Origin: Nonomuraea typhae
GTDB lineage: Bacteria; Actinomycetota; Actinomycetes; Streptosporangiales; Streptosporangiaceae
Assembly: GCF_009760925.1 (NCBI RefSeq)
Contig: NZ_VRLV01000001.1
Coordinates: 62,001 to 126,000 of the forward strand
DNA: 64,000 nucleotides
Reading direction: 5' to 3'
Under the pieces are notes generated by a model, which did not search any database, was not told where the DNA came from, and worked only from the letters and a program-made list of their open reading frames with translations. Positions 1-64,000 of this stretch are shown in pieces. Position numbers and translations under genes: made by a program. Each line of letters opens with the position of its first letter. Position 1 is the first letter of the stretch.

Positions 1-495
1 GCCCACGCTCACCCGCCAGGCCGCCGCGTCGCGGCCCAGCCCCTCCGCGGTACGGCCGGCGTCGCGGTGGACGAGCACCGCGGGCCGGTCGTCCAGAGGG
101 TGGGCGGCGGCCACGGGAGGATGCGCGAACACCACGTCGGCCGGGCGGGCACGATCGCCGGTCAGCAGGGTTGGGTCACCGGCCTGCGGCGTAGGGTGGC
201 CGGCCTGCGGCGTAGGGTGGCCGGCCTGTGGCGCCGGGTGGCCGGTCTGCGGTGCGGGGTGGTCGGCGAAGGTCAGGCCCAGGTCGCGGTAGGCGGGGGA
301 GAGCAGCGCCATGGCGAGGACGGCGGCCCCCACGTCGTGCACGCGGCCGGGCAGCGTCAGCTCGGCCGAGCGCAGCGCCCCGCCGAAGCTCTCGGCCGCC
401 TCCAGCAGCAGGACCCGCCGCCCGGCGGCGGCGAGGGTGACGGCGGCGACCAGCCCGTTGGGCCCGGACCCGGCCACCGCGACGTCGAAGCTCAC
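1..495 (-). CDS. FAD/NAD(P)-dependent oxidoreductase, N-terminal part (runs off left edge)
   Basis: Only the first ~165 codons are present. The protein opens with a dinucleotide-binding Rossmann motif (AVAGSGPNGLVAAVTLA, about residues 5-21) followed by LLLEAAESFGGALRS, as in phytoene-desaturase/amine-oxidase-like flavoproteins that oxidise a substrate using bound FAD. The GTG start at 495 overlaps the stop of the upstream DUF305 gene in a GTGA tetranucleotide, which suggests translational coupling. After residue ~75 there is an in-frame run of seven-residue repeats (GHPTPQA-like), absent from ordinary members of the family. The substrate cannot be inferred from this part. Confidence 0.75.
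   Translation of the reverse strand, partial: MSFDVAVAGSGPNGLVAAVTLAAAGRRVLLLEAAESFGGALRSAELTLPGRVHDVGAAVLAMALLSPAYRDLGLTFADHPAPQTGHPAPQAGHPTPQAGHPTPQAGDPTLLTGDRARPADVVFAHPPVAAAHPLDDRPAVLVHRDAGRTAEGLGRDAAAWRVSVG
181..264. repeat. 21-bp tandem repeat, four copies, coding
   Basis: Four head-to-tail 21-bp units at 181-201, 202-222, 223-243 and 244-264. The first two are identical and the others carry substitutions. The unit length is a multiple of three, so on the minus strand it adds heptapeptides of the type GHPTPQA to the flavoprotein without breaking the frame. It is probably a length-variable surface insertion. Confidence 0.9.
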
Positions 496-1118
496 AAGAT
501 GGAGGGCAGCGGCTGCGCGCCCCGGTGCTTGAGCAGGTCGGTCATGAGCTTGATCTCGCCGGTCTGACCGTCGACGATCTTCTGCGCCATGCTCTTGACC
601 TCCTCCCGGCCGGACAGCGGCAGCAGCCCCTTGGCCATCTGCACGCCGCCCTCGTGGTGGCGGATCATGAGCTGCAGGAAGAACACCTCGGCCTCCTTGC
701 CCCGCAGCTGCTTGAGCTTGGCCAGCTCCTCGGCGGAGGCCATGCCGGGCATCACGCCCGCCTTCACCTGCTGCCCGGCGTGCCCGTGCCCGGCCATCCA
801 CGTCATCGGCCGCAGGTCGGTGGCCTGCGTGAGATCCCACTGCTGCAGCCAGCCGAGGAACATGCCGCGCTGGTTGGCCTGGGTGTTGATGATGTCGAAG
901 GCCAGGTTGCCGATGTCGGGGGCGGGGCCCTTGTCCCTGATCGTGAACGACATGTCCACGGCCTGCGCGTGGTGGGTGGCCATGTCGCGGGCGAACCCGG
1001 CCTCGGGCGAGGTCTCGGACGGCGTGCCGCCCCTGCCGAAGACGAGGAAGGCGGCGGCGGCCGCGAGGACGATCGCGGCGGCGATGATGAGGAGCGGGCT
1101 CCTGGCGGGCTTGTCCAT
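492..1118 (-). CDS. DUF305 family protein, membrane-anchored
   Basis: 208-residue protein with one N-terminal membrane segment (about residues 7-27, LLIIAAAIVLAAAAAFLVF) and an extracytoplasmic DUF305 four-helix domain. Two His-pair motifs are visible, ATHHAQAVDM and IRHHEGGVQM, which in this ferritin-like family are thought to bind metal, often copper. The ATG at 1118 is chosen because the hydrophobic anchor follows directly; an alternative ATG at 1178 would add a polar extension. The gene is divergent from the DUF3105 gene and overlaps the downstream flavoprotein by four bases. DUF305 and DUF3105 genes are often found together in actinobacteria, so a shared role is likely but unknown. Confidence 0.85.
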   Translation of the reverse strand: MDKPARSPLLIIAAAIVLAAAAAFLVFGRGGTPSETSPEAGFARDMATHHAQAVDMSFTIRDKGPAPDIGNLAFDIINTQANQRGMFLGWLQQWDLTQATDLRPMTWMAGHGHAGQQVKAGVMPGMASAEELAKLKQLRGKEAEVFFLQLMIRHHEGGVQMAKGLLPLSGREEVKSMAQKIVDGQTGEIKLMTDLLKHRGAQPLPSIL

Positions 1119-1233
1119 GACGCCGTCCAGACTACCCAGGGGTGGCGTGAGCTCATCGTTAAGCTTCTTATTCTCCATATACGCCCGGAGGGCATTAGGG
1201 TGACCCGCAGTTGTCATGCCGATGGAGGAGTCG

Positions 1234-1944
1234 ATGACGAAGGAGAAAGCGCAGGCGCGGCGCGAGCATCTGGAGAAGATGCGGGCCGAGCAGAGGCGTA
1301 AGGAGCGCCGCACCGCATTCTTCATGTGGGGCGCGGGTGGCGCGGTCATCGTGCTGCTCGTCGGTGTGGTCGGCTTCTACCTGATCAACCAGTCCCGGGC
1401 GAGCTCGCTCGACGGGGTGACGAGCGTGAAGTACGACGCCGGCCAGCACGTCTGGAACACCGTCTCGTACAAGGAGACGCCGCCTGTCGGCGGCGAGCAC
1501 AACAACTACTGGCAGAAGTGCGCCGTTTACGACAAGCCCATCCACCCCGAGCACGCCGTCCACTCCCTGGAGCACGGCGCGGTCTGGATCACCTACCGCC
1601 CCGACCTGCCCAAGCCGCAGGTCGACGCGCTGAAGAAGGTGGCCCAGGAGACGGGCAACATCGAGTACATGCTGGTCAGCCCGTTCCCCAACCTGCCGTC
1701 GCCGATCGTGGCCTCGTCCTGGGGGCACCAGCTGAAGCTCGACAAGGCGGAGGACACCAAGCTGCCGGCGTTCATCAAGAAGTACCAGAACGGCAAGGAC
1801 ACCCCTGAGCCCGGCGCCACCTGCGGCGGCCCTCAGGCGGTGGAGACGACCGCCGACCAGGCTCCGCTGCCGCCCGACCCGCAGCAGCAGCAACAGCAGC
1901 AGCCGCCGTCCCAGAGCCCGTCGCCGTCGGCGACCAAGAAGTAG
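1234..1944 (+). CDS. DUF3105 domain protein, membrane-anchored
   Basis: 236 residues: a basic, helical N-terminus ([20 protein letters not shown]), one membrane segment near residues 33-55 and an exported domain with the DUF3105 signature ([12 protein letters not shown], then [18 protein letters not shown]). The C-terminus is low complexity with a glutamine run and a Pro/Ser tail. ATGs at 1216, 1222 and 1234 are in frame; 1234 is preferred because GGAGGAG at 1224-1230 lies just before it. The molecular function of the family is unknown. Conserved His and Tyr residues and the partnership with DUF305 hint at metal or redox handling outside the membrane, which is inference. Confidence 0.85.
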
Positions 1945-1946
1945 CG

Positions 1947-3062
1947 CTAGCCGAGCACCTCTTGGAAGGGCACCCACTCCAGCCCGTGCGCCTCGGCCAC
2001 CGGCTGGCTGGTGAGGTGCCCTTCGTGCGTGCTGAGGCCGAGCGCGAGCGCGCGGTCGTCGCGCAGCGCCCTGGCCCAGCCCTTGTCGGCTATGGCCAGC
2101 GCGTAGGGGAGGGTGACGTTGGTGAGGGCATAGGTCGAGGTATGCGGCACGGCTCCGGGCATGTTGGCCACGCAGTAGAAGATCGAGCCGTGCACCCGGT
2201 AGGTCGGCTCCGCGTGCGTGGTCGGCCGCGAGTCCTCGAAGCAGCCGCCCTGGTCGATCGAGATGTCCACCAGCACCGACCCGGTCTTCATCCGCCGCAC
2301 CAGATCGTTCGAGACCAGCTTCGGCGCCTTGGCCCCCGGCACCAGCACCGCCCCGATGACCAGATCGGCGTCCAGCACCGCCCGCTCGATCTCGAAGGTG
2401 TTGGAGGCCACGGTCTGGCAGTGTCCCCGGTAGATGACGTCGGCCTGGCGCAGCTTGTCGATGTTGCGGTCCAGCAGCAGCACCTCGGCCTGCATGCCGA
2501 GCGCGATGGCGGCCGCGTTCATGCCGGACACGCCCGCGCCGATCACCACGACGTGCGCGGCCCGCACCCCGGACACGCCGCCCATGAGCACGCCCCTGCC
2601 GCCCTCCGAGCGCATCAGGTGGTAGGCGCCGACCTGCGGGGCCAGCCTCCCGGCCACCTCGGACATGGGCGCCAGCAGCGGCAGCGCGCCGTTGTCCGCC
2701 TGGACGGTCTCATACGCGATGCCGGTGACGCCGGATTCGAGCATGGCCCGCGTGCACGCCTCGGAGGCGGCAAGGTGCAGGTAGGTGAAGAGCACCTGCC
2801 CCTTGCGCATGCGGTGATACTCCTCCGCCACCGGTTCCTTGACCTTCAGGACCAGGTCCGCCGCGGCCCAGACGTCGTCGGGACCGGGCAGGATGACCGC
2901 GCCCGCGGCTTCGAAGTCGCGGTCGGGAATGGCCGAACCGGTGCCCGCCTCGTGTTCGACGAGGACCTGGTGGCCGTGCCGTACGAGTTCGTGGACCCCC
3001 GCGGGGGTGAGCGCCACGCGGAACTCGTTGTTCTTGACTTCGCGAGGAACTCCGACCTTCAT
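1947..3062 (-). CDS. ald: Alanine dehydrogenase
   Basis: 371-residue NAD-dependent L-alanine dehydrogenase (L-alanine + NAD+ + water to pyruvate + NADH + ammonium), the normal length for the family. The N-terminus [20 protein letters not shown] carries the substrate-binding Arg, FTYLHLA contains the conserved Lys/His-region context, and [18 protein letters not shown] is the NAD-binding Rossmann motif. The ATG at 3062 is preceded by a purine-rich GAGAGTGGA. It lets the cell use alanine as nitrogen source or recycle NADH when respiration is limited. It converges with the DUF3105 gene, only 2 bp apart. A 15-bp inverted repeat lies about 40 bp upstream of the start. Confidence 0.95.
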
Positions 3063-3100
3063 GGATCCACTCTCGTTTCACCGGTCTTCACGAACCATCG

Positions 3101-3115
3101 ACAATCTGTAATTGT
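3101..3115. promoter_or_regulatory. Inverted repeat upstream of ald, possible Lrp/AldR-type operator
   Basis: Perfect ACAAT-N5-ATTGT, 15 bp, in a locally AT-rich stretch 39 bp upstream of the ald start. Lrp/AsnC regulators (AldR in mycobacteria) control ald and bind roughly 15-bp dyads, so the size and place fit. The regulator is not in this window. Confidence 0.4.
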
Positions 3116-3235
3116 TCTTCCATTCTTCCTCACATGTTGCTGGAAAATACGGGAAGTCCGGCTGATTACCCCGGTCTGGCTTGTCCTCGATAAGCTCACC
3201 GACAGCCCACGAACGCCAGGATGGGGTCCTCGTCC

Positions 3236-4186
3236 ATGTCGATGGAGAATCCACCGGTCTCCGACACACCGCAGCAGGAACAATCAGGTGCCAGCAAGGC
3301 CACCACGATCGTTCTGTTCGTCTCGCTCGTCCTGGTGATCATCATCGCCGGGGTCCTGGGCGCGGTGGCCGTCCTGATGACCAGGAGCCCCAACGCGCCG
3401 TTGCTCGGCGCCGCCCCGCCGCAGCAGCTCGCCTCGCCCATCCACTTCGCGCCCGTGCGCGACATCAAGGACTCCTGCGCCGGTGAGGAAGCCGTCAAGG
3501 ACGCGCAGAACCTCTGCTACTTCATCGGCAAGGGCGTCACCGTCACGGCCGTGCAGCAGATCGAGGTCGTCTCCGAGAACGACGGCACGTATTCGGTGCG
3601 CATCGCCATGGCGCCCGCGTTCAAGGACCGGGTGGCCTCGCTCGTGTCGGAGCTGCTGTCCGCGCAGCGCCCGCTGGCCGTCGTCGTGACCCCGTCGAAC
3701 CTCGTCGTGGCCGCGCCCACCGTCTCGGAGGCCATGGACGGCGACAGTCTCAGCCTGGGGCCCCTGACCAGGCTCGAGGCCGAATCCCTGGCGGGCAAAC
3801 TCGGCGCCCCGGCCGGCACCCCCTCCTCCGACCCGGCCAACCCGCTGCCCTCCTCCTCCGACCCGGCCGCCACGCCTCCCGGCCAGACCGGCACCGGCAA
3901 CCCGACCGGGCCCGCGAACCCGGCCCCCGGAACCACGAACCCGACGGCCACGAACCCGACGGCCACGAACCCGGCCGGTGGCGCGTCCACCCCGGCGGGC
4001 AACCCGCCCGTCGGCGCCCCCACCGGCGGCAGCCTGCTCCCCGCCAAGGACAAGCGCTACCCGAGCTGCAAGGAGGCCATCGCCGCCGGCGCGGGTGGTC
4101 CCTACACCCGCGGCCGCCACACCGAATACGGCTGGTACGTGGACAAGGACAACAACGGCGTCGCCTGTAACCCCGGCGATCTCTGA
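3236..4186 (+). CDS. Membrane-anchored excalibur calcium-binding domain protein
   Basis: 316 residues. A short cytoplasmic N-terminus is followed by a strong membrane segment (VLFVSLVLVIIIAGVLGAVA). Next come an exported domain of about 110 residues, a long Pro/Thr/Asn linker with TNPTA-type repeats (a likely wall-spanning spacer), and a C-terminal excalibur domain: YPSCKEAIAAGAGG and YGWYVDKDNNGVACNPGDL, with the conserved Cys pair and the EF-hand-like DKDNNGVAC calcium loop. Such proteins sit at the outer face of the membrane or cell wall. ATGs at 3221, 3236 and 3242 are in frame; 3236 has AGGATGGGG upstream. Role unknown. Confidence 0.85.
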   Translation: MSMENPPVSDTPQQEQSGASKATTIVLFVSLVLVIIIAGVLGAVAVLMTRSPNAPLLGAAPPQQLASPIHFAPVRDIKDSCAGEEAVKDAQNLCYFIGKGVTVTAVQQIEVVSENDGTYSVRIAMAPAFKDRVASLVSELLSAQRPLAVVVTPSNLVVAAPTVSEAMDGDSLSLGPLTRLEAESLAGKLGAPAGTPSSDPANPLPSSSDPAATPPGQTGTGNPTGPANPAPGTTNPTATNPTATNPAGGASTPAGNPPVGAPTGGSLLPAKDKRYPSCKEAIAAGAGGPYTRGRHTEYGWYVDKDNNGVACNPGDL

Positions 4187-4208
4187 ACCGCGGCCGCACT
4201 GTCCGTCC

Positions 4209-4235
4209 CCCCGACTAGGCTTCCCCCCGTCGGGG
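4209..4235 (+). terminator. Hairpin after the excalibur gene
   Basis: CCCCGAC at 4209-4215 pairs with GTCGGGG at 4229-4235, loop 13 nt, no U-tract. It lies between the excalibur stop and the SARP start, so it could be a terminator or part of the SARP leader. Confidence 0.3.
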
Positions 4236-4252
4236 TCGATGGGGGTGAGAGC

Positions 4253-7063
4253 GTGCGGATTCACCTGCTGGGCCCGGTGGGCGGGGTCACGGCTTCAGGA
4301 CCGTTCGACGCGGGACCGCCGCGGCAGCAGGCCGTCCTGGCGATGCTGGCCATGAGCGCGCCCCACGTGGTCACCATGGCGGCGCTGGTCGACGGGCTGT
4401 GGGGCGACGGGGCCCCGCGCTCGGCCGAGCAGGGCATCTACACCTACGTGGCCGGGCTGCGCAGGGTGCTGGAGCCGGTCAGCGCCCCGCGCCGGCAGCC
4501 GACGGTGCTGCTCGGCGGCGCGGGCGGCTACCGCCTGCAGGTCGAGCCGGCCCAGGTGGACGTCTACGCGTTCGCCCTCCACGCCGCGCGGGCCAGGTCG
4601 CTGCGGGAGCGGGGCGACCACGCCGCCGCGCTCACCCCACTCGACCAGGCGCTGGAGCTGGTGCGGGCCACCCCGCTGTCCGGCGTCCCCGGCCCCTTCG
4701 CCGAGGCCGAGCGCGGGCGGCTGCGGGAGATGTGGCTGGACGTGCGCGAATACCGCGCCGACGTGCTGGTACGGCTGGGCCGCGTGGAGGAGGCGGTGGC
4801 CGCGTTACGGCGGCTGCTGGCCCATCACCGCGTGCGCGAACGGGCACGCGAGCTGCTCATGCTCGCCCTCCACCGGTCCGGACGCCAGGCCGAGGCAATG
4901 GAGGTCTTCGCCGAAGGCCGGCGCGTGCTCGCCGAGGAACTGGGCGTGGACCCCGGGCCGGGGCTGCGCCGCGCCCACGCGCTGATCCTGGGCGGCGATT
5001 CCGCGACGGCACCCGCCCAGCCGCCCGACGAGGTGCCGCGCCAGCTGCCCAGGGCGTTGCTCGGCTTCGTCGGCCGGGCCGAGGAGCAGGCCAGGCTGAC
5101 CGCGTTGCTGGCCGGTCCCGCCCATCCGATGGTGGCGATCTCCGGCCCGCCGGGCGTCGGCAAGTCGGCGCTGGCCCTGCGCGTGGCCCACGCGGTGAAG
5201 GAGCACTACCCCGACGGGCAGCTGTTCGTGCGATTACACGGCAGGACGCCGGGTGTCACGCCGCTGACGCCGCTGGAGATCCTGGGCCGGTTCCTGCGGG
5301 CGCTCGGGGTGCCCGGCAACGCCGTACCACTCGACGTGGACGAGGCGGCCGCGACGTGGCGCAGCAAGGCGGCGGGCAAGCGGCTGCTGGTGCTTCTCGA
5401 CGACGCCGCCGGGCTCGAACACGTCCGGCCGCTGCTGACCGGGCCGCTGGGCGTGGCCGTCATCGTCACCAGCCGGGAGAGCCTGGCCGCCGGTGACGAC
5501 TGCGTGCAGACCCGCCTCGGCGCCCTGCCGGCCGCGGACGCCCTGTCGATGCTGTCGGCGCTGGCCGGGCCCGGCCGGGTGCGCGCGGACCGGCAGGCGG
5601 CCGAGCGGCTGGCCAGGTTGTGCGACGGGCTGCCGCTGGCCCTGCGCATCGTGGGCGCGCGCCTGGCCGATCACCCCGACTGGACCCTCGCCGGCCTGGC
5701 CGGCCGCCTCGGTCACGAGCAGCGGCTGCACGAGCTGCAGTTCGGCGACCTCGCGGTCCGTTCCGTGCTGGCCTCGAGCTGGACCGCGCTGCGCGACAGC
5801 GCGGACGCGCGGGACAGGACGGCCGCCCGTCTGCTGGCCCTGCTCGGCGCGCTGCACGTCCCCGAGGTGACCGTGCAGCTGGCCGCCGTCCTGCTCGGCG
5901 AGGACGTGGACGAGGGCGAGGCGGCCGCCGCCCTGACCCGCCTGGCCGACGCCAACCTCGTGGAAGACGGCCGCATCGGCCGCTACCAGGTGCACGACCT
6001 GGTCCGCCTCTACGCCGCGGAGCTGCGGCCCGAGGGCGCCCGCGCGGCCGTCGTCAGGGCGCTGGACTGCGCCGCCGGCACGACCCGCCTGGCGAGCACG
6101 CTCATGGACCCGCACCGGGTCCTGGCCGGCGTCACGCCGCTGACCGCCGCCCCGTTCGCCCTGGAGACGAGGGACGAGGCCGTCGCCTGGTTCCTGACGG
6201 AGGAGACCAACCTGGTGTCCGCGGCCATGGCGGCCATGTCCCAGCCGGACGAGGAGATCGCCCGGCTGGGCGTCGCGATCATCTTCTCCCTCCATTGGTT
6301 CCACAGCGCCTACCACCGCTCGATCGTCATGCTCGAAGGCAACGAGTGCGCCCTCGCCGTGGCACGCCGGCTGGACGATCCGGCCATGGAACTCGACGCG
6401 CACAACCATCTGGCCGCCGCGATGCTGATGTCCGACCGGCTGGTGCCGGCCGTCCGTCACATGGAAACCTCGCTCGAGCTGGCGCGCCGGCTGGGCGACG
6501 GTTTCGGCGAGCAGCGCGCGCTGGGCAATCTCGCCAATCTTCATGCGATCTCCGAGCGCTTCGAGACGGCCCTGCCCTACGCCGACGCTCAGCTCGCGCT
6601 GGCCCGGGAGATGGGCGTGGACGTCGGTGTCCGCTATGCGCTGCTCATGCGCGGCCAGGCGCTGCTGGAGCTGGGCCGTCTGACAGAAGCCCGGCAGTCG
6701 GTCACCGAGATGCTGGCCGCCGGCCGGCGGGCCGGTGACACCCGTACGGTGGGCAGCGGTCACATGTTCCTCGCCGAGGTTCACCTGGCCGCGTCGCAGA
6801 TACCGAGGGCGGTGGCCCGATTCCGCCGCGCGCTGGCCATGTTCGCGGTCGTGCGCTACCTCATCGGCGAGGTTCGCTGCCACGTCGGGCTGTCGAGGGC
6901 CTTCCGCGCGCTCGGCCGGTTCGACGAGGCCGCCGAGCACTCGGCACACGCCGTATCGCTGGCCGCCGAGCTCGGCAACCCGCGATGGGAACCTCGCGCC
7001 CGGGCCGAGCTCGACGCCGTGGCCCGCGACCGCGCCGCTCAGGGCGCGCGCAGCGCCAGATAG
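4253..7063 (+). CDS. AfsR/SARP-family regulator with NB-ARC ATPase and TPR domains (copy 1)
   Basis: 936 residues. Order: winged-helix DNA-binding domain (residues 1-~95), bacterial transcriptional activation domain (~100-245, ending VLAEELGVDPGPGLRRAH), NB-ARC ATPase (~265-560; P-loop GPPGVGKSALALR near 297, Walker B LLVLLDDAA, GLPLALRI motif), then helical TPR repeats to the end. AfsR-type proteins are ATP-dependent switches that activate secondary-metabolism promoters. GTG start with GGGGGTGAG just upstream. Its ends meet PucR tail to tail with a 25-bp overlap. It is strongly similar in sequence and layout to the protein at 12512-15325, so the two are paralogues. Target genes cannot be named from the sequence. 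Confidence 0.9.
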   Translation: MRIHLLGPVGGVTASGPFDAGPPRQQAVLAMLAMSAPHVVTMAALVDGLWGDGAPRSAEQGIYTYVAGLRRVLEPVSAPRRQPTVLLGGAGGYRLQVEPAQVDVYAFALHAARARSLRERGDHAAALTPLDQALELVRATPLSGVPGPFAEAERGRLREMWLDVREYRADVLVRLGRVEEAVAALRRLLAHHRVRERARELLMLALHRSGRQAEAMEVFAEGRRVLAEELGVDPGPGLRRAHALILGGDSATAPAQPPDEVPRQLPRALLGFVGRAEEQARLTALLAGPAHPMVAISGPPGVGKSALALRVAHAVKEHYPDGQLFVRLHGRTPGVTPLTPLEILGRFLRALGVPGNAVPLDVDEAAATWRSKAAGKRLLVLLDDAAGLEHVRPLLTGPLGVAVIVTSRESLAAGDDCVQTRLGALPAADALSMLSALAGPGRVRADRQAAERLARLCDGLPLALRIVGARLADHPDWTLAGLAGRLGHEQRLHELQFGDLAVRSVLASSWTALRDSADARDRTAARLLALLGALHVPEVTVQLAAVLLGEDVDEGEAAAALTRLADANLVEDGRIGRYQVHDLVRLYAAELRPEGARAAVVRALDCAAGTTRLASTLMDPHRVLAGVTPLTAAPFALETRDEAVAWFLTEETNLVSAAMAAMSQPDEEIARLGVAIIFSLHWFHSAYHRSIVMLEGNECALAVARRLDDPAMELDAHNHLAAAMLMSDRLVPAVRHMETSLELARRLGDGFGEQRALGNLANLHAISERFETALPYADAQLALAREMGVDVGVRYALLMRGQALLELGRLTEARQSVTEMLAAGRRAGDTRTVGSGHMFLAEVHLAASQIPRAVARFRRALAMFAVVRYLIGEVRCHVGLSRAFRALGRFDEAAEHSAHAVSLAAELGNPRWEPRARAELDAVARDRAAQGARSAR

Positions 7064-8517
7064 AAGTCGACCCGGTCCGGCATCGTGGACAGGTCGCGCC
7101 CGGTCAGCTCCTCGATGCGCTTGATGCGGTAGCGAACCGTGTTCACGTGCACGTGCAGACGCTCGGCGCAGGCGTGCCAGGAGCCCGCGGTGTCCAGGAA
7201 GACGCCGAGCGTCCCGACGAGGTCCGACTGGTGGCTGCGGTCGTAGGCCAGCAACGGGCCCAGCAGGCTGTCGGCGAACGAGCGGCCGATCTCGGCGGGC
7301 ACGGTGGCCAGCAGCAGGTCGTGGGTGTAGATCTCGGCGGAGGTGACCACGCCGCCGCCGCGCTTCTCGGCGAGTCTGCGGGCGTGTCCCGATTCCGCGA
7401 CGCCGCCGCGCAGGGCGGCCGCGCCGCTCAGCGCGCTGCTCAGGCCCACGCTGATCCGGGTGCCGGGCAGCGCCGACAGCACGGCCACCCCGGCGCGCAG
7501 CCGTTCCGCCACCTCGCTCACGCCGAGGCCGCGCAGCGGGACGACGGCCGGCGCGCCGTCCGCGCCCGCCGCGGCCACGACCTCACGGCCCAGCAGTTCC
7601 TCCAGCACCTGCCCGCCCAGCGTCGCCGGATCGGGCCCGCGCTCGCCCGGGTCCGCGGCGACGGCGTTCACGACCGTGTACGGCTCGGCCGCGTCGATCC
7701 CGCAGGTGCGCAGCCTGGCGTTGAGCTCGGCCGCGTCGCCGCCGGTCAGGGCGGCGGCCAGGAGCTGCTCGGTCAGCCGGCGCTCCACCCGCCGCCCGGC
7801 CTCCAGGCGGATGCGTTCCAGCGCGACGCAGGCGGCCAGCTCGTACCCCAGGTCGGCCCGGTCCAGCAGGTCGCCGTCGCAGGCCAGCGCCCATCCGGCG
7901 GCCCGGTGCCCCCGGCCCACGGCGAAGACGGTGTGCCCGCCGGTCACGAACGGCAGCCGGGGCGCGGCCAGGTAGGCGCGGGCCAGCCGTACGGGATCCT
8001 CCAGAGTCCCGGCGATCAGGTCGCCCGCGGCGGAGACCACCGCGCCCGTGACGCCCAGCTCGGCGGCGGTGAGCGCGACCAGCTCGGGCAGGTCGGCGCC
8101 CTCCGCCACGGCGGCCACGATGCGGCGGTGGCGGCCGAGCTCCTCGCGCACGTCGCCCGACAGGCGGGGCGCCACGATCTCGCTGAGCGTGCGGAACGAG
8201 ACCTCGGTCGGCACCTCCAGCAGCGGCAGGCCCGCCGCGGTGCACGCGGCCACCAGGTCGGAGGGGATGTGGCCGAGCCACGCCTGCCCGGCGCCGAGCG
8301 CGGCGACGCCCGCCTCGCGCAGGGCGGCGACGAAGCGCGGGGAGTCCTCGGGGCCGTGCCGCCACAGCAGCCCGGTCAGCACCAGTTCGCCGCCCGACAG
8401 GTAGCGGCCGGGTTCGGGCAGGTCGGTGATGTGCACGGTGGTGAACTCGCGGGACGGGTCGCCCGTGAGCAGGCGCAGGCCCAGCTCCGGCCTGGCCAGA
8501 AGGTCGCTGATGCGCAC
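7039..8517 (-). CDS. PucR-family transcriptional regulator of purine catabolism
   Basis: 492 residues. An N-terminal PucR domain (VRISDLLARPELGLRLLTG), a central GGDEF-like/activator region, and the C-terminal PucR helix-turn-helix (VHVNTVRYRIKRIEELTGRDL, just before the end). The GTG at 8517 matches the usual family N-terminus; a longer reading from 8565 would add 16 residues without family resemblance. No Shine-Dalgarno sequence is visible, but a TATATT box sits 7 nt before the GTG, so a leaderless mRNA is likely. PucR proteins activate purine degradation genes in response to pathway intermediates. The gene is divergent from the xanthine dehydrogenase subunit 95 bp away, its probable target. 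Confidence 0.9.
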   Translation of the reverse strand: MRISDLLARPELGLRLLTGDPSREFTTVHITDLPEPGRYLSGGELVLTGLLWRHGPEDSPRFVAALREAGVAALGAGQAWLGHIPSDLVAACTAAGLPLLEVPTEVSFRTLSEIVAPRLSGDVREELGRHRRIVAAVAEGADLPELVALTAAELGVTGAVVSAAGDLIAGTLEDPVRLARAYLAAPRLPFVTGGHTVFAVGRGHRAAGWALACDGDLLDRADLGYELAACVALERIRLEAGRRVERRLTEQLLAAALTGGDAAELNARLRTCGIDAAEPYTVVNAVAADPGERGPDPATLGGQVLEELLGREVVAAAGADGAPAVVPLRGLGVSEVAERLRAGVAVLSALPGTRISVGLSSALSGAAALRGGVAESGHARRLAEKRGGGVVTSAEIYTHDLLLATVPAEIGRSFADSLLGPLLAYDRSHQSDLVGTLGVFLDTAGSWHACAERLHVHVNTVRYRIKRIEELTGRDLSTMPDRVDFYLALRAP

Positions 8518-8524
8518 TTGGAGG

Positions 8525-8530
8525 AATATA
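8525..8530 (-). promoter_or_regulatory. Putative -10 box of a leaderless pucR transcript
   Basis: Reads TATATT on the minus strand, 7 nt before the GTG start of the PucR gene. That spacing would put the transcription start on or next to the start codon. No good -35 was seen. Confidence 0.4.
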
Positions 8531-8611
8531 CAAGCCGGCCCGTCAACCGCTGACCGCGATTTCACCTGCCGCGCATAGGACCCTCACGGACGGTGGTGCT
8601 GTACTCGGAGG

Positions 8612-10807
8612 ATGACGGAGACGGTCGGTACGACGCGGCAGGGCGTCGGCGAGAGCGCGCGGCGGCCCGACGCGACGCTGAAGGTGACGGGGGAGTTCGC
8701 GTACGCCTCCGACCTGTGGCTGGACGGCATGGTCTGGGGCGTCACCCTGCGCAGCCCGCACGCCTCGGCCTGGATCAGATCCATCGACGTCGGGCCGGCG
8801 CTGCGCATGGACGGCGTGCTGGCCGCGCTGACCCACGAGGACGTGCCGGGCGAGAAGTTCTACGGCCTGGAGCATCACGACCAGCCCGTGCTCGCCGTCG
8901 ACCAGGTGCGCTACCAGGGCGAGCCCGTCGCGCTGGTGGCCGCCGACCATCCGGAGACCGCCCGGCGGGCCGCCGCGGCCATCGTCGTGGAGTACGAGCT
9001 GCGCCCCGCGGTCACCGATGCGCGCGCCGCCGCCGCCGACCCGGATCAGCCGTACGTGCAGCCCGGCGGCAACGTGCTGCGCCGCCAGCCGGTCGTGACC
9101 GGCGACACGTTCACCGCCGACGTCGTGGTGCGCGGCGAGTACGAGGTCGGCATGCAGGACCAGGCGTTCCTCGGCCCGGAGTCCGGCCTGGCCGTGCCCG
9201 CCGAGGACGGCGGCGTCGACCTCTACATCGCCACCCAGTGGCTGCACGTGGACCGCGACCAGCTCGCCCCCTGCCTGGGGCTGCCGCCGGAGAAGGTACG
9301 CCTGACGCTGTCCGGCGTCGGCGGCGCGTTCGGCGCCCGCGAGGACCTGTCGATGCAGGTGCACGCCTGCATGCTCGCGTTGCGCCTGAACCGCCCGGTC
9401 AAGATCGTGTACGGGCGCGAGGAGTCGTTCTTCGGCCACGTGCACCGCCACCCCGCCTGGATGCGCTACGAGCACGGCGCCACCCGCGAGGGCAAGCTCG
9501 TCTACGTCAAGGCCGAGATCCTCCTGGACGGCGGCGCCTACTGCTCCTCCTCGCCCGCCGTCGTCGGCAACGCCGCCTCCCTCGGCGTCGGCCCCTACGA
9601 GGTGCCCAACGTGCGCCTGGTCGCCACCGGCGTCTACACCAACAACCCGCCCTGCGGCGCGATGCGCGGCTTCGGCGCCGTCCAGGCGTGCTACGCCTAC
9701 GAGTCGCAGATGGACAAGCTCGCCGCCGCCTGCGGCCTGTCGCCGGTCGAGATCCGCGTGCGCAACGCCGTCTCGGAGGGCTCCCGCCTGATCACCGGCC
9801 AGCTCATCGACGCCCCCGCGCCGCTGGCCGGCATGCTGCGCACGCTCGAGGCCATGCCGCTGCCCGCCGCCACGGACGGCTGCGACCTGCGCGACCTGCC
9901 GGGCGGCGTCTCCCAGACCACCCATGGGGAGTCGGTACGGCGGGGCGTCGGCTACGGCGTCGGCATCAAGAACATCTGCTTCTCCGAAGGCTTCGACGAC
10001 TACTCCACCGCCCGGGTCCGCGCCGAACTGGTCAACGGCGAGCCGCACGTGACCGTGCACACCGCGGCCGCCGAGGTCGGCCAGGGCCTGGTGACGCTCC
10101 AGGCGCAGATCGCCAGGACCGAGCTGGGCGTCGAGCACGTGAGCGTGGCCACGGCCGACACCACGGTCGGCTCCGCGGGCTCGTCGTCGGCCTCACGGCA
10201 GTCCTACGTCACCGGCGGCGCGGTCAAGGCGGCCTGCGAGGCCGTGCGGGAGCGGTTCGGCGGGCTGGAGGCGCGCGAGGCGCTGGAGAAGCACGGCCCG
10301 ATCGAGGAGACCCGCGAGTACCGCCACCGGCCTACCTACCCGCTCGACCCGGTCACCGGGCAGGGCGACTCCCACACCCAGCTCGCCTTGTGCGTGCACC
10401 GGGCGGTCGTGGACGTGGACGTCGAACTCGGGCTGGTCAAGGTGGTTGAGCTGGCGGCCGTCCAGGACGTGGGGCGCATCCTCAACCCGCTGGCCCTCGA
10501 AGGACAGATCCACGGCGGCACCGCGCAGGGGCTCGGGCTGGCGCTCATGGAGGAGATCCAGGTCAAGGACGGGCGGGTGCTCAACCCGTCGTTCACCGAC
10601 TACCTCATCCCCACGATTCTCGACATGCCGCCCATGCGCATGGACATTCTCGAGAACGCCGACCCCGCCGCGCCGTACGGGCTGAGAGGGGCGGGCGAGC
10701 CGCCCACGCTGTCGTCCACGCCCGCCATCGCCGCGGCGGTGCGCGACGCGACCGGGCTGGCGCTTTCCCGGGTGCCGATCCGGCCCGAGGAGATCGCCCT
10801 CCGCTAG
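8612..10807 (+). CDS. Xanthine dehydrogenase family, molybdopterin-binding subunit
   Basis: 731 residues, usual length for the separate molybdenum subunit (PucD/XdhA type) that hydroxylates hypoxanthine and xanthine. Visible: the N-terminal a/b hammerhead domain (VTGEFAYASDLWLDGM), GAFGAREDLSMQVHA, the GAMRGFGAVQ active-site loop and, near the C-terminus, GLRGAGEPP with the catalytic base Glu at residue 696. The ATG is right behind GGAGG with no spacing, so translation may be leaderless or start slightly later; the N-terminal match to the family supports 8612. The FAD and iron-sulfur subunits normally encoded beside it are not in the neighbourhood. The context (PucR, purine permease) supports purine catabolism. 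Confidence 0.92.
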   Translation: MTETVGTTRQGVGESARRPDATLKVTGEFAYASDLWLDGMVWGVTLRSPHASAWIRSIDVGPALRMDGVLAALTHEDVPGEKFYGLEHHDQPVLAVDQVRYQGEPVALVAADHPETARRAAAAIVVEYELRPAVTDARAAAADPDQPYVQPGGNVLRRQPVVTGDTFTADVVVRGEYEVGMQDQAFLGPESGLAVPAEDGGVDLYIATQWLHVDRDQLAPCLGLPPEKVRLTLSGVGGAFGAREDLSMQVHACMLALRLNRPVKIVYGREESFFGHVHRHPAWMRYEHGATREGKLVYVKAEILLDGGAYCSSSPAVVGNAASLGVGPYEVPNVRLVATGVYTNNPPCGAMRGFGAVQACYAYESQMDKLAAACGLSPVEIRVRNAVSEGSRLITGQLIDAPAPLAGMLRTLEAMPLPAATDGCDLRDLPGGVSQTTHGESVRRGVGYGVGIKNICFSEGFDDYSTARVRAELVNGEPHVTVHTAAAEVGQGLVTLQAQIARTELGVEHVSVATADTTVGSAGSSSASRQSYVTGGAVKAACEAVRERFGGLEAREALEKHGPIEETREYRHRPTYPLDPVTGQGDSHTQLALCVHRAVVDVDVELGLVKVVELAAVQDVGRILNPLALEGQIHGGTAQGLGLALMEEIQVKDGRVLNPSFTDYLIPTILDMPPMRMDILENADPAAPYGLRGAGEPPTLSSTPAIAAAVRDATGLALSRVPIRPEEIALR

Positions 10808-10816
10808 GTTGGACGG

Positions 10817-11050
10817 ATGAGCAACATCGAGGACGAGGCGAGAGAAGAGTTCGCCCGATTCGACACCGACGGCGACGGCGTCATCACCGTCGAGGAGATT
10901 CGCCAGGTCAACGAGGCGCTGGGGACGAAGGGCCTCGACCGGGCGGAGATCGAGCTGTTCATCAAGTCCGCGGACAAGAACGGCGACGGGCACATCGGGC
11001 TGGAGGAGTTCGTCGCCATGGTCGGCGGCGGGCGGCACGAGAAGGAGTGA
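10817..11050 (+). CDS. Small two-EF-hand calcium-binding protein
   Basis: 77-residue soluble protein with two canonical EF-hand loops: DTDGDGVITVEE at residues 16-27 and DKNGDGHIGLEE at 53-64, each with Asp/Asn at positions 1, 3 and 5 and Glu at 12. It looks like half a calmodulin and is likely a cytoplasmic calcium buffer or sensor. It starts 9 bp after the xanthine dehydrogenase subunit and precedes the purine permease, so all three may be co-transcribed, although a hairpin lies before the permease. Partner unknown. Confidence 0.9.
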   Translation: MSNIEDEAREEFARFDTDGDGVITVEEIRQVNEALGTKGLDRAEIELFIKSADKNGDGHIGLEEFVAMVGGGRHEKE

Positions 11051-11081
11051 CCCGCGTTCCCGCCGGGTAGGCAACGGGCAA

Positions 11082-11106
11082 GTCCCCCCTGATCGCGAGG
11101 GGGGAC
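11082..11106 (+). promoter_or_regulatory. Hairpin that buries the permease ribosome binding site
   Basis: GTCCCCCC (11082-11089) pairs perfectly with GGGGGGAC (11099-11106) across a 9-nt loop. The right arm is the only Shine-Dalgarno-like sequence for the GTG at 11111, so the folded form should block translation of the permease. It could equally be a weak terminator; there is no U-tract. Confidence 0.45.
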
Positions 11107-11110
11107 CGCT

Positions 11111-12490
11111 GTGCTCGACCGCTTCTTCGAGCTGTCCGGGCGGGGGACGACCGCCGGCCGTGAGGTGCGTGGCGGCGTCACCACCTTCATGGCCATGGCC
11201 TACATCATCCTGCTCAACCCGATCATCCTGGGCGGCGCCAAGGACGTCACCGGCGCCCACCTCACCATCGCCCAGCTGACCACCTCCACCGCGCTCGCCG
11301 CCGCCGTGTGCACGCTGCTCATGGCCTTCGCCGGCAACGCCCCCTTCGGCCTGGCCGCCGGCCTCGGGCTCAACGCCGTCGTGGCCTACCAGGCGGCGCC
11401 GCACATGACCTGGGCCCAGGCGATGGGCCTGGTCGTGCTGGAAGGCGTCGTGATCATCGTGCTGGCCGTCACCGGGCTGCGCACGCTCATCATGAACGCG
11501 ATCCCGCTGGCGCTGAAGCACGCCATCAGCGTCGGCATCGGCCTGTTCATCGCACTGATCGGCCTCGTGGACGCGGGCTTCGTGGGCCGCGGGACCGGGA
11601 CGCCGGTGCAGCTCGGCGCCACCGGGCACCTGGCCGGCTGGCCCGTCGCCGTGTTCTGCTTCGGCCTGCTGCTGATGATCGTGCTGTACGTCCGCAGGAC
11701 GCCCGGCGCCATCCTCATCAGCATCGTCGTGACCACGGTCGTCGCCGTCGTGGTCAACTCGCTGGCCGTGATCGACCCGAAGACCTGGGGCATCGTGGTT
11801 CCCCGGCTGCCGGAATCGCTGATCGCCGCCCCCGACTTCGGGCTCGTCGGCCAGGTGGACGTCTTCGGCGGCTTCGCCCGCGCCGGGGCCGTGACGGCGA
11901 CCGTGGTGTTGTTCACGCTGGTGCTGTCGGGGTTCTTCGACGCGATGGGCACCATCATCGGCGTCAGCGACGAGGCCGGCCTCGTCGACGAGAAGGGCCG
12001 CGTGCCCCGGCTCGGGGCCATCCTCACCGTGGACGGCGTCGCCGGCGTCGTGGGCGGCACGATGAGCGCCTCGGCCAACACGGTCTTCGTCGAGTCGGCG
12101 GCCGGAGTGGGCGAGGGGGCGCGGACCGGGCTGGCCAGCGTGGCCACCGGGGCGCTGCTGGGGCTCACCCTGTTGTTCACGCCTCTGGCCGCGGTCGTCC
12201 CGCCCGCCGCGGCGACCCCCGCACTGGTGCTGGTCGGGGCGCTCATGATGACGCAGTCGCGCAAGGTGCCCTGGGAGGACCTCGACCTCGCGATCCCGGC
12301 GTTCCTGACGATCGCGTTGATGCCGTTCACGTACTCGATCACGAACGGGGTGGGGGCGGGTGTGATCGCCTACACGCTGATCAAGGCGGCGCGGGGGCGG
12401 TTCGGGGAGATCCCGTGGCTGTTGTGGGTCGTCTCGGCCATCTTCCTGGCGTACTTCGGGATCACGGCGCTGGAACAGGCACTCGGCTAG
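11111..12490 (+). CDS. NCS2/AzgA-family purine permease
   Basis: 459-residue polytopic membrane protein of the AzgA type (hypoxanthine/guanine/adenine uptake by proton symport). The N-terminal motif REVRGGVTTFMAMAYIILLNP and the internal AGLGLNAVVAY and DAMGTIIGVSDEAGL motifs are diagnostic; about 12-14 membrane helices are expected. GTG start with GAGGGGGGA upstream, part of the hairpin at 11082-11106. It lies downstream of the xanthine dehydrogenase subunit and EF-hand gene, forming a purine uptake and breakdown group with PucR. It ends 21 bp from the convergent SARP gene. Confidence 0.92.
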   Translation: MLDRFFELSGRGTTAGREVRGGVTTFMAMAYIILLNPIILGGAKDVTGAHLTIAQLTTSTALAAAVCTLLMAFAGNAPFGLAAGLGLNAVVAYQAAPHMTWAQAMGLVVLEGVVIIVLAVTGLRTLIMNAIPLALKHAISVGIGLFIALIGLVDAGFVGRGTGTPVQLGATGHLAGWPVAVFCFGLLLMIVLYVRRTPGAILISIVVTTVVAVVVNSLAVIDPKTWGIVVPRLPESLIAAPDFGLVGQVDVFGGFARAGAVTATVVLFTLVLSGFFDAMGTIIGVSDEAGLVDEKGRVPRLGAILTVDGVAGVVGGTMSASANTVFVESAAGVGEGARTGLASVATGALLGLTLLFTPLAAVVPPAAATPALVLVGALMMTQSRKVPWEDLDLAIPAFLTIALMPFTYSITNGVGAGVIAYTLIKAARGRFGEIPWLLWVVSAIFLAYFGITALEQALG

Positions 12491-12511
12491 CGGGGGCAGG
12501 TCCCCAGGAGA

Positions 12512-15325
12512 TCAGATCGGGCCCAGCACCGGCAATCCGAGCTCGCCGTAGAGCGCGTCCCGCTCCTCGAGGGTGAATCGCGTCCACCGTCCGTGCGGGA
12601 GCACATGAGCCAAGGTCGTCGCCTTGTCGATGATCTCGAGCGCGTCGTCGAACCGGCCGAGCAGCCGGTGGGCGCGGGCCAGGAGGGCGAGGCAGCGGAG
12701 CTCCGCCGCGGCCTGGCCGGTCGTCCCGTGCAGGGTGATGGCGGCGTGCAGGTGATCAACGGCCTCCTGGGGGTGGCCGTCCGCGAGGCAGACCTCGCTG
12801 AGGAGCATCAGCACCGTCCCCTCATGCGCCTTGTCCCCGACCTCGAGAGCGCTGGAGAGCGCGGTCGAGAGCGCCTCTCGCGCGGCCTCGTGCTCGCCCA
12901 GTCTCTGGAGCGCGTATCCGCTCATGATATGCGCGTACCGGATACCCACCGCGGAGCCGATCTCCGTGGCGATCTCGAGCTGGGCGTCCGCGCACAGCCG
13001 GGCTTCGCGGAGCCGGTCGGCCTCCACGTAGAGATGCGCGAGGTTGCCGTATGCGCGTTGCTCGGCGAACCGGTCGTTCAGTTCACGTGCCAGGTCGAGT
13101 TCCACCTGGCGGTGCGCGGCCGCCTCGTCGAAGCGCTCCATGCGGGCCAGCCCCATCGCCATGTGCGCGTGGGCGTTCAGGGTGAGGACCGGGTCACCGT
13201 ACCGCTCGGCCACCTCGAGGGCGTGGCGGTTGCAGCTCACCATGTTGGTCAGGCGCCAGCTGGAGCCCTGGAACCACATGAGGGCGAAGACCAGATCGAC
13301 GCCGAGCCTGGCGATCGTCTCGTCCGAGCAGGACATGGCATGCGTCGCGGCGGCCATGAGATTGGCCTCCTCCGAATACAGCCACTCGCGAGCCTGCTTT
13401 CCGTCGCCCAGCGGAATGGGCGTGGCGTCGAGGCTCCGCCCCGGCGGTTGCGTGCGATGCGGGTCTATCAGGACGCTGGCGCGGCGGGCGGAGACGACGT
13501 AGTAGGACAAGGCTCTGATCGCGGCTTCGCGGGCTCCCGCGGGGTTCAGGCTCGCCGCGAACAGCCGGGTGAGGTCGTGCAGATGGAAGCGGTCGAAGTG
13601 CCCTCTCTCCAGGAGGTGGGCGTCAACCAGGCGGTCCAGGGCCCTGTTGGCCTCCGCGGCGGTCCCGCCCAGGAGCACGGTGGCGAAGTCCGGGGTCACG
13701 TCGGGCACGTGCAGGACGCCGAGCAGCTCCAGGAGCCGGGCCCCCGCCGTGTCGGCGGCTCGCCGGCTGTCTCGCATGGCGGTCCAGCTCGAGGCGAGGC
13801 TGGCGTGGACGGCCAGATCGCCGATCTGGAGCTCGTTGAGCCGCTCGCTGTCGTCGCTCAGCCTGTTGACGAGATCGGCGACGCTCCAGTCCGGATGATT
13901 GGCCAGCCGCGCGCCCGAGATGCGCAGCGCCAGCGGCAGCCCGCCGCAGAAGGCGACCAGGTGGCGGGTCTCCTCGGGATTCACGGCGACCCGCCGTGCT
14001 CCCGCCAGAGTCGCGAGCATGGCGGTGGACTCGGCCTCGGTCATGCTCTTGAGCCTGATCTGAACGCAGTCATCGCCGGCGATGAGGGTTTCCCTGCTGG
14101 TCACGATCACGCTGACGCCGAGGGGGGCGTAGAGCAGGGGGTTGATCTGGTGGATGTCGGCGGCGTCGTCCAAGACCACGAGCATTCTTCTCCCGGCGAT
14201 CTGGCTGCGCCACAGGGCCGCCGCCTCGTCCAGATCGCTGGGCACGTTCTGGGCGGGCACGCCCAGCCCGCGCAGGAAGCGGGCGATGACGTCGTGGGGG
14301 GACAGCGCCCGCACGCCGACGGTCTTGCCGCGGAGGTTGACGAACAGTTGCCCGCCCGGAAATGCCTCGATGACATCGTGGGCGACCTGGAGCGCCAGAG
14401 CCGACTTTCCGATCCCGGGCGGCCCGGTGATCGCGACCAAGGGGTGCGGGGGCTCGTCTTTCTCCGGGACGAGGAGTTCTTTCACATAGACGAGTTCCTT
14501 TGTCCTTCCCGTGAAACTGATGAGCTGGCGCGGAAGCTGGCGGGGGACGTCGGGCAGTTCCGTATCCGTGTTGCGGAGGATGAGTTCGTGACAGCGCCGC
14601 AGACCCTCGCCGGGGCCGACGCCGAGTTCCTCCACGAGGATGCGGCTGCCTTCGGCGAAGACCTCCAGAGCGTCGGCCTGCCTGCCGCACCGATGGAGGG
14701 CCGTCATGAGCAACTCGCGAAGCCGCTCGCGCAGCGGATGGTGCGGTAACGCGTCCTGAAGGCAGGTGACCGCCTCCTCCGGCCGGTTGAGCTTGAGCAG
14801 CAGATCCGCACGTTGCTCGAGCGCGGCGGTGAGGAGCTCCTCGAGCCGCGAGCGTTCGTTCTGCCCGAAGGGGCCGGGCACGCCGGTGAGCGGGACGCCC
14901 TGGGGGAGGGCCAGCGCCTGTTCGATCAGCCGGAGAGCGCTGGGGTGGTTCCCCTGCTCCTCGAAGAGCCGGGCTTCGGCGGTGAGCGAGGTCAGCAGGC
15001 GGGAGTCGATGTGGCGGGGGTCGATCCGCAGCTGGTATCCGCCGCTTCCGCCGACCAGCACGGTGGGCTGCTCGCGCCGGCCGCGCACGGGTTCGAGCGC
15101 ACGGCGAAGCCCGGCGACGTAGGTGTAGATGCTTTGTTCCGCGCTGCGCGGGGCGCTGCCTCCCCAGATGCCGTCGATGAGGCTGCTCATCGGTACCACG
15201 TGCGGGGCGCGGGTGGCGAGGATGGCCAGGACCGCCTGCTGCCGGGGCGGCCCCGGGTCGAACGGACCGGCGGTCGTCGATCCGCCCACCGCGCCCAGAA
15301 CACGGATCTGAATATCCGATAACAC
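12512..15325 (-). CDS. AfsR/SARP-family regulator with NB-ARC ATPase and TPR domains (copy 2)
   Basis: 937 residues from the GTG at 15325, which has GGGGG six bases upstream and gives an N-terminus (IQIRVLGAVGGSTTAGPFD) that aligns with copy 1. Upstream ATGs at 15358 and 15436 lack a ribosome binding site. Domains are as in copy 1: winged helix, BTAD, NB-ARC with GPPGIGKSALALQ and MLVVLDDAAD, then TPRs. Shared blocks such as APHVV, RSAEQ-IYTYVAGLRR and GDLAVHASLASSWTAMRD show a common origin. A TATATT box on the minus strand at 15378-15383 may be its -10. Probably an activator of secondary metabolism; targets unknown. Confidence 0.88.
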   Translation of the reverse strand: MLSDIQIRVLGAVGGSTTAGPFDPGPPRQQAVLAILATRAPHVVPMSSLIDGIWGGSAPRSAEQSIYTYVAGLRRALEPVRGRREQPTVLVGGSGGYQLRIDPRHIDSRLLTSLTAEARLFEEQGNHPSALRLIEQALALPQGVPLTGVPGPFGQNERSRLEELLTAALEQRADLLLKLNRPEEAVTCLQDALPHHPLRERLRELLMTALHRCGRQADALEVFAEGSRILVEELGVGPGEGLRRCHELILRNTDTELPDVPRQLPRQLISFTGRTKELVYVKELLVPEKDEPPHPLVAITGPPGIGKSALALQVAHDVIEAFPGGQLFVNLRGKTVGVRALSPHDVIARFLRGLGVPAQNVPSDLDEAAALWRSQIAGRRMLVVLDDAADIHQINPLLYAPLGVSVIVTSRETLIAGDDCVQIRLKSMTEAESTAMLATLAGARRVAVNPEETRHLVAFCGGLPLALRISGARLANHPDWSVADLVNRLSDDSERLNELQIGDLAVHASLASSWTAMRDSRRAADTAGARLLELLGVLHVPDVTPDFATVLLGGTAAEANRALDRLVDAHLLERGHFDRFHLHDLTRLFAASLNPAGAREAAIRALSYYVVSARRASVLIDPHRTQPPGRSLDATPIPLGDGKQAREWLYSEEANLMAAATHAMSCSDETIARLGVDLVFALMWFQGSSWRLTNMVSCNRHALEVAERYGDPVLTLNAHAHMAMGLARMERFDEAAAHRQVELDLARELNDRFAEQRAYGNLAHLYVEADRLREARLCADAQLEIATEIGSAVGIRYAHIMSGYALQRLGEHEAAREALSTALSSALEVGDKAHEGTVLMLLSEVCLADGHPQEAVDHLHAAITLHGTTGQAAAELRCLALLARAHRLLGRFDDALEIIDKATTLAHVLPHGRWTRFTLEERDALYGELGLPVLGPI

Positions 15326-15519
15326 GCCGAACCCCCGTGGCAGCCCGTCAGGTGCCATCCAGGCTATTGCTTTTTCGGAATATAGGAGGAATGTAGACGC
15401 CTCCGTTACGGTGAGGTCCTTGCGTGCTGGGGGCACGCCTGGATTGGTGGCTCACGCCCTGCCCAGCCGCGGAGAGTGCGGTCTCCTGCGAATGGGCAGA
15501 ACGGGCCAAGCCAGTGTGT

Positions 15520-15663
15520 CTAACAACAAACTGGGGTGTCGAACCACGAAGCGGAAACTGGTCCTGATGGCGTTCCGGCATTGGCCGCCGTAGCATTGCC
15601 TCCAACAACCACCACGGTTGCGATCACGGCAGCTACTGCGGACATGGCAAGACGCGTGCGCAT
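15520..15663 (-). CDS. 47-residue secreted peptide, candidate signalling pheromone
   Basis: ATG at 15663, stop TAG at 15520-15522. GAGGGAG ends about 8 nt upstream of the ATG. The product begins MRTRLAMSAVAAVIATVVVV and continues GGNATAANA, a textbook Sec signal peptide with an Ala-Asn-Ala cleavage site near residue 29. It leaves an 18-residue tail, GTPSGPVSASWFDTPVCC, ending in two cysteines. It is divergent from the XRE-TPR regulator gene with 60 bp between the start codons. The Sec signal, tiny mature part and TPR-regulator neighbour match the layout of RRNPP-type peptide/receptor pairs. That function is inference; a short exported peptide of other use is possible. Confidence 0.65.
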   Translation of the reverse strand: MRTRLAMSAVAAVIATVVVVGGNATAANAGTPSGPVSASWFDTPVCC

Positions 15664-15723
15664 GGGGGGTTCTCCCTCGCCTGTGTGTGATGCTCGGATA
15701 CATCTTTTCAGGGAGCGGCAGCA

Positions 15724-17007
15724 GTGACCACATCTGACCTGGTTGGTCTGCGTATCAAGACCGTGCGACGACAGCGTGGCCTCTCACAGGCCCAGCTGGC
15801 GCATCCCGAGTTGTCGGACAGCTACGTCTCCTTGATTGAGAGCGGCAAGCGTACCCCTACTCCGGCGGTGCTGGAGCTACTCGCCCAGAAGCTCGACTGC
15901 TCCCTGTCCTACCTCGTCAATGGCGTCACCGCCGAGCAGATGGAGGACATCGAGCTCGCCCTTGGTTACGCGCGTCTGGCGCTCGAGAACGGTGAGGTGG
16001 CCGAGGCTCGCACCCGCTTCGCCGAGCTGATGGCGGACAACAACCTGACAGGGCTGACGGCACTCCGTCAAGACGTGCAGTACGGGCTCGCCCTCGCCAC
16101 GGAGGCATGCGGCGACCTCGACGAGACCATCGCGATCCTCACCCGGCTGGGCGAGGAGGATCTGCCCCAGGAACGCACGATCGAGGTCGCGAGCGCGCTC
16201 GTGCGCGTGTACCGCTCCAGCGACCGCCTGACCGAGGCCGTCGAGGTCGGTGAAGCCATTCTCGGCGCGAGCAACAAGCCGGCGTGGTCCGACATCCTCG
16301 TCGAGCTCGGGGCGAACCTGCTGGCCGTCTACCTCTACCGCGGCGATCTGCTGCGGGCGCGTCAGTACGCCGCCGAGCTGCTCAACGCCGCCGACGCCCT
16401 GGGCACACCCCGCTCCACGGTGGCGGCCTGCTGGAACGCCTCCGTGGTGGCCGAGGCCCTGGGCCACGGCGAGGAATGCCTGGCGCTGGCGGAGCGGGCG
16501 CTGGCCGTGCAGTCGGAGAGCGGTCAGCCGCGCAACCTCGCCCGCATGCGCCTGGCCCTGGCCTCGCTGACCCTCAAGATTCGCCCGGAGGCCGCCGACG
16601 AGGTCCGCGCCCTGGTCCAGCGTTCGATCAAGGAGCTCGCGGAGACTTCGGCCAGCACCTTCGACCGCGGCCACGGCCTCATGGAGCTCGCGAGGGCCGA
16701 GATCGTCGCGGGCCTGCCCGGGGAAGCCGCCCTGCACGCCGCCGAGGGCCGCGACCTGTTCCCCACGAGCGCACGCCGCGCCGAGGCGGAAGCGCACCTG
16801 CTGCTGAGCAGGGCCTACACGGCGATGAGCCGCCCGGGCGAGGCCGCGGCCGAGATCGACGCCGTCAGGGCCTGGCTGAGCCCGATGCCCGACTCGCGGG
16901 TCGCCGCCGGCACCTGGTTCGCCGCTGCCGAGGGGATGGAGCAGCTCGGCGACACAGAGGGCGCCGTGCACGCCTACAAGAGGGCACTGGCCTCAGCGGG
17001 ATTGTAG
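15724..17007 (+). CDS. XRE-family helix-turn-helix regulator with TPR domain (RRNPP-like)
   Basis: 427 residues. Residues ~6-65 form an XRE/Cro HTH (LRIKTVRRQRGLSQAQLAHP, then SYVSLIESGKRTPTPAVLEL). The remainder is all-helical TPR repeats in ~40-residue steps, e.g. ALGYARLALENGEVAEARTR and ALGHGEECLALAERALA. This is the architecture of peptide-sensing RRNPP regulators such as PlcR, NprR and Rgg. GTG start with GGGAG nine bases upstream. The 60-bp gap to the divergent secreted-peptide gene must hold both promoters, so the regulator probably controls the peptide gene. Orphan XRE-TPR proteins are common in actinomycetes, so the peptide link needs experiment. Confidence 0.88.
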   Translation: MTTSDLVGLRIKTVRRQRGLSQAQLAHPELSDSYVSLIESGKRTPTPAVLELLAQKLDCSLSYLVNGVTAEQMEDIELALGYARLALENGEVAEARTRFAELMADNNLTGLTALRQDVQYGLALATEACGDLDETIAILTRLGEEDLPQERTIEVASALVRVYRSSDRLTEAVEVGEAILGASNKPAWSDILVELGANLLAVYLYRGDLLRARQYAAELLNAADALGTPRSTVAACWNASVVAEALGHGEECLALAERALAVQSESGQPRNLARMRLALASLTLKIRPEAADEVRALVQRSIKELAETSASTFDRGHGLMELARAEIVAGLPGEAALHAAEGRDLFPTSARRAEAEAHLLLSRAYTAMSRPGEAAAEIDAVRAWLSPMPDSRVAAGTWFAAAEGMEQLGDTEGAVHAYKRALASAGL

Positions 17008-17059
17008 ACCTGGCGCGGCGGCGGGAGCGGGTGGTGGCGTGGGTAGCCTTGGGGTTGCC

Positions 17060-17605
17060 ATGAATAGATCCCCGTTCGCGGCCCTCACCGCGACTCTCGC
17101 CGCCCTGCTCGTTCTCGGCACCGCCGCTCCCGCTCTGGCGCACGACGCGCTGCGCGCGAGCAACCCGGCCAAGGACGGCACGGTCACGTCCGTGGAGCAG
17201 GTGACGCTGGAATTCACCGCCAAGGTGCGCATGCCGTTCGTCATCGTGAGGGGTGACGGCGGCCAGTTCCACCAGGGGCAGCCGGTGCTCGACGGCAAGG
17301 TGGTGAAGCAGGCCGTCAAGGGTCCGCTGGCCGACGGGAAGTACGTCATCGCCTACCGGGTGGTCTCCTCCGACGGCCACCCGATCGAGGGTGAGATCCC
17401 GTTCACGGTCAAGGGTGGTGCCAAGGCGGCGGCGACCCCGGTGGCCGCGGCCCCCAGTGCGCCGGCCGCGGACAAGCCCGTGCAGGCCAGCGCCGAGCGG
17501 AGCGGAGGCGGGGTCACGTTCCCCATCTGGCTGATCATCGTGGTCGGCGCCCTGGCGGGCATCGGGATCGGATTCCTTCTCAGCATGCGGAACAAGAAGC
17601 CGTGA
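17060..17605 (+). CDS. copC: CopC-domain copper-binding protein
   Basis: 181 residues. Sec signal peptide ending APALA, so the mature protein begins with His (HDALRASNPAKDGTV), the classic CopC N-terminal Cu(II) ligand. The CopC beta-barrel follows, with ADGKYVIAYRVVSSDGHPIEG including the conserved Asp-Gly-His. After an Ala/Pro linker a C-terminal membrane segment (LIIVVGALAGIGIGFLLSM) anchors it outside. ATG 17060 is preferred over 17039 because the signal peptide begins there. The stop overlaps the GTG of the CopD-CtaG gene by four bases, so the two are made together for copper capture and transfer. Confidence 0.92.
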   Translation: MNRSPFAALTATLAALLVLGTAAPALAHDALRASNPAKDGTVTSVEQVTLEFTAKVRMPFVIVRGDGGQFHQGQPVLDGKVVKQAVKGPLADGKYVIAYRVVSSDGHPIEGEIPFTVKGGAKAAATPVAAAPSAPAADKPVQASAERSGGGVTFPIWLIIVVGALAGIGIGFLLSMRNKKP

Positions 17606-19578
17606 CCAGGACCGTGCGGATGGCGCTCGCGGCGGTGGCCGCCGCGATCGCCGGGCTGGTCATCGCACTGGTCGCCGGAGGCGCGGCGTTCCCGCGCATC
17701 ATCCCCGGCATCCCGGCCGCCGACGCGCTCACGCGCTGGGGGCTGCCGATCTCCAAGCTGGGCATGGACGCCGCCGCGGTGGCGACGATCGGGCTGCTGG
17801 TGGTCGCGGCGACCCTGCTGCCCAGCGACAAGGGCATGCTGGGCAAGAGCGCGCTCGGCTACGTCCGGGCGGCGTCGTGGGCGGCGCTGTCGTGGGCGGG
17901 GTTCGCGTTCCTGCTCATGCTGTTCCAGCTGTCGGACCTCTACACCGACTCCGTCGCCAACGTGGTGCTGAAGAACTACATCCCGAGCTACGCCACGCAG
18001 GTCGGCAACGGGATCGCGCTCACGCTGGTCATCCTGTTCGGGGTGGCGATCGCGCTGTTCTCGCGCGGCGCCATCACCGCGGGCTCCGCGGCGGGACTGC
18101 TGGCGCTCGGGCTGATCGCGCTGCTGCCGCCGGCGCTGACCGGGCACGCCTCCTCCTCGCCCAACCACGACCTGGCCACGGCGGGGCTGTCGCTGCACCT
18201 GATCGGGCTGGCGATGTGGGTCGGCGGGCTGATCGTGCTCGTGATCCACGCGATCCGCAAGGCGCCGCAGCTCGAGCAGGCGTCGGCGCGGTTCTCGCGG
18301 GCGGCGTTGTGGTTCTACGTGACCGTGGGCCTGTCGGGGCTCCTCAGCGTGATCGCCCGCCTGACCGCGGTGTCGGACCTGTGGACCTCCAGCTACGGCG
18401 TGCTGATCGTGGCCAAGATCGTGGCGTTCATCCTGCTGGGCTACATCGGCTGGTACCACCGCCAGCGCACGCTGGTCGCGATGGAGGCGGGCAAGCCGCG
18501 TGCCTTCATCCGGCTGGCGGCGGGGGAGACGCTGCTGATGTTCGCCACCGTCGGCCTGGCGGTGGCGCTGTCGCGCACGCCGCCGCCCGTGGTGAGCCTG
18601 CCCGCCGACCGCGCCTTCGAGCTGCTGGGCTTCCCGATGCCGCCGCCGATCTCGCTGGCCAACCTGGCCTCGATGTGGTGGCTCGACCTGTTCTTCGCCG
18701 CCGTCGCCGCCGTCCTCGCCATCCTGTACGGCGCGGCCGTCTACCGCCTGATCCGGCGCGGCGACAAGTGGCCCTGGGGCCGCACGGTGTCCTGGTTCGC
18801 CGGCGTCGTCATCCTCGTGCTCGCCACCCAGAGCGGCGTGGCCCGGTACGCCAAGGTCATGTTCAGCGTGCACATGGTCGAGCACATGACGCTGTCCATG
18901 ATCGTCCCGATCTTCCTGGTGCTGGGCGCCCCGGTGACGCTGGCGCTGCGCGCGCTGAAGCCGGCCGTCCGGCGCGGTGACCGCGGGCCGCGCGAGTGGC
19001 TGACGACGATCCTGCACAGCCGGGTGGTCAAGGTCGTCACCCATCCGGCGATCGCCACCGCGATCTTCATCGCCTCGACCTACGCGTTGTACTTCACGCC
19101 GCTGTTCGCGGGGGCGATGGAGGAGCATCTCGGGCACATCGCGATGACGCTGCACTTCCTGCTGAGCGGCAGCCTGTTCTTCTGGGTGATCATCGGCGTG
19201 GACCCGGCGCCGCACAAGCTGCCGTACGTGGGCCGCCTGCTGCTGTTGTTCGTCACCATGCCGTTCCACGCCTTCTTCGGCATCGCGCTGATGATGATGG
19301 GCACCGTGCTGGCCGCCGACTGGTACGAGCAGCTGGGCCGTACCTGGGGCGGGCCCTTGCTGGCCGACCAGAACAACGGCGGGGCCATCGCGTGGGGCTT
19401 CGGGGAGATTCCCACCTTGATCGTTCTGCTGGCGATCGCAGTACAGTGGTACCGCGACGAGGACCGGACGGCACGCCGCGAAGATCGCCGTGCCGACCGG
19501 AATCCCGCAGGGGACGCCGCGCTCAACGATTACAACGAGTATCTGGCAAAGCTCAACAAGGCCGACAAGGGGGAGTGA
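17602..19578 (+). CDS. CopD - CtaG(caa3-type) fusion, copper import and cytochrome oxidase assembly
   Basis: 658-residue membrane protein made of two known families. Residues ~1-330 are CopD-like, with HLIGLAMWVGGLIVLVIHA and ARFSRAALWFY, and are associated with copper uptake. Residues ~350-640 are CtaG of the caa3 type, which inserts copper into cytochrome oxidase, with VHMVEHMTLSMIVPIFLVLGAP and FHAFFGIALMM. About 16 membrane helices are expected. The GTG start overlaps the copC stop (GTGA). This fusion is common in actinobacteria, and the pair should move copper from CopC through the membrane to oxidase assembly. Confidence 0.92.
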   Translation: MTRTVRMALAAVAAAIAGLVIALVAGGAAFPRIIPGIPAADALTRWGLPISKLGMDAAAVATIGLLVVAATLLPSDKGMLGKSALGYVRAASWAALSWAGFAFLLMLFQLSDLYTDSVANVVLKNYIPSYATQVGNGIALTLVILFGVAIALFSRGAITAGSAAGLLALGLIALLPPALTGHASSSPNHDLATAGLSLHLIGLAMWVGGLIVLVIHAIRKAPQLEQASARFSRAALWFYVTVGLSGLLSVIARLTAVSDLWTSSYGVLIVAKIVAFILLGYIGWYHRQRTLVAMEAGKPRAFIRLAAGETLLMFATVGLAVALSRTPPPVVSLPADRAFELLGFPMPPPISLANLASMWWLDLFFAAVAAVLAILYGAAVYRLIRRGDKWPWGRTVSWFAGVVILVLATQSGVARYAKVMFSVHMVEHMTLSMIVPIFLVLGAPVTLALRALKPAVRRGDRGPREWLTTILHSRVVKVVTHPAIATAIFIASTYALYFTPLFAGAMEEHLGHIAMTLHFLLSGSLFFWVIIGVDPAPHKLPYVGRLLLLFVTMPFHAFFGIALMMMGTVLAADWYEQLGRTWGGPLLADQNNGGAIAWGFGEIPTLIVLLAIAVQWYRDEDRTARREDRRADRNPAGDAALNDYNEYLAKLNKADKGE

Positions 19579-19735
19579 CGGGGTCGCCCAGAGAACCTTG
19601 TCACCTCCACGGTCGTCACATGGTCCAGTAGGCTTCTGAACGGGGGAGCCGGGCATTTCTGCATGGCCGCTCGCGTGGTCATGCAGGTGCCGGAGTCAGG
19701 TCCGGCGAGGTGCCCGCTGTGAGAAGGGCGAGATA

Positions 19736-20143
19736 TTGGCGGAAGAGACGCGCATGCGCGGGGGGCGGAGCCTGGCCGAGGAGCTGGAAGGCTACCTCAG
19801 CGAATGGGGCGAACGCACCGGGATCACGGTCGAGACCTGGGCGTTGCCCAGTGCCGACGTCCCCCCGTCCATCGCTCGGGGGGTGCTGGCCGCGATCCAG
19901 GAGGCGCTGGCCAACGTGGAGCAGCACAGCGGGGCACGGACGGTCTCCATCGCCGTCACCGCCGGCAAGAGCGGCTTGCGGATGACGGTCAGCGACGATG
20001 GAGAGGGTTTCCACGCGGCCAACGCGGGGCGGGGCATCACGCGGATGCGGGCCCGCTTCGCGGAGATCGGCGGCAGTCTGTCGATCAACAGCGTGCGCGG
20101 TGAGGGCACCACCGTGACCGGCGTGGTGCCTAAGCGAGGGTGA
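19736..20143 (+). CDS. Stand-alone HATPase_c protein (NarL-type histidine kinase ATPase domain only)
   Basis: 135 residues containing just the ATP-binding domain of a DesK/NarL-type histidine kinase: N box [15 protein letters not shown]1 box VSDDGEGF and the [23 protein letters not shown]2 region. There is no phospho-acceptor His domain, sensor or membrane segment, and no response regulator beside it. TTG at 19736 follows GAAGGGCGAG; an ATG at 19754 is the alternative. It might act as a free kinase or anti-sigma-like ATPase, or be a remnant of a full kinase. It converges with map, overlapping 14 bp. Confidence 0.7.
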
Positions 20144-20978
20144 GGATTTCGCTGCCCGTCTCGGTGACCAGGATCGTGTGCTCGAACTGCGCGGTGCGCT
20201 TGCGGTCCTTGGTCACCGCGGTCCAGCCGTCGGGCCAGATGTCGTAGTCGATCGTGCCGAGCGTCAGCATGGGCTCGATCGTGAACGTCATCCAGGGCTT
20301 CAGCTCGACCTGGAGCGACGGGTCCTCGTAGTGGGGGACCATCAGCCCCGAGTGGAAGCTGGTGCCGATGCCGTGGCCGGTGAAGTCGCGCACGACGCCG
20401 TAGCCGAAGCGCTTGGCGTACGACTCGATGACCCGGCCGACGACGTTGAGCTGGCGGCCGGGGGCGACGGCCTTGATGGCGCGCATCATCGCCTCGCGGG
20501 TGCGCTCGACCAGCAGCCTGGACTCCTCGTCCACGTCGCCGACCAGGTAGGTGGCGTCGGTGTCGCCGTGGACGCCGCCGATGAAGGCGGTGATGTCGAC
20601 GTTGACGATGTCGCCGTCGCGCAGCACGGTGTCGTCGGGGATGCCGTGGCAGATGACCTCGTTGATCGAGGTGCACAGCGACTTGGGGTAGCCCTTGTAG
20701 CCGAGCGTGCTCGGGTAGGCGTCGTGGTCGAGCAGGAACTCGTGGCCGATCCGGTCGAGCTCGTCGGTCGTGATGCCGGGCCGTACGGCCTTGCCGACCT
20801 CGTCGAGGGCCTGGGCGGCGATCCGGCCGGCCACCCGCATGCGCTCGATGACCTCCGGCGTCTTCACATCCGACTCACCGGTTTTCGGACGCTTCTTGCC
20901 GACGTACTCCGGCCGCTGGATGTGGGCGGGAACCTTACGCATGGGCGAGATTCGCCCGGGCTGGAGCAGTGTCGTCAT
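20130..20978 (-). CDS. map: Methionine aminopeptidase, type I
   Basis: 282 residues. Removes the initiator Met from nascent proteins. Metal ligands of the pita-bread fold are visible: [10 protein letters not shown] and VHGDTDATY (the two Asp), [11 protein letters not shown] (His), FTIEPML (Glu) and [10 protein letters not shown] (Glu). The N-terminal extension of about 35 residues is shared with the second actinobacterial MetAP paralogue. The ATG at 20978 begins [20 protein letters not shown]; a further start at the inner Met is possible. It is a housekeeping gene. Confidence 0.95.
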
Positions 20979-21051
20979 GGCACCCGAGTCTACCGAGACC
21001 CAGTCGGTTGACAGATGCTGTGCCCCCTGCCCGGCTCCTACCGTCGGAGGC

Positions 21052-22449
21052 ATGATTCTTGTTACCGGAGCGACCGGAAAGGTCGGCGGCCAGGTGGTCG
21101 CGCAGTTGCGTGAGATGGGTGTCGAGGTGCGGGGGCTGACCCGCCGGCCGGAGCGCGAGTGGGAGGTGTACGGGGACCTCGGCGACCCCGCGACGCTGGA
21201 TGCCGCGCTCGAGGGCGTGGACCGGGTGTTCCTGGTGTGGCCGACGTTGCGGGCGGACGCGCACGCCGAAGCGGTGCTGAAGAAGATCACTGATCGGGTG
21301 CGCAGGGTCGTCTACCTGTCGTCGGCGGGCGCCGTGGACGGGGCCGACCCGGTCAACTCCTCGCACCGGATGATCGAGGGGCTGCTCAGGGACTCGGGCG
21401 TGGAATGGACGTTCGTGCGCGGCGGCGGGTTTGCCGGCAACGACTTGGGCTGGGCGGCCGGCATCCGGGCCGATGGCGTGGTGCGGGAGGCGTTCGGCGG
21501 CTGGGCCCGGTCGGTGGTGCACGAGGCGGACCTGGCCGCGGTGGGCGTGCGGGCGCTGCTGGACGACGCCCACGTCGGCGCCGCGTACGCGGTGACCGGG
21601 CCGCGGGTGCACACGCAGCAGGAGCGGGTGCGGATCATCGGTGAGGTGATCGGCCGGCCGCTGCGCTTCGAGGAGGTGCCGGCGGAGGAGGCCAAGGCCG
21701 GGTTCGCCGCCTGGCTGCCGCCGGAGGCCGTGGACGCGACCTTCACCGAGATGCTGACGATGACGGCCGAGGCCGAGCCGGTCAGCACCGCGGTCGAGGA
21801 GCTCACCGGCCGGCCGGCGCGCACCTACCGGGAGTGGGTGCTCGACCACCGCGACGACTTCGCGCCGCCGGTGGTCGAGATGACGCTGGACATCGCCTGC
21901 TCGTGGTCCTACCTGGGCTTCAACCGGCTGCGGAAGGCGCTGGAGCGGTACCGGGCCGAGGGCGGCCGGGCGGAGGTGGTCTTCCGCCCGTACCAGCTCG
22001 CCCCCGAGGTGACCACGCCCGAGCCGCTCACCCGGGTGCACGAACGCGCCTTCGGGCCGGAGGCGGCCGCGGCCACCGAGCAGATGACCGGGCTCGGCGC
22101 CGCCGAGGGCATCGCCTACCGCTTCGACCGGGCGCTGTTCGCCAACACCTTCGAGGCGCACCGGCTCATCGCGCTCGCCTCCGCCCAGGGCAGGGGCGAG
22201 GCGATGACCGAGCGGCTGTTCCGCGCCTACTTCGGCGAGGGCCGGGACGTCTCGGACCGCGCGACCCTGCGGGAGCTGGCCGCCGAGACCGGCGTGACCT
22301 GGAGCGACGAGGGTGCCGACGAGCTGCGCGCCGAGCTGGCGAAGGTCCGCGTCAGCGGCGTGCCGGTGTTCGCCGCACGCGGGCGCACCCTGTCGGGAGC
22401 GCAGGGCGAGGACACCCTGTACGACCTGGTCACGGGGCAGTCTCGGTAG
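21052..22449 (+). CDS. Fusion of NmrA-like NAD(P)-binding protein with DsbA/FrnE-type thioredoxin-fold domain
   Basis: 465 residues. Residues 1-~270 are a complete NmrA/SDR-a domain ([19 protein letters not shown]; ends [14 protein letters not shown], a usual family end). From ~275 on it is a DsbA/FrnE-type domain ([19 protein letters not shown], later [11 protein letters not shown] with the cis-Pro). In ordinary FrnE proteins the motif is CPWC; here it is C283-S-W-S286, so the second Cys is missing and disulfide exchange is unlikely. ATG 21052 follows GGAGG. Joined reading continues with no stop or gap between domains. Either a natural two-domain redox-related protein or two genes merged by a recent change. 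Confidence 0.8.
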
Positions 22450-22459
22450 CCTGTGAGCC

Positions 22460-25090
22460 ATGCTGCACGGGCGCACGGACGAAACGGCCATGATCGAGCG
22501 GCTGCTGTCCGCGGCACGCGAGGGCAGGAGCGCGGCGCTGGTCATCAGAGGAGAGGCGGGCATCGGCAAGTCCGCCCTCCTCGGCCACGCCGCCGCCCGC
22601 GCCGGGGACCTGCCCGTGCTACGCGGATCCGGCGTCGAGTCGGAGCACGAACTGCCCTACGCGGGGCTGAGCCTGCTGCTGGGCCGTACCGCCGAGCGGC
22701 TGGACCGGCTGCCCGACGGGCAGGCGCGCGCGCTCGCGGGAGCGCTGGGCAGAGGTCCGGCGGGCTCGGGCGACCCGTTCCTGGTCGGGCTGGCGGTGCT
22801 GACGCTGCTGGCCGAGGCGGGGCCGCTGGTCGTCCTCGTGGACGACGCCCAATGGCTGGACCAGGCGTCGGCCGCCGCGCTGCTGTTCGCCGCCCGCCGG
22901 CTGGAGGCCGAGGGAGTGGTGATGCTGCTGGCCGTGCGCGAGCCGTACGCGCCGGAGTTTCCCGCGCCCGGGCTGCCGGAGCTGCGGCTGGGCGGGCTGG
23001 GGGAGGGCCCGGCCCGGGCGCTGCTGGCCGAGCGCGCGACCGGGCTGAGCCCGCTGGAGCGCACGGAGGTGCTGGTCGAGGCGATGGGCAACCCGCTGGC
23101 CCTGGTGGAGCTCGCGGCCTCCCGGCAGCGGTCCGGGCCGTACTCCGCGGGGCTGGTGCCGGTGCAGAGCCGCATTCAGCAGGCGTTCGCCGAGCGGGTC
23201 GCGGCCCTGCCCGCGGCGACCGGGACGCTTCTGCTGGTGGCCGCCGCCGACGACACGGGCGCGGCCGCGACCGTGCTGGCCGCCGCCGCGCGGCTCGGCG
23301 CCGGGCCCGCCGACCTGGAGCCCGCCGAGCGTACGGCGCTGCTTACCGCGACCGGCGACCGGATCGCCTTCGGGCACCCGCTGATCAGGAGCGCCGTCTA
23401 CCAGGGCGCGCCGCTGGCCAGGCGGCTGGCCGCCCACGGCGCGCTGGCCGAGGTCCTCGACGGCGATCGCCGGGTCTGGCATCTGGCCGCCGCCGCGCCG
23501 GGCCCCGACGAGCAGGTCGCCGCCGCCCTGGAGGCCGCCGCCGAGCGGGCCAGGGACAGGGGCGGGTACGCGGCCGTGGCCGCCGCCTACGAGCGGGCCG
23601 CCGCGCTCACCCCCGACCCGCGCGTGCGCGGGCGCCGCAGGATCGCCGCGGCCGGCGCCGCCACCGAGGCCGGGCAGTTCGAGCGGGCCGCCGCGCTGCT
23701 GAAGGAGAGCGGTCTCGAGGAGCGCGTGCAGTCGGCCAAGCTCCGCGCGGTGCTGGCCGAGACGCGCGACGACGCCCAGGACGCCTACCGCATCCTCCTG
23801 AACGAGAGCGACCCCTCCGCCCCCGAGGACGCCGTCGTCCTGCTGCGCGACGCGGTCGCCGCGGCCTGGCGCAACAACGACTTCTCCTGCGTGGAGATGA
23901 TGGGCGAGTTCGCCCGCGGGCTGCCCGGCGGCGGGCCGGTGCACACGCTGGCCAGGGCCGCGCTGGCGGCCAACCGGCTGGACCGGGGCGAGATCTCCGA
24001 CGCCTTCGCCGCGCTGCGCGAGCTGCTCGCCGATCCGCCGGGGGAGGGGGCCGCGGTCCAGGACCGGCTGCTGTTCGCGCGGCTGCACCTGATCGCCGGT
24101 GACGTCGCCGGCGCCTTCGGGACGATCTCCTGGCTCGAACGCGACAGCCGCGAGCACGGGGCGCTCGGCGTGCTGCCCGCCATGCTCGTGGTGCTGGCCC
24201 GCTGCCAGGCGTTCACCGGCGCCCACCGCGAGGCCCGGGTCACCGCGGAGGAGGGGCTGCGCATCGCCGCCGACACCGGGCAGAGCCGCCCGGCCCTGGA
24301 GCTGTCGGGCATCCTCGCCGAACTTGCCGCCATCGAGGGCGACGAGGCACGCTGCGCGGAGCTGGCCGCCGAGCCGCTGGAACGCGGCCTCGCCCCCGCC
24401 GCCGTGCACGCCGCCGCCGCGCTGAGCCTGCTCGACCTGGGGCTCGGCCGCTACGAGGCGGCCTTCGACCGCCTGGCCGCGGTCGTCTCGGGCGAGCGGC
24501 CGACCGGCGTGCTGGCCGCGCTGCCCACCCTGGTCGAGGCCGCGGTCCGGCTGGGCCGCCACGACCAGGCGAAGCAGGCGGCCGAGACGTATGCCCGCTT
24601 CGCCGCCGAGAGCGGGCAGGTGTGGGCCGAGGCGGTGTCGCTGCGCAACCGGGCGCTGATCGGCGACGACCTGGAGCTGCACGCGCGTGCCGTACGGCAT
24701 GAGTCCTTCCCCTTCGACCGGGCCAGGGCCGCGCTGCTCTACGGCGAGCGGCTGCGGCGCGAGCGCAGGATGACCGAAGCCCGCGCGCAGTTGCGGACGG
24801 CCGCCGAGGAGTTCGAGCGGCTGCGCGCCCACCCGTGGGCCGAGCGGGCGCGCGGTGAGCTGCGGGCCACCGGGGAGAGCCGGGCGGCGCGCGAGCAGGC
24901 CCCCGACCTGGCCGGCCGCCTCACCGCCCAGGAGCTGCAGGCGGTACGGCTGGCCGCGCAGGGCCTGAGCAACCGGGAGATCGGGGCCCGGTTGTTCCTC
25001 AGCCCGCGGACCGTCGGCTACCACCTCTACAACGCCTTCCCGAAGCTCGGGGTGTCCTCGCGTGGCGAGCTGGCCGGGCTCGGCCTGTGA
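22460..25090 (+). CDS. LAL-type LuxR-family transcriptional regulator
   Basis: 876 residues, usual size for large ATP-binding LuxR regulators. AAA ATPase at the N-terminus (P-loop GEAGIGKSALL, residues 31-41; Walker B LVVLVDDAQWLD), a long helical TPR-like middle and a C-terminal LuxR HTH (LTAQELQAVRLAAQGLSNRE, then IGARLFLSPRTVGYHL). It starts 10 bp after the fusion gene, so the two may share a transcript. Such regulators often switch on sugar or secondary-metabolism genes after binding ATP and an inducer; no target is evident here. Confidence 0.93.
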   Translation: MLHGRTDETAMIERLLSAAREGRSAALVIRGEAGIGKSALLGHAAARAGDLPVLRGSGVESEHELPYAGLSLLLGRTAERLDRLPDGQARALAGALGRGPAGSGDPFLVGLAVLTLLAEAGPLVVLVDDAQWLDQASAAALLFAARRLEAEGVVMLLAVREPYAPEFPAPGLPELRLGGLGEGPARALLAERATGLSPLERTEVLVEAMGNPLALVELAASRQRSGPYSAGLVPVQSRIQQAFAERVAALPAATGTLLLVAAADDTGAAATVLAAAARLGAGPADLEPAERTALLTATGDRIAFGHPLIRSAVYQGAPLARRLAAHGALAEVLDGDRRVWHLAAAAPGPDEQVAAALEAAAERARDRGGYAAVAAAYERAAALTPDPRVRGRRRIAAAGAATEAGQFERAAALLKESGLEERVQSAKLRAVLAETRDDAQDAYRILLNESDPSAPEDAVVLLRDAVAAAWRNNDFSCVEMMGEFARGLPGGGPVHTLARAALAANRLDRGEISDAFAALRELLADPPGEGAAVQDRLLFARLHLIAGDVAGAFGTISWLERDSREHGALGVLPAMLVVLARCQAFTGAHREARVTAEEGLRIAADTGQSRPALELSGILAELAAIEGDEARCAELAAEPLERGLAPAAVHAAAALSLLDLGLGRYEAAFDRLAAVVSGERPTGVLAALPTLVEAAVRLGRHDQAKQAAETYARFAAESGQVWAEAVSLRNRALIGDDLELHARAVRHESFPFDRARAALLYGERLRRERRMTEARAQLRTAAEEFERLRAHPWAERARGELRATGESRAAREQAPDLAGRLTAQELQAVRLAAQGLSNREIGARLFLSPRTVGYHLYNAFPKLGVSSRGELAGLGL

Positions 25091-25129
25091 AAGGGATTCG
25101 GAAGGGATCAAAGGGGCATCATTGCTCAC

Positions 25130-25306
25130 GTGAGCGAAGGCCAGTGGTGGTTCTGCCTCAAGCACATGAGGGTGGAGCCCGAGCAGGGGTGTCCCAACAA
25201 GGACCGGATGGGTCCCTACGCCAGCGAGCAGGAGGCCGCCGGGGCGCTGCAGCGCGCCGCCGAGCGGAACAAGGCGTGGGACGAAGCCGACCAGGACGAG
25301 GACTGA
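25130..25306 (+). CDS. Conserved small protein, 58 residues
   Basis: Begins MSEGQWWFCLKHMRVEPEQG, followed by a Cys-Pro-Asn-Lys-Asp stretch and an acidic helical tail. It resembles a small, highly conserved actinobacterial protein of unknown function (WWFCLKH...EPE.GC.NKDR.GPY). Two Cys and the acidic tail might bind metal or a partner, which is guesswork. GTG start; AAAGGGG lies 13 nt upstream, rather far. The coding frame ends 3 bp from the convergent cyclase gene. Confidence 0.75.
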   Translation: MSEGQWWFCLKHMRVEPEQGCPNKDRMGPYASEQEAAGALQRAAERNKAWDEADQDED

Positions 25307-25309
25307 CCG

Positions 25310-25960
25310 CTACGGGATGACGGCGTAGGCACGCACCGGGAAGGTGCCCATGCCGGCGATCATGGGCGGCGCGGCGTGGAAGCGGAAGCCGCTGCCGGGC
25401 AGGGCCGACAGGCCGGTGAGGTGTTCCACGATGGGGATGCCCGCGGCGAGCAGGATCGTGTGCGCCGGCCGTTCGCCGTGGGGCGGGGTGTCGTCGATGT
25501 TGAGCGAGTCGATGCCGACGAGCGCGGCTCCCCGTCCGGCCAGCCAGGTGGCGGCCTCGGGGGCGAGGTAGGGGTGGCCGGTGAGGTACTCGGGGGCGCC
25601 GAAGTGCCGGTCCCATCCGGTCCGCACGAGGACGGCGCGGCCGCGCACGTCGAGGCCGGCGAAGGCGTCCACGCCGACCGCGCGGCCCTGTCCCGCCTCG
25701 GCGACCAGGCCGGGCAGGTCGGCCAGTTTGGACAGCGGCACCTGCGACAGGTCGGGGCCGTCGGCGTAGCGGTGGTGCGGGGTGTCGACGTAGGTGCCGG
25801 TGTTGGCCGCCAGAGTGATCGTGCCGATGTGGAACTCGGTGCCCGGGGCGTAGACCTCGCGTGAGTCCTCCCTGCTCAGGTGGACGCCGAGCACCGGTCC
25901 CGGGACGCCGGGATAGGTGATCATGCCGTCCGCGATGCGGTGGCTGAGCTCGACGATCAT
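25310..25960 (-). CDS. Cyclase/kynurenine-formamidase-family protein with altered metal motif
   Basis: 216 residues, full length for the cyclase family (PF04199 type) that includes metal-dependent amide and ester hydrolases. The fold landmarks are present (VELSHRIADGMITYPG, VRTGWDRHF, GIDSLNIDD, HTILLAAGIPIVEHL). The usual HxGTHxDxPxH motif reads NTGTYVDTPHH, replacing two metal-ligand His with Asn and Tyr, as seen in one actinobacterial subgroup. It is therefore probably not a formamidase with standard metal chemistry. The ATG overlaps the stop of the small membrane protein gene upstream (ATGA), so they form an operon. Confidence 0.8.
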   Translation of the reverse strand: MIVELSHRIADGMITYPGVPGPVLGVHLSREDSREVYAPGTEFHIGTITLAANTGTYVDTPHHRYADGPDLSQVPLSKLADLPGLVAEAGQGRAVGVDAFAGLDVRGRAVLVRTGWDRHFGAPEYLTGHPYLAPEAATWLAGRGAALVGIDSLNIDDTPPHGERPAHTILLAAGIPIVEHLTGLSALPGSGFRFHAAPPMIAGMGTFPVRAYAVIP

Positions 25961-26208
25961 GGGGCGACTCCGAGGCGGTAGAGCTTGAGCAGGGCCACGA
26001 CGCCGATGCCGGCCCAGACGAGGTTGAGCGCGGCCGACGGCCAGGCCGCGTTGTAGCCGCTGTTGATCATCAGGCTGACCGAGCCGAAGAGGTTGATCAC
26101 CTGGTACGGCGCGCCGTCGCCGGACATCTTGCCCGAGGAGACCATGGCGTAGCCGTAGAGAAGCGCGGCGGCGCCCAGCCAGCCGAGGGCGCCGAGGAGG
26201 AAATCCAT
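25957..26208 (-). CDS. CBU_0592-like small membrane protein
   Basis: 83 residues with about three hydrophobic segments: LGALGWLGAAALLYGYAMVS, QVINLFGSVSLMINS and ALNLVWAGIGVVALLKLYRL. The pattern is that of the CBU_0592 family, of unknown function, related to small transporter-like membrane proteins. Start ATG at 26208 is followed by MDFLLGALGW. It is the first gene of a two-gene operon with the cyclase and is divergent from the LysR gene, which may regulate it; the 72-bp gap is AT-rich. Confidence 0.75.
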   Translation of the reverse strand: MDFLLGALGWLGAAALLYGYAMVSSGKMSGDGAPYQVINLFGSVSLMINSGYNAAWPSAALNLVWAGIGVVALLKLYRLGVAP

Positions 26209-26280
26209 GGCGAAATTGTCAGGATTTGTGGAGCTAAAGCACAAGTTAAGAGATCTAAATCTGCGCGTAAGCTGTCCTAT

Positions 26281-27243
26281 ATGGACATCGATCCTCGGCG
26301 CCTGCGTGTCCTGCGCGAGGTGGCCCGCCGTGGCGGCGTCATGCGCGCGGCCGAGGCGCTCTTCCTCACCCCCTCCGCCGTCTCCCAGCAACTCGCCCAC
26401 CTGGAGCGCGAGGTCGGCCTGGCGCTCATCGACCGCTCCCAGCGCCGCGTCTCGCTCACGCCCGCCGGCCGGGTGCTGGCCGGGTACGCCGAACGGGTCG
26501 AGGACGAACTGGCCGAGGCCCGCCGCGAGCTCACCCGCTTCACCGAGCGCCTGGCCGGGCCGGTCCGCATCGCCGCCTTCCCGACCGTGATCACCCACAT
26601 GCTGGTCCCGGCCATGGAACGGCTGGCCCTGGCCCACCCGAAGATCGTCCCGGTCATCCACGACGTGTACGGCCCGCCCGCCCTGCAGGAGCTGCGCCTC
26701 GGCCAGGTCGACGTGCTGATCACCGAGCAGGACATGAGCCTGCCCGCGCTCAGCCAGCCGTCGCTGGCCACCCGCACCCTGTACGTGGACGAATTCCGCA
26801 TCGTCGCCCCGCCCGCCTGGCCCGAGGCGCCGCGGACGATCGGCGAGCTCGCCGCGGCCCCCTGGGTGGCCGGTGAACCCTCCCAAGCCTGCGGCCAGGC
26901 GCTGGACCGGCTGGCCGCGCTGCACGGGTTCGAGCCGCGGAAGGTCCACGTGATCACCGAGTTCGGGCCGACGCTGGCCCTGGTCGCGGCCGGGCACGGG
27001 GTGGCCATCGTGCCCACGCTGGCCCTGCTCGACGTGCCCGAAGGCGAGGTGCGGGTCAGCGAGATCAAGGACGTCGGCGCCCGGCGGCTGGACGCCGTCA
27101 CGCGCGTCAGCCGTACCCGATCGGGGGAGCCCGACCCGGTGCAGGCCGTCGTCATCGGCGCGATCGAGGACGTGACCAGGGAGCTAGTCGGCCACCTGCG
27201 GACCACTCACGCGGTCGAGGAGCCGGGCGAGCCGGTCGCGTAG
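26281..27243 (+). CDS. LysR-family transcriptional regulator
   Basis: 320 residues. N-terminal LysR HTH (RLRVLREVARRGGVMRAAEA, TPSAVSQQLAHLEREVG) and a C-terminal effector domain beginning VRIAAFPTVITHM. ATG 26281 is the natural family start. It is divergent from the membrane-protein/cyclase operon 72 bp away, the normal arrangement for a LysR regulator and its target. The effector is unknown. The 3' end overlaps the convergent hypothetical gene by 60 bp. Confidence 0.92.
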   Translation: MDIDPRRLRVLREVARRGGVMRAAEALFLTPSAVSQQLAHLEREVGLALIDRSQRRVSLTPAGRVLAGYAERVEDELAEARRELTRFTERLAGPVRIAAFPTVITHMLVPAMERLALAHPKIVPVIHDVYGPPALQELRLGQVDVLITEQDMSLPALSQPSLATRTLYVDEFRIVAPPAWPEAPRTIGELAAAPWVAGEPSQACGQALDRLAALHGFEPRKVHVITEFGPTLALVAAGHGVAIVPTLALLDVPEGEVRVSEIKDVGARRLDAVTRVSRTRSGEPDPVQAVVIGAIEDVTRELVGHLRTTHAVEEPGEPVA

Positions 27244-27762
27244 GCTCGGCCGCTGCGGGATCTCCCCGGCCGCGCTGCTGACCAGGTGCTGCGCGCCGTC
27301 GAAGGTGATCAGCCCGTGCCGGGGGATGACGAGCGCGTCGTGCGCCAGCCCGGCGAGCTCGGGATCGCCGCTCTCCAGCGCCAGAATCGTCGCGCCGGTA
27401 CGGCGGGCGTCGTCCACCCGCTCCAGCAGCGGCACCGGTGCCGTCTCGCCGGCCACCACGAACAGGGTCTCCCCCCGCCGGGCCGCCTCGATGCGCTCCA
27501 GCCCGACCCGCAGATGGGCGGGGGCGTCGGCCGGCGGCTGCCAGCGGACCAGCGTGGGCGCGAGCTGCGGCAGGTCGGCCAGCCTGGCCTCGTCGGTCAG
27601 GTGCGCCGTCAGGTGCCACGGCTCCTCCTGCGGAGTGCCCACCAGCAGCAGGCCGCCGGGGGAGCGGGTGGCCCGCAACGCCATGCCCAGCTCGCGGGTG
27701 CGCTCGACCCAGCCCGTGTCGGCGAGGAGCTCGCGGAGGAAGGCCACAGACCCTGAGTCCAT
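27184..27762 (-). CDS. Hypothetical protein, possibly SIS-like fold
   Basis: 192 residues from ATG 27762 (MDSGSVAFLRELLADTGWVE). Not recognised with certainty. The segment ETLFVVAGETAPVPLLERV, then RTGATILALESGDPELAGLA and ALVIPRHGLITF, resembles the order of strands and helices in sugar isomerase (SIS) domains, where a phosphosugar binds between such loops, but the typical Ser/Thr cluster is poor. No signal peptide or membrane segment. It stands alone, convergent with the LysR gene. Confidence 0.6.
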   Translation of the reverse strand: MDSGSVAFLRELLADTGWVERTRELGMALRATRSPGGLLLVGTPQEEPWHLTAHLTDEARLADLPQLAPTLVRWQPPADAPAHLRVGLERIEAARRGETLFVVAGETAPVPLLERVDDARRTGATILALESGDPELAGLAHDALVIPRHGLITFDGAQHLVSSAAGEIPQRPSLRDRLARLLDRVSGPQVAD

Positions 27763-27809
27763 CCGTCCATCTTGCCGGAACATCGTTCTGACCGGCGGCA
27801 TTTCAGGTC

Positions 27810-27838
27810 TTGACAGGAGGTTACCGCCGGGTAACGAT
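27810..27838 (+). promoter_or_regulatory. Lipase promoter with palindromic operator
   Basis: TTGACA at 27810-27815 is a perfect -35. The palindrome GTTACC-GCCG-GGTAAC (27820-27835) fills the spacer, and AACGAT at 17 bp spacing is a possible -10. A repressor bound there would block the promoter. Two copies of TCAGCGTGGT follow within the next 35 bp. The regulator is unknown. Confidence 0.45.
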
Positions 27839-27889
27839 CAGCGTGGTTTCCACGCGGTCAGCGTGGTCTTCGCGCGGGAGGACGGCGCC

Positions 27890-29020
27890 ATGAGACTGTC
27901 CGTGATCTTATCCCTGATCATCTCGCTCATCCTGCTCCCGGTACCCGCCCAGGCGGCCGCGGCGGGAGACGTGATCTCCGCCCAGCCGACGACGGTGTAC
28001 CTGCTGCCGGGCAAGCTCCTGGAAGTCCCGGTGAACGCCTGGAATGTGCTCTACCGCTCCACCTCGGCGACCGGCGCCCCCAACGCCGTGTCCGCCACCG
28101 TGCTCGTGCCCAAGGCCGGCTACCCGCTGGGCCGCCGCCCGGTCATCGGGTACGCCGTCGGCACCCACGGACTCGGCGACCAGTGCGCCCCGTCCCTGGC
28201 CATGCGCGAGGGCAGGGAGGCCGAGCTGGCCCTGGTCAGCCTGTTCCTGCTCAAGGGCTTCGCGGTCGCCATCACCGACTACGAGGGCCTCGGCACCCCC
28301 GGCCAGCACACCTACATGGCCGGCATCTCCCAGGGCCAGGCGGTGCTGGACTCGGTCCGCGCGGCCATCCGGCTGCCCGGCAGCGGGCTGTCCGCGAGCG
28401 CGCCCGTGGGCATCATGGGCTACTCGCAGGGCGGCGCCTCCGCCGGCTGGGCCGGGCAGCTCCAGCCCGCGTACGCGCCCGAGCTGCGGCTGCGCGGCGT
28501 CGCCGCGGGCGGCGTGCCCGCCGACCTCAAGGCCGTCGCCCAGAGCCTGGACGGCGGGCCCAACTTCGGCCTGGCCGCCGCGGCCGGAGTCGGCTTCGAC
28601 GCCGCCTACGACGAACTCGACCTGTTCAACGACCTGAACGAACGCGGCAAGGCGCTCATGACCGACGCGGCCGACGACTGCGTGGGCGACCTCGGCAAGC
28701 TGGCCGGGCTGCGCTTCTCCGACCTGTCCCCGATCGACCTGATGAACCAGCCGAAGTGGACGGCCCGGCTGACCGAGAACCGCCTGGGCGCCCGGCCGCC
28801 GCGGGTGCCCGTCTTCCTCTACCACGCCCAGGGTGACGAGATCATCCCGCACGCGGTGGGCGCCACGCTCCGGTCGGAGTACTGCCAGGCGGGCGTGAAC
28901 GCGCGCTGGTTGTCGCTGCCCGGAGGCAACCATGTTCTGGGCGCCGTTCAGGGCGGACCACTGGCGATCGAGTGGCTTGCCCTGAGAGTGTATGGATTGC
29001 CGGCGTTCGGCAACTGCTGA
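27890..29020 (+). CDS. Secreted lipase (LIP/secretory lipase family)
   Basis: 376 residues. Sec signal peptide (LSVILSLIISLILLPVPAQA) followed by an alpha/beta-hydrolase. GYSQGG contains the nucleophile Ser179; Asp in HAQGDEIIPH and His in GGNHV complete the likely triad. This matches the secretory lipase family (PF03583), which hydrolyses acylglycerols and esters outside the cell. ATG 27890 has GGGAGGACGG upstream. Expression is probably controlled by the palindrome in its promoter, and a strong hairpin terminator follows, so it is monocistronic. Confidence 0.9.
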   Translation: MRLSVILSLIISLILLPVPAQAAAAGDVISAQPTTVYLLPGKLLEVPVNAWNVLYRSTSATGAPNAVSATVLVPKAGYPLGRRPVIGYAVGTHGLGDQCAPSLAMREGREAELALVSLFLLKGFAVAITDYEGLGTPGQHTYMAGISQGQAVLDSVRAAIRLPGSGLSASAPVGIMGYSQGGASAGWAGQLQPAYAPELRLRGVAAGGVPADLKAVAQSLDGGPNFGLAAAAGVGFDAAYDELDLFNDLNERGKALMTDAADDCVGDLGKLAGLRFSDLSPIDLMNQPKWTARLTENRLGARPPRVPVFLYHAQGDEIIPHAVGATLRSEYCQAGVNARWLSLPGGNHVLGAVQGGPLAIEWLALRVYGLPAFGNC

Positions 29021-29032
29021 ACCCTCCTAGCC

Positions 29033-29068
29033 AAGGGGCCGCGCGCCCACACCCCTGCGCGGCCCCTT
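29033..29068 (+). terminator. Strong hairpin terminator after the lipase gene
   Basis: AAGGGGCCGCG (29033-29043) pairs perfectly over 11 bp with CGCGGCCCCTT (29058-29068), 14-nt loop, starting 13 bp after the stop codon. The lack of a long U-tract is usual in high-GC actinomycetes. Confidence 0.8.
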
Positions 29069-29080
29069 CCCCGCGCTCGC

Positions 29081-29427
29081 TCAGGTCTGCGACCTGGCCA
29101 GGGCGGTCAGCAGATCGGTCACGGGGCCGCCCCGAGCTCCAGCGGTGCGCGGCGCACGTCCGCCCCGTCGTCCGGATCGACAGGGCGGCGCGCCAGCCGT
29201 TCGACCTCGCGCCGCAGCCCGGCGAGGCGTTCGGCCGCCTCGGGGCCGAGGCGCAGGCGATCTGCGATGCCGGGGCACGCGTGGGGGGCGATGGCGTAGC
29301 CGAGGCGCTCGATCGCGAGCACCGGGGTGGCCGCCGCCCGCGCGAGGGCGGGATGATCATTGACCCGGCGCAGGATCACGGCCGCCTCACGCTACGGGTC
29401 CGCCCACGAGCCGATCGTCTCAGGCAC
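29081..29427 (-). pseudogene. Disrupted small gene (nonsense plus frameshift)
   Basis: A GTG at 29427 has a very good ribosome binding site (GGGAGG four to five bases upstream) and reads MPETIGSWADP, then meets an in-frame TAG at 29392-29394. The frame continues with a sensible protein (REAAVILRRVNDHPALARAA, then TPVLAIERLGYAIAPHACPG) to a TGA near 29119. Moving one frame there gives a natural-looking end, VTDLLTALARSQT. So a protein of about 115 residues appears to carry a nonsense codon and a frameshift. Family not recognised. Re-initiation at the GTG at 29379 could still yield an 86-residue protein. Confidence 0.4.
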
Positions 29428-29509
29428 GTGACCTCCCTGCTCCGTCGCAGGCCGGACCCTGGTTATTTCACGGGCTCGAACAGGTGTCAACGCGCCGGTG
29501 ACGTCCGGA

Positions 29510-30427
29510 TCAGGACGTGGTGAGCGTGGCCGGGTCGGTGTTGGAACCGCAGATCACCACAGCCACACGCTCCCCGTCAGCGGGCTGGTACGCCCCGCTC
29601 AGCAGGGCCGCGTAGGCGGCGGCGCCGGCGTGCTCGACGACCGTCCGGTGCCGCGTCCACAGGGTCCGCCGGGCCTCGACGATGGCCGCGTCGGAAACCA
29701 GCACGCTGGTGACCTCCGCCTCGGACAGCACGCCGAAGGCCGTCCCGCCCACCTCGGTGGCGCCGAGGGCGTCGGCGCCGACGCCGCTGACCTCCACCGG
29801 GACCGGCCGCCCGGCCCGCAGGGCCGCGTGCAGGGCGGGGATCAGCTCCGGCTCGACGGTCACGAGCCGCACGCCTGAGGGCAGCCCGAGCGCCACCCCG
29901 GCGGCCAGGCCGCCCCCGCCCACCGCGACCAGCACGGTGTCCACGTCCGGGGCCTGCTCCATGAGCTCGAGCGCCAGGGTGCCCTGCCCGGCCACGACCT
30001 CGGGCTGGTCGTAGGCGTGCACCGGCAGCGCGCCGGTCTCGGCGGCGCGCTTGGCGGCGGCCTGCGCCGCCTCGGCGTAGATGGCGCCGGTCTGCGTGAC
30101 CTGCGCGTCCAGGGCGCGCAGCCCGGCCAGCTTCACCGGGCTGGTCACCGTGGGCACGAAGATCTCGGCGCGGACGCCGAGCGCACGGGCGGCGTAGGCG
30201 ACGGCCAGGCCGTGGTTGCCGCCGCTGGCCGCGATGACCCCGCCGGCGGGCAGTTCCCCGGCCGACAGGATGCGGTTGAACGCCCCGCGCACCTTGAACG
30301 ACCCGGAATGCTGCAGCTGCTCCAGCTTGAACACCAGCCCCGGGGTGACCTCCAGGACGGGTGTGCGCAGGACCCGGCCGGAGACGCGCTCCCTGGCGGC
30401 CACCACGTCGGCGTGTGTCACGGTCAT
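29510..30427 (-). CDS. Threonine/serine dehydratase-type PLP enzyme
   Basis: 305 residues, fold type II PLP enzyme. GSFKVRGAFNRIL holds the Schiff-base Lys, ASGGNHGLAVAYAARALG the phosphate-side loop, and VAVGGGGLAAGVALG the glycine-rich PLP phosphate loop. It likely deaminates threonine or serine to a 2-oxo acid and ammonia. The ACT regulatory domain of biosynthetic IlvA is absent, which fits a catabolic or serine/threonine ammonia-lyase. ATG 30427 (MTVTHADVV) has GAGG upstream; an in-frame ATG at 30442 lacks one. It follows the trans-sulfuration-type gene by 26 bp on the same strand, forming an operon. Confidence 0.88.
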   Translation of the reverse strand: MTVTHADVVAARERVSGRVLRTPVLEVTPGLVFKLEQLQHSGSFKVRGAFNRILSAGELPAGGVIAASGGNHGLAVAYAARALGVRAEIFVPTVTSPVKLAGLRALDAQVTQTGAIYAEAAQAAAKRAAETGALPVHAYDQPEVVAGQGTLALELMEQAPDVDTVLVAVGGGGLAAGVALGLPSGVRLVTVEPELIPALHAALRAGRPVPVEVSGVGADALGATEVGGTAFGVLSEAEVTSVLVSDAAIVEARRTLWTRHRTVVEHAGAAAYAALLSGAYQPADGERVAVVICGSNTDPATLTTS

Positions 30428-30453
30428 GTTGGGCTGCCTCATGCGAATGGACT

Positions 30454-31623
30454 CTAGGACAGGGCCTGCTCGATGTCGCCCCAGAGGTCCTCGGGGTGCT
30501 CGATGCCGACGGCGAGGCGGATCGTGCCCTCGCCGATGCCGTGCCGGGCCAGCTCCTCGGGGCCGAGCGAGCGGTGCGAGGTGGTGGCGGGGTGCATGAC
30601 CAGGGTCTCGACGCCGCCGAGGGACGGGGCCAGCAGGGCCAGCCGTACCGAGCTCATGAACTTCTCGCCCGCCGGGCGGCCGCCGCTCAGCTCGAAGGAG
30701 AAGACGCCGCCGAAGTCGGGCAGCAGCTTGCCGGCCAGCTCGTAGGAGGGGTGGGAGGGCAGGCCCGGCCAGTGGACGGCGGTGACGGCGGGGTGCGCGG
30801 CCAGGCGGGTGGCGAGGTAGCGGGCGTTGGAGCAGTGGCGCTCCATACGCAGGTGCAGCGTCTGCAGGCCGCGCAGGGTGAGCCAGGAGGCGAAGGGGTC
30901 GGCGGTGGCGCCGAGCTCGACGGAGAAGTGCCAGACCTTGCGATAGAGGGCGTCGTCGGCGAAGACCGCGAGGCCGCCGACGACGTCGGTGTGGCCGGAC
31001 AGGTACTTGGTGGTGGAGTGGACGACCACGTCGGCGCCGTGCTCGATGGGACGGCAGAGCATCGGGGTGGCGAAGGTGTTGTCCACGACCGAGACGATGC
31101 CGAGCTCGCGGGCGACCGCGCACATCCCGGGCAGGTCGGCGACCTGGAGGACGGGGTTGGCGAGCGTCTCCAGGTAGACCAGCTTGGTTTCCGGGCGTAC
31201 GGCGGCGCGCAGGGCGGCCGGGTCGTCCTCGGGGACGTAGGTCACCGTGACGCCGAAGCGGCGCTCCAGCTCGTTGATCATGGCGGCGGTGCCGCCGTAG
31301 ATGGCCTTCTGGGAGATGAGGTAGTCGCCGGGGCTGAGCAGGCCGAGCAGGACGCAGTTGATGGCGCCCATGCCGGAGCCGGTGGCCACGGCGGCGACCC
31401 CGCCCTCCAGGTCGGCCAGCTTGTCCTCCAGGGCGCGGACCGTGGGGTTGGCGAGCCTGCCGTACACGAAGGAGCCGTCGGGGCGGCCCATGGCGTCGGC
31501 GAACACGGCCGGGTCGTCGAAGACGAACCCGGAGGTCTGGTAGATCGGCACGGAGATCGGGCGGCTGCCGTCGAGGTCCGGCTGGGCGTGGTGGACGGCG
31601 CGAGTTTCCGGGCGAAGTTCCAT
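30454..31623 (-). CDS. Cys/Met-metabolism PLP enzyme (cystathionine gamma-synthase/lyase or methionine gamma-lyase type)
   Basis: 389 residues from ATG 31623 (MELRPETRAVHHAQPDLDGS). Fold type I trans-sulfuration enzyme: YGRLANPTVRALEDKLADLE, ATGSGMGAINCVLL, VVDNTFATPMLCRP, and HSTTKYLSGHTDVVGG with the PLP Lys. GVETLVMHPATTSH and GTIRLAVGIE are the C-terminal family marks. Exact activity (C-S bond formation or gamma-elimination) is not decidable by eye. It leads the operon with the dehydratase, and is divergent from a MocR regulator 41 bp away, suggesting MocR control of amino-acid breakdown. Confidence 0.88.
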   Translation of the reverse strand: MELRPETRAVHHAQPDLDGSRPISVPIYQTSGFVFDDPAVFADAMGRPDGSFVYGRLANPTVRALEDKLADLEGGVAAVATGSGMGAINCVLLGLLSPGDYLISQKAIYGGTAAMINELERRFGVTVTYVPEDDPAALRAAVRPETKLVYLETLANPVLQVADLPGMCAVARELGIVSVVDNTFATPMLCRPIEHGADVVVHSTTKYLSGHTDVVGGLAVFADDALYRKVWHFSVELGATADPFASWLTLRGLQTLHLRMERHCSNARYLATRLAAHPAVTAVHWPGLPSHPSYELAGKLLPDFGGVFSFELSGGRPAGEKFMSSVRLALLAPSLGGVETLVMHPATTSHRSLGPEELARHGIGEGTIRLAVGIEHPEDLWGDIEQALS

Positions 31624-31633
31624 GTCAACAGGA

Positions 31634-31680
31634 TGTCCGGAAATATCCGGCGATGTGAGGGCCAATGACGGATAATTGGT
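31634..31680. promoter_or_regulatory. Probable MocR operator region between divergent genes
   Basis: Contains CCGGA-AATA-TCCGG (31637-31650), which also gives direct repeats TGTCCGG/TATCCGG ten bp apart, and CCAAT-N8-ATTGG (31662-31679) overlapping the regulator's start. MocR proteins commonly bind direct or inverted repeats between their own gene and the target. Confidence 0.4.
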
Positions 31681-33104
31681 CCATGGATGGAGCCAATCTG
31701 GTGGACCTGCTGGGCCGGTGGGCCTCCGGCCGGGGGCCGCTGTACCTGCTGCTCACCGCCCGGCTGCGCGCCCTCATCGACGACGGCGTGCTCCCTCCCG
31801 GCCACCTCCTCCCGCCCGACCGCGCGCTGGCCAAGCTGCTGGCCGTCGGCCGCGGCACCGTCGTGGCCGCCTACGACCTGCTGCAGCAGGAAGGGCGCGT
31901 GCTCCGGCGGCAGGGCAGCGGCACCCGCGTCGCCGCCGCGCACCTGCCCGCCACCCGCGACCTCGACGGCGTGCCCGCCAACCCGCTCATCCAGCACATG
32001 CTGCACCCGCCGGACGGCGTCCAGCTCCTGACCTGCGCCGCCCCCGACGTGCCGCCGCCCTTCATGCTCGAGGCATACCAGGAGGCGGCGGAACGCCTGG
32101 CCGCCCGGCCCCACGACCTCGGCTACTACCCCGCCGGCCAGCCCGCGCTGCGCGAGGCCGTCGCCGCCTACTACCGCGCCCGCGGCCTGCCCACCACCGC
32201 CGACGAGATCGTCGTCACCACCGGCGCCCAGCAGGCGCTCAGCCTGCTCACCGCCCTGCTCGTACAGCCCGGCGACACCGTGCTCACCGAGGCGCCCACC
32301 TACCCCGGCGCGCTCGAGGTCTTCCGCCACGCCGCCGCCGTCGTGCGCGGCGCCACCCAGGGCCTGGCCGGCGGCCTCCAGGCCCGGCCCGCCCTCGCCT
32401 ACGCCGTGCCCACGGCCAGCAACCCCGCCGGCGCCGTGCTCCCGGTGCCGGAACGCCGCGCGCTGGCCACCCTCGCCGCCGAGCACGACGTGCCGATCGT
32501 CGACGACGAGGTCTGCGCCGAGCTGTGCTTCTCCGGTGAGACGCCGCCGCCGCTGGCCGCGTTCACCTCAGGGGAGCAGGTCATCACGATCGCCTCGCTG
32601 AGCAAGGTGGTCTGGGGCGGGCTGCGGGTCGGCTGGATCCGCGCCGCCGCCCCCCTGGCCGCCCGGCTCGCCCGGCTGCGCGCCATCCACGACCTGGCCG
32701 GGGAGGCGGTGTCCCAGCTGGCCGCCGTCGCGCTGCTGCGGCGCCTGGACGAGATCCGCGCGACCCGCACCGCCATCCTCCGCGAGCGGCACGACCATCT
32801 GGTGGCCGAGCTGCGCGAGCGGCTCCCGTCCTGGTCGTTCGAGCCCGCCCTCGGCGGCCAGACGATCTGGGTACGGCTGCCGCACGGCGACTCCGACTCC
32901 TTCGCCCAGGTCGCCCTGCGCCACGGTGTGGCGATTCCGCCGGGACGGGCGTTCGACCCGGTGGGCGGGCACGCCGAGTACACACGGTTGCACTTCCTCT
33001 TCACGCCCCGGGAGCTGAGCCGGGCCGTGGACGGGCTGGCCGCCGCGTGGAACTCCCACGACGGCAGCCGCCGCAGCACCTCGGGACACGCGCTGATCGT
33101 CTGA
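31665..33104 (+). CDS. MocR/PdxR-type regulator (GntR HTH fused to aminotransferase domain)
   Basis: 479 residues. A GntR winged helix (residues ~18-85: LTARLRALIDDGVLPPGHLL, AVGRGTVVAAYDLLQQEG, RRQGSGTRV) joined to a class I aminotransferase-like domain (YYPAGQPALREAVAAYYRAR, TTGAQQALSLLTALL, SLSKVVWGGLRVGW with the PLP Lys). These regulators sense PLP or amino-acid adducts. The ATG at 31665 has GAGGG just upstream. The divergent PLP-enzyme operon is the likely target. Confidence 0.92.
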   Translation: MTDNWSMDGANLVDLLGRWASGRGPLYLLLTARLRALIDDGVLPPGHLLPPDRALAKLLAVGRGTVVAAYDLLQQEGRVLRRQGSGTRVAAAHLPATRDLDGVPANPLIQHMLHPPDGVQLLTCAAPDVPPPFMLEAYQEAAERLAARPHDLGYYPAGQPALREAVAAYYRARGLPTTADEIVVTTGAQQALSLLTALLVQPGDTVLTEAPTYPGALEVFRHAAAVVRGATQGLAGGLQARPALAYAVPTASNPAGAVLPVPERRALATLAAEHDVPIVDDEVCAELCFSGETPPPLAAFTSGEQVITIASLSKVVWGGLRVGWIRAAAPLAARLARLRAIHDLAGEAVSQLAAVALLRRLDEIRATRTAILRERHDHLVAELRERLPSWSFEPALGGQTIWVRLPHGDSDSFAQVALRHGVAIPPGRAFDPVGGHAEYTRLHFLFTPRELSRAVDGLAAAWNSHDGSRRSTSGHALIV

Positions 33105-33136
33105 CTTTCCCCGCCGATTGGGCCAGAGTGGGCGTC

Positions 33137-33829
33137 ATGCAGGCGACCTACGTACTCGTGCACAGCCCCTCCGTCGGACCCGCCACCTGGCTGCCCGTGG
33201 CCGGGAAGCTCGGGCGGGCCGTGGTGCCCGACCTGACCGCCGTGGGTACGGGCGCCCCGCCGTACTGGCCCAGGGTGGTCGAGGCGGTCCGCTCCGCCGT
33301 ACCCGACGAGGGGCCGCTCGTGCTGGTCGCGCACAGCAACGCCGGGCTCTTCGTGCCGGTGATCAAGGAAGGGCTGGGGGAGCGGGTCGTGGCCTGCGTG
33401 TTCGCCGACGCGCACCTGCCGCCGCGGTCCGGGCTGGTCAAGGTGGCGGGGGAGGAGTTCCTGCCGTTCCTGCGCGAGCTGGCCGGGCCCGGCGGGGTGC
33501 TGCCCCGGTGGAGCGAGTGGTGGAGCGAGTCCGACGTCGTCGCGATGCTGCCCGATCCGGTCGCGCGGGAGCGGGTCGTGGCCGAGCAGGCGCGGTTGCC
33601 GCTGGCCTACTACACCCAGCTTGTGCCGGTTCCCGCAGGGTGGGACGCGGTGCCGTGCGGCTGTCTCTGGTACGGCCCGCCGTACGACGAGGTCGCCGAG
33701 GAGGCGGCGGGGCGGGGCTGGCCCGTCACCCGGGTGCCGGGGGGACATCTGCAGCAGGTGACCGATCCGGGGTCCGTCGCGGAGGCACTGCTGAAGGTCG
33801 TGAATTCTTCACTGTTCCCGGCACGGTGA
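33137..33829 (+). CDS. Alpha/beta hydrolase
   Basis: 230 residues. Opens QATYVLVHSPSVGPATW, with an oxyanion HSP loop in place of HG. VLVAHSNAGLFVPV holds the nucleophile Ser in HSNAG, GGHLQQVTDP the His. It resembles small esterase-like hydrolases of actinobacteria; the substrate is unknown. ATG 33137; a GTG at 33128 is in frame. Followed 20 bp later by the ABC transporter genes, from which it may be separate because a TTCAC...GTGAA dyad lies at its 3' end. Confidence 0.8.
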   Translation: MQATYVLVHSPSVGPATWLPVAGKLGRAVVPDLTAVGTGAPPYWPRVVEAVRSAVPDEGPLVLVAHSNAGLFVPVIKEGLGERVVACVFADAHLPPRSGLVKVAGEEFLPFLRELAGPGGVLPRWSEWWSESDVVAMLPDPVARERVVAEQARLPLAYYTQLVPVPAGWDAVPCGCLWYGPPYDEVAEEAAGRGWPVTRVPGGHLQQVTDPGSVAEALLKVVNSSLFPAR

Positions 33830-33848
33830 ACGCCCGACGATCGGAGGC

Positions 33849-34727
33849 ATGACAGCCATCCGGGTATCCGGCCTCGTCAAGCGCTACGGCGCCTTCGAGG
33901 CCGTCAAGGGCGTCTCCTTCGAGGTCGCGGAAGGGGAGATCTTCGCGCTGCTCGGCCGCAACGGCGCGGGCAAGACGACCGTGGTCGAGGTGCTGGCCGG
34001 GTTCCAGCGGCCCTCCTCCGGCACGGTGCGGGTGCTCGGGCTCGACCCCGCCGGGCAGCGGGGGGAGGTGCGGCGGCGGACCGGGGTCATGGTGCAGGAG
34101 GCGGGGTTCTTCCCCGACCTGACCGTCGCCCGCACGGTCGAGACCTGGCGGGACTTCACCGCCGCGCCCCGCCCGCCGGCGGAGGCGCTGGACCTCGTGG
34201 GGCTGGCCGGCAAGGCGCGGACCAAGGTGCGGCAGCTCTCCGGCGGGGAGAAGCGGCGGCTCGACCTGGCACTGGCCACGCTGGGCCGTCCCGACGTGCT
34301 CTTTCTCGATGAGCCGACCACCGGCATGGACCCGGAGGCCCGGCGTGACACGTGGGAGCTGGTGCGCTCGCTGGCCGCCCAGGGGACCACGGTCCTGCTG
34401 ACCACGCACTACCTGGAGGAGGCGCAGCGGCTGGCCACGTCGATGGCCATCCTCGACGCCGGGGAGATCGTCGCGGCGGGCGGGATGGCCGAGACGCTGG
34501 CCGCGCAGAGCGGGCGGGTGGCCTTCCGCATGCCGCCGGGCGTGGATCCCGGCGAGCTGCCGCTGCCGGTCACCCTCGACGGCGAACTGGCGATCTGCCG
34601 GGCCGGCGACCCCGACCTGGCCGCGCAGACGCTGCTGAGCTGGGCCGCCGCGCGCGGACTCCGGCTGACCGGCCTCGACGTGCGCGCCGCCACCCTCGAA
34701 GACCTCTTCCTCGACAGCAGCCTCTGA
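33849..34727 (+). CDS. ABC transporter ATP-binding protein (DrrA/Nod type)
   Basis: 292 residues. Walker A LLGRNGAGKTTVVEVL, Q-loop MVQEAGFFPDLT, signature LSGGEKRRLDLALA, Walker B VLFLDEPTTGMDP and the H-loop TTHYLEEA. The C-terminal ~70 residues form the regulatory extension of the drug- and lipid-exporter class. It powers export with the permease encoded next; a histidine kinase and response regulator complete the operon. Exporter substrates in this class are antibiotics or lipids; the actual one is unknown. Confidence 0.93.
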   Translation: MTAIRVSGLVKRYGAFEAVKGVSFEVAEGEIFALLGRNGAGKTTVVEVLAGFQRPSSGTVRVLGLDPAGQRGEVRRRTGVMVQEAGFFPDLTVARTVETWRDFTAAPRPPAEALDLVGLAGKARTKVRQLSGGEKRRLDLALATLGRPDVLFLDEPTTGMDPEARRDTWELVRSLAAQGTTVLLTTHYLEEAQRLATSMAILDAGEIVAAGGMAETLAAQSGRVAFRMPPGVDPGELPLPVTLDGELAICRAGDPDLAAQTLLSWAAARGLRLTGLDVRAATLEDLFLDSSL

Positions 34728-34762
34728 TGACTCCCGCCTTCCCCGATCGGAGCCGTACATGA
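34727..34762 (+). CDS. Micro-ORF linking the ABC genes (11 codons)
   Basis: ATG at 34727 shares one base with the ATPase stop (TGATG), encodes MTPAFPDRSRT and ends at a TGA overlapping the permease ATG in ATGA. Start/stop overlap at both ends suggests a ribosome relay that couples ATPase and permease translation. Could be chance. Confidence 0.3.
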   Translation: MTPAFPDRSRT

Positions 34763-35484
34763 CCTTCGCCGCCACCTACAAGCTCGGCGCCCGGCTGTTC
34801 TGGCGGGACAAGGCCATGCTGGCCGCGTCCGTGGTCACCCCCGCGGGGCTGGCCGTCGGCATGCCGGTGCTGATGCGGCACGTCCAGGCCGACGGCGTGG
34901 CCGCCGCCACCGAGATCTTCCGCGGCTCGGCCGCGATCATCCTGTCGCTGACCGCGTTCATGAACATCGCCGTCGCGCTGAGCACGCGCCGCGACCAGCT
35001 CATCCTCAAGCGCCTGCGCGCCACCCGGCTGACCGACGGGCAGATCCTGGCCGGGGAGATCGCCAGCACGGTCACGCAGGCGGTCGTGGTTCTCCTGGCC
35101 TGCCTGGCGGCGGTGATGGTCCTGGCCGAGGTGCCCTTCCCCGCGCACCCGGCCGCCTTCTTCGGCGCGGTGCTCGGCGGCGCGGTGACGATGGCCCTGC
35201 TCGGCGCCGCCTACACCGCCTTGATCCCGCGCAGCGAGCTGGCCGCCGCGATGGTGATGCCGTTCTTCCTGGTCTGCGCCGTGGGCGCGGGCGGGATGGG
35301 GCCGCTGGTGCAGTACCTGCCCGGCTGGCTGCAGAACGCCTTCGGGCTGCTGCCGACCAGCGCGGTCGTCCACGCGATGCGCACCGGCGAGCTCGCCATG
35401 CCCGCGCTCAACCTGGCCGTCTGGACCCTCGTCGCGCTGGTCGCGATCCGCCTGCGATTTCGCTGGGAACCCCGGCGCTCGTAG
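34759..35484 (+). CDS. ABC-2-type transporter permease
   Basis: 241 residues with six expected membrane helices, beginning with a cytoplasmic stretch YKLGARLFWRDKAML. It resembles ABC2 membrane proteins: a Ser-Thr-Arg-Arg-Asp-Gln-Leu-x-Leu-Lys-Arg-Leu-Arg-Ala turn between helices (STRRDQLILKRLRATRLTDG) is the coupling region. It pairs with the ATPase just upstream for export and is followed 12 bp later by the sensor kinase, as in B. subtilis YvfRS-YvfTU type systems. Confidence 0.88.
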   Translation: MTFAATYKLGARLFWRDKAMLAASVVTPAGLAVGMPVLMRHVQADGVAAATEIFRGSAAIILSLTAFMNIAVALSTRRDQLILKRLRATRLTDGQILAGEIASTVTQAVVVLLACLAAVMVLAEVPFPAHPAAFFGAVLGGAVTMALLGAAYTALIPRSELAAAMVMPFFLVCAVGAGGMGPLVQYLPGWLQNAFGLLPTSAVVHAMRTGELAMPALNLAVWTLVALVAIRLRFRWEPRRS

Positions 35485-35496
35485 ATTTGCCGTACG

Positions 35497-36585
35497 ATGA
35501 CCGCTTCCTCCGTCCGGCGCCTGGCCACCTGGCTGATCGTCGCCGTCTCCGTCGGCTACCCCGCGCTCGGCCTGCTCTACCTGCTCGCCGGCCGGCTGGA
35601 CGCCTCCCTGATCGTCCTGTCGGCCCTGGCCGGCTGCGGCCTGACCCACTTCGTCAACATGCGGGCCGCGCTGCGCGGGACCCGGCCGCCCTGGTTCCCC
35701 CTGTCCGTCGTGGCGCAGGCCGTCGTCACCTACCTGCCCGACCCGTTCCTGCCCGCCGGCTGGTCCGGGGTGACCGCCCAGCTGCTGGCCTGCACGTTCC
35801 TGCTCCTGCTGCCGCTGTGGGCGGCGCTCCCGCTGGTCGGCCTCATGACGGTCGTGGCCGGGGGAGGGGTGCTGGCCTCGCTCGGCATCCCCGTCGTCGC
35901 GGCCCTGTACGGCCTGACCGTCCCGCTCACCGGCGTCATGGTCCTGGTCGTGGTCCGCCTCGTCCACGCCACCCGCGATCTGGAGTCGGCCCGCGCCGAG
36001 CTCGCCGAGGCCGCCGTCCTCAAGGAGCGCCTGCGCATCTCCCGCGACCTGCACGACGGCCTCGGCCGCAGCCTCACCGCGATCGCGCTCAAGGGCGACC
36101 TGGCCGCCCGCCTCATGGACCGCGACCCGGGTACGGCTCGCGCCGAGGTCGGCGACCTGGTCAAGGTCGCCAGGGAGGCCGCCCAGGACGTGCGGCAGGT
36201 GGCCCGCGGCTACCGCAGGCTCACCCTGGGCGGCGAGGTCCAGAGGGCGGCCGCGCTCCTGGAGGCGTCCGGGGTGAGCGTCCAGGTCAACCTCGCCGCC
36301 ACCGAGCCGCCCCCGCCCTCGCCCTCGGAGGAGACGCTGGCCTGGGCCGTACGCGAGGGCGTCACCAACGTCCTGCGCCACAGCACCGCCACCACCTGCA
36401 CCATCACCACGGCCGCGCACGCGGGCCGGCTCCGGCTGGAGATCGTCAACGACGGCGCGGCCGGCGCCGGGCCTTCGGGCGGCGGCCTGCTGGGCCTGTC
36501 AGAACGGGCCGCGCAGGCGGGCGGCACGATGAGCGCCCGCGCCGAGGACGGCGCCTTCCGGCTCAGCCTGGAGGTGCCCGCGTGA
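35497..36585 (+). CDS. DesK-type sensor histidine kinase
   Basis: 362 residues. Residues 1-~155 hold about five membrane helices. The HisKA_3 dimerisation domain carries the phosphorylated His in LRISRDLHDGLGRSLTAIAL. The HATPase domain follows with the N box VREGVTNVLRHSTATTCTI and GLLGLSERAAQAGG. It senses a membrane signal and phosphorylates the response regulator encoded next, whose GTG overlaps its stop (GTGA). The link to the ABC exporter suggests it detects the exported compound or the membrane stress it causes. Confidence 0.92.
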   Translation: MTASSVRRLATWLIVAVSVGYPALGLLYLLAGRLDASLIVLSALAGCGLTHFVNMRAALRGTRPPWFPLSVVAQAVVTYLPDPFLPAGWSGVTAQLLACTFLLLLPLWAALPLVGLMTVVAGGGVLASLGIPVVAALYGLTVPLTGVMVLVVVRLVHATRDLESARAELAEAAVLKERLRISRDLHDGLGRSLTAIALKGDLAARLMDRDPGTARAEVGDLVKVAREAAQDVRQVARGYRRLTLGGEVQRAAALLEASGVSVQVNLAATEPPPPSPSEETLAWAVREGVTNVLRHSTATTCTITTAAHAGRLRLEIVNDGAAGAGPSGGGLLGLSERAAQAGGTMSARAEDGAFRLSLEVPA

Positions 36586-37187
36586 TCAGGGTCCTGCTGG
36601 CCGAGGACATGCACATGATCCGGGCCGCCCTGACCGCGCTGCTGCGGCTGGAGCCGGACATCACCGTGGTGGCGGAGGTGACCAGGGGAGACGAGATCGT
36701 CCCCGCGGCCCTGGAGCACCGGCCGGACGTGGCGATCGTGGACATCGACCTGCCCGGTGTGGACGGCATCACGGCCGCGGCCGAACTGCTCGCCCGGGTG
36801 CCCGGGTGCCGGGTGCTCATCCTGACCGCGCTGGGACAACCCGGGCAGGTACGGCGGGCGCTGGCGGCCGGGATCACCGCGTTCCTGGTCAAGGACGCGC
36901 CGGGGGAGCGGCTGGCCGACGCGGTGCGGCGGGCGCACGCGGGGCTGCGGGTGCTGGACGCGGAACTGGTCAGCTCGGCCATGGAGTATGGCGAGAGCCC
37001 GCTGACGCAGCGGGAGACGACGGTGCTGCGGGAGGCGGCCCGGGGAGTGACGGCGGAGGAGACGGCCGGGCGGCTGCATCTGTCGCCGGGGACGGTACGC
37101 AACTACCTGACGTCGGCCATCACCAAGACCGGGGCGCGGAACAAGATCGACGCGATCCGGATCGCGCAGGATGCGGGGTGGTTGTGA
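36582..37187 (+). CDS. NarL/DesR-type response regulator
   Basis: 201 residues. Receiver domain with acidic pocket (LAEDMHM), phosphorylated Asp in VAIVDIDLPGVDG and Lys in FLVKDAP. A LuxR-type HTH at the C-terminus (LTQRETTVLREAARGVTAEE, then LHLSPGTVRNYL). GTG start overlapping the kinase gene. It probably activates the ABC exporter genes in the same operon. Confidence 0.93.
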   Translation: MIRVLLAEDMHMIRAALTALLRLEPDITVVAEVTRGDEIVPAALEHRPDVAIVDIDLPGVDGITAAAELLARVPGCRVLILTALGQPGQVRRALAAGITAFLVKDAPGERLADAVRRAHAGLRVLDAELVSSAMEYGESPLTQRETTVLREAARGVTAEETAGRLHLSPGTVRNYLTSAITKTGARNKIDAIRIAQDAGWL

Positions 37188-37243
37188 ACCACTTGGGTGG
37201 GTTCGGGGCGTCGTGGCGGCGGGACGTCCGTCCGACGTGAGAA

Positions 37244-37262
37244 GCGCCCGACGATCGGGCGC
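37244..37262. terminator. Bidirectional hairpin between response regulator and F420 reductase
   Basis: GCGCCCGA-CGA-TCGGGCGC, perfect 8-bp stem with 3-nt loop, between convergent genes. It can act on both strands. Confidence 0.7.
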
Positions 37263-37312
37263 GACGCACGCCGGAGGGAGGTGTCTTGGCGGCTCCGCCG
37301 TAAAGGCTGGGT

Positions 37313-37969
37313 TTATACGTCGGTGAGGCGGATGCCGGCGTGAGCCTTGTAACGGCGGTTGATGGAGATGAGGTTGGCCGTGAACGCCTCCACCTGGTGG
37401 GCGTTGCGCAGGCGGCCGCCGTAAATGCCGCGAACGCCCGGGATGACCCCCGCCAGCGCCTGGACGATGTCCGTGGCCTCGCGGTCCTCGCCCAGCACCA
37501 GCACGTCCAGATCGACCTTCTCCACCGTCTCGTCCAGCAGCAGGACGGCCGAGACGTGGTGGAACGCGGCCACCACGCGGCTGTCCGGGAGGACGGCGGC
37601 GGCCTGCTGGGCGGCGCTGCCCTCCTCCACGGGCAGCGCGTAGGCGCCCTGCTTGTCGAACCCGAGCGGGTTGACGCAATCAACCACGATTTTTCCGGAC
37701 AACTCGGTGCGCAGAGACTCCAGCAGCTCCTTGTGCCCCTCCCACGGCACCGCCACGATCACGATGTCCGCCTCGGCCGCCACCTCCGCGTTGCCCGCGC
37801 CCCGGGCGCCGGAGCCGATGGACTCCGCCGCCTGCTGCGCCCGCTCCGCGCTGCGCGACCCGATGAGCACCGGATGCCCGGCCAGCGCGAACCTGCGCGC
37901 CAGCCCCTTGCCCTGGTCTCCGGTGCCGCCCAGGATGCCGATCGAGAGTCCGCTCACGTCTGTTGTCAT
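37313..37969 (-). CDS. npdG: NADPH-dependent F420 reductase
   Basis: 218 residues. Transfers hydride between NADPH and coenzyme F420 and so supplies F420H2. The N-terminus GLSIGILGGTGDQGKGLARR is the NADP-binding motif; IGSRSAERAQ selects the 2'-phosphate of NADP; VAFHHVSA and LTDV-type C-terminal region match the family. The presence of F420 metabolism supports an actinobacterial host. It lies 38 bp upstream of, and on the same strand as, panB... but in the opposite order: panB (38829-38008) is transcribed first, then this gene, so the two may form an operon. Confidence 0.9.
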   Translation of the reverse strand: MTTDVSGLSIGILGGTGDQGKGLARRFALAGHPVLIGSRSAERAQQAAESIGSGARGAGNAEVAAEADIVIVAVPWEGHKELLESLRTELSGKIVVDCVNPLGFDKQGAYALPVEEGSAAQQAAAVLPDSRVVAAFHHVSAVLLLDETVEKVDLDVLVLGEDREATDIVQALAGVIPGVRGIYGGRLRNAHQVEAFTANLISINRRYKAHAGIRLTDV

Positions 37970-38007
37970 GGGTCAGATCATGCCAGCCCGCCCGGCGACG
38001 GCCACGC

Positions 38008-38829
38008 TCAGGTGTAGGTGTGCTCCGGCGCGGGGAACACCCCCGCACTCACCTCCGCCGTGAACTCGCGTGCCGCCCGGTCGAGTTCGTCGGCCAGCGC
38101 CGCGTACGCCTTGACGAACTTGGCCGGACGCTCGGTCAGACCCATCATGTCCTGCCATACCAGGACCTGGGCATCGGTGGACGGCCCGGCGCCGATGCCG
38201 ATCGTCGGAATCGAGAGCGACGTGGTCACCCGCTCCGCCAGCTCGTTCGGCACGCACTCGAGCACCACCGCGAACGCGCCCGCGTTCTCGAGATCCTTGG
38301 CATCGGCCATGAGCTCGTCGCCCGCCTGCCCGCGCCCCTGGACCCGGTACCCGCCGAACGCGTTGACCGACTGCGGCGTCAGCCCCAGATGCCCCATGAC
38401 CGGCACCCCGGCCGACACCAGCAGCTCCGCCTGCGGCAGCACGCGGCGCCCGCCCTCCAGCTTGACCGCGTGCGCCCCGGCCTCCTTCATGAACCGCGCC
38501 GCCGTCTCCAGCGCCTGCGCCGGAGACGCCTGATAGGACCCGAACGGCAGATCCGCGACCACCAGCGCCCGGGACGACCCGCGCACCACGGCCGCCGTCA
38601 GCGGCAGCAGATCCTCGATCGTGACCGGCAGCGTCGAGTCGTAGCCGTAGACGACCATCGCCGCCGAATCGCCCACCAGCAGCACCGGCACCCCGGCCCT
38701 GTCGAAGGCGCGGGCCGTCATCGCGTCGTACGCGGTGAGCATGGCCCACTTCTCCCCGCGCTCCTTGGCGCCGGCCAGATCGCGAACGGTGACCCGGCGG
38801 CCGGACACGCCGCCATACAGAGAGGACAT
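38008..38829 (-). CDS. panB: 3-methyl-2-oxobutanoate hydroxymethyltransferase
   Basis: 273 residues. First committed step to pantothenate and coenzyme A: adds a hydroxymethyl group from 5,10-methylene-THF to 2-oxoisovalerate. Seen: [37 protein letters not shown] (metal-binding Asp; the second Gly-Leu of the usual motif is altered, as in other actinobacteria), [15 protein letters not shown] with the substrate Lys, and [22 protein letters not shown] sits 7 bp before the ATG. It is divergent from the MFS gene. Confidence 0.95.
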
Positions 38830-38955
38830 GGATAACCCTCCAGAAAGTCTCGAGTCGCCCCAGTGGCGTACCCGGACGTCTTCGATGATGCCTTACCCCG
38901 AAGGGGAAATGTCAGCCTGGTCCGTCACAATAGGGGGCGGAGGTCAGTAATAATC

Positions 38956-40167
38956 ATGGCGATCGAACCTTACCGACGGCTGCTGCGCGTCCCCGGCGTC
39001 CGAACTCTCCTGCTGGTCGGCCTGCTCGCCCGCATCCCATCCACGGCCACCGGCATGGCCCTGACCCTGCACGTGATCCACTCGATGGACGCCGGCTTCG
39101 TCAAAGCCGGCCTGGTCACCGCCACCAGCACGATCGGCATGGCCATCGGCTCGCCCCTGTCCGGCCGCTTCGTCGACAAGTACGGCCTGCGCCCCGTTCT
39201 CATCACCACCACCCTCGCCCAGGCGGTCTTCTGGAGCACCGCGTGGGCCATGCCGTACCCGGTGCTGGTCGTGGCCGCCTTCGCCGCAGGAGTCCTGGCG
39301 CTCCCGGTCTTCAGCGTCATCCGCCAGTGCCTGGCCGCGATGGTCCCCCTCGACCAGCGGCGTAGCGGCTTCTCCCTGGACTCCATGCTCGTCGAACTGT
39401 CCTACATGACCGGCCCCGCCCTCGCCGTCGCCGGCATCACCACAGCGGGCAGCGGCTGGACCATGGCCGTCGTCGCCGCCGGCATGATCGGCTCCGGCAC
39501 CGCCCTGACCATCCTCAACCCCCCCACCCGCTCCGCCGAGGAACTGGAAGCCCCGCAGTCCCGCGTCCCGCGCGCCCAGTGGCTCACCCCCGCCTTCATC
39601 GCCCTCCTGGGTACGGCTGCCGCCGCCACCTTCATCCTGACCGCCTCCGAACTGTCCCTGGTGGCCGCGATGAAGCACACCGGCCAAGTGCCATGGGTGG
39701 GCTTGGCGGTGGCGATCTGGTGCGTGTATTCGCTGGCCGGAGGCTTCATCTACGGCGGCCTGTCGAGGGGCTTCTCCCCCTTGCTCCTGATCGCCCTGAT
39801 GGGCGCGCTGACCATCCCGGTGGGCCTGGCGGGCGCCGACTGGCGCTGGCTCCTGCTGGCGCTGTTCCCCGCAGGCGTCCTGTGCGCCCCGGCCCTGTCC
39901 TCAACGGTGGACACGGCCAGCCGCTGGGTCCCGGCGGCCGCGAGAGGCGAAGCCATGGGCTACCACGGCACCGCCCTCCTGATAGGCGGCGCCACCTCGG
40001 CCCCCGTGGCAGGCGCCATCATCGACCGATACGGCCCAGGCTGGGCCTTCGCGGCAGCCGGAGCGGTAGGCGTCCTGATGGTCCTGATAGCCCTCCCCTT
40101 GTGGCGCCGCCGCCCAACCGCCACCCCCCAGCCCACCCTCCCCGAAAAGGCAAGGTCCTTCACATAG
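38956..40167 (+). CDS. MFS transporter
   Basis: 403 residues with about 12 membrane helices. The first inter-helix loop SGRFVDKYGLRPVL is the MFS motif A region (G-x-x-x-D-x-x-G-x-R). No substrate-specific motif is recognised; it is closest to drug/metabolite exporters. ATG 38956 is chosen; GGAGG is about 12 bases upstream. It is divergent from panB, with 126 bp between, and is followed by two hairpin repeats that may terminate it. Confidence 0.85.
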   Translation: MAIEPYRRLLRVPGVRTLLLVGLLARIPSTATGMALTLHVIHSMDAGFVKAGLVTATSTIGMAIGSPLSGRFVDKYGLRPVLITTTLAQAVFWSTAWAMPYPVLVVAAFAAGVLALPVFSVIRQCLAAMVPLDQRRSGFSLDSMLVELSYMTGPALAVAGITTAGSGWTMAVVAAGMIGSGTALTILNPPTRSAEELEAPQSRVPRAQWLTPAFIALLGTAAAATFILTASELSLVAAMKHTGQVPWVGLAVAIWCVYSLAGGFIYGGLSRGFSPLLLIALMGALTIPVGLAGADWRWLLLALFPAGVLCAPALSSTVDTASRWVPAAARGEAMGYHGTALLIGGATSAPVAGAIIDRYGPGWAFAAAGAVGVLMVLIALPLWRRRPTATPQPTLPEKARSFT

Positions 40168-40169
40168 GG

Positions 40170-40359
40170 GCGCTTCGCGCCTGAGGCTCGGGCTGTGTCG
40201 AGTGGAGGACCAAGCCGGGGGCCCCGCCCCCGGACCCCCAAAGGCATGGTCCTCCCTTTGGAGCGCTTCGCGCTTGGGCGCTCGGGCAGTTCTAAGGCGG
40301 GGCCAAGCCCCCACACCCCAGCCGGGGGCCCCGGCCCCCGGACCCCCGAGGTGTGGGCC
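40170..40359. repeat. Two tandem nested-hairpin repeats (REP-like)
   Basis: Two ~90-bp units. Each starts with a GCGCTTCGCGC hairpin (40170, 40263) and has a core stem CCGGGGG/CCCCCGG (40215-40233; 40322-40341, 9 bp in copy 2) followed by ACCCCC. Each core is wrapped by a different but perfectly paired outer stem: GGAGGACCA/TGGTCCTCC (40204-40212 with 40247-40255) and CCCACACC/GGTGTGGG (40310-40317 with 40350-40357). Likely transcription termination or a REP-type element. Confidence 0.8.
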
Positions 40360-40808
40360 GGATATGTCAGCGCTTGCGGCAACCAATCCAGAGTCGACGG
40401 TGGCCAAGAGGTGCTTTCTTCAAGAAGTGGGACGGTGTTCCGGCCTACACGCCGCGGATTGCTCTGCCGCGTTCGGATGAATGGTCGGTTGGCAGGCGTC
40501 GAAGCCTTGACGCATTCCGATACCTGTCCAGATCCGCCGGCGACCTTCGACACGATCATCATGTGGGCCACCGGCATCAGCGACTCGCCGAAAGCGTCGC
40601 GCGGCTTCGTTCCTGGGGTGACGATCCTCGTCGACCCCGAGCGCCTTGCGTTACCGCGCGTTCGGTACCGGGCAAGACGTCGCAGGACCTGTCCCTTGGG
40701 CGGAACGCCGCGCAACTGGAGAAGGTGAAGGCTGAGCATGAGCAGTCAGCACCCCCCGCGTACTCGGCTAGTTCTCCTCGACCTCGATGACCTTGGCCCT
40801 GAGCTTCG
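40360..40808. other. Non-coding or degraded stretch
   Basis: About 450 bp without a convincing gene. Open frames exist on both strands, but none has a ribosome binding site, a family motif or the codon-position GC pattern of the neighbours, and GC is somewhat lower. It probably contains decayed remains to the left of the truncated glucosidase. Confidence 0.6.
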
Positions 40809-41420
40809 ATGATGAACTCGGGGTCGAGGCCCCCAGTCGCCGAGGGCGATCTGGCCACCATCTCCACCCCGATCGACTTCCTCGGCGTGGTCTACTACCT
40901 CCGGCTCGCGGTCGGCGACGCGGCGCTCGCCGAACCCGCCGGCGACGACATCCCCCAAGGCTTCGGGATCGCCGACCTGGCCGCGATCGAACGCCAGGAG
41001 ACCGTCCTGGCCGACCTGCTGAACGTGCGGGTCGCCGAGCCCGCGGGGCCGGTCACCGGGCTGGGGTGGGAGATCGCCCCCGACGGTCTGACGAACGTCC
41101 TGTGCGCGCTGCGCGATCGGTACGGCGAGCTTCCCCTGTACGTGGCCGAGAACGGCGCCGCCTTCCCCGACACGGTCACGGCCGGCGGAACCGTCGAGGA
41201 CGCCGCCCGCGTCGCCTACATCCGCGACCACCTGCAGGCCGCCCATCGGGCCATCCGAGCCGGCGTCGACCTCCGCGGCTGGAGCGTCTGGTCCCTGCTG
41301 GACGATCCCGACCACCGCTTCGGGCTGATCCACGTCGACCGAGCCACCCAGCGCAGGACCAGCAAGGTCTCCGGGCACTGGTATCGCGAGGTGATCGCGG
41401 CCAACGGCCCGTCACTGTAG
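40809..41420 (+). pseudogene. C-terminal remnant of a GH1 beta-glucosidase
   Basis: 203 codons against about 450 for the family. It begins inside the domain (EGDLATISTPIDFLGVVYY) and retains the nucleophile strand (LPLYVAENGAAFPD, Glu) and the C-terminal WSVWSLLDDPDHRFGLIHVD, where the usual ~10-residue NFEWAYGYSKR segment is missing. The N-terminal half with the acid/base Asn-Glu-Pro is gone. No ribosome binding site precedes the ATG pair at 40809. It is a 5'-truncated gene with an internal deletion and should be inactive. Its last 9 bp overlap the convergent TetR gene. Confidence 0.8.
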
Positions 41421-42011
41421 CCGCAGCAGCCGGTCGGCCTGCTGCAGGACGGACTCCAGGTAGTCGCGGTCGGTTGCGGCGTCCGGGTCGATGAGCATGC
41501 GGTACATCACCGCCCCCACGACCATGTCGATCACGGTGTCGAGGTCGGCGTCCGCGGCCGGCAGGCCGTCGGCGCGGGCGCGGTCGAACGCGGCGTGGAT
41601 CGCCTTGCGGCGGGGCCGGATGTAGTGCTCGCGGTAGGCGGCCAGCAGCGACGGCTGGGTGACGCTGGAGCCGATGAGCTGGGCCAGGATCGCCCGGAAG
41701 CGGGTGTCGCCGAACGTGCGCACCCAGGAGTCCATGAGCCTCTCGTCGACGGACGCCGCTGAGGTGCCGGCCCACAGGTCCGCTTCCGGGGTGAGGGTAC
41801 GGGCCCGCTCGATCGCCTGGGTGAGCAGTTCCTCCTTAGACGACCAGCGCCGGTAGACGGTCACCTTGGCCACGCCCGCGCGTTTGGCGATCTGCTCGAT
41901 GCCGGCGCCTTCCAGGCCGCGCTCGACGAACAGCTCCAGCGCCGCCTTCATGATCGCATCGTCGGCCTCGGGGTCGCGGGGCCTGCCCCGGGTACGCCGC
42001 GGGCCGGTCAC
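41412..42011 (-). CDS. TetR-family transcriptional regulator
   Basis: 199 residues. N-terminal HTH DDAIMKAALELFVERGLEGA, then IEQIAKRAGVAKVTVYRRWS, and a C-terminal TetR ligand domain. The GTG start at 42011 overlaps the stop of the damaged metallo-beta-lactamase-fold gene (GTGA), so it was the second gene of an operon. With that partner broken, its present target is unclear. Confidence 0.9.
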   Translation of the reverse strand: MTGPRRTRGRPRDPEADDAIMKAALELFVERGLEGAGIEQIAKRAGVAKVTVYRRWSSKEELLTQAIERARTLTPEADLWAGTSAASVDERLMDSWVRTFGDTRFRAILAQLIGSSVTQPSLLAAYREHYIRPRRKAIHAAFDRARADGLPAADADLDTVIDMVVGAVMYRMLIDPDAATDRDYLESVLQQADRLLRLQ

Positions 42012-43156
42012 CGGAACTCCACCCGGCCCGGTCCGGCGCCGGAGGCGGGCGGGGCGAAGCGGGGAGCGTGACCGGGCCGCAGCCGCCAGACGGGGGTGAG
42101 CACGGCCTCCATGCGGGTGCGCAACGCCTGCAGCTCCTTCTCGCCGAGCGGCCCCAGCCCGGCCTGGTAGGGGGTGTTGTCGTGGGCGAACAGCGGCACG
42201 ATACCGGGGTCGGCGGCCAGCAGGTTCTGGATGCGGCGGGCCGCCTCGATCTGGTGGACGGTGTCGGCGCCGCCGATGGTCATCTGGCGGACCTGATCGA
42301 CGGCCAGATGGGGCAGCGTGTAGAGGGTGTCGCCCATGAACAGCACGCTACCGGCGCCCATGCGCAGCAGGACGCACATGTGGCCGGGTGAGTGGCCGGG
42401 CGTCGGCAGCAGGATGACGCTTCCGTCGCCGAAGTGGTCCTGGCTGCGGGAAAGGCGCCGAAGGCGCCGGACCAGTCGCGGCGGTCCATCACGACCCGCG
42501 CCCGGGGCAGGTAGCGCAGCCCTCCCGCGTGGTCGTCGTGGACATGGGTGAGGAAGACCGTGCGGATCTCGCCGATCCCGTAGCCGAGCCGGGCGAGCCG
42601 GGCGAGCCGGGCGAGCCGGACTCGCAGATCCTGCCCGGGACTCATCAGGTACTCGTCGCGCTCGGTCAGCAGGCGCGAGGTCAGGTCGTAGTACCCGTCG
42701 TGATCGTGCGCCTGCTCCCAGTTGACGCCGGTGTCGACCAGCATGGGGCCGTGCCGGGGGTGGTCGATGAGGTAGGCGTGGACGGGGCGCGGACGGCCGC
42801 CTGCCGCGCCTGCTCGCCTTGCGTCGCCGTCTCCTGGCGCCGCCGTTCCACGTGGCCGCCCGACAGCGCGCTGAGCGCGCCCAGCACCAGCCCCGCGCAG
42901 CCTGCCAGGAAGGCCCGTCTGGTGGGCCGCGGGCCGCCCGCCGTACCCGCAGACGTACGGCTGCCGCCCAGGCCAGGCAGGCCGCGGCGGCCAGGGCGAG
43001 CAGCACGGGCAGGTCCGTGACGTGGTAGACGACCGCGAGGTAGAGCCCCAGCGTGCCCAGGGCGAACGGGAACGCCAGAACGCGCCGGGGCCACAGCAAC
43101 AGCCCGGCCAGCAGGAGCCCGTAGGGCACCAGCAGGGGGAGCGGGACGTTCTTCAA
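42008..43156 (-). pseudogene. Frameshifted MBL-fold hydrolase with N-terminal membrane domain
   Basis: Recognisable protein pieces lie in successive frames: membrane segments (LLVPYGLLLAGLLLWPRRVL, LAVVYHVTDLPVLLALAAAA), then RRAFLAGCAGLVLGALSAL in another frame, then VHAYLIDHPRHGPMLVDTGV with the metal motif THVHDDHAGG in a third. After a break near 42450 comes LLPTPGHSPGHMCVLL and VLFMGDTLYTLPH. At least three frame changes (about 42920, 42785 and 42450) and a likely deletion at the last one are needed to join them. It looks like a lactonase-like MBL enzyme, now dead. The C-terminal part still ends in GTGA with tetR. A 9-bp tandem repeat encoding Leu-Ala-Arg units lies at about 42582-42620. 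Confidence 0.75.
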
Positions 43157-43187
43157 CCGCAGGATGATCAGCCAGACGCCCCCGCCG

Positions 43188-43415
43188 TCAGGGCGAGGAA
43201 GTCGAGGGCTGTGCCCCGGCTGCCGGCGAACTGGTCGACGCCACCCACCGCAGGGCTGCGCGGGCGGGCTGGAGTTCGCCGAGGCCGTCGTGGAAGACCC
43301 CGCCGCCGGTGAACTCGGCGAGCAGCCGGGGGAAGCCCTCGTCGAGGAGTGGCCGCACCGCTTCCGCGTGGTACCGGCGCGCGAGCTCGAGGCCCGGGAT
43401 GAAAGCCGGCCCGTC
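43188..43415 (-). pseudogene. Remnant of a DUF4037-like gene behind cutA
   Basis: In the cutA frame directly after its TAG, with no start codon, translation reads GPAFIPGLELARRYHAEAVR, PLLDEGF, then FTGGGVFHDGLGELQPARAA, ending at a TGA at 43188-43190. The first part resembles the N-terminus of DUF4037 nucleotidyltransferase-like proteins and the second part their C-terminus, as if the middle ~200 residues were deleted. Assignment is from memory of the family pattern and moderate at best. Confidence 0.35.
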
Positions 43416-43736
43416 CTAGACCTGGTCGGGCGTGTCGAGCCAGCGCAGGTACTTGGCGCTGCCCGCGACGATCGCGGTGGCGGTGATCTCCGGCGTGTCG
43501 TAGGGATGATTGGCGGATATGTGGGCCTCAAGGGCGGGGTAGTCGGGTTCGGGGGTCTTGATGATGAGCAGCCACTCCTGGGCGTCGTCGATCTTGCCCT
43601 GCCACCAGTACATCGAGCGCATGGGGCCGACGACCTGGACGCACGCGGCCAGCCGCGCCACCAGGATGCTCTGGGCCAGGGTCGCGGCCGTGCCGGCGCT
43701 GTCCACGGTCGTGAGCACGTGCAAATGCCCGGTCAT
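43416..43736 (-). CDS. cutA: Divalent-cation tolerance protein CutA
   Basis: 106 residues, full length for this trimeric signalling-fold protein linked to copper tolerance. Marks: ARLAACVQVVGPMRSMYWWQ and GKIDDAQEWLLIIKTP, then HPYDTPEITATAIVAG. ATG 43736; no clear Shine-Dalgarno sequence. Divergent from the blaI-type gene. Together with CopC/CopD and the DsbA pair nearby it points to envelope metal and thiol care, though no direct link is shown. Confidence 0.93.
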   Translation of the reverse strand: MTGHLHVLTTVDSAGTAATLAQSILVARLAACVQVVGPMRSMYWWQGKIDDAQEWLLIIKTPEPDYPALEAHISANHPYDTPEITATAIVAGSAKYLRWLDTPDQV

Positions 43737-43797
43737 TGCCCCATATTTTCCGGATTTATCGGCATATGGAAGAGGGGATCAGCACCCCGCCGAACCG

Positions 43798-43808
43798 TCT
43801 ACCGTAGA
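43798..43808. promoter_or_regulatory. TCTAC-GTAGA dyad upstream of the BlaI-type gene
   Basis: TCTAC-C-GTAGA 30 bp before the GTG at 43838. The half-sites are the same as in the twin palindromes before dsbA, but with a 1-nt rather than 5-nt gap. Possible autoregulatory site of the BlaI-type repressor. Confidence 0.4.
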
Positions 43809-43837
43809 GCGAGGACCAGGGAAAGAGGGGTGCGGCG

Positions 43838-44185
43838 GTGCGGCTCGGCAGTTTGGAGCGCTCGGTCATGGAGGCGCTGTGGGCGCACCCGGACGGCATG
43901 CTCGCCCAGGACCTCGCCGACGCCCTGCCCTCCCGGCCCGCCGTGACCACGGTCCTGACCGTTCTGGTACGGCTCTCGCGCAAGGGCCTGGCGACCAGGG
44001 AACGAGCCGGGCGGGCCCACCTCTACCGGGCCGCGGCCGGCAAGGACGCCTTCGTGGCGGAGGCCATGCGCGAGGCCCTGGACGAGGCCGGTGACGTCGA
44101 GGCCGCGGTCAGCCGGTTCGTGGGCACGGTCTCCCCGGAGGTGGCCGCCGCCCTGCGCGCCGCCCTGGAGGGCCGGGACCGGTGA
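43838..44185 (+). CDS. BlaI/MecI/CopY-family repressor
   Basis: 115 residues. Winged helix of the BlaI family: LGSLERSVMEALWAHPDGML, VTTVLTVLVRLSRKGLATRE, then AGRAHLYRAA. These repressors bind dyads as dimers and are inactivated by a partner M56 protease, whose gene follows with a 1-3 bp overlap. GTG start with GAGGGG upstream. The TTCTAC-N5-GTAGAA pairs before dsbA are its probable operators. Confidence 0.92.
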   Translation: MRLGSLERSVMEALWAHPDGMLAQDLADALPSRPAVTTVLTVLVRLSRKGLATRERAGRAHLYRAAAGKDAFVAEAMREALDEAGDVEAAVSRFVGTVSPEVAAALRAALEGRDR

Positions 44186-45111
44186 TGTTCTGGCTGGTCG
44201 CGGCCGGTGTCGCCCTGGTGCCCGTGGCGCTCGGCGGCCGCGCGGCCAAGGCGCTGGCCGCGGCGGCATGGGCCCGGCGGCACCCGCGGGCCGCGCTGGT
44301 CCTGTGGCAGGCGATCGGCCTGGCCGGGGGCCTCGGGGCCGTGGGCGTGGGGCTCGTGGCGGCGGTCGCGCCCCTGGCGGCGGCCTTTCCCCACGGGATG
44401 CACACGTTCCTGCACCAGGTGCTCGACGGCCGCGCCCTCGACGGGCTGGGCCCGGCCCACTCCCTGGCGCTGGCCTGGTCGGCGGGGCTGCTCGCCTGGC
44501 TGGCCGCGTGCACGATCCGCACCGCCGTACGCACGGTGGCCGAGCAGCGCAGGCAGCGCACGCTCGTGGACGTGCTGGCCGACGGGCATGGCGACGACGT
44601 GTACGTGCTGCCGGGCGCCGAGCCGGTCGCGTACTGCGTCCCGGGGCGGCGGGCCAGGATCGTCCTGAGCCGGGGCGCCCTGGACCTGCTCGACCAGACC
44701 GAGCTGGACGCGGTCCTGGCCCACGAGCGCGCCCATGCGCGCGGGCGCCACGATCTGTCCCTGATGCCCTTCGTGGCGCTGGCCAGGGCCTTTCCCTGGC
44801 TGCCCGCCGCGCGGATCGCCCGCCGAGCCGTACCCGTGCTGCTGGAGATGATCGCCGATGACCGGGCGCGGCGGGTGAGCGGCGACACGGCGCTGGCCCG
44901 CGCGATCGTGCTCATGTCCGCGACCACGCCGGAGGCCGCGTTCGGCCTGGCCGAGGAGGGCGTGGTGCACCGCGTGGAGCGGCTGCTGAGCCGGGGCCGG
45001 GCGGGCCGATGGACGCCCGCGGCGGCGTACGCGGCGGCGGTGGCGCTGCTGAGCGGGCCGCTGGCCGTGCTGGTGGCGCCGGTGGTCTGCGGCATGTTCT
45101 GGCCCGCCTGA
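44185..45111 (+). CDS. M56-family membrane metalloprotease (BlaR1-like)
   Basis: 308 residues with four to five membrane helices and the zinc motif HERAH at residues 180-184 (ELDAVLAHERAHARGRHD). There is no extracellular penicillin-binding sensor domain as in BlaR1, so the signal it senses is different. It should cleave the BlaI-type repressor encoded just upstream. The ATG at 44185 shares a base with the repressor stop; a GTG at 44182 is also in frame. Downstream lies the DsbA-VKOR pair. Confidence 0.9.
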   Translation: MFWLVAAGVALVPVALGGRAAKALAAAAWARRHPRAALVLWQAIGLAGGLGAVGVGLVAAVAPLAAAFPHGMHTFLHQVLDGRALDGLGPAHSLALAWSAGLLAWLAACTIRTAVRTVAEQRRQRTLVDVLADGHGDDVYVLPGAEPVAYCVPGRRARIVLSRGALDLLDQTELDAVLAHERAHARGRHDLSLMPFVALARAFPWLPAARIARRAVPVLLEMIADDRARRVSGDTALARAIVLMSATTPEAAFGLAEEGVVHRVERLLSRGRAGRWTPAAAYAAAVALLSGPLAVLVAPVVCGMFWPA

Positions 45112-45154
45112 CCGCCTCTCCGGGTGAACCGCGGGACAGACCACTGCCCTCATC

Positions 45155-45194
45155 TTCTACGCTAGGTAGAAATCATCTTCTACTCAACGTAGAA
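45155..45194. promoter_or_regulatory. Twin palindromic operators before dsbA
   Basis: TTCTAC-GCTAG-GTAGAA (45155-45171) and TTCTAC-TCAAC-GTAGAA (45178-45194): two perfect 6+5+6 dyads, 23 bp apart, inside a 23-bp direct repeat. Their position 17 bp before the dsbA start would block transcription or translation. They fit the two-site binding of BlaI-type dimers. Confidence 0.7.
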
Positions 45195-45210
45195 CTCCAC
45201 GGGAGGATAC

Positions 45211-45930
45211 GTGTCCTACCAGCAGGAGCGGGCCCAGGCACGGCGTGCCAAGATCGAGGCTCTGCGCGAGGAGGACGAACGGCAGCGCGCCAGAAAGCGC
45301 AACGTCGCCTTCGTCCTGTCCGCCATCGCGGTCTTCGCCGTGGTGGTCGCCGCCGTCCTGGTGATCACCAGAACCGGTGGCGAGCAGGCCACCCAGGGCC
45401 CGCAGGTCGTCCGGCCGAACAGCCACCGCCTTCAGACCGCCCAGGACGGCAAGGTCACGCTCGTGGAGTTCCTGGACTTCGAGTGCGAGGCGTGCGGCGC
45501 CGCCTTCCCCGTGATCGAGCAGCTCCGCAAGCAGTACACCGGGAAGGTCACCTTCGTCGCCCGCTACTTCCCGATCACCAGCCACTTCAACGCCGAACGC
45601 GCCGCCAGGGCCGTCGAGGCCGCGGCGGGGCAGGGCAAGTTCGACGCGATGTACCAGCGGATGTACCAGACCCAGAAGACCTGGGCCGAGAAGCAGACCC
45701 CGGCCGACAAGCTCTTCCGCGAGTTCGCGCAGCAGCTCGGCCTCGACATGACCGCCTGGGACAAGGCTTACAACTCCCCGCAGACCCTGGCACGCATCAA
45801 CCAGGACGTCGCCGACGGGCAGAAGCTCGGCGTCGAGGGCACCCCGACGTTCTTCCTCAACGGCCAGAAACTGCAGCCCAAGTCCACCGACGACATCAAG
45901 GCGGCCATCGATGCGGCCCTCGCCAAGTGA
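45211..45930 (+). CDS. DsbA-family thiol:disulfide oxidoreductase, membrane-anchored
   Basis: 239 residues. A basic helical N-terminus (QARRAKIEALREEDERQRAR), one membrane segment (~33-53) and a periplasm-side thioredoxin/DsbA domain with the active-site C92-E-A-C95 (FLDFECEACGAAFP) and cis-Pro in GVEGTPTFFLNG. It catalyses disulfide formation in exported proteins. GTG start with GGGAGGATAC upstream. The VKOR gene begins inside its 3' end (20-bp overlap), and VKOR should re-oxidise it. The twin palindromes upstream suggest repression by the BlaI-type protein. Confidence 0.92.
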   Translation: MSYQQERAQARRAKIEALREEDERQRARKRNVAFVLSAIAVFAVVVAAVLVITRTGGEQATQGPQVVRPNSHRLQTAQDGKVTLVEFLDFECEACGAAFPVIEQLRKQYTGKVTFVARYFPITSHFNAERAARAVEAAAGQGKFDAMYQRMYQTQKTWAEKQTPADKLFREFAQQLGLDMTAWDKAYNSPQTLARINQDVADGQKLGVEGTPTFFLNGQKLQPKSTDDIKAAIDAALAK

Positions 45931-46474
45931 GCCGTTCCCGCGGCTGCTGCCGTACCTGCTGCTGATCGGCGGCGGTATCGGGCTGGTCGCGGCGTTCGTC
46001 CTGGCGGTCGAGAAGATCGCGCTGCTCAAGAACCCGGAGTACGTGCCGAGCTGCAGCATCAACCCCGTGCTGTCCTGCGGCTCGATCATGTCCACGTCGC
46101 AGGCCGAGCTGTTCGGCTTCCCGAACCCGCTGCTGGGCATCGCCGGCTTCGCCATCGTCACCACGACCGGCGCCGCCCTGCTTTCCGGGTTCGCGCCGAA
46201 GCGGTGGTTCTGGATCGGGCTGCAGCTCGGGGCCACCGCCGGGATCGTCTTCGTGCACTGGCTGATCTACCAGAGCCTCTACGTGATCGGCGCCCTGTGC
46301 CCGTACTGCATGATCGTGTGGGCGGTGACCATTCCGATCTTCCTCTACGTCACGCTCCGGAACTTCGGGCGCTCGTTCTCCCGGCACCACGTGATCGTGC
46401 TCACGCTCTGGTACCTGGCCGTCCTCGCGCTGATCACGGTGCGCTTCTGGACCTACTGGAGCAGCCTGATCTGA
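45911..46474 (+). CDS. VKOR-family protein (quinone-linked disulfide generator)
   Basis: 187 residues with about five membrane helices. Loop cysteines C48 and C56 (SCSINPVLSCGSIM) and the CxxC at C130/C133 (ALCPYCM) are the four VKOR redox residues; the Ser after C56 region is also conserved. In actinobacteria VKOR replaces DsbB and passes electrons from DsbA to menaquinone. ATG 45911 lies within dsbA, so the two are coupled. A convergent terminator hairpin follows. Confidence 0.93.
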   Translation: MRPSPSEPFPRLLPYLLLIGGGIGLVAAFVLAVEKIALLKNPEYVPSCSINPVLSCGSIMSTSQAELFGFPNPLLGIAGFAIVTTTGAALLSGFAPKRWFWIGLQLGATAGIVFVHWLIYQSLYVIGALCPYCMIVWAVTIPIFLYVTLRNFGRSFSRHHVIVLTLWYLAVLALITVRFWTYWSSLI

Positions 46475-46483
46475 GTACGGCCC

Positions 46484-46512
46484 GGCCGGCTCTCCGAGCG
46501 GAAGAGCCGGCC
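46484..46512. terminator. Bidirectional hairpin between VKOR and TetR genes
   Basis: GGCCGGCTCT (46484-46493) pairs over 10 bp with AGAGCCGGCC (46503-46512), 9-nt loop, between convergent stops. Confidence 0.8.
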
Positions 46513-46513
46513 G

Positions 46514-47113
46514 TCAGGGGGCGATCCCGGACAGCACCTGGTCCACGATCCGCTCGGCCAGCCCGGCGTCGTCCTCGACCTGGCCCCACTTCGTGTACCA
46601 GATGATCGTCCCGCTGAGCATGGCCATGGCCAGCTCAGGATCCAGGCCGGGCAGCAGCTCGCCGTTGGCGATCCCGCGCTCCAGCACCGCCCGCATCGCC
46701 GCCCGCCGCGGCTCGATCGCCAGCTTCCGGAACTTGTCGAACAGATGCGGATACCGATCCGACTCGCTCATCGCGATGTTCATCACGCACCGCGTCCGCA
46801 CCTGCCCGGACTCGGTGCGCATCTGGTCGATCATCGTCACCAGGTCGTCGCGCACCGACTCGCCCGCCAGCGGCGGCACCGGCGCCTTGAGCGCCGCCAG
46901 CGCGGTGGCGACGAGGTCCTCCTTGTTGGACCAGCGCCGGTAGATCGTCGTCTTGCCGACGCCGGCCCTGGCCGCGATGGCCTCGATGGACAGCTCGGAG
47001 ATGCCCATGCCCTCGCCGATCAGGTCGAGGGTGGCCTCGACGATGGCCTTCTCGGCCTTCTCGCTGCGCGGCCGGCCCGCGGGACGGGCGGCCGCCGCAT
47101 CCTGCATCGTCAT
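46514..47113 (-). CDS. TetR-family transcriptional regulator
   Basis: 199 residues. HTH at residues ~18-65 (AIVEATLDLIGEG, LSIEAIAARAGVGKTTIYRR). The C-terminal domain is of the TetR_C_16 sort. It lies 112 bp downstream of the MFS efflux gene on the same strand, so it is likely its repressor. The repeated CGATACG half-sites before the MFS gene are the candidate operator. Confidence 0.9.
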   Translation of the reverse strand: MTMQDAAAARPAGRPRSEKAEKAIVEATLDLIGEGMGISELSIEAIAARAGVGKTTIYRRWSNKEDLVATALAALKAPVPPLAGESVRDDLVTMIDQMRTESGQVRTRCVMNIAMSESDRYPHLFDKFRKLAIEPRRAAMRAVLERGIANGELLPGLDPELAMAMLSGTIIWYTKWGQVEDDAGLAERIVDQVLSGIAP

Positions 47114-47225
47114 CGCGGCCTCACTCCAGCTGTCGGGTGCACGTCTCTACCAAGTCTCTCCCGGCTCGCGGTGTTCCCGTTCCCGGGCGAGCCGCCGAAA
47201 ACCCTATCAAGATCATGACGAGCGG

Positions 47226-48764
47226 TCAGGCCATGGCCGGTTCCTTCTCCTCCACCTGCAGGACGGCCGGCGTCTTGCCGGGCATCCACCTGGCCACCAC
47301 GAAGACCCCGGCCAGCGCGATCACGGCCGAGGCCAGCGCGGTCAGGTGCATGCCGTCGAGGAAGGCGTCGAACGCCGGGCCGAGGATCGCCGGGTTGCCC
47401 TGGGCGGCCGCGACCGTGTTGGTGATGGACTCGCCGGCGGCGTGCCGTACACCCTCGGGAAGGGCGGCCAGCGCCGGCGCGATCTCGCCGCGGTAGGCGG
47501 AGGACAGGACGGCGCCCAGGACGGCCACGCCCAGCGCGCCCGAGACCTGGCGGACGGTGTTGCTCATCGCGGAGCCGACGCCCGCCTTCTCGCGGGGCAG
47601 CGCGTTCATGATGGCGGTGGTGGCGGGCGGCATGATGTTGGCCATCGCGGCGCCCTGGACGAAGAAGACGATCTCGATGACGACGACCGGGGTGCTCTGG
47701 TCGAACAGCGCGTAGCTCGCCAGGACCAGGGTGATGATCGTCATGGCGACCGTCGAGGAGCGCTTGGCGCCGAAGCGGTCGTTGATGCGCTGGCTGAGCG
47801 GCGCGAAGATCAGCTGCGCGGCGGCGAACGGGATCATCATGGCCCCCGCCTGCAGCGCGCTGTAGCCGAGCACGATCTGCAGGTAGAAGGTCAGGAAGAA
47901 CATCCCGCCCATCATCGCGAAGAAGACGATGCCCATCATGCCGATGGCGGAGGTGAAGGCCACGTTGGAGAAGCTGCGCACGTCGAAGACCGGGTGGTCG
48001 ATGCGACGCTCCCACCAGACGAACGCGGCCAGCACGAGCACACCGGCCAGGGCGGGCGCCCAGACCTGGGCGCTGGTGACGGTGCCGAGCTCGCCGCCGC
48101 GGATGATGCCGTAGACGATCGCGACGAGGCCGATGATCGACAGGACCACGCCGACCGGGTCGAGCCTGGAGGGCCTGGGGTCACGCGACTCGGGCACGAG
48201 CGTGCCGATGAGGATCATGCTGACGATCACGATCGGCACGTTGATCAGGAAGACGGAACCCCACCAGAAATGCTGGATGAGCAGCCCGCCGGTGATGGGC
48301 CCGACCGCCACGGCCAGACCGACGCCACCGGCCCAGATGCCGATGGCCTTGCCGCGCTCGTGGGCGGGGAAGACGTTGGAGATGATGGCCAGCGTGGCCG
48401 GCATGATCGCGGCGCCGCCGATGCCCATCGCCGCCCTGGCCAGGATCAGCTGCATCGGATCCTGGCTGTAGGCGGAGGCCAGGGAGGCCAGGCCGAACAA
48501 CAACATGCCGATGAAGAGCATGCGCTTGCGCCCGGTTCGGTCACCGATGACGCCGAAGGTGAACAACAACCCGGCGAAGACGAGGGTGTAGGAGTTGATC
48601 GCCCACTCGAGTTCGCTCTGGGTGGCGCCGAGCCCTTGTATGGGGTCGGCGATGGTCTTCATGGCCACGTTCAGGATGGTGTTGTCGAGCACGACCGCCA
48701 GCAGGCTGAAGACCAGCACGCCGAGGATCGTCCACCTGCGGGGGTGTCCTGTGGAGGCTTCCAT
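47226..48764 (-). CDS. DHA2-family (EmrB/QacA) MFS drug exporter
   Basis: 512 residues, 14 expected membrane helices. Motif C-type glycine-proline stretch (GGVGLAVAVGPITGGLL), VVLDNTILNVAMKTI (motif D1 of DHA2) and GVIGDRTGRKRMLFIG (motif A). ATG 48764 has AAGGA six bases upstream; the longer frame to 48980 runs through promoter DNA. It exports drugs or dyes by proton antiport. The TetR gene just downstream and the dyads upstream suggest ligand-induced expression. Confidence 0.92.
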   Translation of the reverse strand: MEASTGHPRRWTILGVLVFSLLAVVLDNTILNVAMKTIADPIQGLGATQSELEWAINSYTLVFAGLLFTFGVIGDRTGRKRMLFIGMLLFGLASLASAYSQDPMQLILARAAMGIGGAAIMPATLAIISNVFPAHERGKAIGIWAGGVGLAVAVGPITGGLLIQHFWWGSVFLINVPIVIVSMILIGTLVPESRDPRPSRLDPVGVVLSIIGLVAIVYGIIRGGELGTVTSAQVWAPALAGVLVLAAFVWWERRIDHPVFDVRSFSNVAFTSAIGMMGIVFFAMMGGMFFLTFYLQIVLGYSALQAGAMMIPFAAAQLIFAPLSQRINDRFGAKRSSTVAMTIITLVLASYALFDQSTPVVVIEIVFFVQGAAMANIMPPATTAIMNALPREKAGVGSAMSNTVRQVSGALGVAVLGAVLSSAYRGEIAPALAALPEGVRHAAGESITNTVAAAQGNPAILGPAFDAFLDGMHLTALASAVIALAGVFVVARWMPGKTPAVLQVEEKEPAMA

Positions 48765-48779
48765 GGGAGTCCTTAGTTT

Positions 48780-48830
48780 CGATACGGGAAAGTTTCGCAA
48801 CGTCACCGTATCGCATAGCATTCCGATACG
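48780..48830. promoter_or_regulatory. Operator region of the DHA2 exporter
   Basis: CGTATCG-N10-CGATACG (48807-48813 with 48824-48830) is a perfect inverted repeat. A third half-site CGATACG lies at 48780-48786, 44 bp (about four turns) from the last. They are 16-66 bp upstream of the exporter start and are likely bound by the nearby TetR protein. Confidence 0.55.
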
Positions 48831-48912
48831 CAACGGTCCCGTTTCGAAAGCTGGACGCGAGGACGCGGCCGACGTCCCCAGGCCCTCCCGTACGACCGCC
48901 TCGTCGACATTC

Positions 48913-49388
48913 TCAATCCCGGTACACCTTGACGGTAAAAGTCCAGGAGCCCGATTCCCCGATGTGATCTGGCTCGACATTCATGAGGAAAGCCAGCCGG
49001 ACGCTGGAGCCGCCGTTGTATTGCGTGCACGTCAGCAATCGATGGTAAGGAAAGAGGTCGCCGACCCAGCCTCCGGGATGATTGTTGTAACGCAGAATCG
49101 CACTGTACTGAGGAGCGCCGGGCACCCACCAATTACTGGGTGCGGCGATTCCGTTTCCGCCGGGCCCCACCCACTTCTTCGCGTCTTTGAAATACATCGG
49201 CCCCGAGGCTTCGGATATCCGGATGACATCGCCGTGACGAATGCCGTTCGGTGCTTGGTCGCCGTACGGCACGGGTGGGAAGCCCATGGCTTGACGTTGT
49301 GCTGGATCATGCCGGCTACCAGGTTGGAGAGCAGGCCGATGGCCGCCAGAACAAAGGCGATCAAGAGCATCGGCCATACATCGAGCAT
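48913..49388 (-). pseudogene. Frameshifted membrane-anchored protein, low-GC DNA
   Basis: ATG 49388 starts MLDVWPMLLIAFVLAAIGLL, a clear membrane anchor, continuing to NVKPWASHP. From there the sensible reading jumps one frame back near 49280: VPYGDQAPNGIRHGDVIRIS, MYFKDAKKWVGPGGNG, then WTFTVKVYRD and a stop at 48913. Together it would be an exported protein of ~155 residues anchored by one helix. Either the gene is disrupted, the sequence has an indel, or the frames are translated separately (MGFPPVPYG could start the second). Family unknown. Base composition is lower in GC than in the neighbours. Confidence 0.5.
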
Positions 49389-49656
49389 GCCGATACTGTA
49401 GCCCTGCGGACCCGTCGCGACAGCCTCAGCGAGAAAACCGGCAGCGTGAAAGGCGAACAGATCGACTCGCGGTGCTTCGGCCTGCTATGCGGCGGCGGCA
49501 ACGCTCGGCTTTCAGCTTTCCCCGGCCTTACTCGGAGAATGGCGGGAACGCCACGCAGGCAGTACGCCGAAAGGCGGCCGGACTCAACATGCCCCGTCCT
49601 CGTGGCGGTAGTGATCGAAGCCAGGCACCCCGGGAACGCGCACTCCTCTGCCGCGG

Positions 49657-51018
49657 CTAGAGCACCGGCAGGTAGCGGCCCAGTTCGAACTCGGTGACCT
49701 GGCGGCGGTACTCCCGCCACTCCGTCCGCTTGTTGCGCAGGAAGAAGTCGAAGACGTGCTCGCCCAGCGTCTCGGCGGCCAGTTCGCTCTGTTCCATGAC
49801 CCCGATCGCCTCGTCCAGCGACTGGGGGAGGGGCCGGATGCCGAGGGCGCGGCGTTCGGCGCTGGTCAGGGTCCAGACGTTGTCCTCGGCGGCGGCCGGG
49901 AGTTCGTACCCCTCCTCGATGCCCTTCAGGCCGGCGGCCAGGATGAGGGCGAAGGCCAGGTAGGGGTTGCAGGCGGAGTCGAGGGAGCGGAACTCGATGC
50001 GGGTCGAGCCGGCCTTGGCGGGCTTGTACATGGGCACGCGGACCAGCGCGGAGCGGTTGTTGTGGCCCCAGCAGATGTAGGAGGGAGCCTCGCCGCCCTG
50101 TCCGGCGATGGCCTCGGCGCCGCCCCACAGGCGCTTGTAGGAGTTGACCCACTGGTTGGTGATCGCGGTGATCTCGGCGGCGTGGCGCAGCAGGCCGGCG
50201 ATGAAGGAGCGGCCGATCTTGGACAGCTGGTACTCGGCGCCCGCCTCGTAGAAGGCGTTGCGGTCGCCCTCGAACAGCGACATGTGGGTGTGCATGCCGG
50301 AGCCCGGGTAGTCGGTGAACGGCTTGGGCATGAAGGAGGCCCAGATGCCCTGCTCCAGCGCGACCTCCTTCATGACCAGGCGGAAGGTCATGATGTTGTC
50401 GGCCGTGGTGAGCGCGTCGGCGTAGCGCAGGTCGATCTCCTGCTGGCCGGGGGCGCCCTCGTGGTGGCTGAACTCCACCGAGATGCCCATCGACTCCAGC
50501 ATCATGATCGCCTGGCGGCGGAAGTCGTGGCCGGAGCTGTGGGGGGTGTGGTCGAAGTAGCCGCCGGCGTCGATCGGCTCGGGCTTCTCGCCGGCCACCG
50601 GGCGGTTCTTCAGCAGGAAGAACTCGATCTCCGGATGGGTGTAGAAGGTGAAGCCCATGTCGGCGCACTTGGCCAGCGTGCGCTTGAGCACCCAGCGCGG
50701 GTCGGCGTGGGAGGGCGAGCCGTCCGGCATCAGGATGTCGCAGAAGATGCGGCCGGCGCCGGGGCTCTCGCTGCGCCAGGGCAGGATCTGGAACGTCGAC
50801 GGGTCCGGCTTGGCCAGCATGTCGGATTCGTAGACCCGGGCGAAGCCCTCGATGGCCGAGCCGTCGAAGCCGATGCCCTCGGCGAAGGCGCCCTCGAGTT
50901 CGGCGGGGGCGATGGCGACGGACTTGAGGAAGCCGAGGACGTCGGTGAACCACAGCCGGATGAACCGGATGTCGCGTTCCTCAAGCGTGCGGAGCACGAA
51001 CTCCTGCTGGCGGTCCAA
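49657..51018 (-). CDS. glnA2: Glutamine synthetase-family ligase GlnA2
   Basis: 453 residues, type I GS fold. The N-terminus MDRQQEFVLRTLEERDIRF is typical of actinobacterial GlnA2. Seen: FDGSAIEGFARVYESDM, the metal Glu in HPEIEFFLLK, GQQEIDLRYADALTTAD, the HMSLF region with GSGMHTHMS, and the C-terminal RIEFRSLDSACNPYLAFA. In Streptomyces GlnA2 is reported as a gamma-glutamylpolyamine synthetase for polyamine use rather than a true glutamine synthetase. The adenylylation-site Tyr motif of GlnA1 is not evident. ATG 51018 follows AGGGGCTG. Confidence 0.9.
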   Translation of the reverse strand: MDRQQEFVLRTLEERDIRFIRLWFTDVLGFLKSVAIAPAELEGAFAEGIGFDGSAIEGFARVYESDMLAKPDPSTFQILPWRSESPGAGRIFCDILMPDGSPSHADPRWVLKRTLAKCADMGFTFYTHPEIEFFLLKNRPVAGEKPEPIDAGGYFDHTPHSSGHDFRRQAIMMLESMGISVEFSHHEGAPGQQEIDLRYADALTTADNIMTFRLVMKEVALEQGIWASFMPKPFTDYPGSGMHTHMSLFEGDRNAFYEAGAEYQLSKIGRSFIAGLLRHAAEITAITNQWVNSYKRLWGGAEAIAGQGGEAPSYICWGHNNRSALVRVPMYKPAKAGSTRIEFRSLDSACNPYLAFALILAAGLKGIEEGYELPAAAEDNVWTLTSAERRALGIRPLPQSLDEAIGVMEQSELAAETLGEHVFDFFLRNKRTEWREYRRQVTEFELGRYLPVL

Positions 51019-51169
51019 GGCAGCCCCTCATGTGACAGTGGTGGTTAGGTACAGGATGCCGTGTCCGTGTTTCGCACACGTTACGAGGCCGTCCGGTGCG
51101 TGGCGCACTGACAAACCACGCGCGTCGACCTAATGTGATCACGCAGATCAGTCTCGGGGGAGGCATTTC

Positions 51170-51715
51170 GTGGCTATCGACCTGCGCAATCACAAACTCG
51201 ACCGGGCCTTCGAGCACATCGAGGTCAGCGGGGCCGGCGAGATCGAGCGTGCGGACCTGCTCGGGCTGGGCGCGCGCATCCTGGTCGGGTTCGGGGAGTC
51301 GCCGACGTCGGCGGCCGGGACCAGGCTCGTCGACAGCTTCGACGGGATCTGGGCCGCCCTCTCGGAGGCCCTGGGCCGGGACCAGCAAACGCGCATGTCC
51401 CGGGAGGACTTCCACGCCGCGATGGCGACGGCCTTCATCGAGGGCGAGGGGTTCGACACGGTCTTCCGCCCCGCGATCCAGGTGGTGGCCGAGTTGTGCG
51501 ACGCCGACGGCGACGGCCTCATCGGGCCGGCCGAGTTCCGCACGATGCTGAGCGCCTTCGGCACCGCCTACGACGACGTGGACGAGGCATTCGACCGGCT
51601 CGACCGGTCCGGGCGCGGCGTGCTGGCGGTGACGGAGCTGGTCGAGGCGGCCCGGCAGTACTACGTCGGCGACGATCCGCACGCCTCGGGCAACTGGCTG
51701 TTCGGGCCCCTGTGA
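51170..51715 (+). CDS. EF-hand protein (calerythrin-like)
   Basis: 181 residues, the size of the four-EF-hand calerythrin group. One canonical loop is clear, DADGDGLIGPAEFR, with weaker ones around VSGAGEIERADL and RSGRGVLAVTEL. It is a likely cytoplasmic calcium sensor or buffer. GTG 51170 follows GGGGGAGG. Its stop shares bases with the terpene synthase ATG (TGATG), so both proteins come from one message in linked amounts. Confidence 0.88.
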   Translation: MAIDLRNHKLDRAFEHIEVSGAGEIERADLLGLGARILVGFGESPTSAAGTRLVDSFDGIWAALSEALGRDQQTRMSREDFHAAMATAFIEGEGFDTVFRPAIQVVAELCDADGDGLIGPAEFRTMLSAFGTAYDDVDEAFDRLDRSGRGVLAVTELVEAARQYYVGDDPHASGNWLFGPL

Positions 51716-52686
51716 TGGTGATCGCGTCGATGCGGGACGCGCTGCGTTCCGTGCTCACGAGGAAGCCGCTGCTGCCCGCGCCGCGCCGGGGCGGCGTCCC
51801 GGCCGAGGCGCTGCTGCCGCTGGTCGAGCGGGTCCCGGCGATGGCCGAGCCCTGCCGCATGCACCCGTCGGTCTACGCGATCGAGGCCGCCGTCATCGAC
51901 TGGGCCCGAAGGACGGGGCTGCGCGCCGACCCGGCCGTGGGGTTCCACCGGATGGCCGGGCGGGCGTTCGCGGAGTTCGACGCCGCCGCGGCGGCGTTGT
52001 TCGCGCAGTGGCTGACGTGGTTGTTCCACTTCGACGACGAGCTCGACGAGGGCCCGTGCCCGCTGGAGATCTTCCAGGGTCTCCTGGAGGGTACGGCGCA
52101 GCATCCGCTGGAGGCGGCGTTCGCCGATCTGTGGCGGGTGACCAGTGCCCGGATGAGCAACCGGTGGCGGGCCAGGTTCGCCATGGGGTTGCAACGTCAG
52201 CACGACGCCTGCCGTACCGAGGCCAGGAACCGGGCGACGGGCCGGATCCCGACGATCGAGGAGTACCCGGCGCTGCGCCGGGGCACGGTCGGCCCCTACC
52301 TGTACGACCTGGTGGAGCCGTGCCTGCGGGTGGAGGTGCCCGCTTGGGTGCACGCCTGCGACCCGTGGCGCGACCTGGTGGAGGCGTGCAGCGACACGAT
52401 CGCCTGGTGCAACGACGTGGCCTCGCGCCCGAAGGAGCAGGGCGACGCGCACAACCTGGTCGTCATCGCCATGCACGAACTGGGGCTGGAGGAGTGGGAG
52501 GCGACCGCCTGGGTGCTGGACCGCATCGAGGAGCGCTGCGCGGACATGCGCGACGCCGCCCGGCTGCTGCCCCTGGACGAGCTGGAGCCCAAGGAGGCCC
52601 GCGACGCCAGCAAGGTGGCCTGCGCCTACTTGGCCGCGCCGCGCGCCCACCTGGACTGGCTCCTGGAGTCCGCGCGCTACACGTAA
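51715..52686 (+). CDS. Class I terpene synthase
   Basis: 323 residues, normal for bacterial terpene cyclases. The aspartate-rich metal motif is D107-D-E-L-D-E112 (LFHFDDELDEG) and the NSE triad is N233, S237, E241 (NDVASRPKEQGD), both needed for Mg-bound diphosphate ionisation. An Arg-Tyr-like end (SARYT) is present. It should cyclise farnesyl or geranyl diphosphate; the product cannot be read from sequence. Translationally coupled to the EF-hand protein upstream; no prenyltransferase or P450 is nearby in the window. Confidence 0.9.
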   Translation: MVIASMRDALRSVLTRKPLLPAPRRGGVPAEALLPLVERVPAMAEPCRMHPSVYAIEAAVIDWARRTGLRADPAVGFHRMAGRAFAEFDAAAAALFAQWLTWLFHFDDELDEGPCPLEIFQGLLEGTAQHPLEAAFADLWRVTSARMSNRWRARFAMGLQRQHDACRTEARNRATGRIPTIEEYPALRRGTVGPYLYDLVEPCLRVEVPAWVHACDPWRDLVEACSDTIAWCNDVASRPKEQGDAHNLVVIAMHELGLEEWEATAWVLDRIEERCADMRDAARLLPLDELEPKEARDASKVACAYLAAPRAHLDWLLESARYT

Positions 52687-52687
52687 C

Positions 52688-53215
52688 GTGATCGGCCGTT
52701 CGCGCTATGTACTCATCGTGGGACGGCACAGGCGGCGTGGGCGGCGGGGTCTCGGCGTGATCGCGATGCTCGGGGCGGCGGGGGTGGCGTTGTGGACGGT
52801 GCACCTGCTGCGCGCGCCCGCCTGCGCGACGCCGGTGCCCGGCCCCGAGCCGGCCCGGCCGCTGGCCATCGTGGTGAAGCCGGGCTCGGACGAGGAGTGG
52901 CTGGCCGTCCAGGTGCTGGACCACGGCAGCCCGCTGCGCAGCGTCGAGGTGCGCGTGGACGGCAGGTGGCGTGACCTGCGGCGGCGCGCGGACGGCACGT
53001 GGGTGGCGCGCGACGGCGCGGGCGACGGCCCGTTCGCGTTCCGGGTCACCGACGTGCGCGAGCACAGGAAGACGGTCGAGGACCTCGATCTCGCGCCGGG
53101 CAAGGTGCAGCGCACGGGCGTCTTCCTGTACGGCGGCGCCGTCCCGTCACCCCCGCCGTCACCCGCGCCGGCGCCCGCTCCCGCAGCTGCCGACAGCCAG
53201 CGCGTCACCTGTTGA
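52688..53215 (+). CDS. Exported protein with expansin C-terminal (CBM63-like) domain
   Basis: 175 residues. A basic N-terminus and a membrane segment (GVIAMLGAAGVALWTVHLL) lead to an exported domain ~residues 55-150. The pattern EEWLAVQVLDHGSPLRSVEV, RWRDLRRRADGTWVA, GPFAFRVTDV resembles the second domain (D2, cellulose-binding) of bacterial expansins. The catalytic-like D1 domain is absent. A Pro/Ala-rich tail ends in Cys. GTG start, 2 bp after the terpene synthase stop, so probably in its operon. A cell-wall or polysaccharide-binding role is inference. Confidence 0.6.
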   Translation: MIGRSRYVLIVGRHRRRGRRGLGVIAMLGAAGVALWTVHLLRAPACATPVPGPEPARPLAIVVKPGSDEEWLAVQVLDHGSPLRSVEVRVDGRWRDLRRRADGTWVARDGAGDGPFAFRVTDVREHRKTVEDLDLAPGKVQRTGVFLYGGAVPSPPPSPAPAPAPAAADSQRVTC

Positions 53216-54145
53216 GGTGCGCCGGTAGACGACCTGCTTGCCGACGCGCAGGCCGACCGCGAGGCCGCCCTCGCTGAGCACGCCGAGGTGCTGGCTGACC
53301 GCGCCCGGCGTGAGCGCCATGCGGCGGGCCAGGGCGGAGGTGGTGGCCGGTTCGGCGAGGGCCAGCAGGATCTGCGCGCGGCTCTTGCCGATGAGGGCGG
53401 CCAGTGCGCCCGGGGCCGGCGGCGGGCCGTCCTCCCACAGCGTGCCGACGCCGCGTACCGGGTAGATGAGCGCGGACTGGTACGGCGCGGACATGACGGC
53501 CACCGAGGGCCAGTAGAAGGCGCTGGGCACCAGCACGAGGCCGTCGCCGTGCAGGCCCTCGATCAGGCACCAGGGGCGGTCGATGAGGAGCTGCTCGCCG
53601 GTCCAGACGACGCCGGGGTCGAGGGAGGCGAACAGTTCACGGGCGCCGCCGGTGGCCAGTTGCCGCGAGCGGCGCAAGACGTCGCGTTCGAGCAGGCCGT
53701 AGACGCGCGGCCAGTACTCGGCGAAGCAGGTGTCCCAGTACGCCTGGAGGGCGGCCGTGACCCGCCGGATCCCGGCGGCCGGGTCGGCCCGGAAGCGCGC
53801 AATGGCCGGCGGGTCGACGTCCGCGAGCTTGACCGTCTCGGCCGCGGCGGTCTCCGGCGGCGTGTGCCGTACGCGCTCGAGCTCCTGCGCGAAGTCGGGC
53901 AGGGGGGTGTCGGGCGGCGGGGTGAGGAAGTCGGCGATGTAACCCTCGGCGGGCACGAGGGCGAACACCTCGGCCATGTCCAGCTCGGACAGGCGCGGGC
54001 GGACCGCCTTGATCCACGGCAGGTGGATCGACTGGCGGGCGGGGTCCTGGAGCGTGCGGACGCTGGCCACGAGCTCCCACAGCGGGGAGAAGCCGAAGCG
54101 GATGCCGGCCACGTCCTCGGGGCGGAGGGTCCACGTGATGGCCAT
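53159..54145 (-). CDS. ArsR-like HTH regulator (DUF5937 type)
   Basis: 328 residues. The N-terminal 230 residues form a DUF5937-like ligand domain (RFGFSPLWELVASVRTL). The C-terminus holds an ArsR winged helix (ILLALAEPATTSALARRMAL, TPGAVSQHLGVLSEGGLAVG). The start codon is just 3 bp from a perfect palindrome, so the transcript is probably leaderless and self-repressed. It faces an MFS gene away from which it is transcribed and whose regulator it likely is. Its 3' end overlaps the convergent expansin-domain gene by 57 bp. Confidence 0.85.
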   Translation of the reverse strand: MAITWTLRPEDVAGIRFGFSPLWELVASVRTLQDPARQSIHLPWIKAVRPRLSELDMAEVFALVPAEGYIADFLTPPPDTPLPDFAQELERVRHTPPETAAAETVKLADVDPPAIARFRADPAAGIRRVTAALQAYWDTCFAEYWPRVYGLLERDVLRRSRQLATGGARELFASLDPGVVWTGEQLLIDRPWCLIEGLHGDGLVLVPSAFYWPSVAVMSAPYQSALIYPVRGVGTLWEDGPPPAPGALAALIGKSRAQILLALAEPATTSALARRMALTPGAVSQHLGVLSEGGLAVGLRVGKQVVYRRTSTGDALAVGSCGSGRRRG

Positions 54146-54148
54146 ACG

Positions 54149-54166
54149 ATTTAGTGTGCACTAAAT
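54149..54166. promoter_or_regulatory. Perfect palindromic operator between arsR-like and MFS genes
   Basis: ATTTAGTG-TG-CACTAAAT: 8-bp arms, 2-bp centre, AT-rich against a GC-rich background. It abuts the regulator start (54145) and lies 34 bp from the MFS start. CACTAAAT may double as -10 box on the minus strand. Confidence 0.7.
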
Positions 54167-54199
54167 GGTTGGCTGTCCGAAACGGGGTTCTTTCATGCT

Positions 54200-55417
54200 G
54201 TGCGGGTGAGTACCGCGCTTGCTGAAAAGTCCTTCCTGGGGTCGAAGTTCGGGGGCCTGCCCAAGCCCTTCTGGGGTCTGTGGAGCGGCACGCTCGTCAA
54301 CCGGCTCGGCACCATGGTGATGCCGTTCACCGGGGTGTACCTGACCCAGGCGCGCGGGCTGTCCGTGGCCGTCGCGGGCCTGGTCATGGCTGTCTTCGGC
54401 GTGGGTTCGCTGATCTCCCAGCTGGTCGCCGGCGTGCTGACCGACCGGATCGGCCGCCGGGCCACGCTGTCGGGCGGCATGCTGGCCACCGCCGCGACCA
54501 TGATGTGGCTCGGGTACAGCACCTCGCTGCCCTCGATCCTGGCCGCGATGTTCGTGCTCGGCCTGGTGATCGACGCCTACCGGCCCGCCTCCAACGCGCT
54601 CGTGGCCGACCTGGTCTCGCCCGCGGAGCGCCCGCGCGCCTACGGGCTGCTGTTCTGGGCGATCAACCTCGGCTACGCGGTCGGCATGACGACCGGCGGC
54701 TGGCTGGCCGGGCTCGGCTTCGTCTGGCTGTTCTGGGTCAACGCCACCACCAGCGTGGCCTTCGCCGTCCTGGTGTGGCGGGCGGTGCCCGAGACCGCGC
54801 CGCCGCCCGCCGAGCGCGGCTCGGGCGGCTTCGGCACCGTGCTGCGCGACAAGGTCATGATCGGGTTCACGCTCGTCATCCTGGGCGACGGGATCATGTA
54901 CTCCCAGACCATGACCATGCTGCCCGTGGCCATGACCAAGGTCGTCGGGCTCAGCCCGGGCGAGTTCGGCCTGGCCATGGCGTTGAACGGGGTGCTCATC
55001 GTCATCGTGCAGCCGCTGGTCTCCAACTGGCTCGGCCGTCTCGACGCGCCGATCACGCTCGCCGCCGGGCTGGTGATCATGGGCGTCGGCTTCGCCCTCA
55101 CCGCGTTCGTCACCGACGTCGTCATGCTCGGCGTCAGCATCGTCGTCTGGACCGCGGGCGAGATCATCACCGCGGGCTTCATCGGCACCATCGTCGCCGC
55201 CCTCGCTCCCGCCCACCTGCGCGGGCGCTACTCCGGGCTGTACGGCCTCGCCTGGTCGGCCTCGGCCGTGCTCGCGCCCCTGCTCGGCAGCGCGCTGCTC
55301 GGCGTGAGCCAGGTGGCCCTGTGGCTCAGCATCGGCGGCGTCGGCGTGGTCGCGGCGGCCGGGATGATCGTCCTGGGACCCGCCGTACGGCGCAGGAGCG
55401 ATGCCGCCGCCGGGTGA
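54200..55417 (+). CDS. MFS transporter (DHA1-like)
   Basis: 405 residues, 12 expected membrane helices. GVLTDRIGRRATLSGG is motif A; LFWAINLGYAVGMTTGGWLA resembles motif C of antiporters. Probably an exporter of a small molecule or drug. The GTG at 54200 is taken; a GTG at 54206 is two codons later. Control by the divergent ArsR-like regulator through the palindrome at 54149-54166 is likely. Confidence 0.88.
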   Translation: MRVSTALAEKSFLGSKFGGLPKPFWGLWSGTLVNRLGTMVMPFTGVYLTQARGLSVAVAGLVMAVFGVGSLISQLVAGVLTDRIGRRATLSGGMLATAATMMWLGYSTSLPSILAAMFVLGLVIDAYRPASNALVADLVSPAERPRAYGLLFWAINLGYAVGMTTGGWLAGLGFVWLFWVNATTSVAFAVLVWRAVPETAPPPAERGSGGFGTVLRDKVMIGFTLVILGDGIMYSQTMTMLPVAMTKVVGLSPGEFGLAMALNGVLIVIVQPLVSNWLGRLDAPITLAAGLVIMGVGFALTAFVTDVVMLGVSIVVWTAGEIITAGFIGTIVAALAPAHLRGRYSGLYGLAWSASAVLAPLLGSALLGVSQVALWLSIGGVGVVAAAGMIVLGPAVRRRSDAAAG

Positions 55418-55429
55418 AAAGGCACGGGA

Positions 55430-55444
55430 GCGCCGCCGCGGCGC
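55430..55444 (+). terminator. Short hairpin before nadE
   Basis: GCGCCG-CCG-CGGCGC followed by GAAAA, 12 bp after the MFS stop. Small stem, weak evidence. Confidence 0.3.
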
Positions 55445-55472
55445 GAAAATCGGCGCGTACTAGGCTGGTTCC

Positions 55473-57242
55473 GTGGCTCAACTGCGCATAGCCCTCGCCC
55501 AGACGAACCCGACGGTAGGCGACCTGGCCGCCAACGCCGCCAAGATGCTCACGTGGACGCGTGACGCGGCCGAGCGCGGCGCCCATCTGGTCGTCTTCAC
55601 CGAGATGTTCCTCACCGGCTATCCCGTCGAGGACCTCGTCCTGCGCACCTCCTTCGTGGAGGCCAGCATCCGCACGCTGGAGGAGTCCGCGGCCCGTCTG
55701 GCCGAGGAGGGGCTCGGCGAGCTGCCGGTGCTCGTCGGCTACGTCGACCGCGCCGGGCTGGCCCCGCGCGCCGGCCAGCCCAAGGGCGCGCCGCTCGACG
55801 CCGCCGCGCTGCTGCACCGCGGCGAGGTCGTCTGCCGTACGGCGAAGCACCACCTGCCCAACTACGGCGTCTTCGACGAATACCGGTACTTCGTCCGCGG
55901 CGACCGGCTGCCGATCTTCCGCCTGCACGGGGTGGACGTCGCCGTCGCGGTCTGCGAGGACCTCTGGCAGGACGGGGGACCGGTGGCCGTCGTCGGCCAG
56001 GCCGGCGCCGGGCTGCTGGTGGCGCCGAACGCCTCGCCGTACGAGAAGGACAAGGACGACGTACGGCTGGAGCTGTGCGCGCGCCGCGCGCGTGAGGCGG
56101 GCTGCCCGCTCATCTACGTCAACCAGGTCGGCGGGCAGGACGAGCTGGTCTTCGACGGCGACTCGCTGGTCGTGGACGCCTCGGGCGAGCTGGTGGCCAG
56201 GGCCGGGCAGTTCCGGGAGGAGCTGCTCGTGGTGGACCTGGAGCTGGAGACCTCCGATGAGCCGCCCGCGCAGCTCGCCTACGACGCGGGCGACGGCTCG
56301 ACGATCACCGTGGACCGGTTCGTGCTGTCGCAGGAGCCCGTCGCGCCCTACGAGCCGCTCCCGGCGCCGCTGGCCGCGCCGCTCGAGCCGGCGGCCGAGG
56401 TCTATCACGCGCTCGTGCTCGCGGTGCGCGACTACGTGGCCAAGAACGGGTTCCGGTCGGTCATCCTCGGGCTGTCGGGAGGCATCGACTCGGCGCTGAC
56501 GGCCGCCATCGCCGCCGACGCCATCGGGGCCTCACGGGTCAACGTCGTGCTCATGCCGTCGCGGTACTCCTCCGATCACTCCATCGGCGACGCCGAGGAA
56601 CTGGTGCGGCGGCAGGGGGTCAGCGCCAGGGTCGTCCCGATCGGGGATATCGTGACGGCCTTCGAGAAGGAGATCGAGCTGTCCGGGCTGGCCGCGGAGA
56701 ACCTCCAGGCCCGGGTGCGCGGGATGATCCTCATGGGGCTGTCCAACGAGCACGGGCACCTGGTGCTGACCACGGGGAACAAGAGCGAGCTGGCCACCGG
56801 CTACTCCACCCTCTACGGGGATTCGGCGGGCGGGTTCGCGCCGATCAAGGACGTGCCGAAGACGATGGTGTGGGAGCTGGCCCGCTGGCGCAACGCCCAC
56901 GGCAGCCCGTCGTTCGCGATGGACGTGGCGGCGCCGATCCCGGAGAACTCCATCACCAAGGAGCCGAGCGCCGAACTGCGGCCCGACCAGCGGGACACCG
57001 ACTCGCTGCCGCCGTACGAGGTGCTCGACCGGCTGCTGGACGACTACGTGGAGAAGGACATGGGCTCGGCCGAGCTCATCGCCGCCGGTCACGATCCCGC
57101 CCTGGTCACCCGGGTCATCAGGCTGGTGGACCTGGCCGAGTACAAGCGGCGCCAGTATCCGCCCGGGCCCAAGATCACGCCGAAGAACTTCGGGCGGGAT
57201 CGGCGGCTGCCCATCACCAACCGGTGGCGCGAGGAGGCGTGA
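55473..57242 (+). CDS. nadE: Glutamine-dependent NAD+ synthetase
   Basis: 589 residues. N-terminal nitrilase-type glutaminase (residues 1-~270) with E44 (VVFTEMFLTGY), the Lys in TAKHHLPNYGVFDE and the nucleophile C161 (VAVCEDLWQDGG). C-terminal NAD synthetase with the pyrophosphatase P-loop LGLSGGIDSAL (S335-GGID-S340) and TTGNKSELATGYSTLYGD. Ammonia made from glutamine is channelled to amidate deamido-NAD. GTG start. The last step of NAD biosynthesis; housekeeping. Confidence 0.95.
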   Translation: MAQLRIALAQTNPTVGDLAANAAKMLTWTRDAAERGAHLVVFTEMFLTGYPVEDLVLRTSFVEASIRTLEESAARLAEEGLGELPVLVGYVDRAGLAPRAGQPKGAPLDAAALLHRGEVVCRTAKHHLPNYGVFDEYRYFVRGDRLPIFRLHGVDVAVAVCEDLWQDGGPVAVVGQAGAGLLVAPNASPYEKDKDDVRLELCARRAREAGCPLIYVNQVGGQDELVFDGDSLVVDASGELVARAGQFREELLVVDLELETSDEPPAQLAYDAGDGSTITVDRFVLSQEPVAPYEPLPAPLAAPLEPAAEVYHALVLAVRDYVAKNGFRSVILGLSGGIDSALTAAIAADAIGASRVNVVLMPSRYSSDHSIGDAEELVRRQGVSARVVPIGDIVTAFEKEIELSGLAAENLQARVRGMILMGLSNEHGHLVLTTGNKSELATGYSTLYGDSAGGFAPIKDVPKTMVWELARWRNAHGSPSFAMDVAAPIPENSITKEPSAELRPDQRDTDSLPPYEVLDRLLDDYVEKDMGSAELIAAGHDPALVTRVIRLVDLAEYKRRQYPPGPKITPKNFGRDRRLPITNRWREEA

Positions 57243-57292
57243 GGTCGTGACCGCCCGCCTCCTCTGAACGCCCTGACGCCTCTTCTGGCCGG

Positions 57293-58930
57293 CTACCGGC
57301 CCGCGGCCGCCACGATGTCGGCGACGGCCGGGTCGGACTCCAGCATCTCGCCGGTCAGGACCGTGTTGTCCGACAACGTCACGCCCTTCGGCGCCTCGCC
57401 CGGGTCGGCGTCCCAGAAGTTGCCGACGAACGCCACGTGCTCCAGCGGCGGGGAGACCTCCAGCACCACCGGGTTGTCGGCGCGGTGGACGAGGTTGCCC
57501 TGCACGTTCACCCAGGCCGCGCCGTAGTCGGTATAGAGGCCGTAGTTGTACGGGGTGATCGTGTCCCGGATGACGTTGCCGCGGATCTGGGCGCCGCTGG
57601 CGTAGGAGGAGCCCTGCGCGCCGGAGACGTACAGGCCGCCGCCGTCGGCCAGCACCTGCATCGTGCCGTGGATCAGGTTGTGCAGCACCTGCGCGCCTCG
57701 GCCGGGGTACAGCACGATGCCCGCGTGCGGCGTCTCGGCGACCTCGTTGCGTGCCACGACCGTGCCCTCGGTGCCGCTGATCAGGACGGCGGGGGAGCCG
57801 TGGTAGTCGCGCCCGATCCGGCGGACGAGGGTGCGCTCGATCCGGTGGTCGCGGGCCCCGTCGCCGATGGCCACGCCGCCGCCCGCGACGTCCTCGATCT
57901 CGCACGCCAGGATCGTGTTGCCCGTGCCGTCACCCCGGAACTCCAGCGCCACCCCGCCCATCCGGGTGAACCGGCACCCCTCCAGCAGCGCCCCGTGGGA
58001 CCGCTCGAAGACCACGTTGCCGGGGATCGTCTCGGGGTCGCCGGGGACCGTCACCTTGCCCTGGCCCTCGGCGAACACCACGTCGCGCAGCTCGCCGCCG
58101 GCGTAGAAGCCGTTGCCGTGGTAGTGCAGGAAGCCCTCCGGCGCGCTCGGCCGCAGCCAGGACGCCTCGGCGAACGTGATGCCGCGGAACCTCACGTCCC
58201 GCACACCCCTGGCGTGCACCAGCACCTCGAGCATCGGGACCACCGCGTCCGCCGGCCGCTCGCCCTTGTAGGACACCACCCCGCCGCCCAGCGCGAACGT
58301 GCCCTCGGTGAGGAAGGCCGGGCTGTTCTCCGCGCTGCTCGGCCGGTCGACGGCCCAGTCCTCGCCCCCGCCCTCCCACGCGATGATCGAGTGGTAGAGC
58401 CTGGCCGCCCAGCCGAACGCGGGCTGCGCCATGGTGACCTCGGCACCGGACACCCGCTCCACCGGCACCCGCCCCTCCGACCAGGGATAGGCGCCCCGGT
58501 AGACGAACTCCACCTCGCCCGGCCACTCGACCGGGGCGTCGAGGGTGTAGCCGGTCGCGGTTCTGGTGAGCGTGCGCTCCCGGAGGTCGAGCGAGGCACG
58601 CTCGGCCCGGCGGCCGTTCACGTAGAGCTGCCGGGCCGCGGGGGCCTCTGCCTGCCAGAGGCGCTCGCCCGCCTCCTGCCACTCGGTGATCGGCCAGCCG
58701 CCGCTGATGACGACCTCTTCCGGTACGGCGCCGCCGTACCCGTGCGCCTGGAAGGTGAGGCCGGAATGGGCCTCGGTGAGGCGGAGGGTTTCGCCGAGAT
58801 GGTAGGTGCCCCGGCGCAGGGTGATGATCGTGCCGGGGGAGGCTTCGGCGACGGCGCGGGCCAAGGTGGCGAAGGGACGTTCGAGGGTGCCGGGTCCGGT
58901 GTCGTCGCCTGCCGGGTCAACGAAGATCAT
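57293..58930 (-). CDS. Right-handed parallel beta-helix protein (polysaccharide lyase-like)
   Basis: 545 residues. Opens MIFVDPAGDDTGPGTLERPF, the DP..G.D..PGT....PF start of beta-helix carbohydrate enzymes. ATLARAVAEASPGTIITLRR, then repeated coils such as GNTILACEIEDVAGGGVAIG and GTVVARNEVAETPHAGIVLY follow. It probably binds or cleaves a plant or microbial polysaccharide. No signal peptide precedes ATG 58930, odd for such an enzyme; earlier in-frame codons run into promoter DNA. Divergent from the TetR gene, with paired GGTxTACA motifs between. Confidence 0.8.
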   Translation of the reverse strand: MIFVDPAGDDTGPGTLERPFATLARAVAEASPGTIITLRRGTYHLGETLRLTEAHSGLTFQAHGYGGAVPEEVVISGGWPITEWQEAGERLWQAEAPAARQLYVNGRRAERASLDLRERTLTRTATGYTLDAPVEWPGEVEFVYRGAYPWSEGRVPVERVSGAEVTMAQPAFGWAARLYHSIIAWEGGGEDWAVDRPSSAENSPAFLTEGTFALGGGVVSYKGERPADAVVPMLEVLVHARGVRDVRFRGITFAEASWLRPSAPEGFLHYHGNGFYAGGELRDVVFAEGQGKVTVPGDPETIPGNVVFERSHGALLEGCRFTRMGGVALEFRGDGTGNTILACEIEDVAGGGVAIGDGARDHRIERTLVRRIGRDYHGSPAVLISGTEGTVVARNEVAETPHAGIVLYPGRGAQVLHNLIHGTMQVLADGGGLYVSGAQGSSYASGAQIRGNVIRDTITPYNYGLYTDYGAAWVNVQGNLVHRADNPVVLEVSPPLEHVAFVGNFWDADPGEAPKGVTLSDNTVLTGEMLESDPAVADIVAAAGR

Positions 58931-58950
58931 GAGAGCCCTTCTGGGGATGT

Positions 58951-58977
58951 GTGCGGTGTACACATCTGGTATACAGC
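58951..58977. promoter_or_regulatory. Operator-like repeats between beta-helix and TetR genes
   Basis: Palindrome GTGTACAC (58956-58963) and GTATAC (58969-58974), also seen as direct repeats GGTGTACA/GGTATACA 13 bp apart. They lie 21 bp before the beta-helix start and 24 bp before the TetR start. Confidence 0.5.
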
Positions 58978-59000
58978 ATAGACGGAGAGGGGAGTCAAGG

Positions 59001-59867
59001 GTGAATCCGGAGCGGAGCACCGAACTGCTGTGGGGCGCCGCCGGGCAGCGCGGCGGGCTCAACCTGGCGGCCATCGTGCGCGCCGGGATCGAACTGGCCG
59101 ACGCCGAGGGGCTGGCCGGGGTGTCCATGCGTCGGGTGGCCGAGCGGCTCGGGTACACGACGATGTCGCTCTACCGGCACGTGCCCGGCAAGGCCGAGCT
59201 GGTGGACCTCATGCGGGACGCGGTGCTGGGGGACGGGCCGGAGATCGCGCCCGGGCCGGGGGCGGGGTGGCGGGAGCGGCTGGAGCTGTGGGCTCGGGAG
59301 GCTCTGGAGTGCTATCGGCGGCATCCCTGGTTGCTGGACTCATCGGGGGTCCGGCACGTGCCCGGGCCCAACGCGGTGGCCGGCTTCGAGTGGGCGCTCG
59401 GCGTGGTTTCCGGGACGGGGCTGGGGGCCGCTCAGGTGGTGGCCGTGGTGGAGCTGGTCGGGGGGTTCGTGGAGAGTGCCGCCCGGAGGGTGGTGGAGGC
59501 GGCCCGGGTGGAGCGGCGGACCGGGGTGGGGGATGAGGAGTGGTGGGGGAAGCGGGAGGCGCTCTGGGTGCACATGGATCGGTATCCGACGCTTTCCCGG
59601 ATTTATCGGGATGGGGGGTATGACGCGCCGTTGGACCCGTTTGAGTTTGGGTTGCAGCGGGTGCTGGACGGGGTTGAGGTGCTGGTTCGTGAGGGGTTGG
59701 AGCTCGGTATTCGTGATGAAACACGTGATGAAACTCGTGATGATTCGGGGGATGGGCGGATGTGCGGCGTGTGCGGAAAGGTGATCGAGGAGGCGGTCAC
59801 CGGGCGGCGGCGGGAGTACTGCTCGCGCGCCTGTCAGCAGCGTGCCTATCGGCGCCGTAAGGCGTGA
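59001..59867 (+). CDS. TetR-family regulator with C-terminal cysteine-rich (zinc-finger-like) tail
   Basis: 288 residues. HTH (LNLAAIVRAGIELADAEGLA, VSMRRVAERLGYTTMSLYRH) and a TetR_C_1-type domain to ~240. After a charged repeat (RDETRDETRDD) it ends in a compact motif MCGVCGKVIEEAVTGRRREY, then CSRACQQRAYRRRKA, i.e. CxxC-N17-CxxxC, as in small zinc-binding proteins of actinobacteria. The GTG at 59001 follows GGGGAG. It probably represses the divergent beta-helix gene; the tail may add DNA or metal binding. Confidence 0.85.
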   Translation: MNPERSTELLWGAAGQRGGLNLAAIVRAGIELADAEGLAGVSMRRVAERLGYTTMSLYRHVPGKAELVDLMRDAVLGDGPEIAPGPGAGWRERLELWAREALECYRRHPWLLDSSGVRHVPGPNAVAGFEWALGVVSGTGLGAAQVVAVVELVGGFVESAARRVVEAARVERRTGVGDEEWWGKREALWVHMDRYPTLSRIYRDGGYDAPLDPFEFGLQRVLDGVEVLVREGLELGIRDETRDETRDDSGDGRMCGVCGKVIEEAVTGRRREYCSRACQQRAYRRRKA

Positions 59868-59957
59868 GACCTGGGTCTGGATCCGGGTCCGTAAGGCGTG
59901 AGACCTGGGTTCGGATCCGGGTCCGTAAGGCGAGAAACACGTCCGAATCCGGCGCGA
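59856..59957. repeat. 34-bp tandem repeat over the TetR stop codon
   Basis: Units at 59856-59889 and 59890-59923 differ at two adjacent positions (TC versus CT-type change). A third, diverged unit begins at 59924 (CGTAAGGCG...). The first holds the TetR gene's last codons and stop. Confidence 0.85.
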
Positions 59958-59992
59958 CACGGCGAGAGGCGCTGCCGTACGCTGGCCGGGCC

Positions 59993-60478
59993 ATGATCCG
60001 CACGCACACCGTCATCGACAGCCCCGTGGGGCCGCTGACGCTGGTCGCCCTCGACGGGCTGCTGACCGGCGTCTACATGCGCAAGCAGCGCTACCTGCCG
60101 CCGCAGGAGTTCTTCGGTCACCCCGACCCCGAGCCCTTCGGCGAGGTCACCGCCCAGCTCGGCGCCTACTTCGCGGGCACGCTCAAGGAGTTCGACCTGG
60201 CGATGAACCTGGTCGGCACGCCGTTCCAGAAGGAGGTGTGGGCGGCGCTGCAGCAGGTTCCGTTCGGTGAGACGCTGACCTACGGCGGCCTGGCCGAACG
60301 GCTGGGCCGGCCGCCCAGCGCCGCCCGGGCCGTCGGCAGTGCCAACGGGCACAACCCGGTCAGCATCATCATCCCGTGCCACCGCCTCGTCGGCGCCAAC
60401 GGCGACCTCACCGGGTACGGCGGCGGGTTGCCCGTCAAGCGCTACCTGCTCGACTTCGAGCGCGGCACGCTGTTCTGA
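59993..60478 (+). CDS. ogt: Methylated-DNA--protein-cysteine methyltransferase
   Basis: 161 residues. Repairs O6-alkylguanine by transferring the alkyl group to C129 in the IIPCHRLVG motif. The helix-turn-helix region FGETLTYGGLAERLGRPPSA and SANGHNPVSI precede it, and TGYGGGLPVKRYLLDFE is the C-terminal signature. ATG 59993; no AlkA/Ada domain. Stands alone between repeats. Confidence 0.95.
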   Translation: MIRTHTVIDSPVGPLTLVALDGLLTGVYMRKQRYLPPQEFFGHPDPEPFGEVTAQLGAYFAGTLKEFDLAMNLVGTPFQKEVWAALQQVPFGETLTYGGLAERLGRPPSAARAVGSANGHNPVSIIIPCHRLVGANGDLTGYGGGLPVKRYLLDFERGTLF

Positions 60479-60680
60479 GACGTTCTGGCCGCCTCTTAAA
60501 ACGTTCCAGCGGTTTCTTGAAACGTTTTACCGGGCGCCACAAACGTTTTACCGCGCGCCAAACGTTCTACCGCGTGCCCACATCGATCTACCGGGCGCCA
60601 CAACGTTCTACCGGGCGCCACAACGTTCTACCGGGCGCCACAACGTTCTACCGGGCGCCACAACGTTCTACCGGGCGCTC
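60479..60680. repeat. 20-bp tandem array, about ten units
   Basis: Three exact units CAACGTTCTACCGGGCGCCA (60601-60660) plus a partial one (60661-60680). Upstream, increasingly diverged 20-22-bp copies (e.g. 60541-60560, 60561-60580, 60581-60600) reach back to 60479. Every good unit holds the palindromes AACGTT and GGCGCC, and the 20-bp period is about two helical turns. The last unit contains the stop codon of the XRE gene on the minus strand. No spacers, so not CRISPR. Confidence 0.9.
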
Positions 60681-62008
60681 GACAGGCGCCGGACGCGGCG
60701 GGTGGACAGGGTGATCTCGCGGAGCTCTCCCCGGGTGACCGCGCAGTCCACCCGGCGGAGCTGGTCCACCACCCAGGCCGCCTGCGGGTTGTAGGTGAGC
60801 TCCTCCGGGCAGGTGTCCAGGACCTTGCGCAACATGGCCGTGGCGCTGGCCGAGTCGCGTTCCATCGAGTGGGCCCTGGCCAGGGACAGGAAGTAGCGCG
60901 CCTGGCGGTCTCTGGCCCGGAGGCGGGTGACGTCGATGCCGTCGGCCATCCGCAGTGCCAGGCGGTGGCGGCCCAGGCGTACGGCCACGGCCACCGCCTG
61001 CGTCTCCACCTCGGCGGCGCCGAACGGGGCGTGAAGGTCGTCGCGGTCCTCGCCCAGGACGCCGGCCAGGAGCCTGGCGCGGTGCAGGTACTCCTCGGCC
61101 CGCGGCACGTCGTTCTCCTCGGCGGCGGCCAGCGCGGCGGTCAGGTAGCAGCCTCCGGCCAGCGCCGATCCGGCGGGTCCTGCGGCGTCGACGTGGTCGA
61201 TCGCGGACAGGCACAGGTGGCGGGCGTCGCCGTACCTGCGCAGGTGGATGAGGACCTCGGCCAGTTCGGCCTGCGCCACCGAGTGCAGCAGAGGCGCGTC
61301 GGCGAGGGCCGCCGCGGCCACGCTACGGTCGGCGGCCAGGAGCGCGAGCGCGTGCTGTCCGCAGCCGCGCAGGAACGCGGAGAACAGCCGGTAGACCTGC
61401 GCGAGATTAGCCGCCCCGCCGGCCTCGCCCGCCCCGCGTGCTCCGCGTGCGCTGCCCGCTTCGTGTTCCGGCTCGTGCGCCCCGTGTGCTCCGCGTGCGC
61501 TGCCCGCTTCGTGTTCCGGCTCGTGCGCCCCGTGTGCTCCGCGTGCGCTGCCCGCTTCGTGTTCCGGCTCGCCCAGTCCGGCCGCCTCGGCCATGAGCAG
61601 CAGCTCCGGCAGCCGCCTGCGCACCTCCGAGTATCGGCGGGGGGACCGCTGCCAGACGTCCCAGGCGGCCGAGACATGGCGGCGCACCCGGTCCGCGCTC
61701 TCGCGCGGCTCCCCGGCCAGCCTCCTCGGGTACAGCAGCGCGTGCCCGATCTCGTCGTACTCACCCTGCGCCCCCATGGCCGGCAGCGCCACCTCGCCCC
61801 CGACGAGCTCGGACAGGTCGCTGATGCGCAGGACGTCGGCGATGCGCAGGATCGTGGAGAGCCTGTCCAGCGGCCGGGCGCCGGTCTCGATCAGGCGCAG
61901 CCACTCCTCGCTGCACCCGACGAGGTTGGCCAGGATCCGCCGGGAGATGCCGCGAGAGCGGCGTACCGCCATGATCCGAGCCCCGTCGACCATGAAGTCG
62001 CTGGTCAT
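60668..62008 (-). CDS. XRE-family regulator with TPR-like domain (second copy of this type)
   Basis: 446 residues. HTH at residues ~10-65 (IMAVRRSRGISRRILANLVG, EEWLRLIETGARPLDRLSTI), then an all-helical TPR-like region (VAQAELAEVLIHLRRYGDAR, SLARAHSMERDSASATAM). Residues ~147-192 are almost perfect 16-residue repeats (EHEAGSARGAHGAHEP). ATG 62008, alternative 61993. It is divergent from the SufS-methyltransferase gene, its probable neighbour in function. Stop codon lies in the 20-bp array. Confidence 0.85.
   Translation of the reverse strand: MTSDFMVDGARIMAVRRSRGISRRILANLVGCSEEWLRLIETGARPLDRLSTILRIADVLRISDLSELVGGEVALPAMGAQGEYDEIGHALLYPRRLAGEPRESADRVRRHVSAAWDVWQRSPRRYSEVRRRLPELLLMAEAAGLGEPEHEAGSARGAHGAHEPEHEAGSARGAHGAHEPEHEAGSARGARGAGEAGGAANLAQVYRLFSAFLRGCGQHALALLAADRSVAAAALADAPLLHSVAQAELAEVLIHLRRYGDARHLCLSAIDHVDAAGPAGSALAGGCYLTAALAAAEENDVPRAEEYLHRARLLAGVLGEDRDDLHAPFGAAEVETQAVAVAVRLGRHRLALRMADGIDVTRLRARDRQARYFLSLARAHSMERDSASATAMLRKVLDTCPEELTYNPQAAWVVDQLRRVDCAVTRGELREITLSTRRVRRLSSAR
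61437..61575. repeat. 48-bp coding tandem repeat, about 2.9 copies
   Basis: Near-identical units begin at about 61439, 61487 and 61535 and encode 16-residue repeats in the XRE-TPR protein. Recent expansion, frame preserved. Confidence 0.9.
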
Positions 62009-62195
62009 GATTTCACGTTAGGCGAGGTTCGGCTCCGGCCCGCCGGCCAGGAACGACGGCAACTTGCTGCCGATAGAGGGGCGGGCGGATCCGGGCTACC
62101 GTGGGAAGGATCGCCTGCCGTACAACTGCAGTTGGATCTCCTCCGATCTCCCGCGCTCAGACTGCCTCTACACCTTTCGGCAGGAGGAGATCACG
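62009..62195. other. Intergenic region between XRE and SufS-methyltransferase genes
   Basis: 187 bp with both divergent promoters; no clear -35/-10. A strong AGGAGGAGA ribosome binding site at 62182-62190 serves the right-hand gene. The frame of that gene is open upstream to a TAG near 62028, without a plausible earlier start. Confidence 0.5.
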
Positions 62196-64000
62196 ATGGG
62201 GTTACTGGACGTCGAAACGATTCGCAAGACCTTCCCCTTCTTCGACCCGGCCGCCGACGGCACGCGTCCGCCCGTCTACCTGGACAGTGCGGCGACCACG
62301 CAGAAGCCGGCCGTGGTCCTGGACGCGCTCAACGCCTACTACACACGTTCCAACGCCAACGTGCACCGCGGCGTCTACCGGCTGGCCGTGGAGGCGACGG
62401 AGCTGTACGAGGGGGCGCGCCGCAAGGTGGCGGCCTTCGTCGGCGCCGCGCGCAGCGAGGAGATCGTGTTCACGAAGAACGCGACCGAGGCCGTCAACCT
62501 GCTCGCCAACGCGCTCATGTGGGCCGATGACGAGCACCGGCTCGGACCCGGCGACGAGATCGTCGTGACCGAGATGGAGCACCACTCGAACCTCATCCCT
62601 TGGCGGCTGGTGGCCGAGCGCGCCGGGGCCAAGATCAGCTATCTGGGCATCACGAACGACGGGCGGCTCGATCTGTCCGCGCTGGAGGAGCGGGTGACCG
62701 AGCGGACCAAGCTGGTCGCGGTCGTGCACGCCTCCAACATCCTCGGCACGGTCAATCCGATCGCCCCCATCGCCGCCCGCGCCGCCGACGTGGGCGCGCT
62801 GCTGCTCGTGGACGCCGCGCAGTCGGTGCCGCACATGGCCATCGACGTGCGGGAACTCGGCGCCGACTTCGTCACCTTCTCCGGGCACAAGATGTGCGGG
62901 CCCACCGGGATCGGGGTGTTGTGGGGCAAGTACGACCTGCTGGCCGCGCTGCCGCCCTTCCTCGGCGGCGGCGAGATGATCGAGACCGTCACGCTGGACG
63001 CGATGGCGTACGCGCCGCCGCCGCTGCGGTTCGAGGCCGGCACGCCGCCGGTCGCGCAGGCCGTCGGGCTCGGCGCCGCCTGCGACTTCCTGGCCGGGCT
63101 CGGCATGGACAACATCGCCGCCCACGACCAGGCGCTCATCGAGTACGCGCTCGACCGCCTCGCCAGGGTGCCGGGCATCCGCTTCATCGGCCCGGAGGAC
63201 ACCGCGGACCGGCTGCCGCTCATGTCGTTCGTCATCGACGGCATCCCGCTCCAGCAGGTGCGCACCGCGCTGGACGGCGCGGGCATCGCCGTCCGCTCGG
63301 GCCACCACTGCGCGCAGCTGGCCTGCAGCCGCTTCGGCATCCCGGCGGCCGTGCGCGCCTCCTTCTACCTGTACAACACACCCGACGAGGTCGACATCCT
63401 GGCCGGCACCCTCGAACGGACGCGGGGCAGCGCGGCCACCGCCGTCAAGACCACCTGGGAGACGCCGTCCGACGCGGCCGACACCGCGCCCGTCCGCCCC
63501 TACAAGGAGATCCTTCTGCCGTCGGTCTTCGAGCCGTGGGGCCGCGCGCTGGTCGGCGCGCTCGCCCCCGCGCCCGGCACCCGCGCGCTCGACGTCGGCA
63601 CCGGACCCGGTACGGTCGCCCGCCTGCTGGCCGCGGCCGTGGGACCCGACGGCGCCGTGGTCGGCACCGACCTCAGCCCCGCCATGCTGGCCCTCGCCAG
63701 GGAGGAGCCGCCCGTGCCCGAGGGCGCGCCCATCCAGTACGTGGAATGCGGCGCCGCCCCGCTGCACGTCTCCGACGGGGCTTTCGACCTGATCACCGTG
63801 CAGCAGGTCCTCCAGTACGTGCCCGACCGCGCGGCCGCCGCCGCGGAGATGCGCAGGGCCGCCCGGCCCGGCGCGCGCGTCGCGGTCGTCACGTGGCTGC
63901 CGCTCGGCCGCAACCCGCTCTTCGCCGCCCTTCACGCCGCCCTGGCCGGCGTTCTCGGCGCCGGCGTGGCGGAGATGTTCGAGGAGCCGTGGTCGCTGGA
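62196..64000 (+). CDS. SufS-type cysteine desulfurase fused to a SAM methyltransferase (runs off right edge)
   Basis: 601 codons visible. Residues 1-~405 are a complete group II cysteine desulfurase: VYLDSAATTQKP, EMEHHSNLIPW, FSGHKMCGPTGIGVL with PLP Lys K232, and SGHHCAQ with the sulfur-accepting Cys C372, then RASFYLYNTPDEVD. A ~35-residue linker leads to a class I SAM methyltransferase with DVGTGPGTVARLL (~466-478) and VVGTDLSPAMLALA; QQVLQYVPDRAAAAAEM follows. It moves sulfur from cysteine as a persulfide; the fused part would methylate a nearby acceptor. ATG 62196 has AGGAGGAGA five bases upstream. Such a fusion is not a standard SUF component. The gene ends beyond the window. Confidence 0.88.
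   Translation, partial: MGLLDVETIRKTFPFFDPAADGTRPPVYLDSAATTQKPAVVLDALNAYYTRSNANVHRGVYRLAVEATELYEGARRKVAAFVGAARSEEIVFTKNATEAVNLLANALMWADDEHRLGPGDEIVVTEMEHHSNLIPWRLVAERAGAKISYLGITNDGRLDLSALEERVTERTKLVAVVHASNILGTVNPIAPIAARAADVGALLLVDAAQSVPHMAIDVRELGADFVTFSGHKMCGPTGIGVLWGKYDLLAALPPFLGGGEMIETVTLDAMAYAPPPLRFEAGTPPVAQAVGLGAACDFLAGLGMDNIAAHDQALIEYALDRLARVPGIRFIGPEDTADRLPLMSFVIDGIPLQQVRTALDGAGIAVRSGHHCAQLACSRFGIPAAVRASFYLYNTPDEVDILAGTLERTRGSAATAVKTTWETPSDAADTAPVRPYKEILLPSVFEPWGRALVGALAPAPGTRALDVGTGPGTVARLLAAAVGPDGAVVGTDLSPAMLALAREEPPVPEGAPIQYVECGAAPLHVSDGAFDLITVQQVLQYVPDRAAAAAEMRRAARPGARVAVVTWLPLGRNPLFAALHAALAGVLGAGVAEMFEEPWSL

Follow-up and report, generated by a model that had tools for sequence, protein, structure and literature searches.

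A conserved gene pair for a short exported-type peptide and an HTH-TPR regulator in Nonomuraea and other Actinomycetota: a candidate peptide-pheromone cassette

The window, a stretch of 64,000 nucleotides from Nonomuraea typhae (contig NZ_VRLV01000001.1, positions 62,001 to 126,000), contains a gene for an HTH-TPR protein located divergent to a very short open reading frame (ORF). This arrangement raises the question whether the ORF encodes an exported peptide that is sensed by the neighboring protein.

The propeptide gene and the HTH-TPR regulator

The propeptide gene is located on the minus strand (15520..15663) and comprises 47 codons with an ATG start and a TAG stop codon. It encodes MRTRLAMSAVAAVIATVVVVGGNATAANA, followed by GTPSGPVSASWFDTPVCC. 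Residues 1-29 form a predicted Sec signal peptide (15577..15663, minus strand) with an RTR n-region, a hydrophobic core and the terminal sequence ATAANA, and the following 18 residues form a predicted exported tail (15523..15576, minus strand), whose C-terminal Cys-Cys codons (15523..15528, minus strand) lie directly 5′ of the stop codon. Signal peptides were called by our own hydropathy rule and not by SignalP. According to this rule, the basic n-region, the hydrophobic core and the Ala-x-Ala motif are conserved, and 71 of 89 relatives have Ala as residue 29. The division of the 47 residues into signal peptide and 18-residue tail had been proposed in the initial annotation and is borne out by the sequence within the terms of the hydropathy rule. 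A ribosome-binding site (GAGGGAG, 15672..15678, minus strand) precedes the gene and is kept in most same-genus loci.

The regulator gene (15724..17007, plus strand) has a GTG start codon and a ribosome-binding site (AGGGAG, 15710..15715, plus strand) that is conserved in most loci. Its 427-residue product comprises an HTH domain (residues 11-64, 15754..15915, plus strand; Pfam HTH_3 with 43.6 bits at a cut-off of 23) and a TPR superhelix, delimited by the helices of the model, as the predicted peptide-binding part (residues 70-424, 15931..16995, plus strand; Pfam TPR_14 with 29.1 bits at a cut-off of 23.5). The AlphaFold2 model (pLDDT 91.1) consists of helical repeats. The ORF and both Pfam matches confirm the divergent HTH-TPR protein described initially, and likewise the 60 bp between the two start codons (15664..15723), which presumably contain a shared promoter/operator. 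No sigma-70 consensus was found in this intergenic region, and inspection of its alignment by eye gave no clear palindrome. At 57 loci, codons 2-4 of the regulator gene (15727-15735) showed a synonymous conservation of 0.82-0.88 compared to an expected 0.25-0.44; they may represent an operator or an initiation signal. The regulator scored above no NCBIfam cut-off, including that of the NsdA family of TPR-like regulators (NF053720; 18 bits at a cut-off of 75).

In the available text of a large computational survey, the signature of RRNPP systems is a receptor of 250-500 aa with TPRs and, within -60 to 400 bp, a propeptide of 10-100 aa, which has a Sec signal except in SHP and PrgQ (PMC10075063). 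The pair described here lies within this signature (427 aa, TPR_14, HTH_3, 47-aa propeptide, 60 bp). RRNPP receptors other than Rap possess an HTH DNA-binding domain. Since the signature is matched in lengths, distance, HTH and TPR, we call the pair RRNPP-like, with no claim of descent from Bacillota. The initial annotation had recognized the same parts as in RRNPP systems; conservation of the pair and the agreement in lengths, distance and domains now extend this likeness, the evidence being comparative throughout. Judging from these comparisons and those presented below, the two genes probably form a cassette for a peptide pheromone that functions in the manner of RRNPP systems, with the HTH-TPR protein as intracellular receptor.

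In the PlcR-PapR system of the Bacillus cereus group, the gene for an HTH-TPR receptor likewise lies next to one for a short propeptide that is exported. PlcR was the best HTH-TPR match of the regulator in the PDB by profile (E 1.5e-9 over the HTH and the first TPRs) and ranked sixth in the Foldseek search with the regulator model. It differs in belonging to another phylum, whereas in the family described here the peptide gene is usually divergent, the tail is mostly of the CC (Cys-Cys) or Trp-Pro type and the receptor is longer (427 aa). Foldseek/VIA matches were rejected as proof of kinship, because TPR matches are generic and the fold is common to unrelated TPR proteins. NprR-NprX and Rap-Phr show about 9-12% identity, and no phosphatase or Spo0F-type role is indicated for the present regulator. 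The streptococcal Rgg-SHP and ComR-XIP systems also combine an HTH-TPR regulator with an adjacent short peptide gene, and isolated ComR HTH chains were among the PDB sequence matches. SHP and PrgQ are listed without a predicted Sec signal in the available text of PMC10075063, whereas here a Sec-type signal, as called by the hydropathy rule, is conserved.

Conservation of the pair and its neighbors

Regulator orthologs were searched for in 59 genomes, 36 of which, including the window's own, belong to the same genus. All 36 contain a full-length ortholog (59-100% identity), and at each of these loci a homologous divergent ORF of 43-51 aa with a signal peptide and a terminal CC is present at a distance of 56-64 bp from the regulator start. 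The initial annotation had named absence of the short ORF from relatives as a reason to abandon the idea; the ORF proved to be present in each of these 36 genomes and in other families, too. In a scan of named GTDB genomes, from which the best 80 of 229 confirmed loci were taken, a divergent CC peptide was found at 78 of these 80 loci, which represent Nonomuraea, Sinosporangium, Microbispora, Planotetraspora, Acrocarpospora, Herbidospora, Streptosporangium and other genera. The two exceptions (L123, L129) belong to Streptosporangium; their propeptide is the same but has another, non-CC tail. This also applies to the relatives L141-L144, L147, L148 and L153, and in all nine the propeptide gene has kept its position. 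Eight of these nine tails contain Trp and Pro (e.g., WSYPD, WGYPI, WNHPG), L144 being without Trp. Spongiactinospora (L100) contains a tandem duplication of the entire cassette; the two copies differ in their tails, and their receptors share 369 of 431 residues, including 67 of the first 70. The gene pair of the initial annotation is thus part of a much larger family.

The regulator gene is followed on the plus strand by genes for an exported protein with a CopC domain (17060..17605; Pfam CopC) and a CopD/CtaG membrane protein (17602..19578; Pfam Caa3_CtaG and CopD), each with a homolog at 79 of the 80 named loci. Together with the CC at nearly all of these loci, this neighborhood speaks for a secreted copper- or redox-active peptide, whose CC acts extracellularly by copper binding or disulfide formation while the HTH-TPR protein co-regulates copC and copD/ctaG, without any sensing of the peptide. 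However, no CopC or CopD/CtaG homologs were found at CC-type loci of other families within flanks of about 1.5-2 kb, and at Streptosporangium-type loci the copper genes are accompanied by tails without CC, such as WGYPI or WNHPG. Distant pairs have Trp-Pro tails without Cys, and neither the variability of the tail nor its association with the TPR part described below would be explained. We regard this explanation as quite unlikely. Copper as the general defining role was rejected because the pairs of other families are without copper genes in these flanks, and was retained as a rival only. Peptide and receptor are thus kept while these neighbors change, and the pair is also present in other families where the window's neighboring genes are missing.

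On the other side, a gene for an AfsR/SARP-like NB-ARC-TPR regulator (12512..15436, minus strand, start taken as that of the longest ORF; Pfam BTAD and NB-ARC) follows the propeptide gene at a distance of 83 bp and is possibly cotranscribed with it. It is an optional neighbor, with a homolog at 32 of the 80 named Streptosporangiaceae loci.

The terminal Cys-Cys and other tail types

That the C-terminal Cys-Cys is unlike random translation had been claimed initially and is supported by a comparison at 176 unique receptor loci. Among exported-type short ORFs, 118 of 143 in the divergent upstream slot ended in CC vs. 2 of 141 at other places of this DNA (Fisher p 1e-51, a value that overstates independence because the rows include many close relatives). 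Other families offer a cleaner test, since the CC rule was formed in the home family. The type occurs in eight other families, where 50 of 57 receptor loci were labeled CC, that is, they have a short exported-type ORF with CC within the last 12 residues, in an upstream divergent, a downstream convergent or, once, an upstream co-directional position. CC-type peptides were absent in families f5 (1 locus), f39 (2 loci) and f20 (23 loci), the f20 row labeled CC (L259) being a false positive. Over 227 receptors, the labels amounted to 142 CC, 29 Trp-tail and 56 none, and in the home family (code f1) to 40, 6 and 27, respectively; the Trp-Pro label was set after the tails had been seen, is loose and includes the doubtful row L247. 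Examples of CC tails are PDWPGMCC, SPGDFCC, HPPTCC, GPPTCC, RTVWCC and GGIWCC.

A class-wide sample of 394 genomes contained 74 with a receptor match (E 1e-30). The system is not universal, since at least 20 genomes of the family to which the window belongs gave no match. This search yielded 103 places, of which 95 were taken in and eight left out; by E-value, seven of these eight are of the peptide-less paralog type. Family f27, with genomes of 1.5-2.2 Mb and a GC content of 0.47-0.50 at the loci, gave a match in 9 of 121 genomes, and each of the nine full-length receptor loci counted has a CC-type peptide, some with residues after CC. CC-type loci of this family are L210, L211, L213, L214 and L228-L233. 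In four genomes of family f21 (L156, L160, L163, L164), a second, different propeptide ending in Phe/Tyr-Cys-Cys is present downstream of the receptor.

The phylum-wide sample gave a match in 10 of 396 genomes, including the window's own. Exported-type peptides of other classes end in GYPWPK, GFPWPK, SFPWGGT, SFPGP, KWPWG, NWPHVP or NWPHH, and such peptides were found at 10 of 12 loci. Family f20, which is probably Streptomycetaceae, has a distant receptor at 21 places in 19 of 121 genomes. At seven of these places a co-directional exported-type peptide ends in IDWP, IEWP, TDWP or IGWP, at two a Trp-Pro motif is repeated inside the propeptide, and at 12 no clear peptide candidate was found. 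The IDWP-type peptides (L250, L253-L258) are encoded 239-375 bp upstream of the distant HTH-TPR receptor and are possibly another dialect of such a system. The propeptides of L217 (NWPDPM) and L218 (DIEWP) contain a motif twice, as do pheromone precursors with repeated signals. We see an even chance that Actinomycetota possess phylum-wide, undescribed pheromones that are sensed intracellularly by one HTH-TPR family and come in two dialects, CC in many families of the class and Trp-Pro (NWPH, YPWPK, IDWP) in Streptomyces-type genomes and other classes.

On a receptor tree calculated with FastTree, which has several long branches, the peptide types were clustered, with 22 changes vs. 73.8 after shuffling and none of 200 shuffles as low. 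The tree includes a clade of 15 peptide-less receptors, and for this paralogous HTH-TPR clade no recognizable adjacent exported peptide was found in the same genomes. Peptide-less paralogs are L044-L047, L197, L198, L201, L204, L206-L209 and a gene on contig C11 of genome G000 near 120700.

A phage or plasmid origin was rejected. None of 17 pattern matches in the viral contigs of IMG/VR was confirmed as a relative. Mobile-element records with a receptor relative comprised 16 plasmid records and one fecal contig deposited as phage; in the seven of these 17 that were examined, a CC-type peptide beside the receptor was found solely in the Nonomuraea record. We take the pair to be mainly chromosomal. 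The record of Nonomuraea gerenzanensis (L221, NZ_LT559118.1), filed as plasmid in PLSDB, has a size of 11.85 Mb and only 10 annotated features. The contig deposited as human fecal bacteriophage (L227, MT836207.1) contains part of this receptor, which the tree places near L182 from family f28 (end branches of 0.13 and 0.14), and is probably bacterial DNA.

Tail variation and the proposed signaling

Selection was analyzed with 89 Streptosporangiaceae peptides that had been chosen for ending in CC. The lack of change at CC within this set is therefore by construction, and dN/dS was set aside for this point, which rests on the counts in the genus (36/36) and at the named loci (78/80). Tail positions -3 to -10 had an entropy of 3.2-3.7 bits in these relatives, the signal peptide mostly a lower one, and the hypervariable stretch comprises the 8-10 residues before CC. 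For 32 independent close pairs, dN/dS was 0.51 for the signal peptide and 0.76 for the tail, the alignment of which is uncertain and inflates both dN and dS. In the regulator, the corresponding values were 0.01 for the HTH part (residues 1-70), 0.21 for TPR residues 71-270 and 0.32 for residues 271-427. The reading frame is kept from the signal peptide to CC while the tail length changes, and L006, L008 and L057 share an identical sequence over their first 37 residues but deviate from each other at several of the 10 positions before CC.

Judged by this substitution pattern, the signal peptide of the propeptide is under coding constraint. Its conservation and constraint argue against a regulatory leader that would act on a downstream gene as uORF or Cys-codon attenuator, its peptide product being irrelevant. 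Cys-rich leader peptides exist in mycobacteria, and a leader would fit the two Cys codons before the stop and the AfsR-like gene, which follows in the same orientation in the window and has a homolog at part of the named loci. However, the propeptide gene can be located either upstream or downstream of the receptor gene, and Cys-free tails replace CC in related lineages. Neither a terminator-like stem at 15380-15800 (0.2 expected by chance) nor an Rfam match was found, both being observations of little power. A leader function is thus highly improbable.

The initial annotation had suggested to look for variation of the tail with the TPR pocket, and an association of this kind was found, though a small one. 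At 82 non-redundant loci, the distance of the tail, defined as the 8 residues before CC, was correlated with that of three TPR segments (partial r 0.087-0.120, permutation p 0.002-0.004) when signal-peptide, synonymous and other-segment distances were controlled for, but not with that of the HTH (r -0.060, p 0.96); Mantel tests can be liberal. Without these controls, the tail correlated with everything (0.28-0.45), as relatedness would give. The association lends support to a pairing of tail and receptor and is no proof of it.

Given a small, exported-type product with a fast-evolving tail and a Cys pair, one could also picture an antimicrobial, a toxin-like peptide or a RiPP precursor that the neighboring regulator controls, its variability reflecting an arms race. 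The near-frozen HTH, the faster TPR part and the tail-TPR association fit a ligand-receptor pairing better, and the same receptor type accompanies the peptide in different positions, which makes such a role very unlikely in our view. Alternatively, the regulator might sense something else, e.g., a metabolite or stress, and the peptide might be a secreted effector encoded by one of its target genes, as divergent neighbors often are targets of a regulator and sister receptors without a peptide exist. However, the tail type follows the receptor type across changes of position, and tail divergence follows TPR divergence; we therefore consider this explanation unlikely.

If the two genes form an RRNPP-like pheromone cassette, as we think probable, the propeptide would be exported by Sec and cut by signal peptidase, as its predicted signal peptide suggests. 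Conservation points to the tail as the signal, or to a shorter C-terminal part of 6-10 residues that ends in CC. The tail would be re-imported, presumably by an oligopeptide permease, and would bind to the TPR superhelix of the adjacent HTH-TPR protein, thereby changing its DNA binding. The nearest target would probably be the 60-bp intergenic region, resulting in feedback on the pheromone gene, and in Streptosporangiaceae copC and copD/ctaG are candidate targets. The fixed CC could serve as a redox gate, with the peptide oxidized and inert or stable outside the cell and reduced and active after import. In the available text of two papers, BldK is named as an oligopeptide permease for an extracellular signal (PMC3543389, PMC4709908). 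It is a matter of speculation that the Trp-Pro peptides are candidates for those signals thought to be imported via oligopeptide permeases such as BldK in Streptomyces.

The gamma-butyrolactone receptors ScbR/ArpA respond to small-molecule signals, are of the TetR type and are unrelated in sequence to the HTH-TPR regulator. They serve known actinobacterial population signaling. In its available text, a 2016 review of quorum sensing in actinobacteria names cyclic or modified peptides besides gamma-butyrolactones, includes ′TPR′ in a table of quorum-sensing-related proteins for some actinobacterial genera and assigns no peptide to an HTH-TPR receptor (PMC4748050). The large RRNPP survey covered, in its available text, Firmicutes and viruses only (PMC10075063), and the available text of PMC9765709 contains none of the actinobacterial terms looked for. 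The initial remark that comparable systems are hardly described in actinomycetes agrees with our search of the open-access literature, which took in few subscription papers and left preprints outside its scope: among the matches listed, no report of such a pair in Actinomycetota was found.

In sequence comparison, the pair recurs in many actinobacteria with a fast-changing tail, usually ending in CC, which would suggest a hitherto undescribed peptide language for a phylum whose signaling is thought to rely mainly on small molecules. Actinomycetota are the phylum known for antibiotics. If our reading is true, this phylum has a peptide language of its own, in which the signal can be read from the genome and could be tested with a synthetic peptide of 6-18 residues. 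Many orphan XRE-TPR regulators would gain a ligand, development or silent gene clusters could be induced by simple means, and the evolution of specificity could be studied in more than a hundred candidate receptor-ligand pairs.
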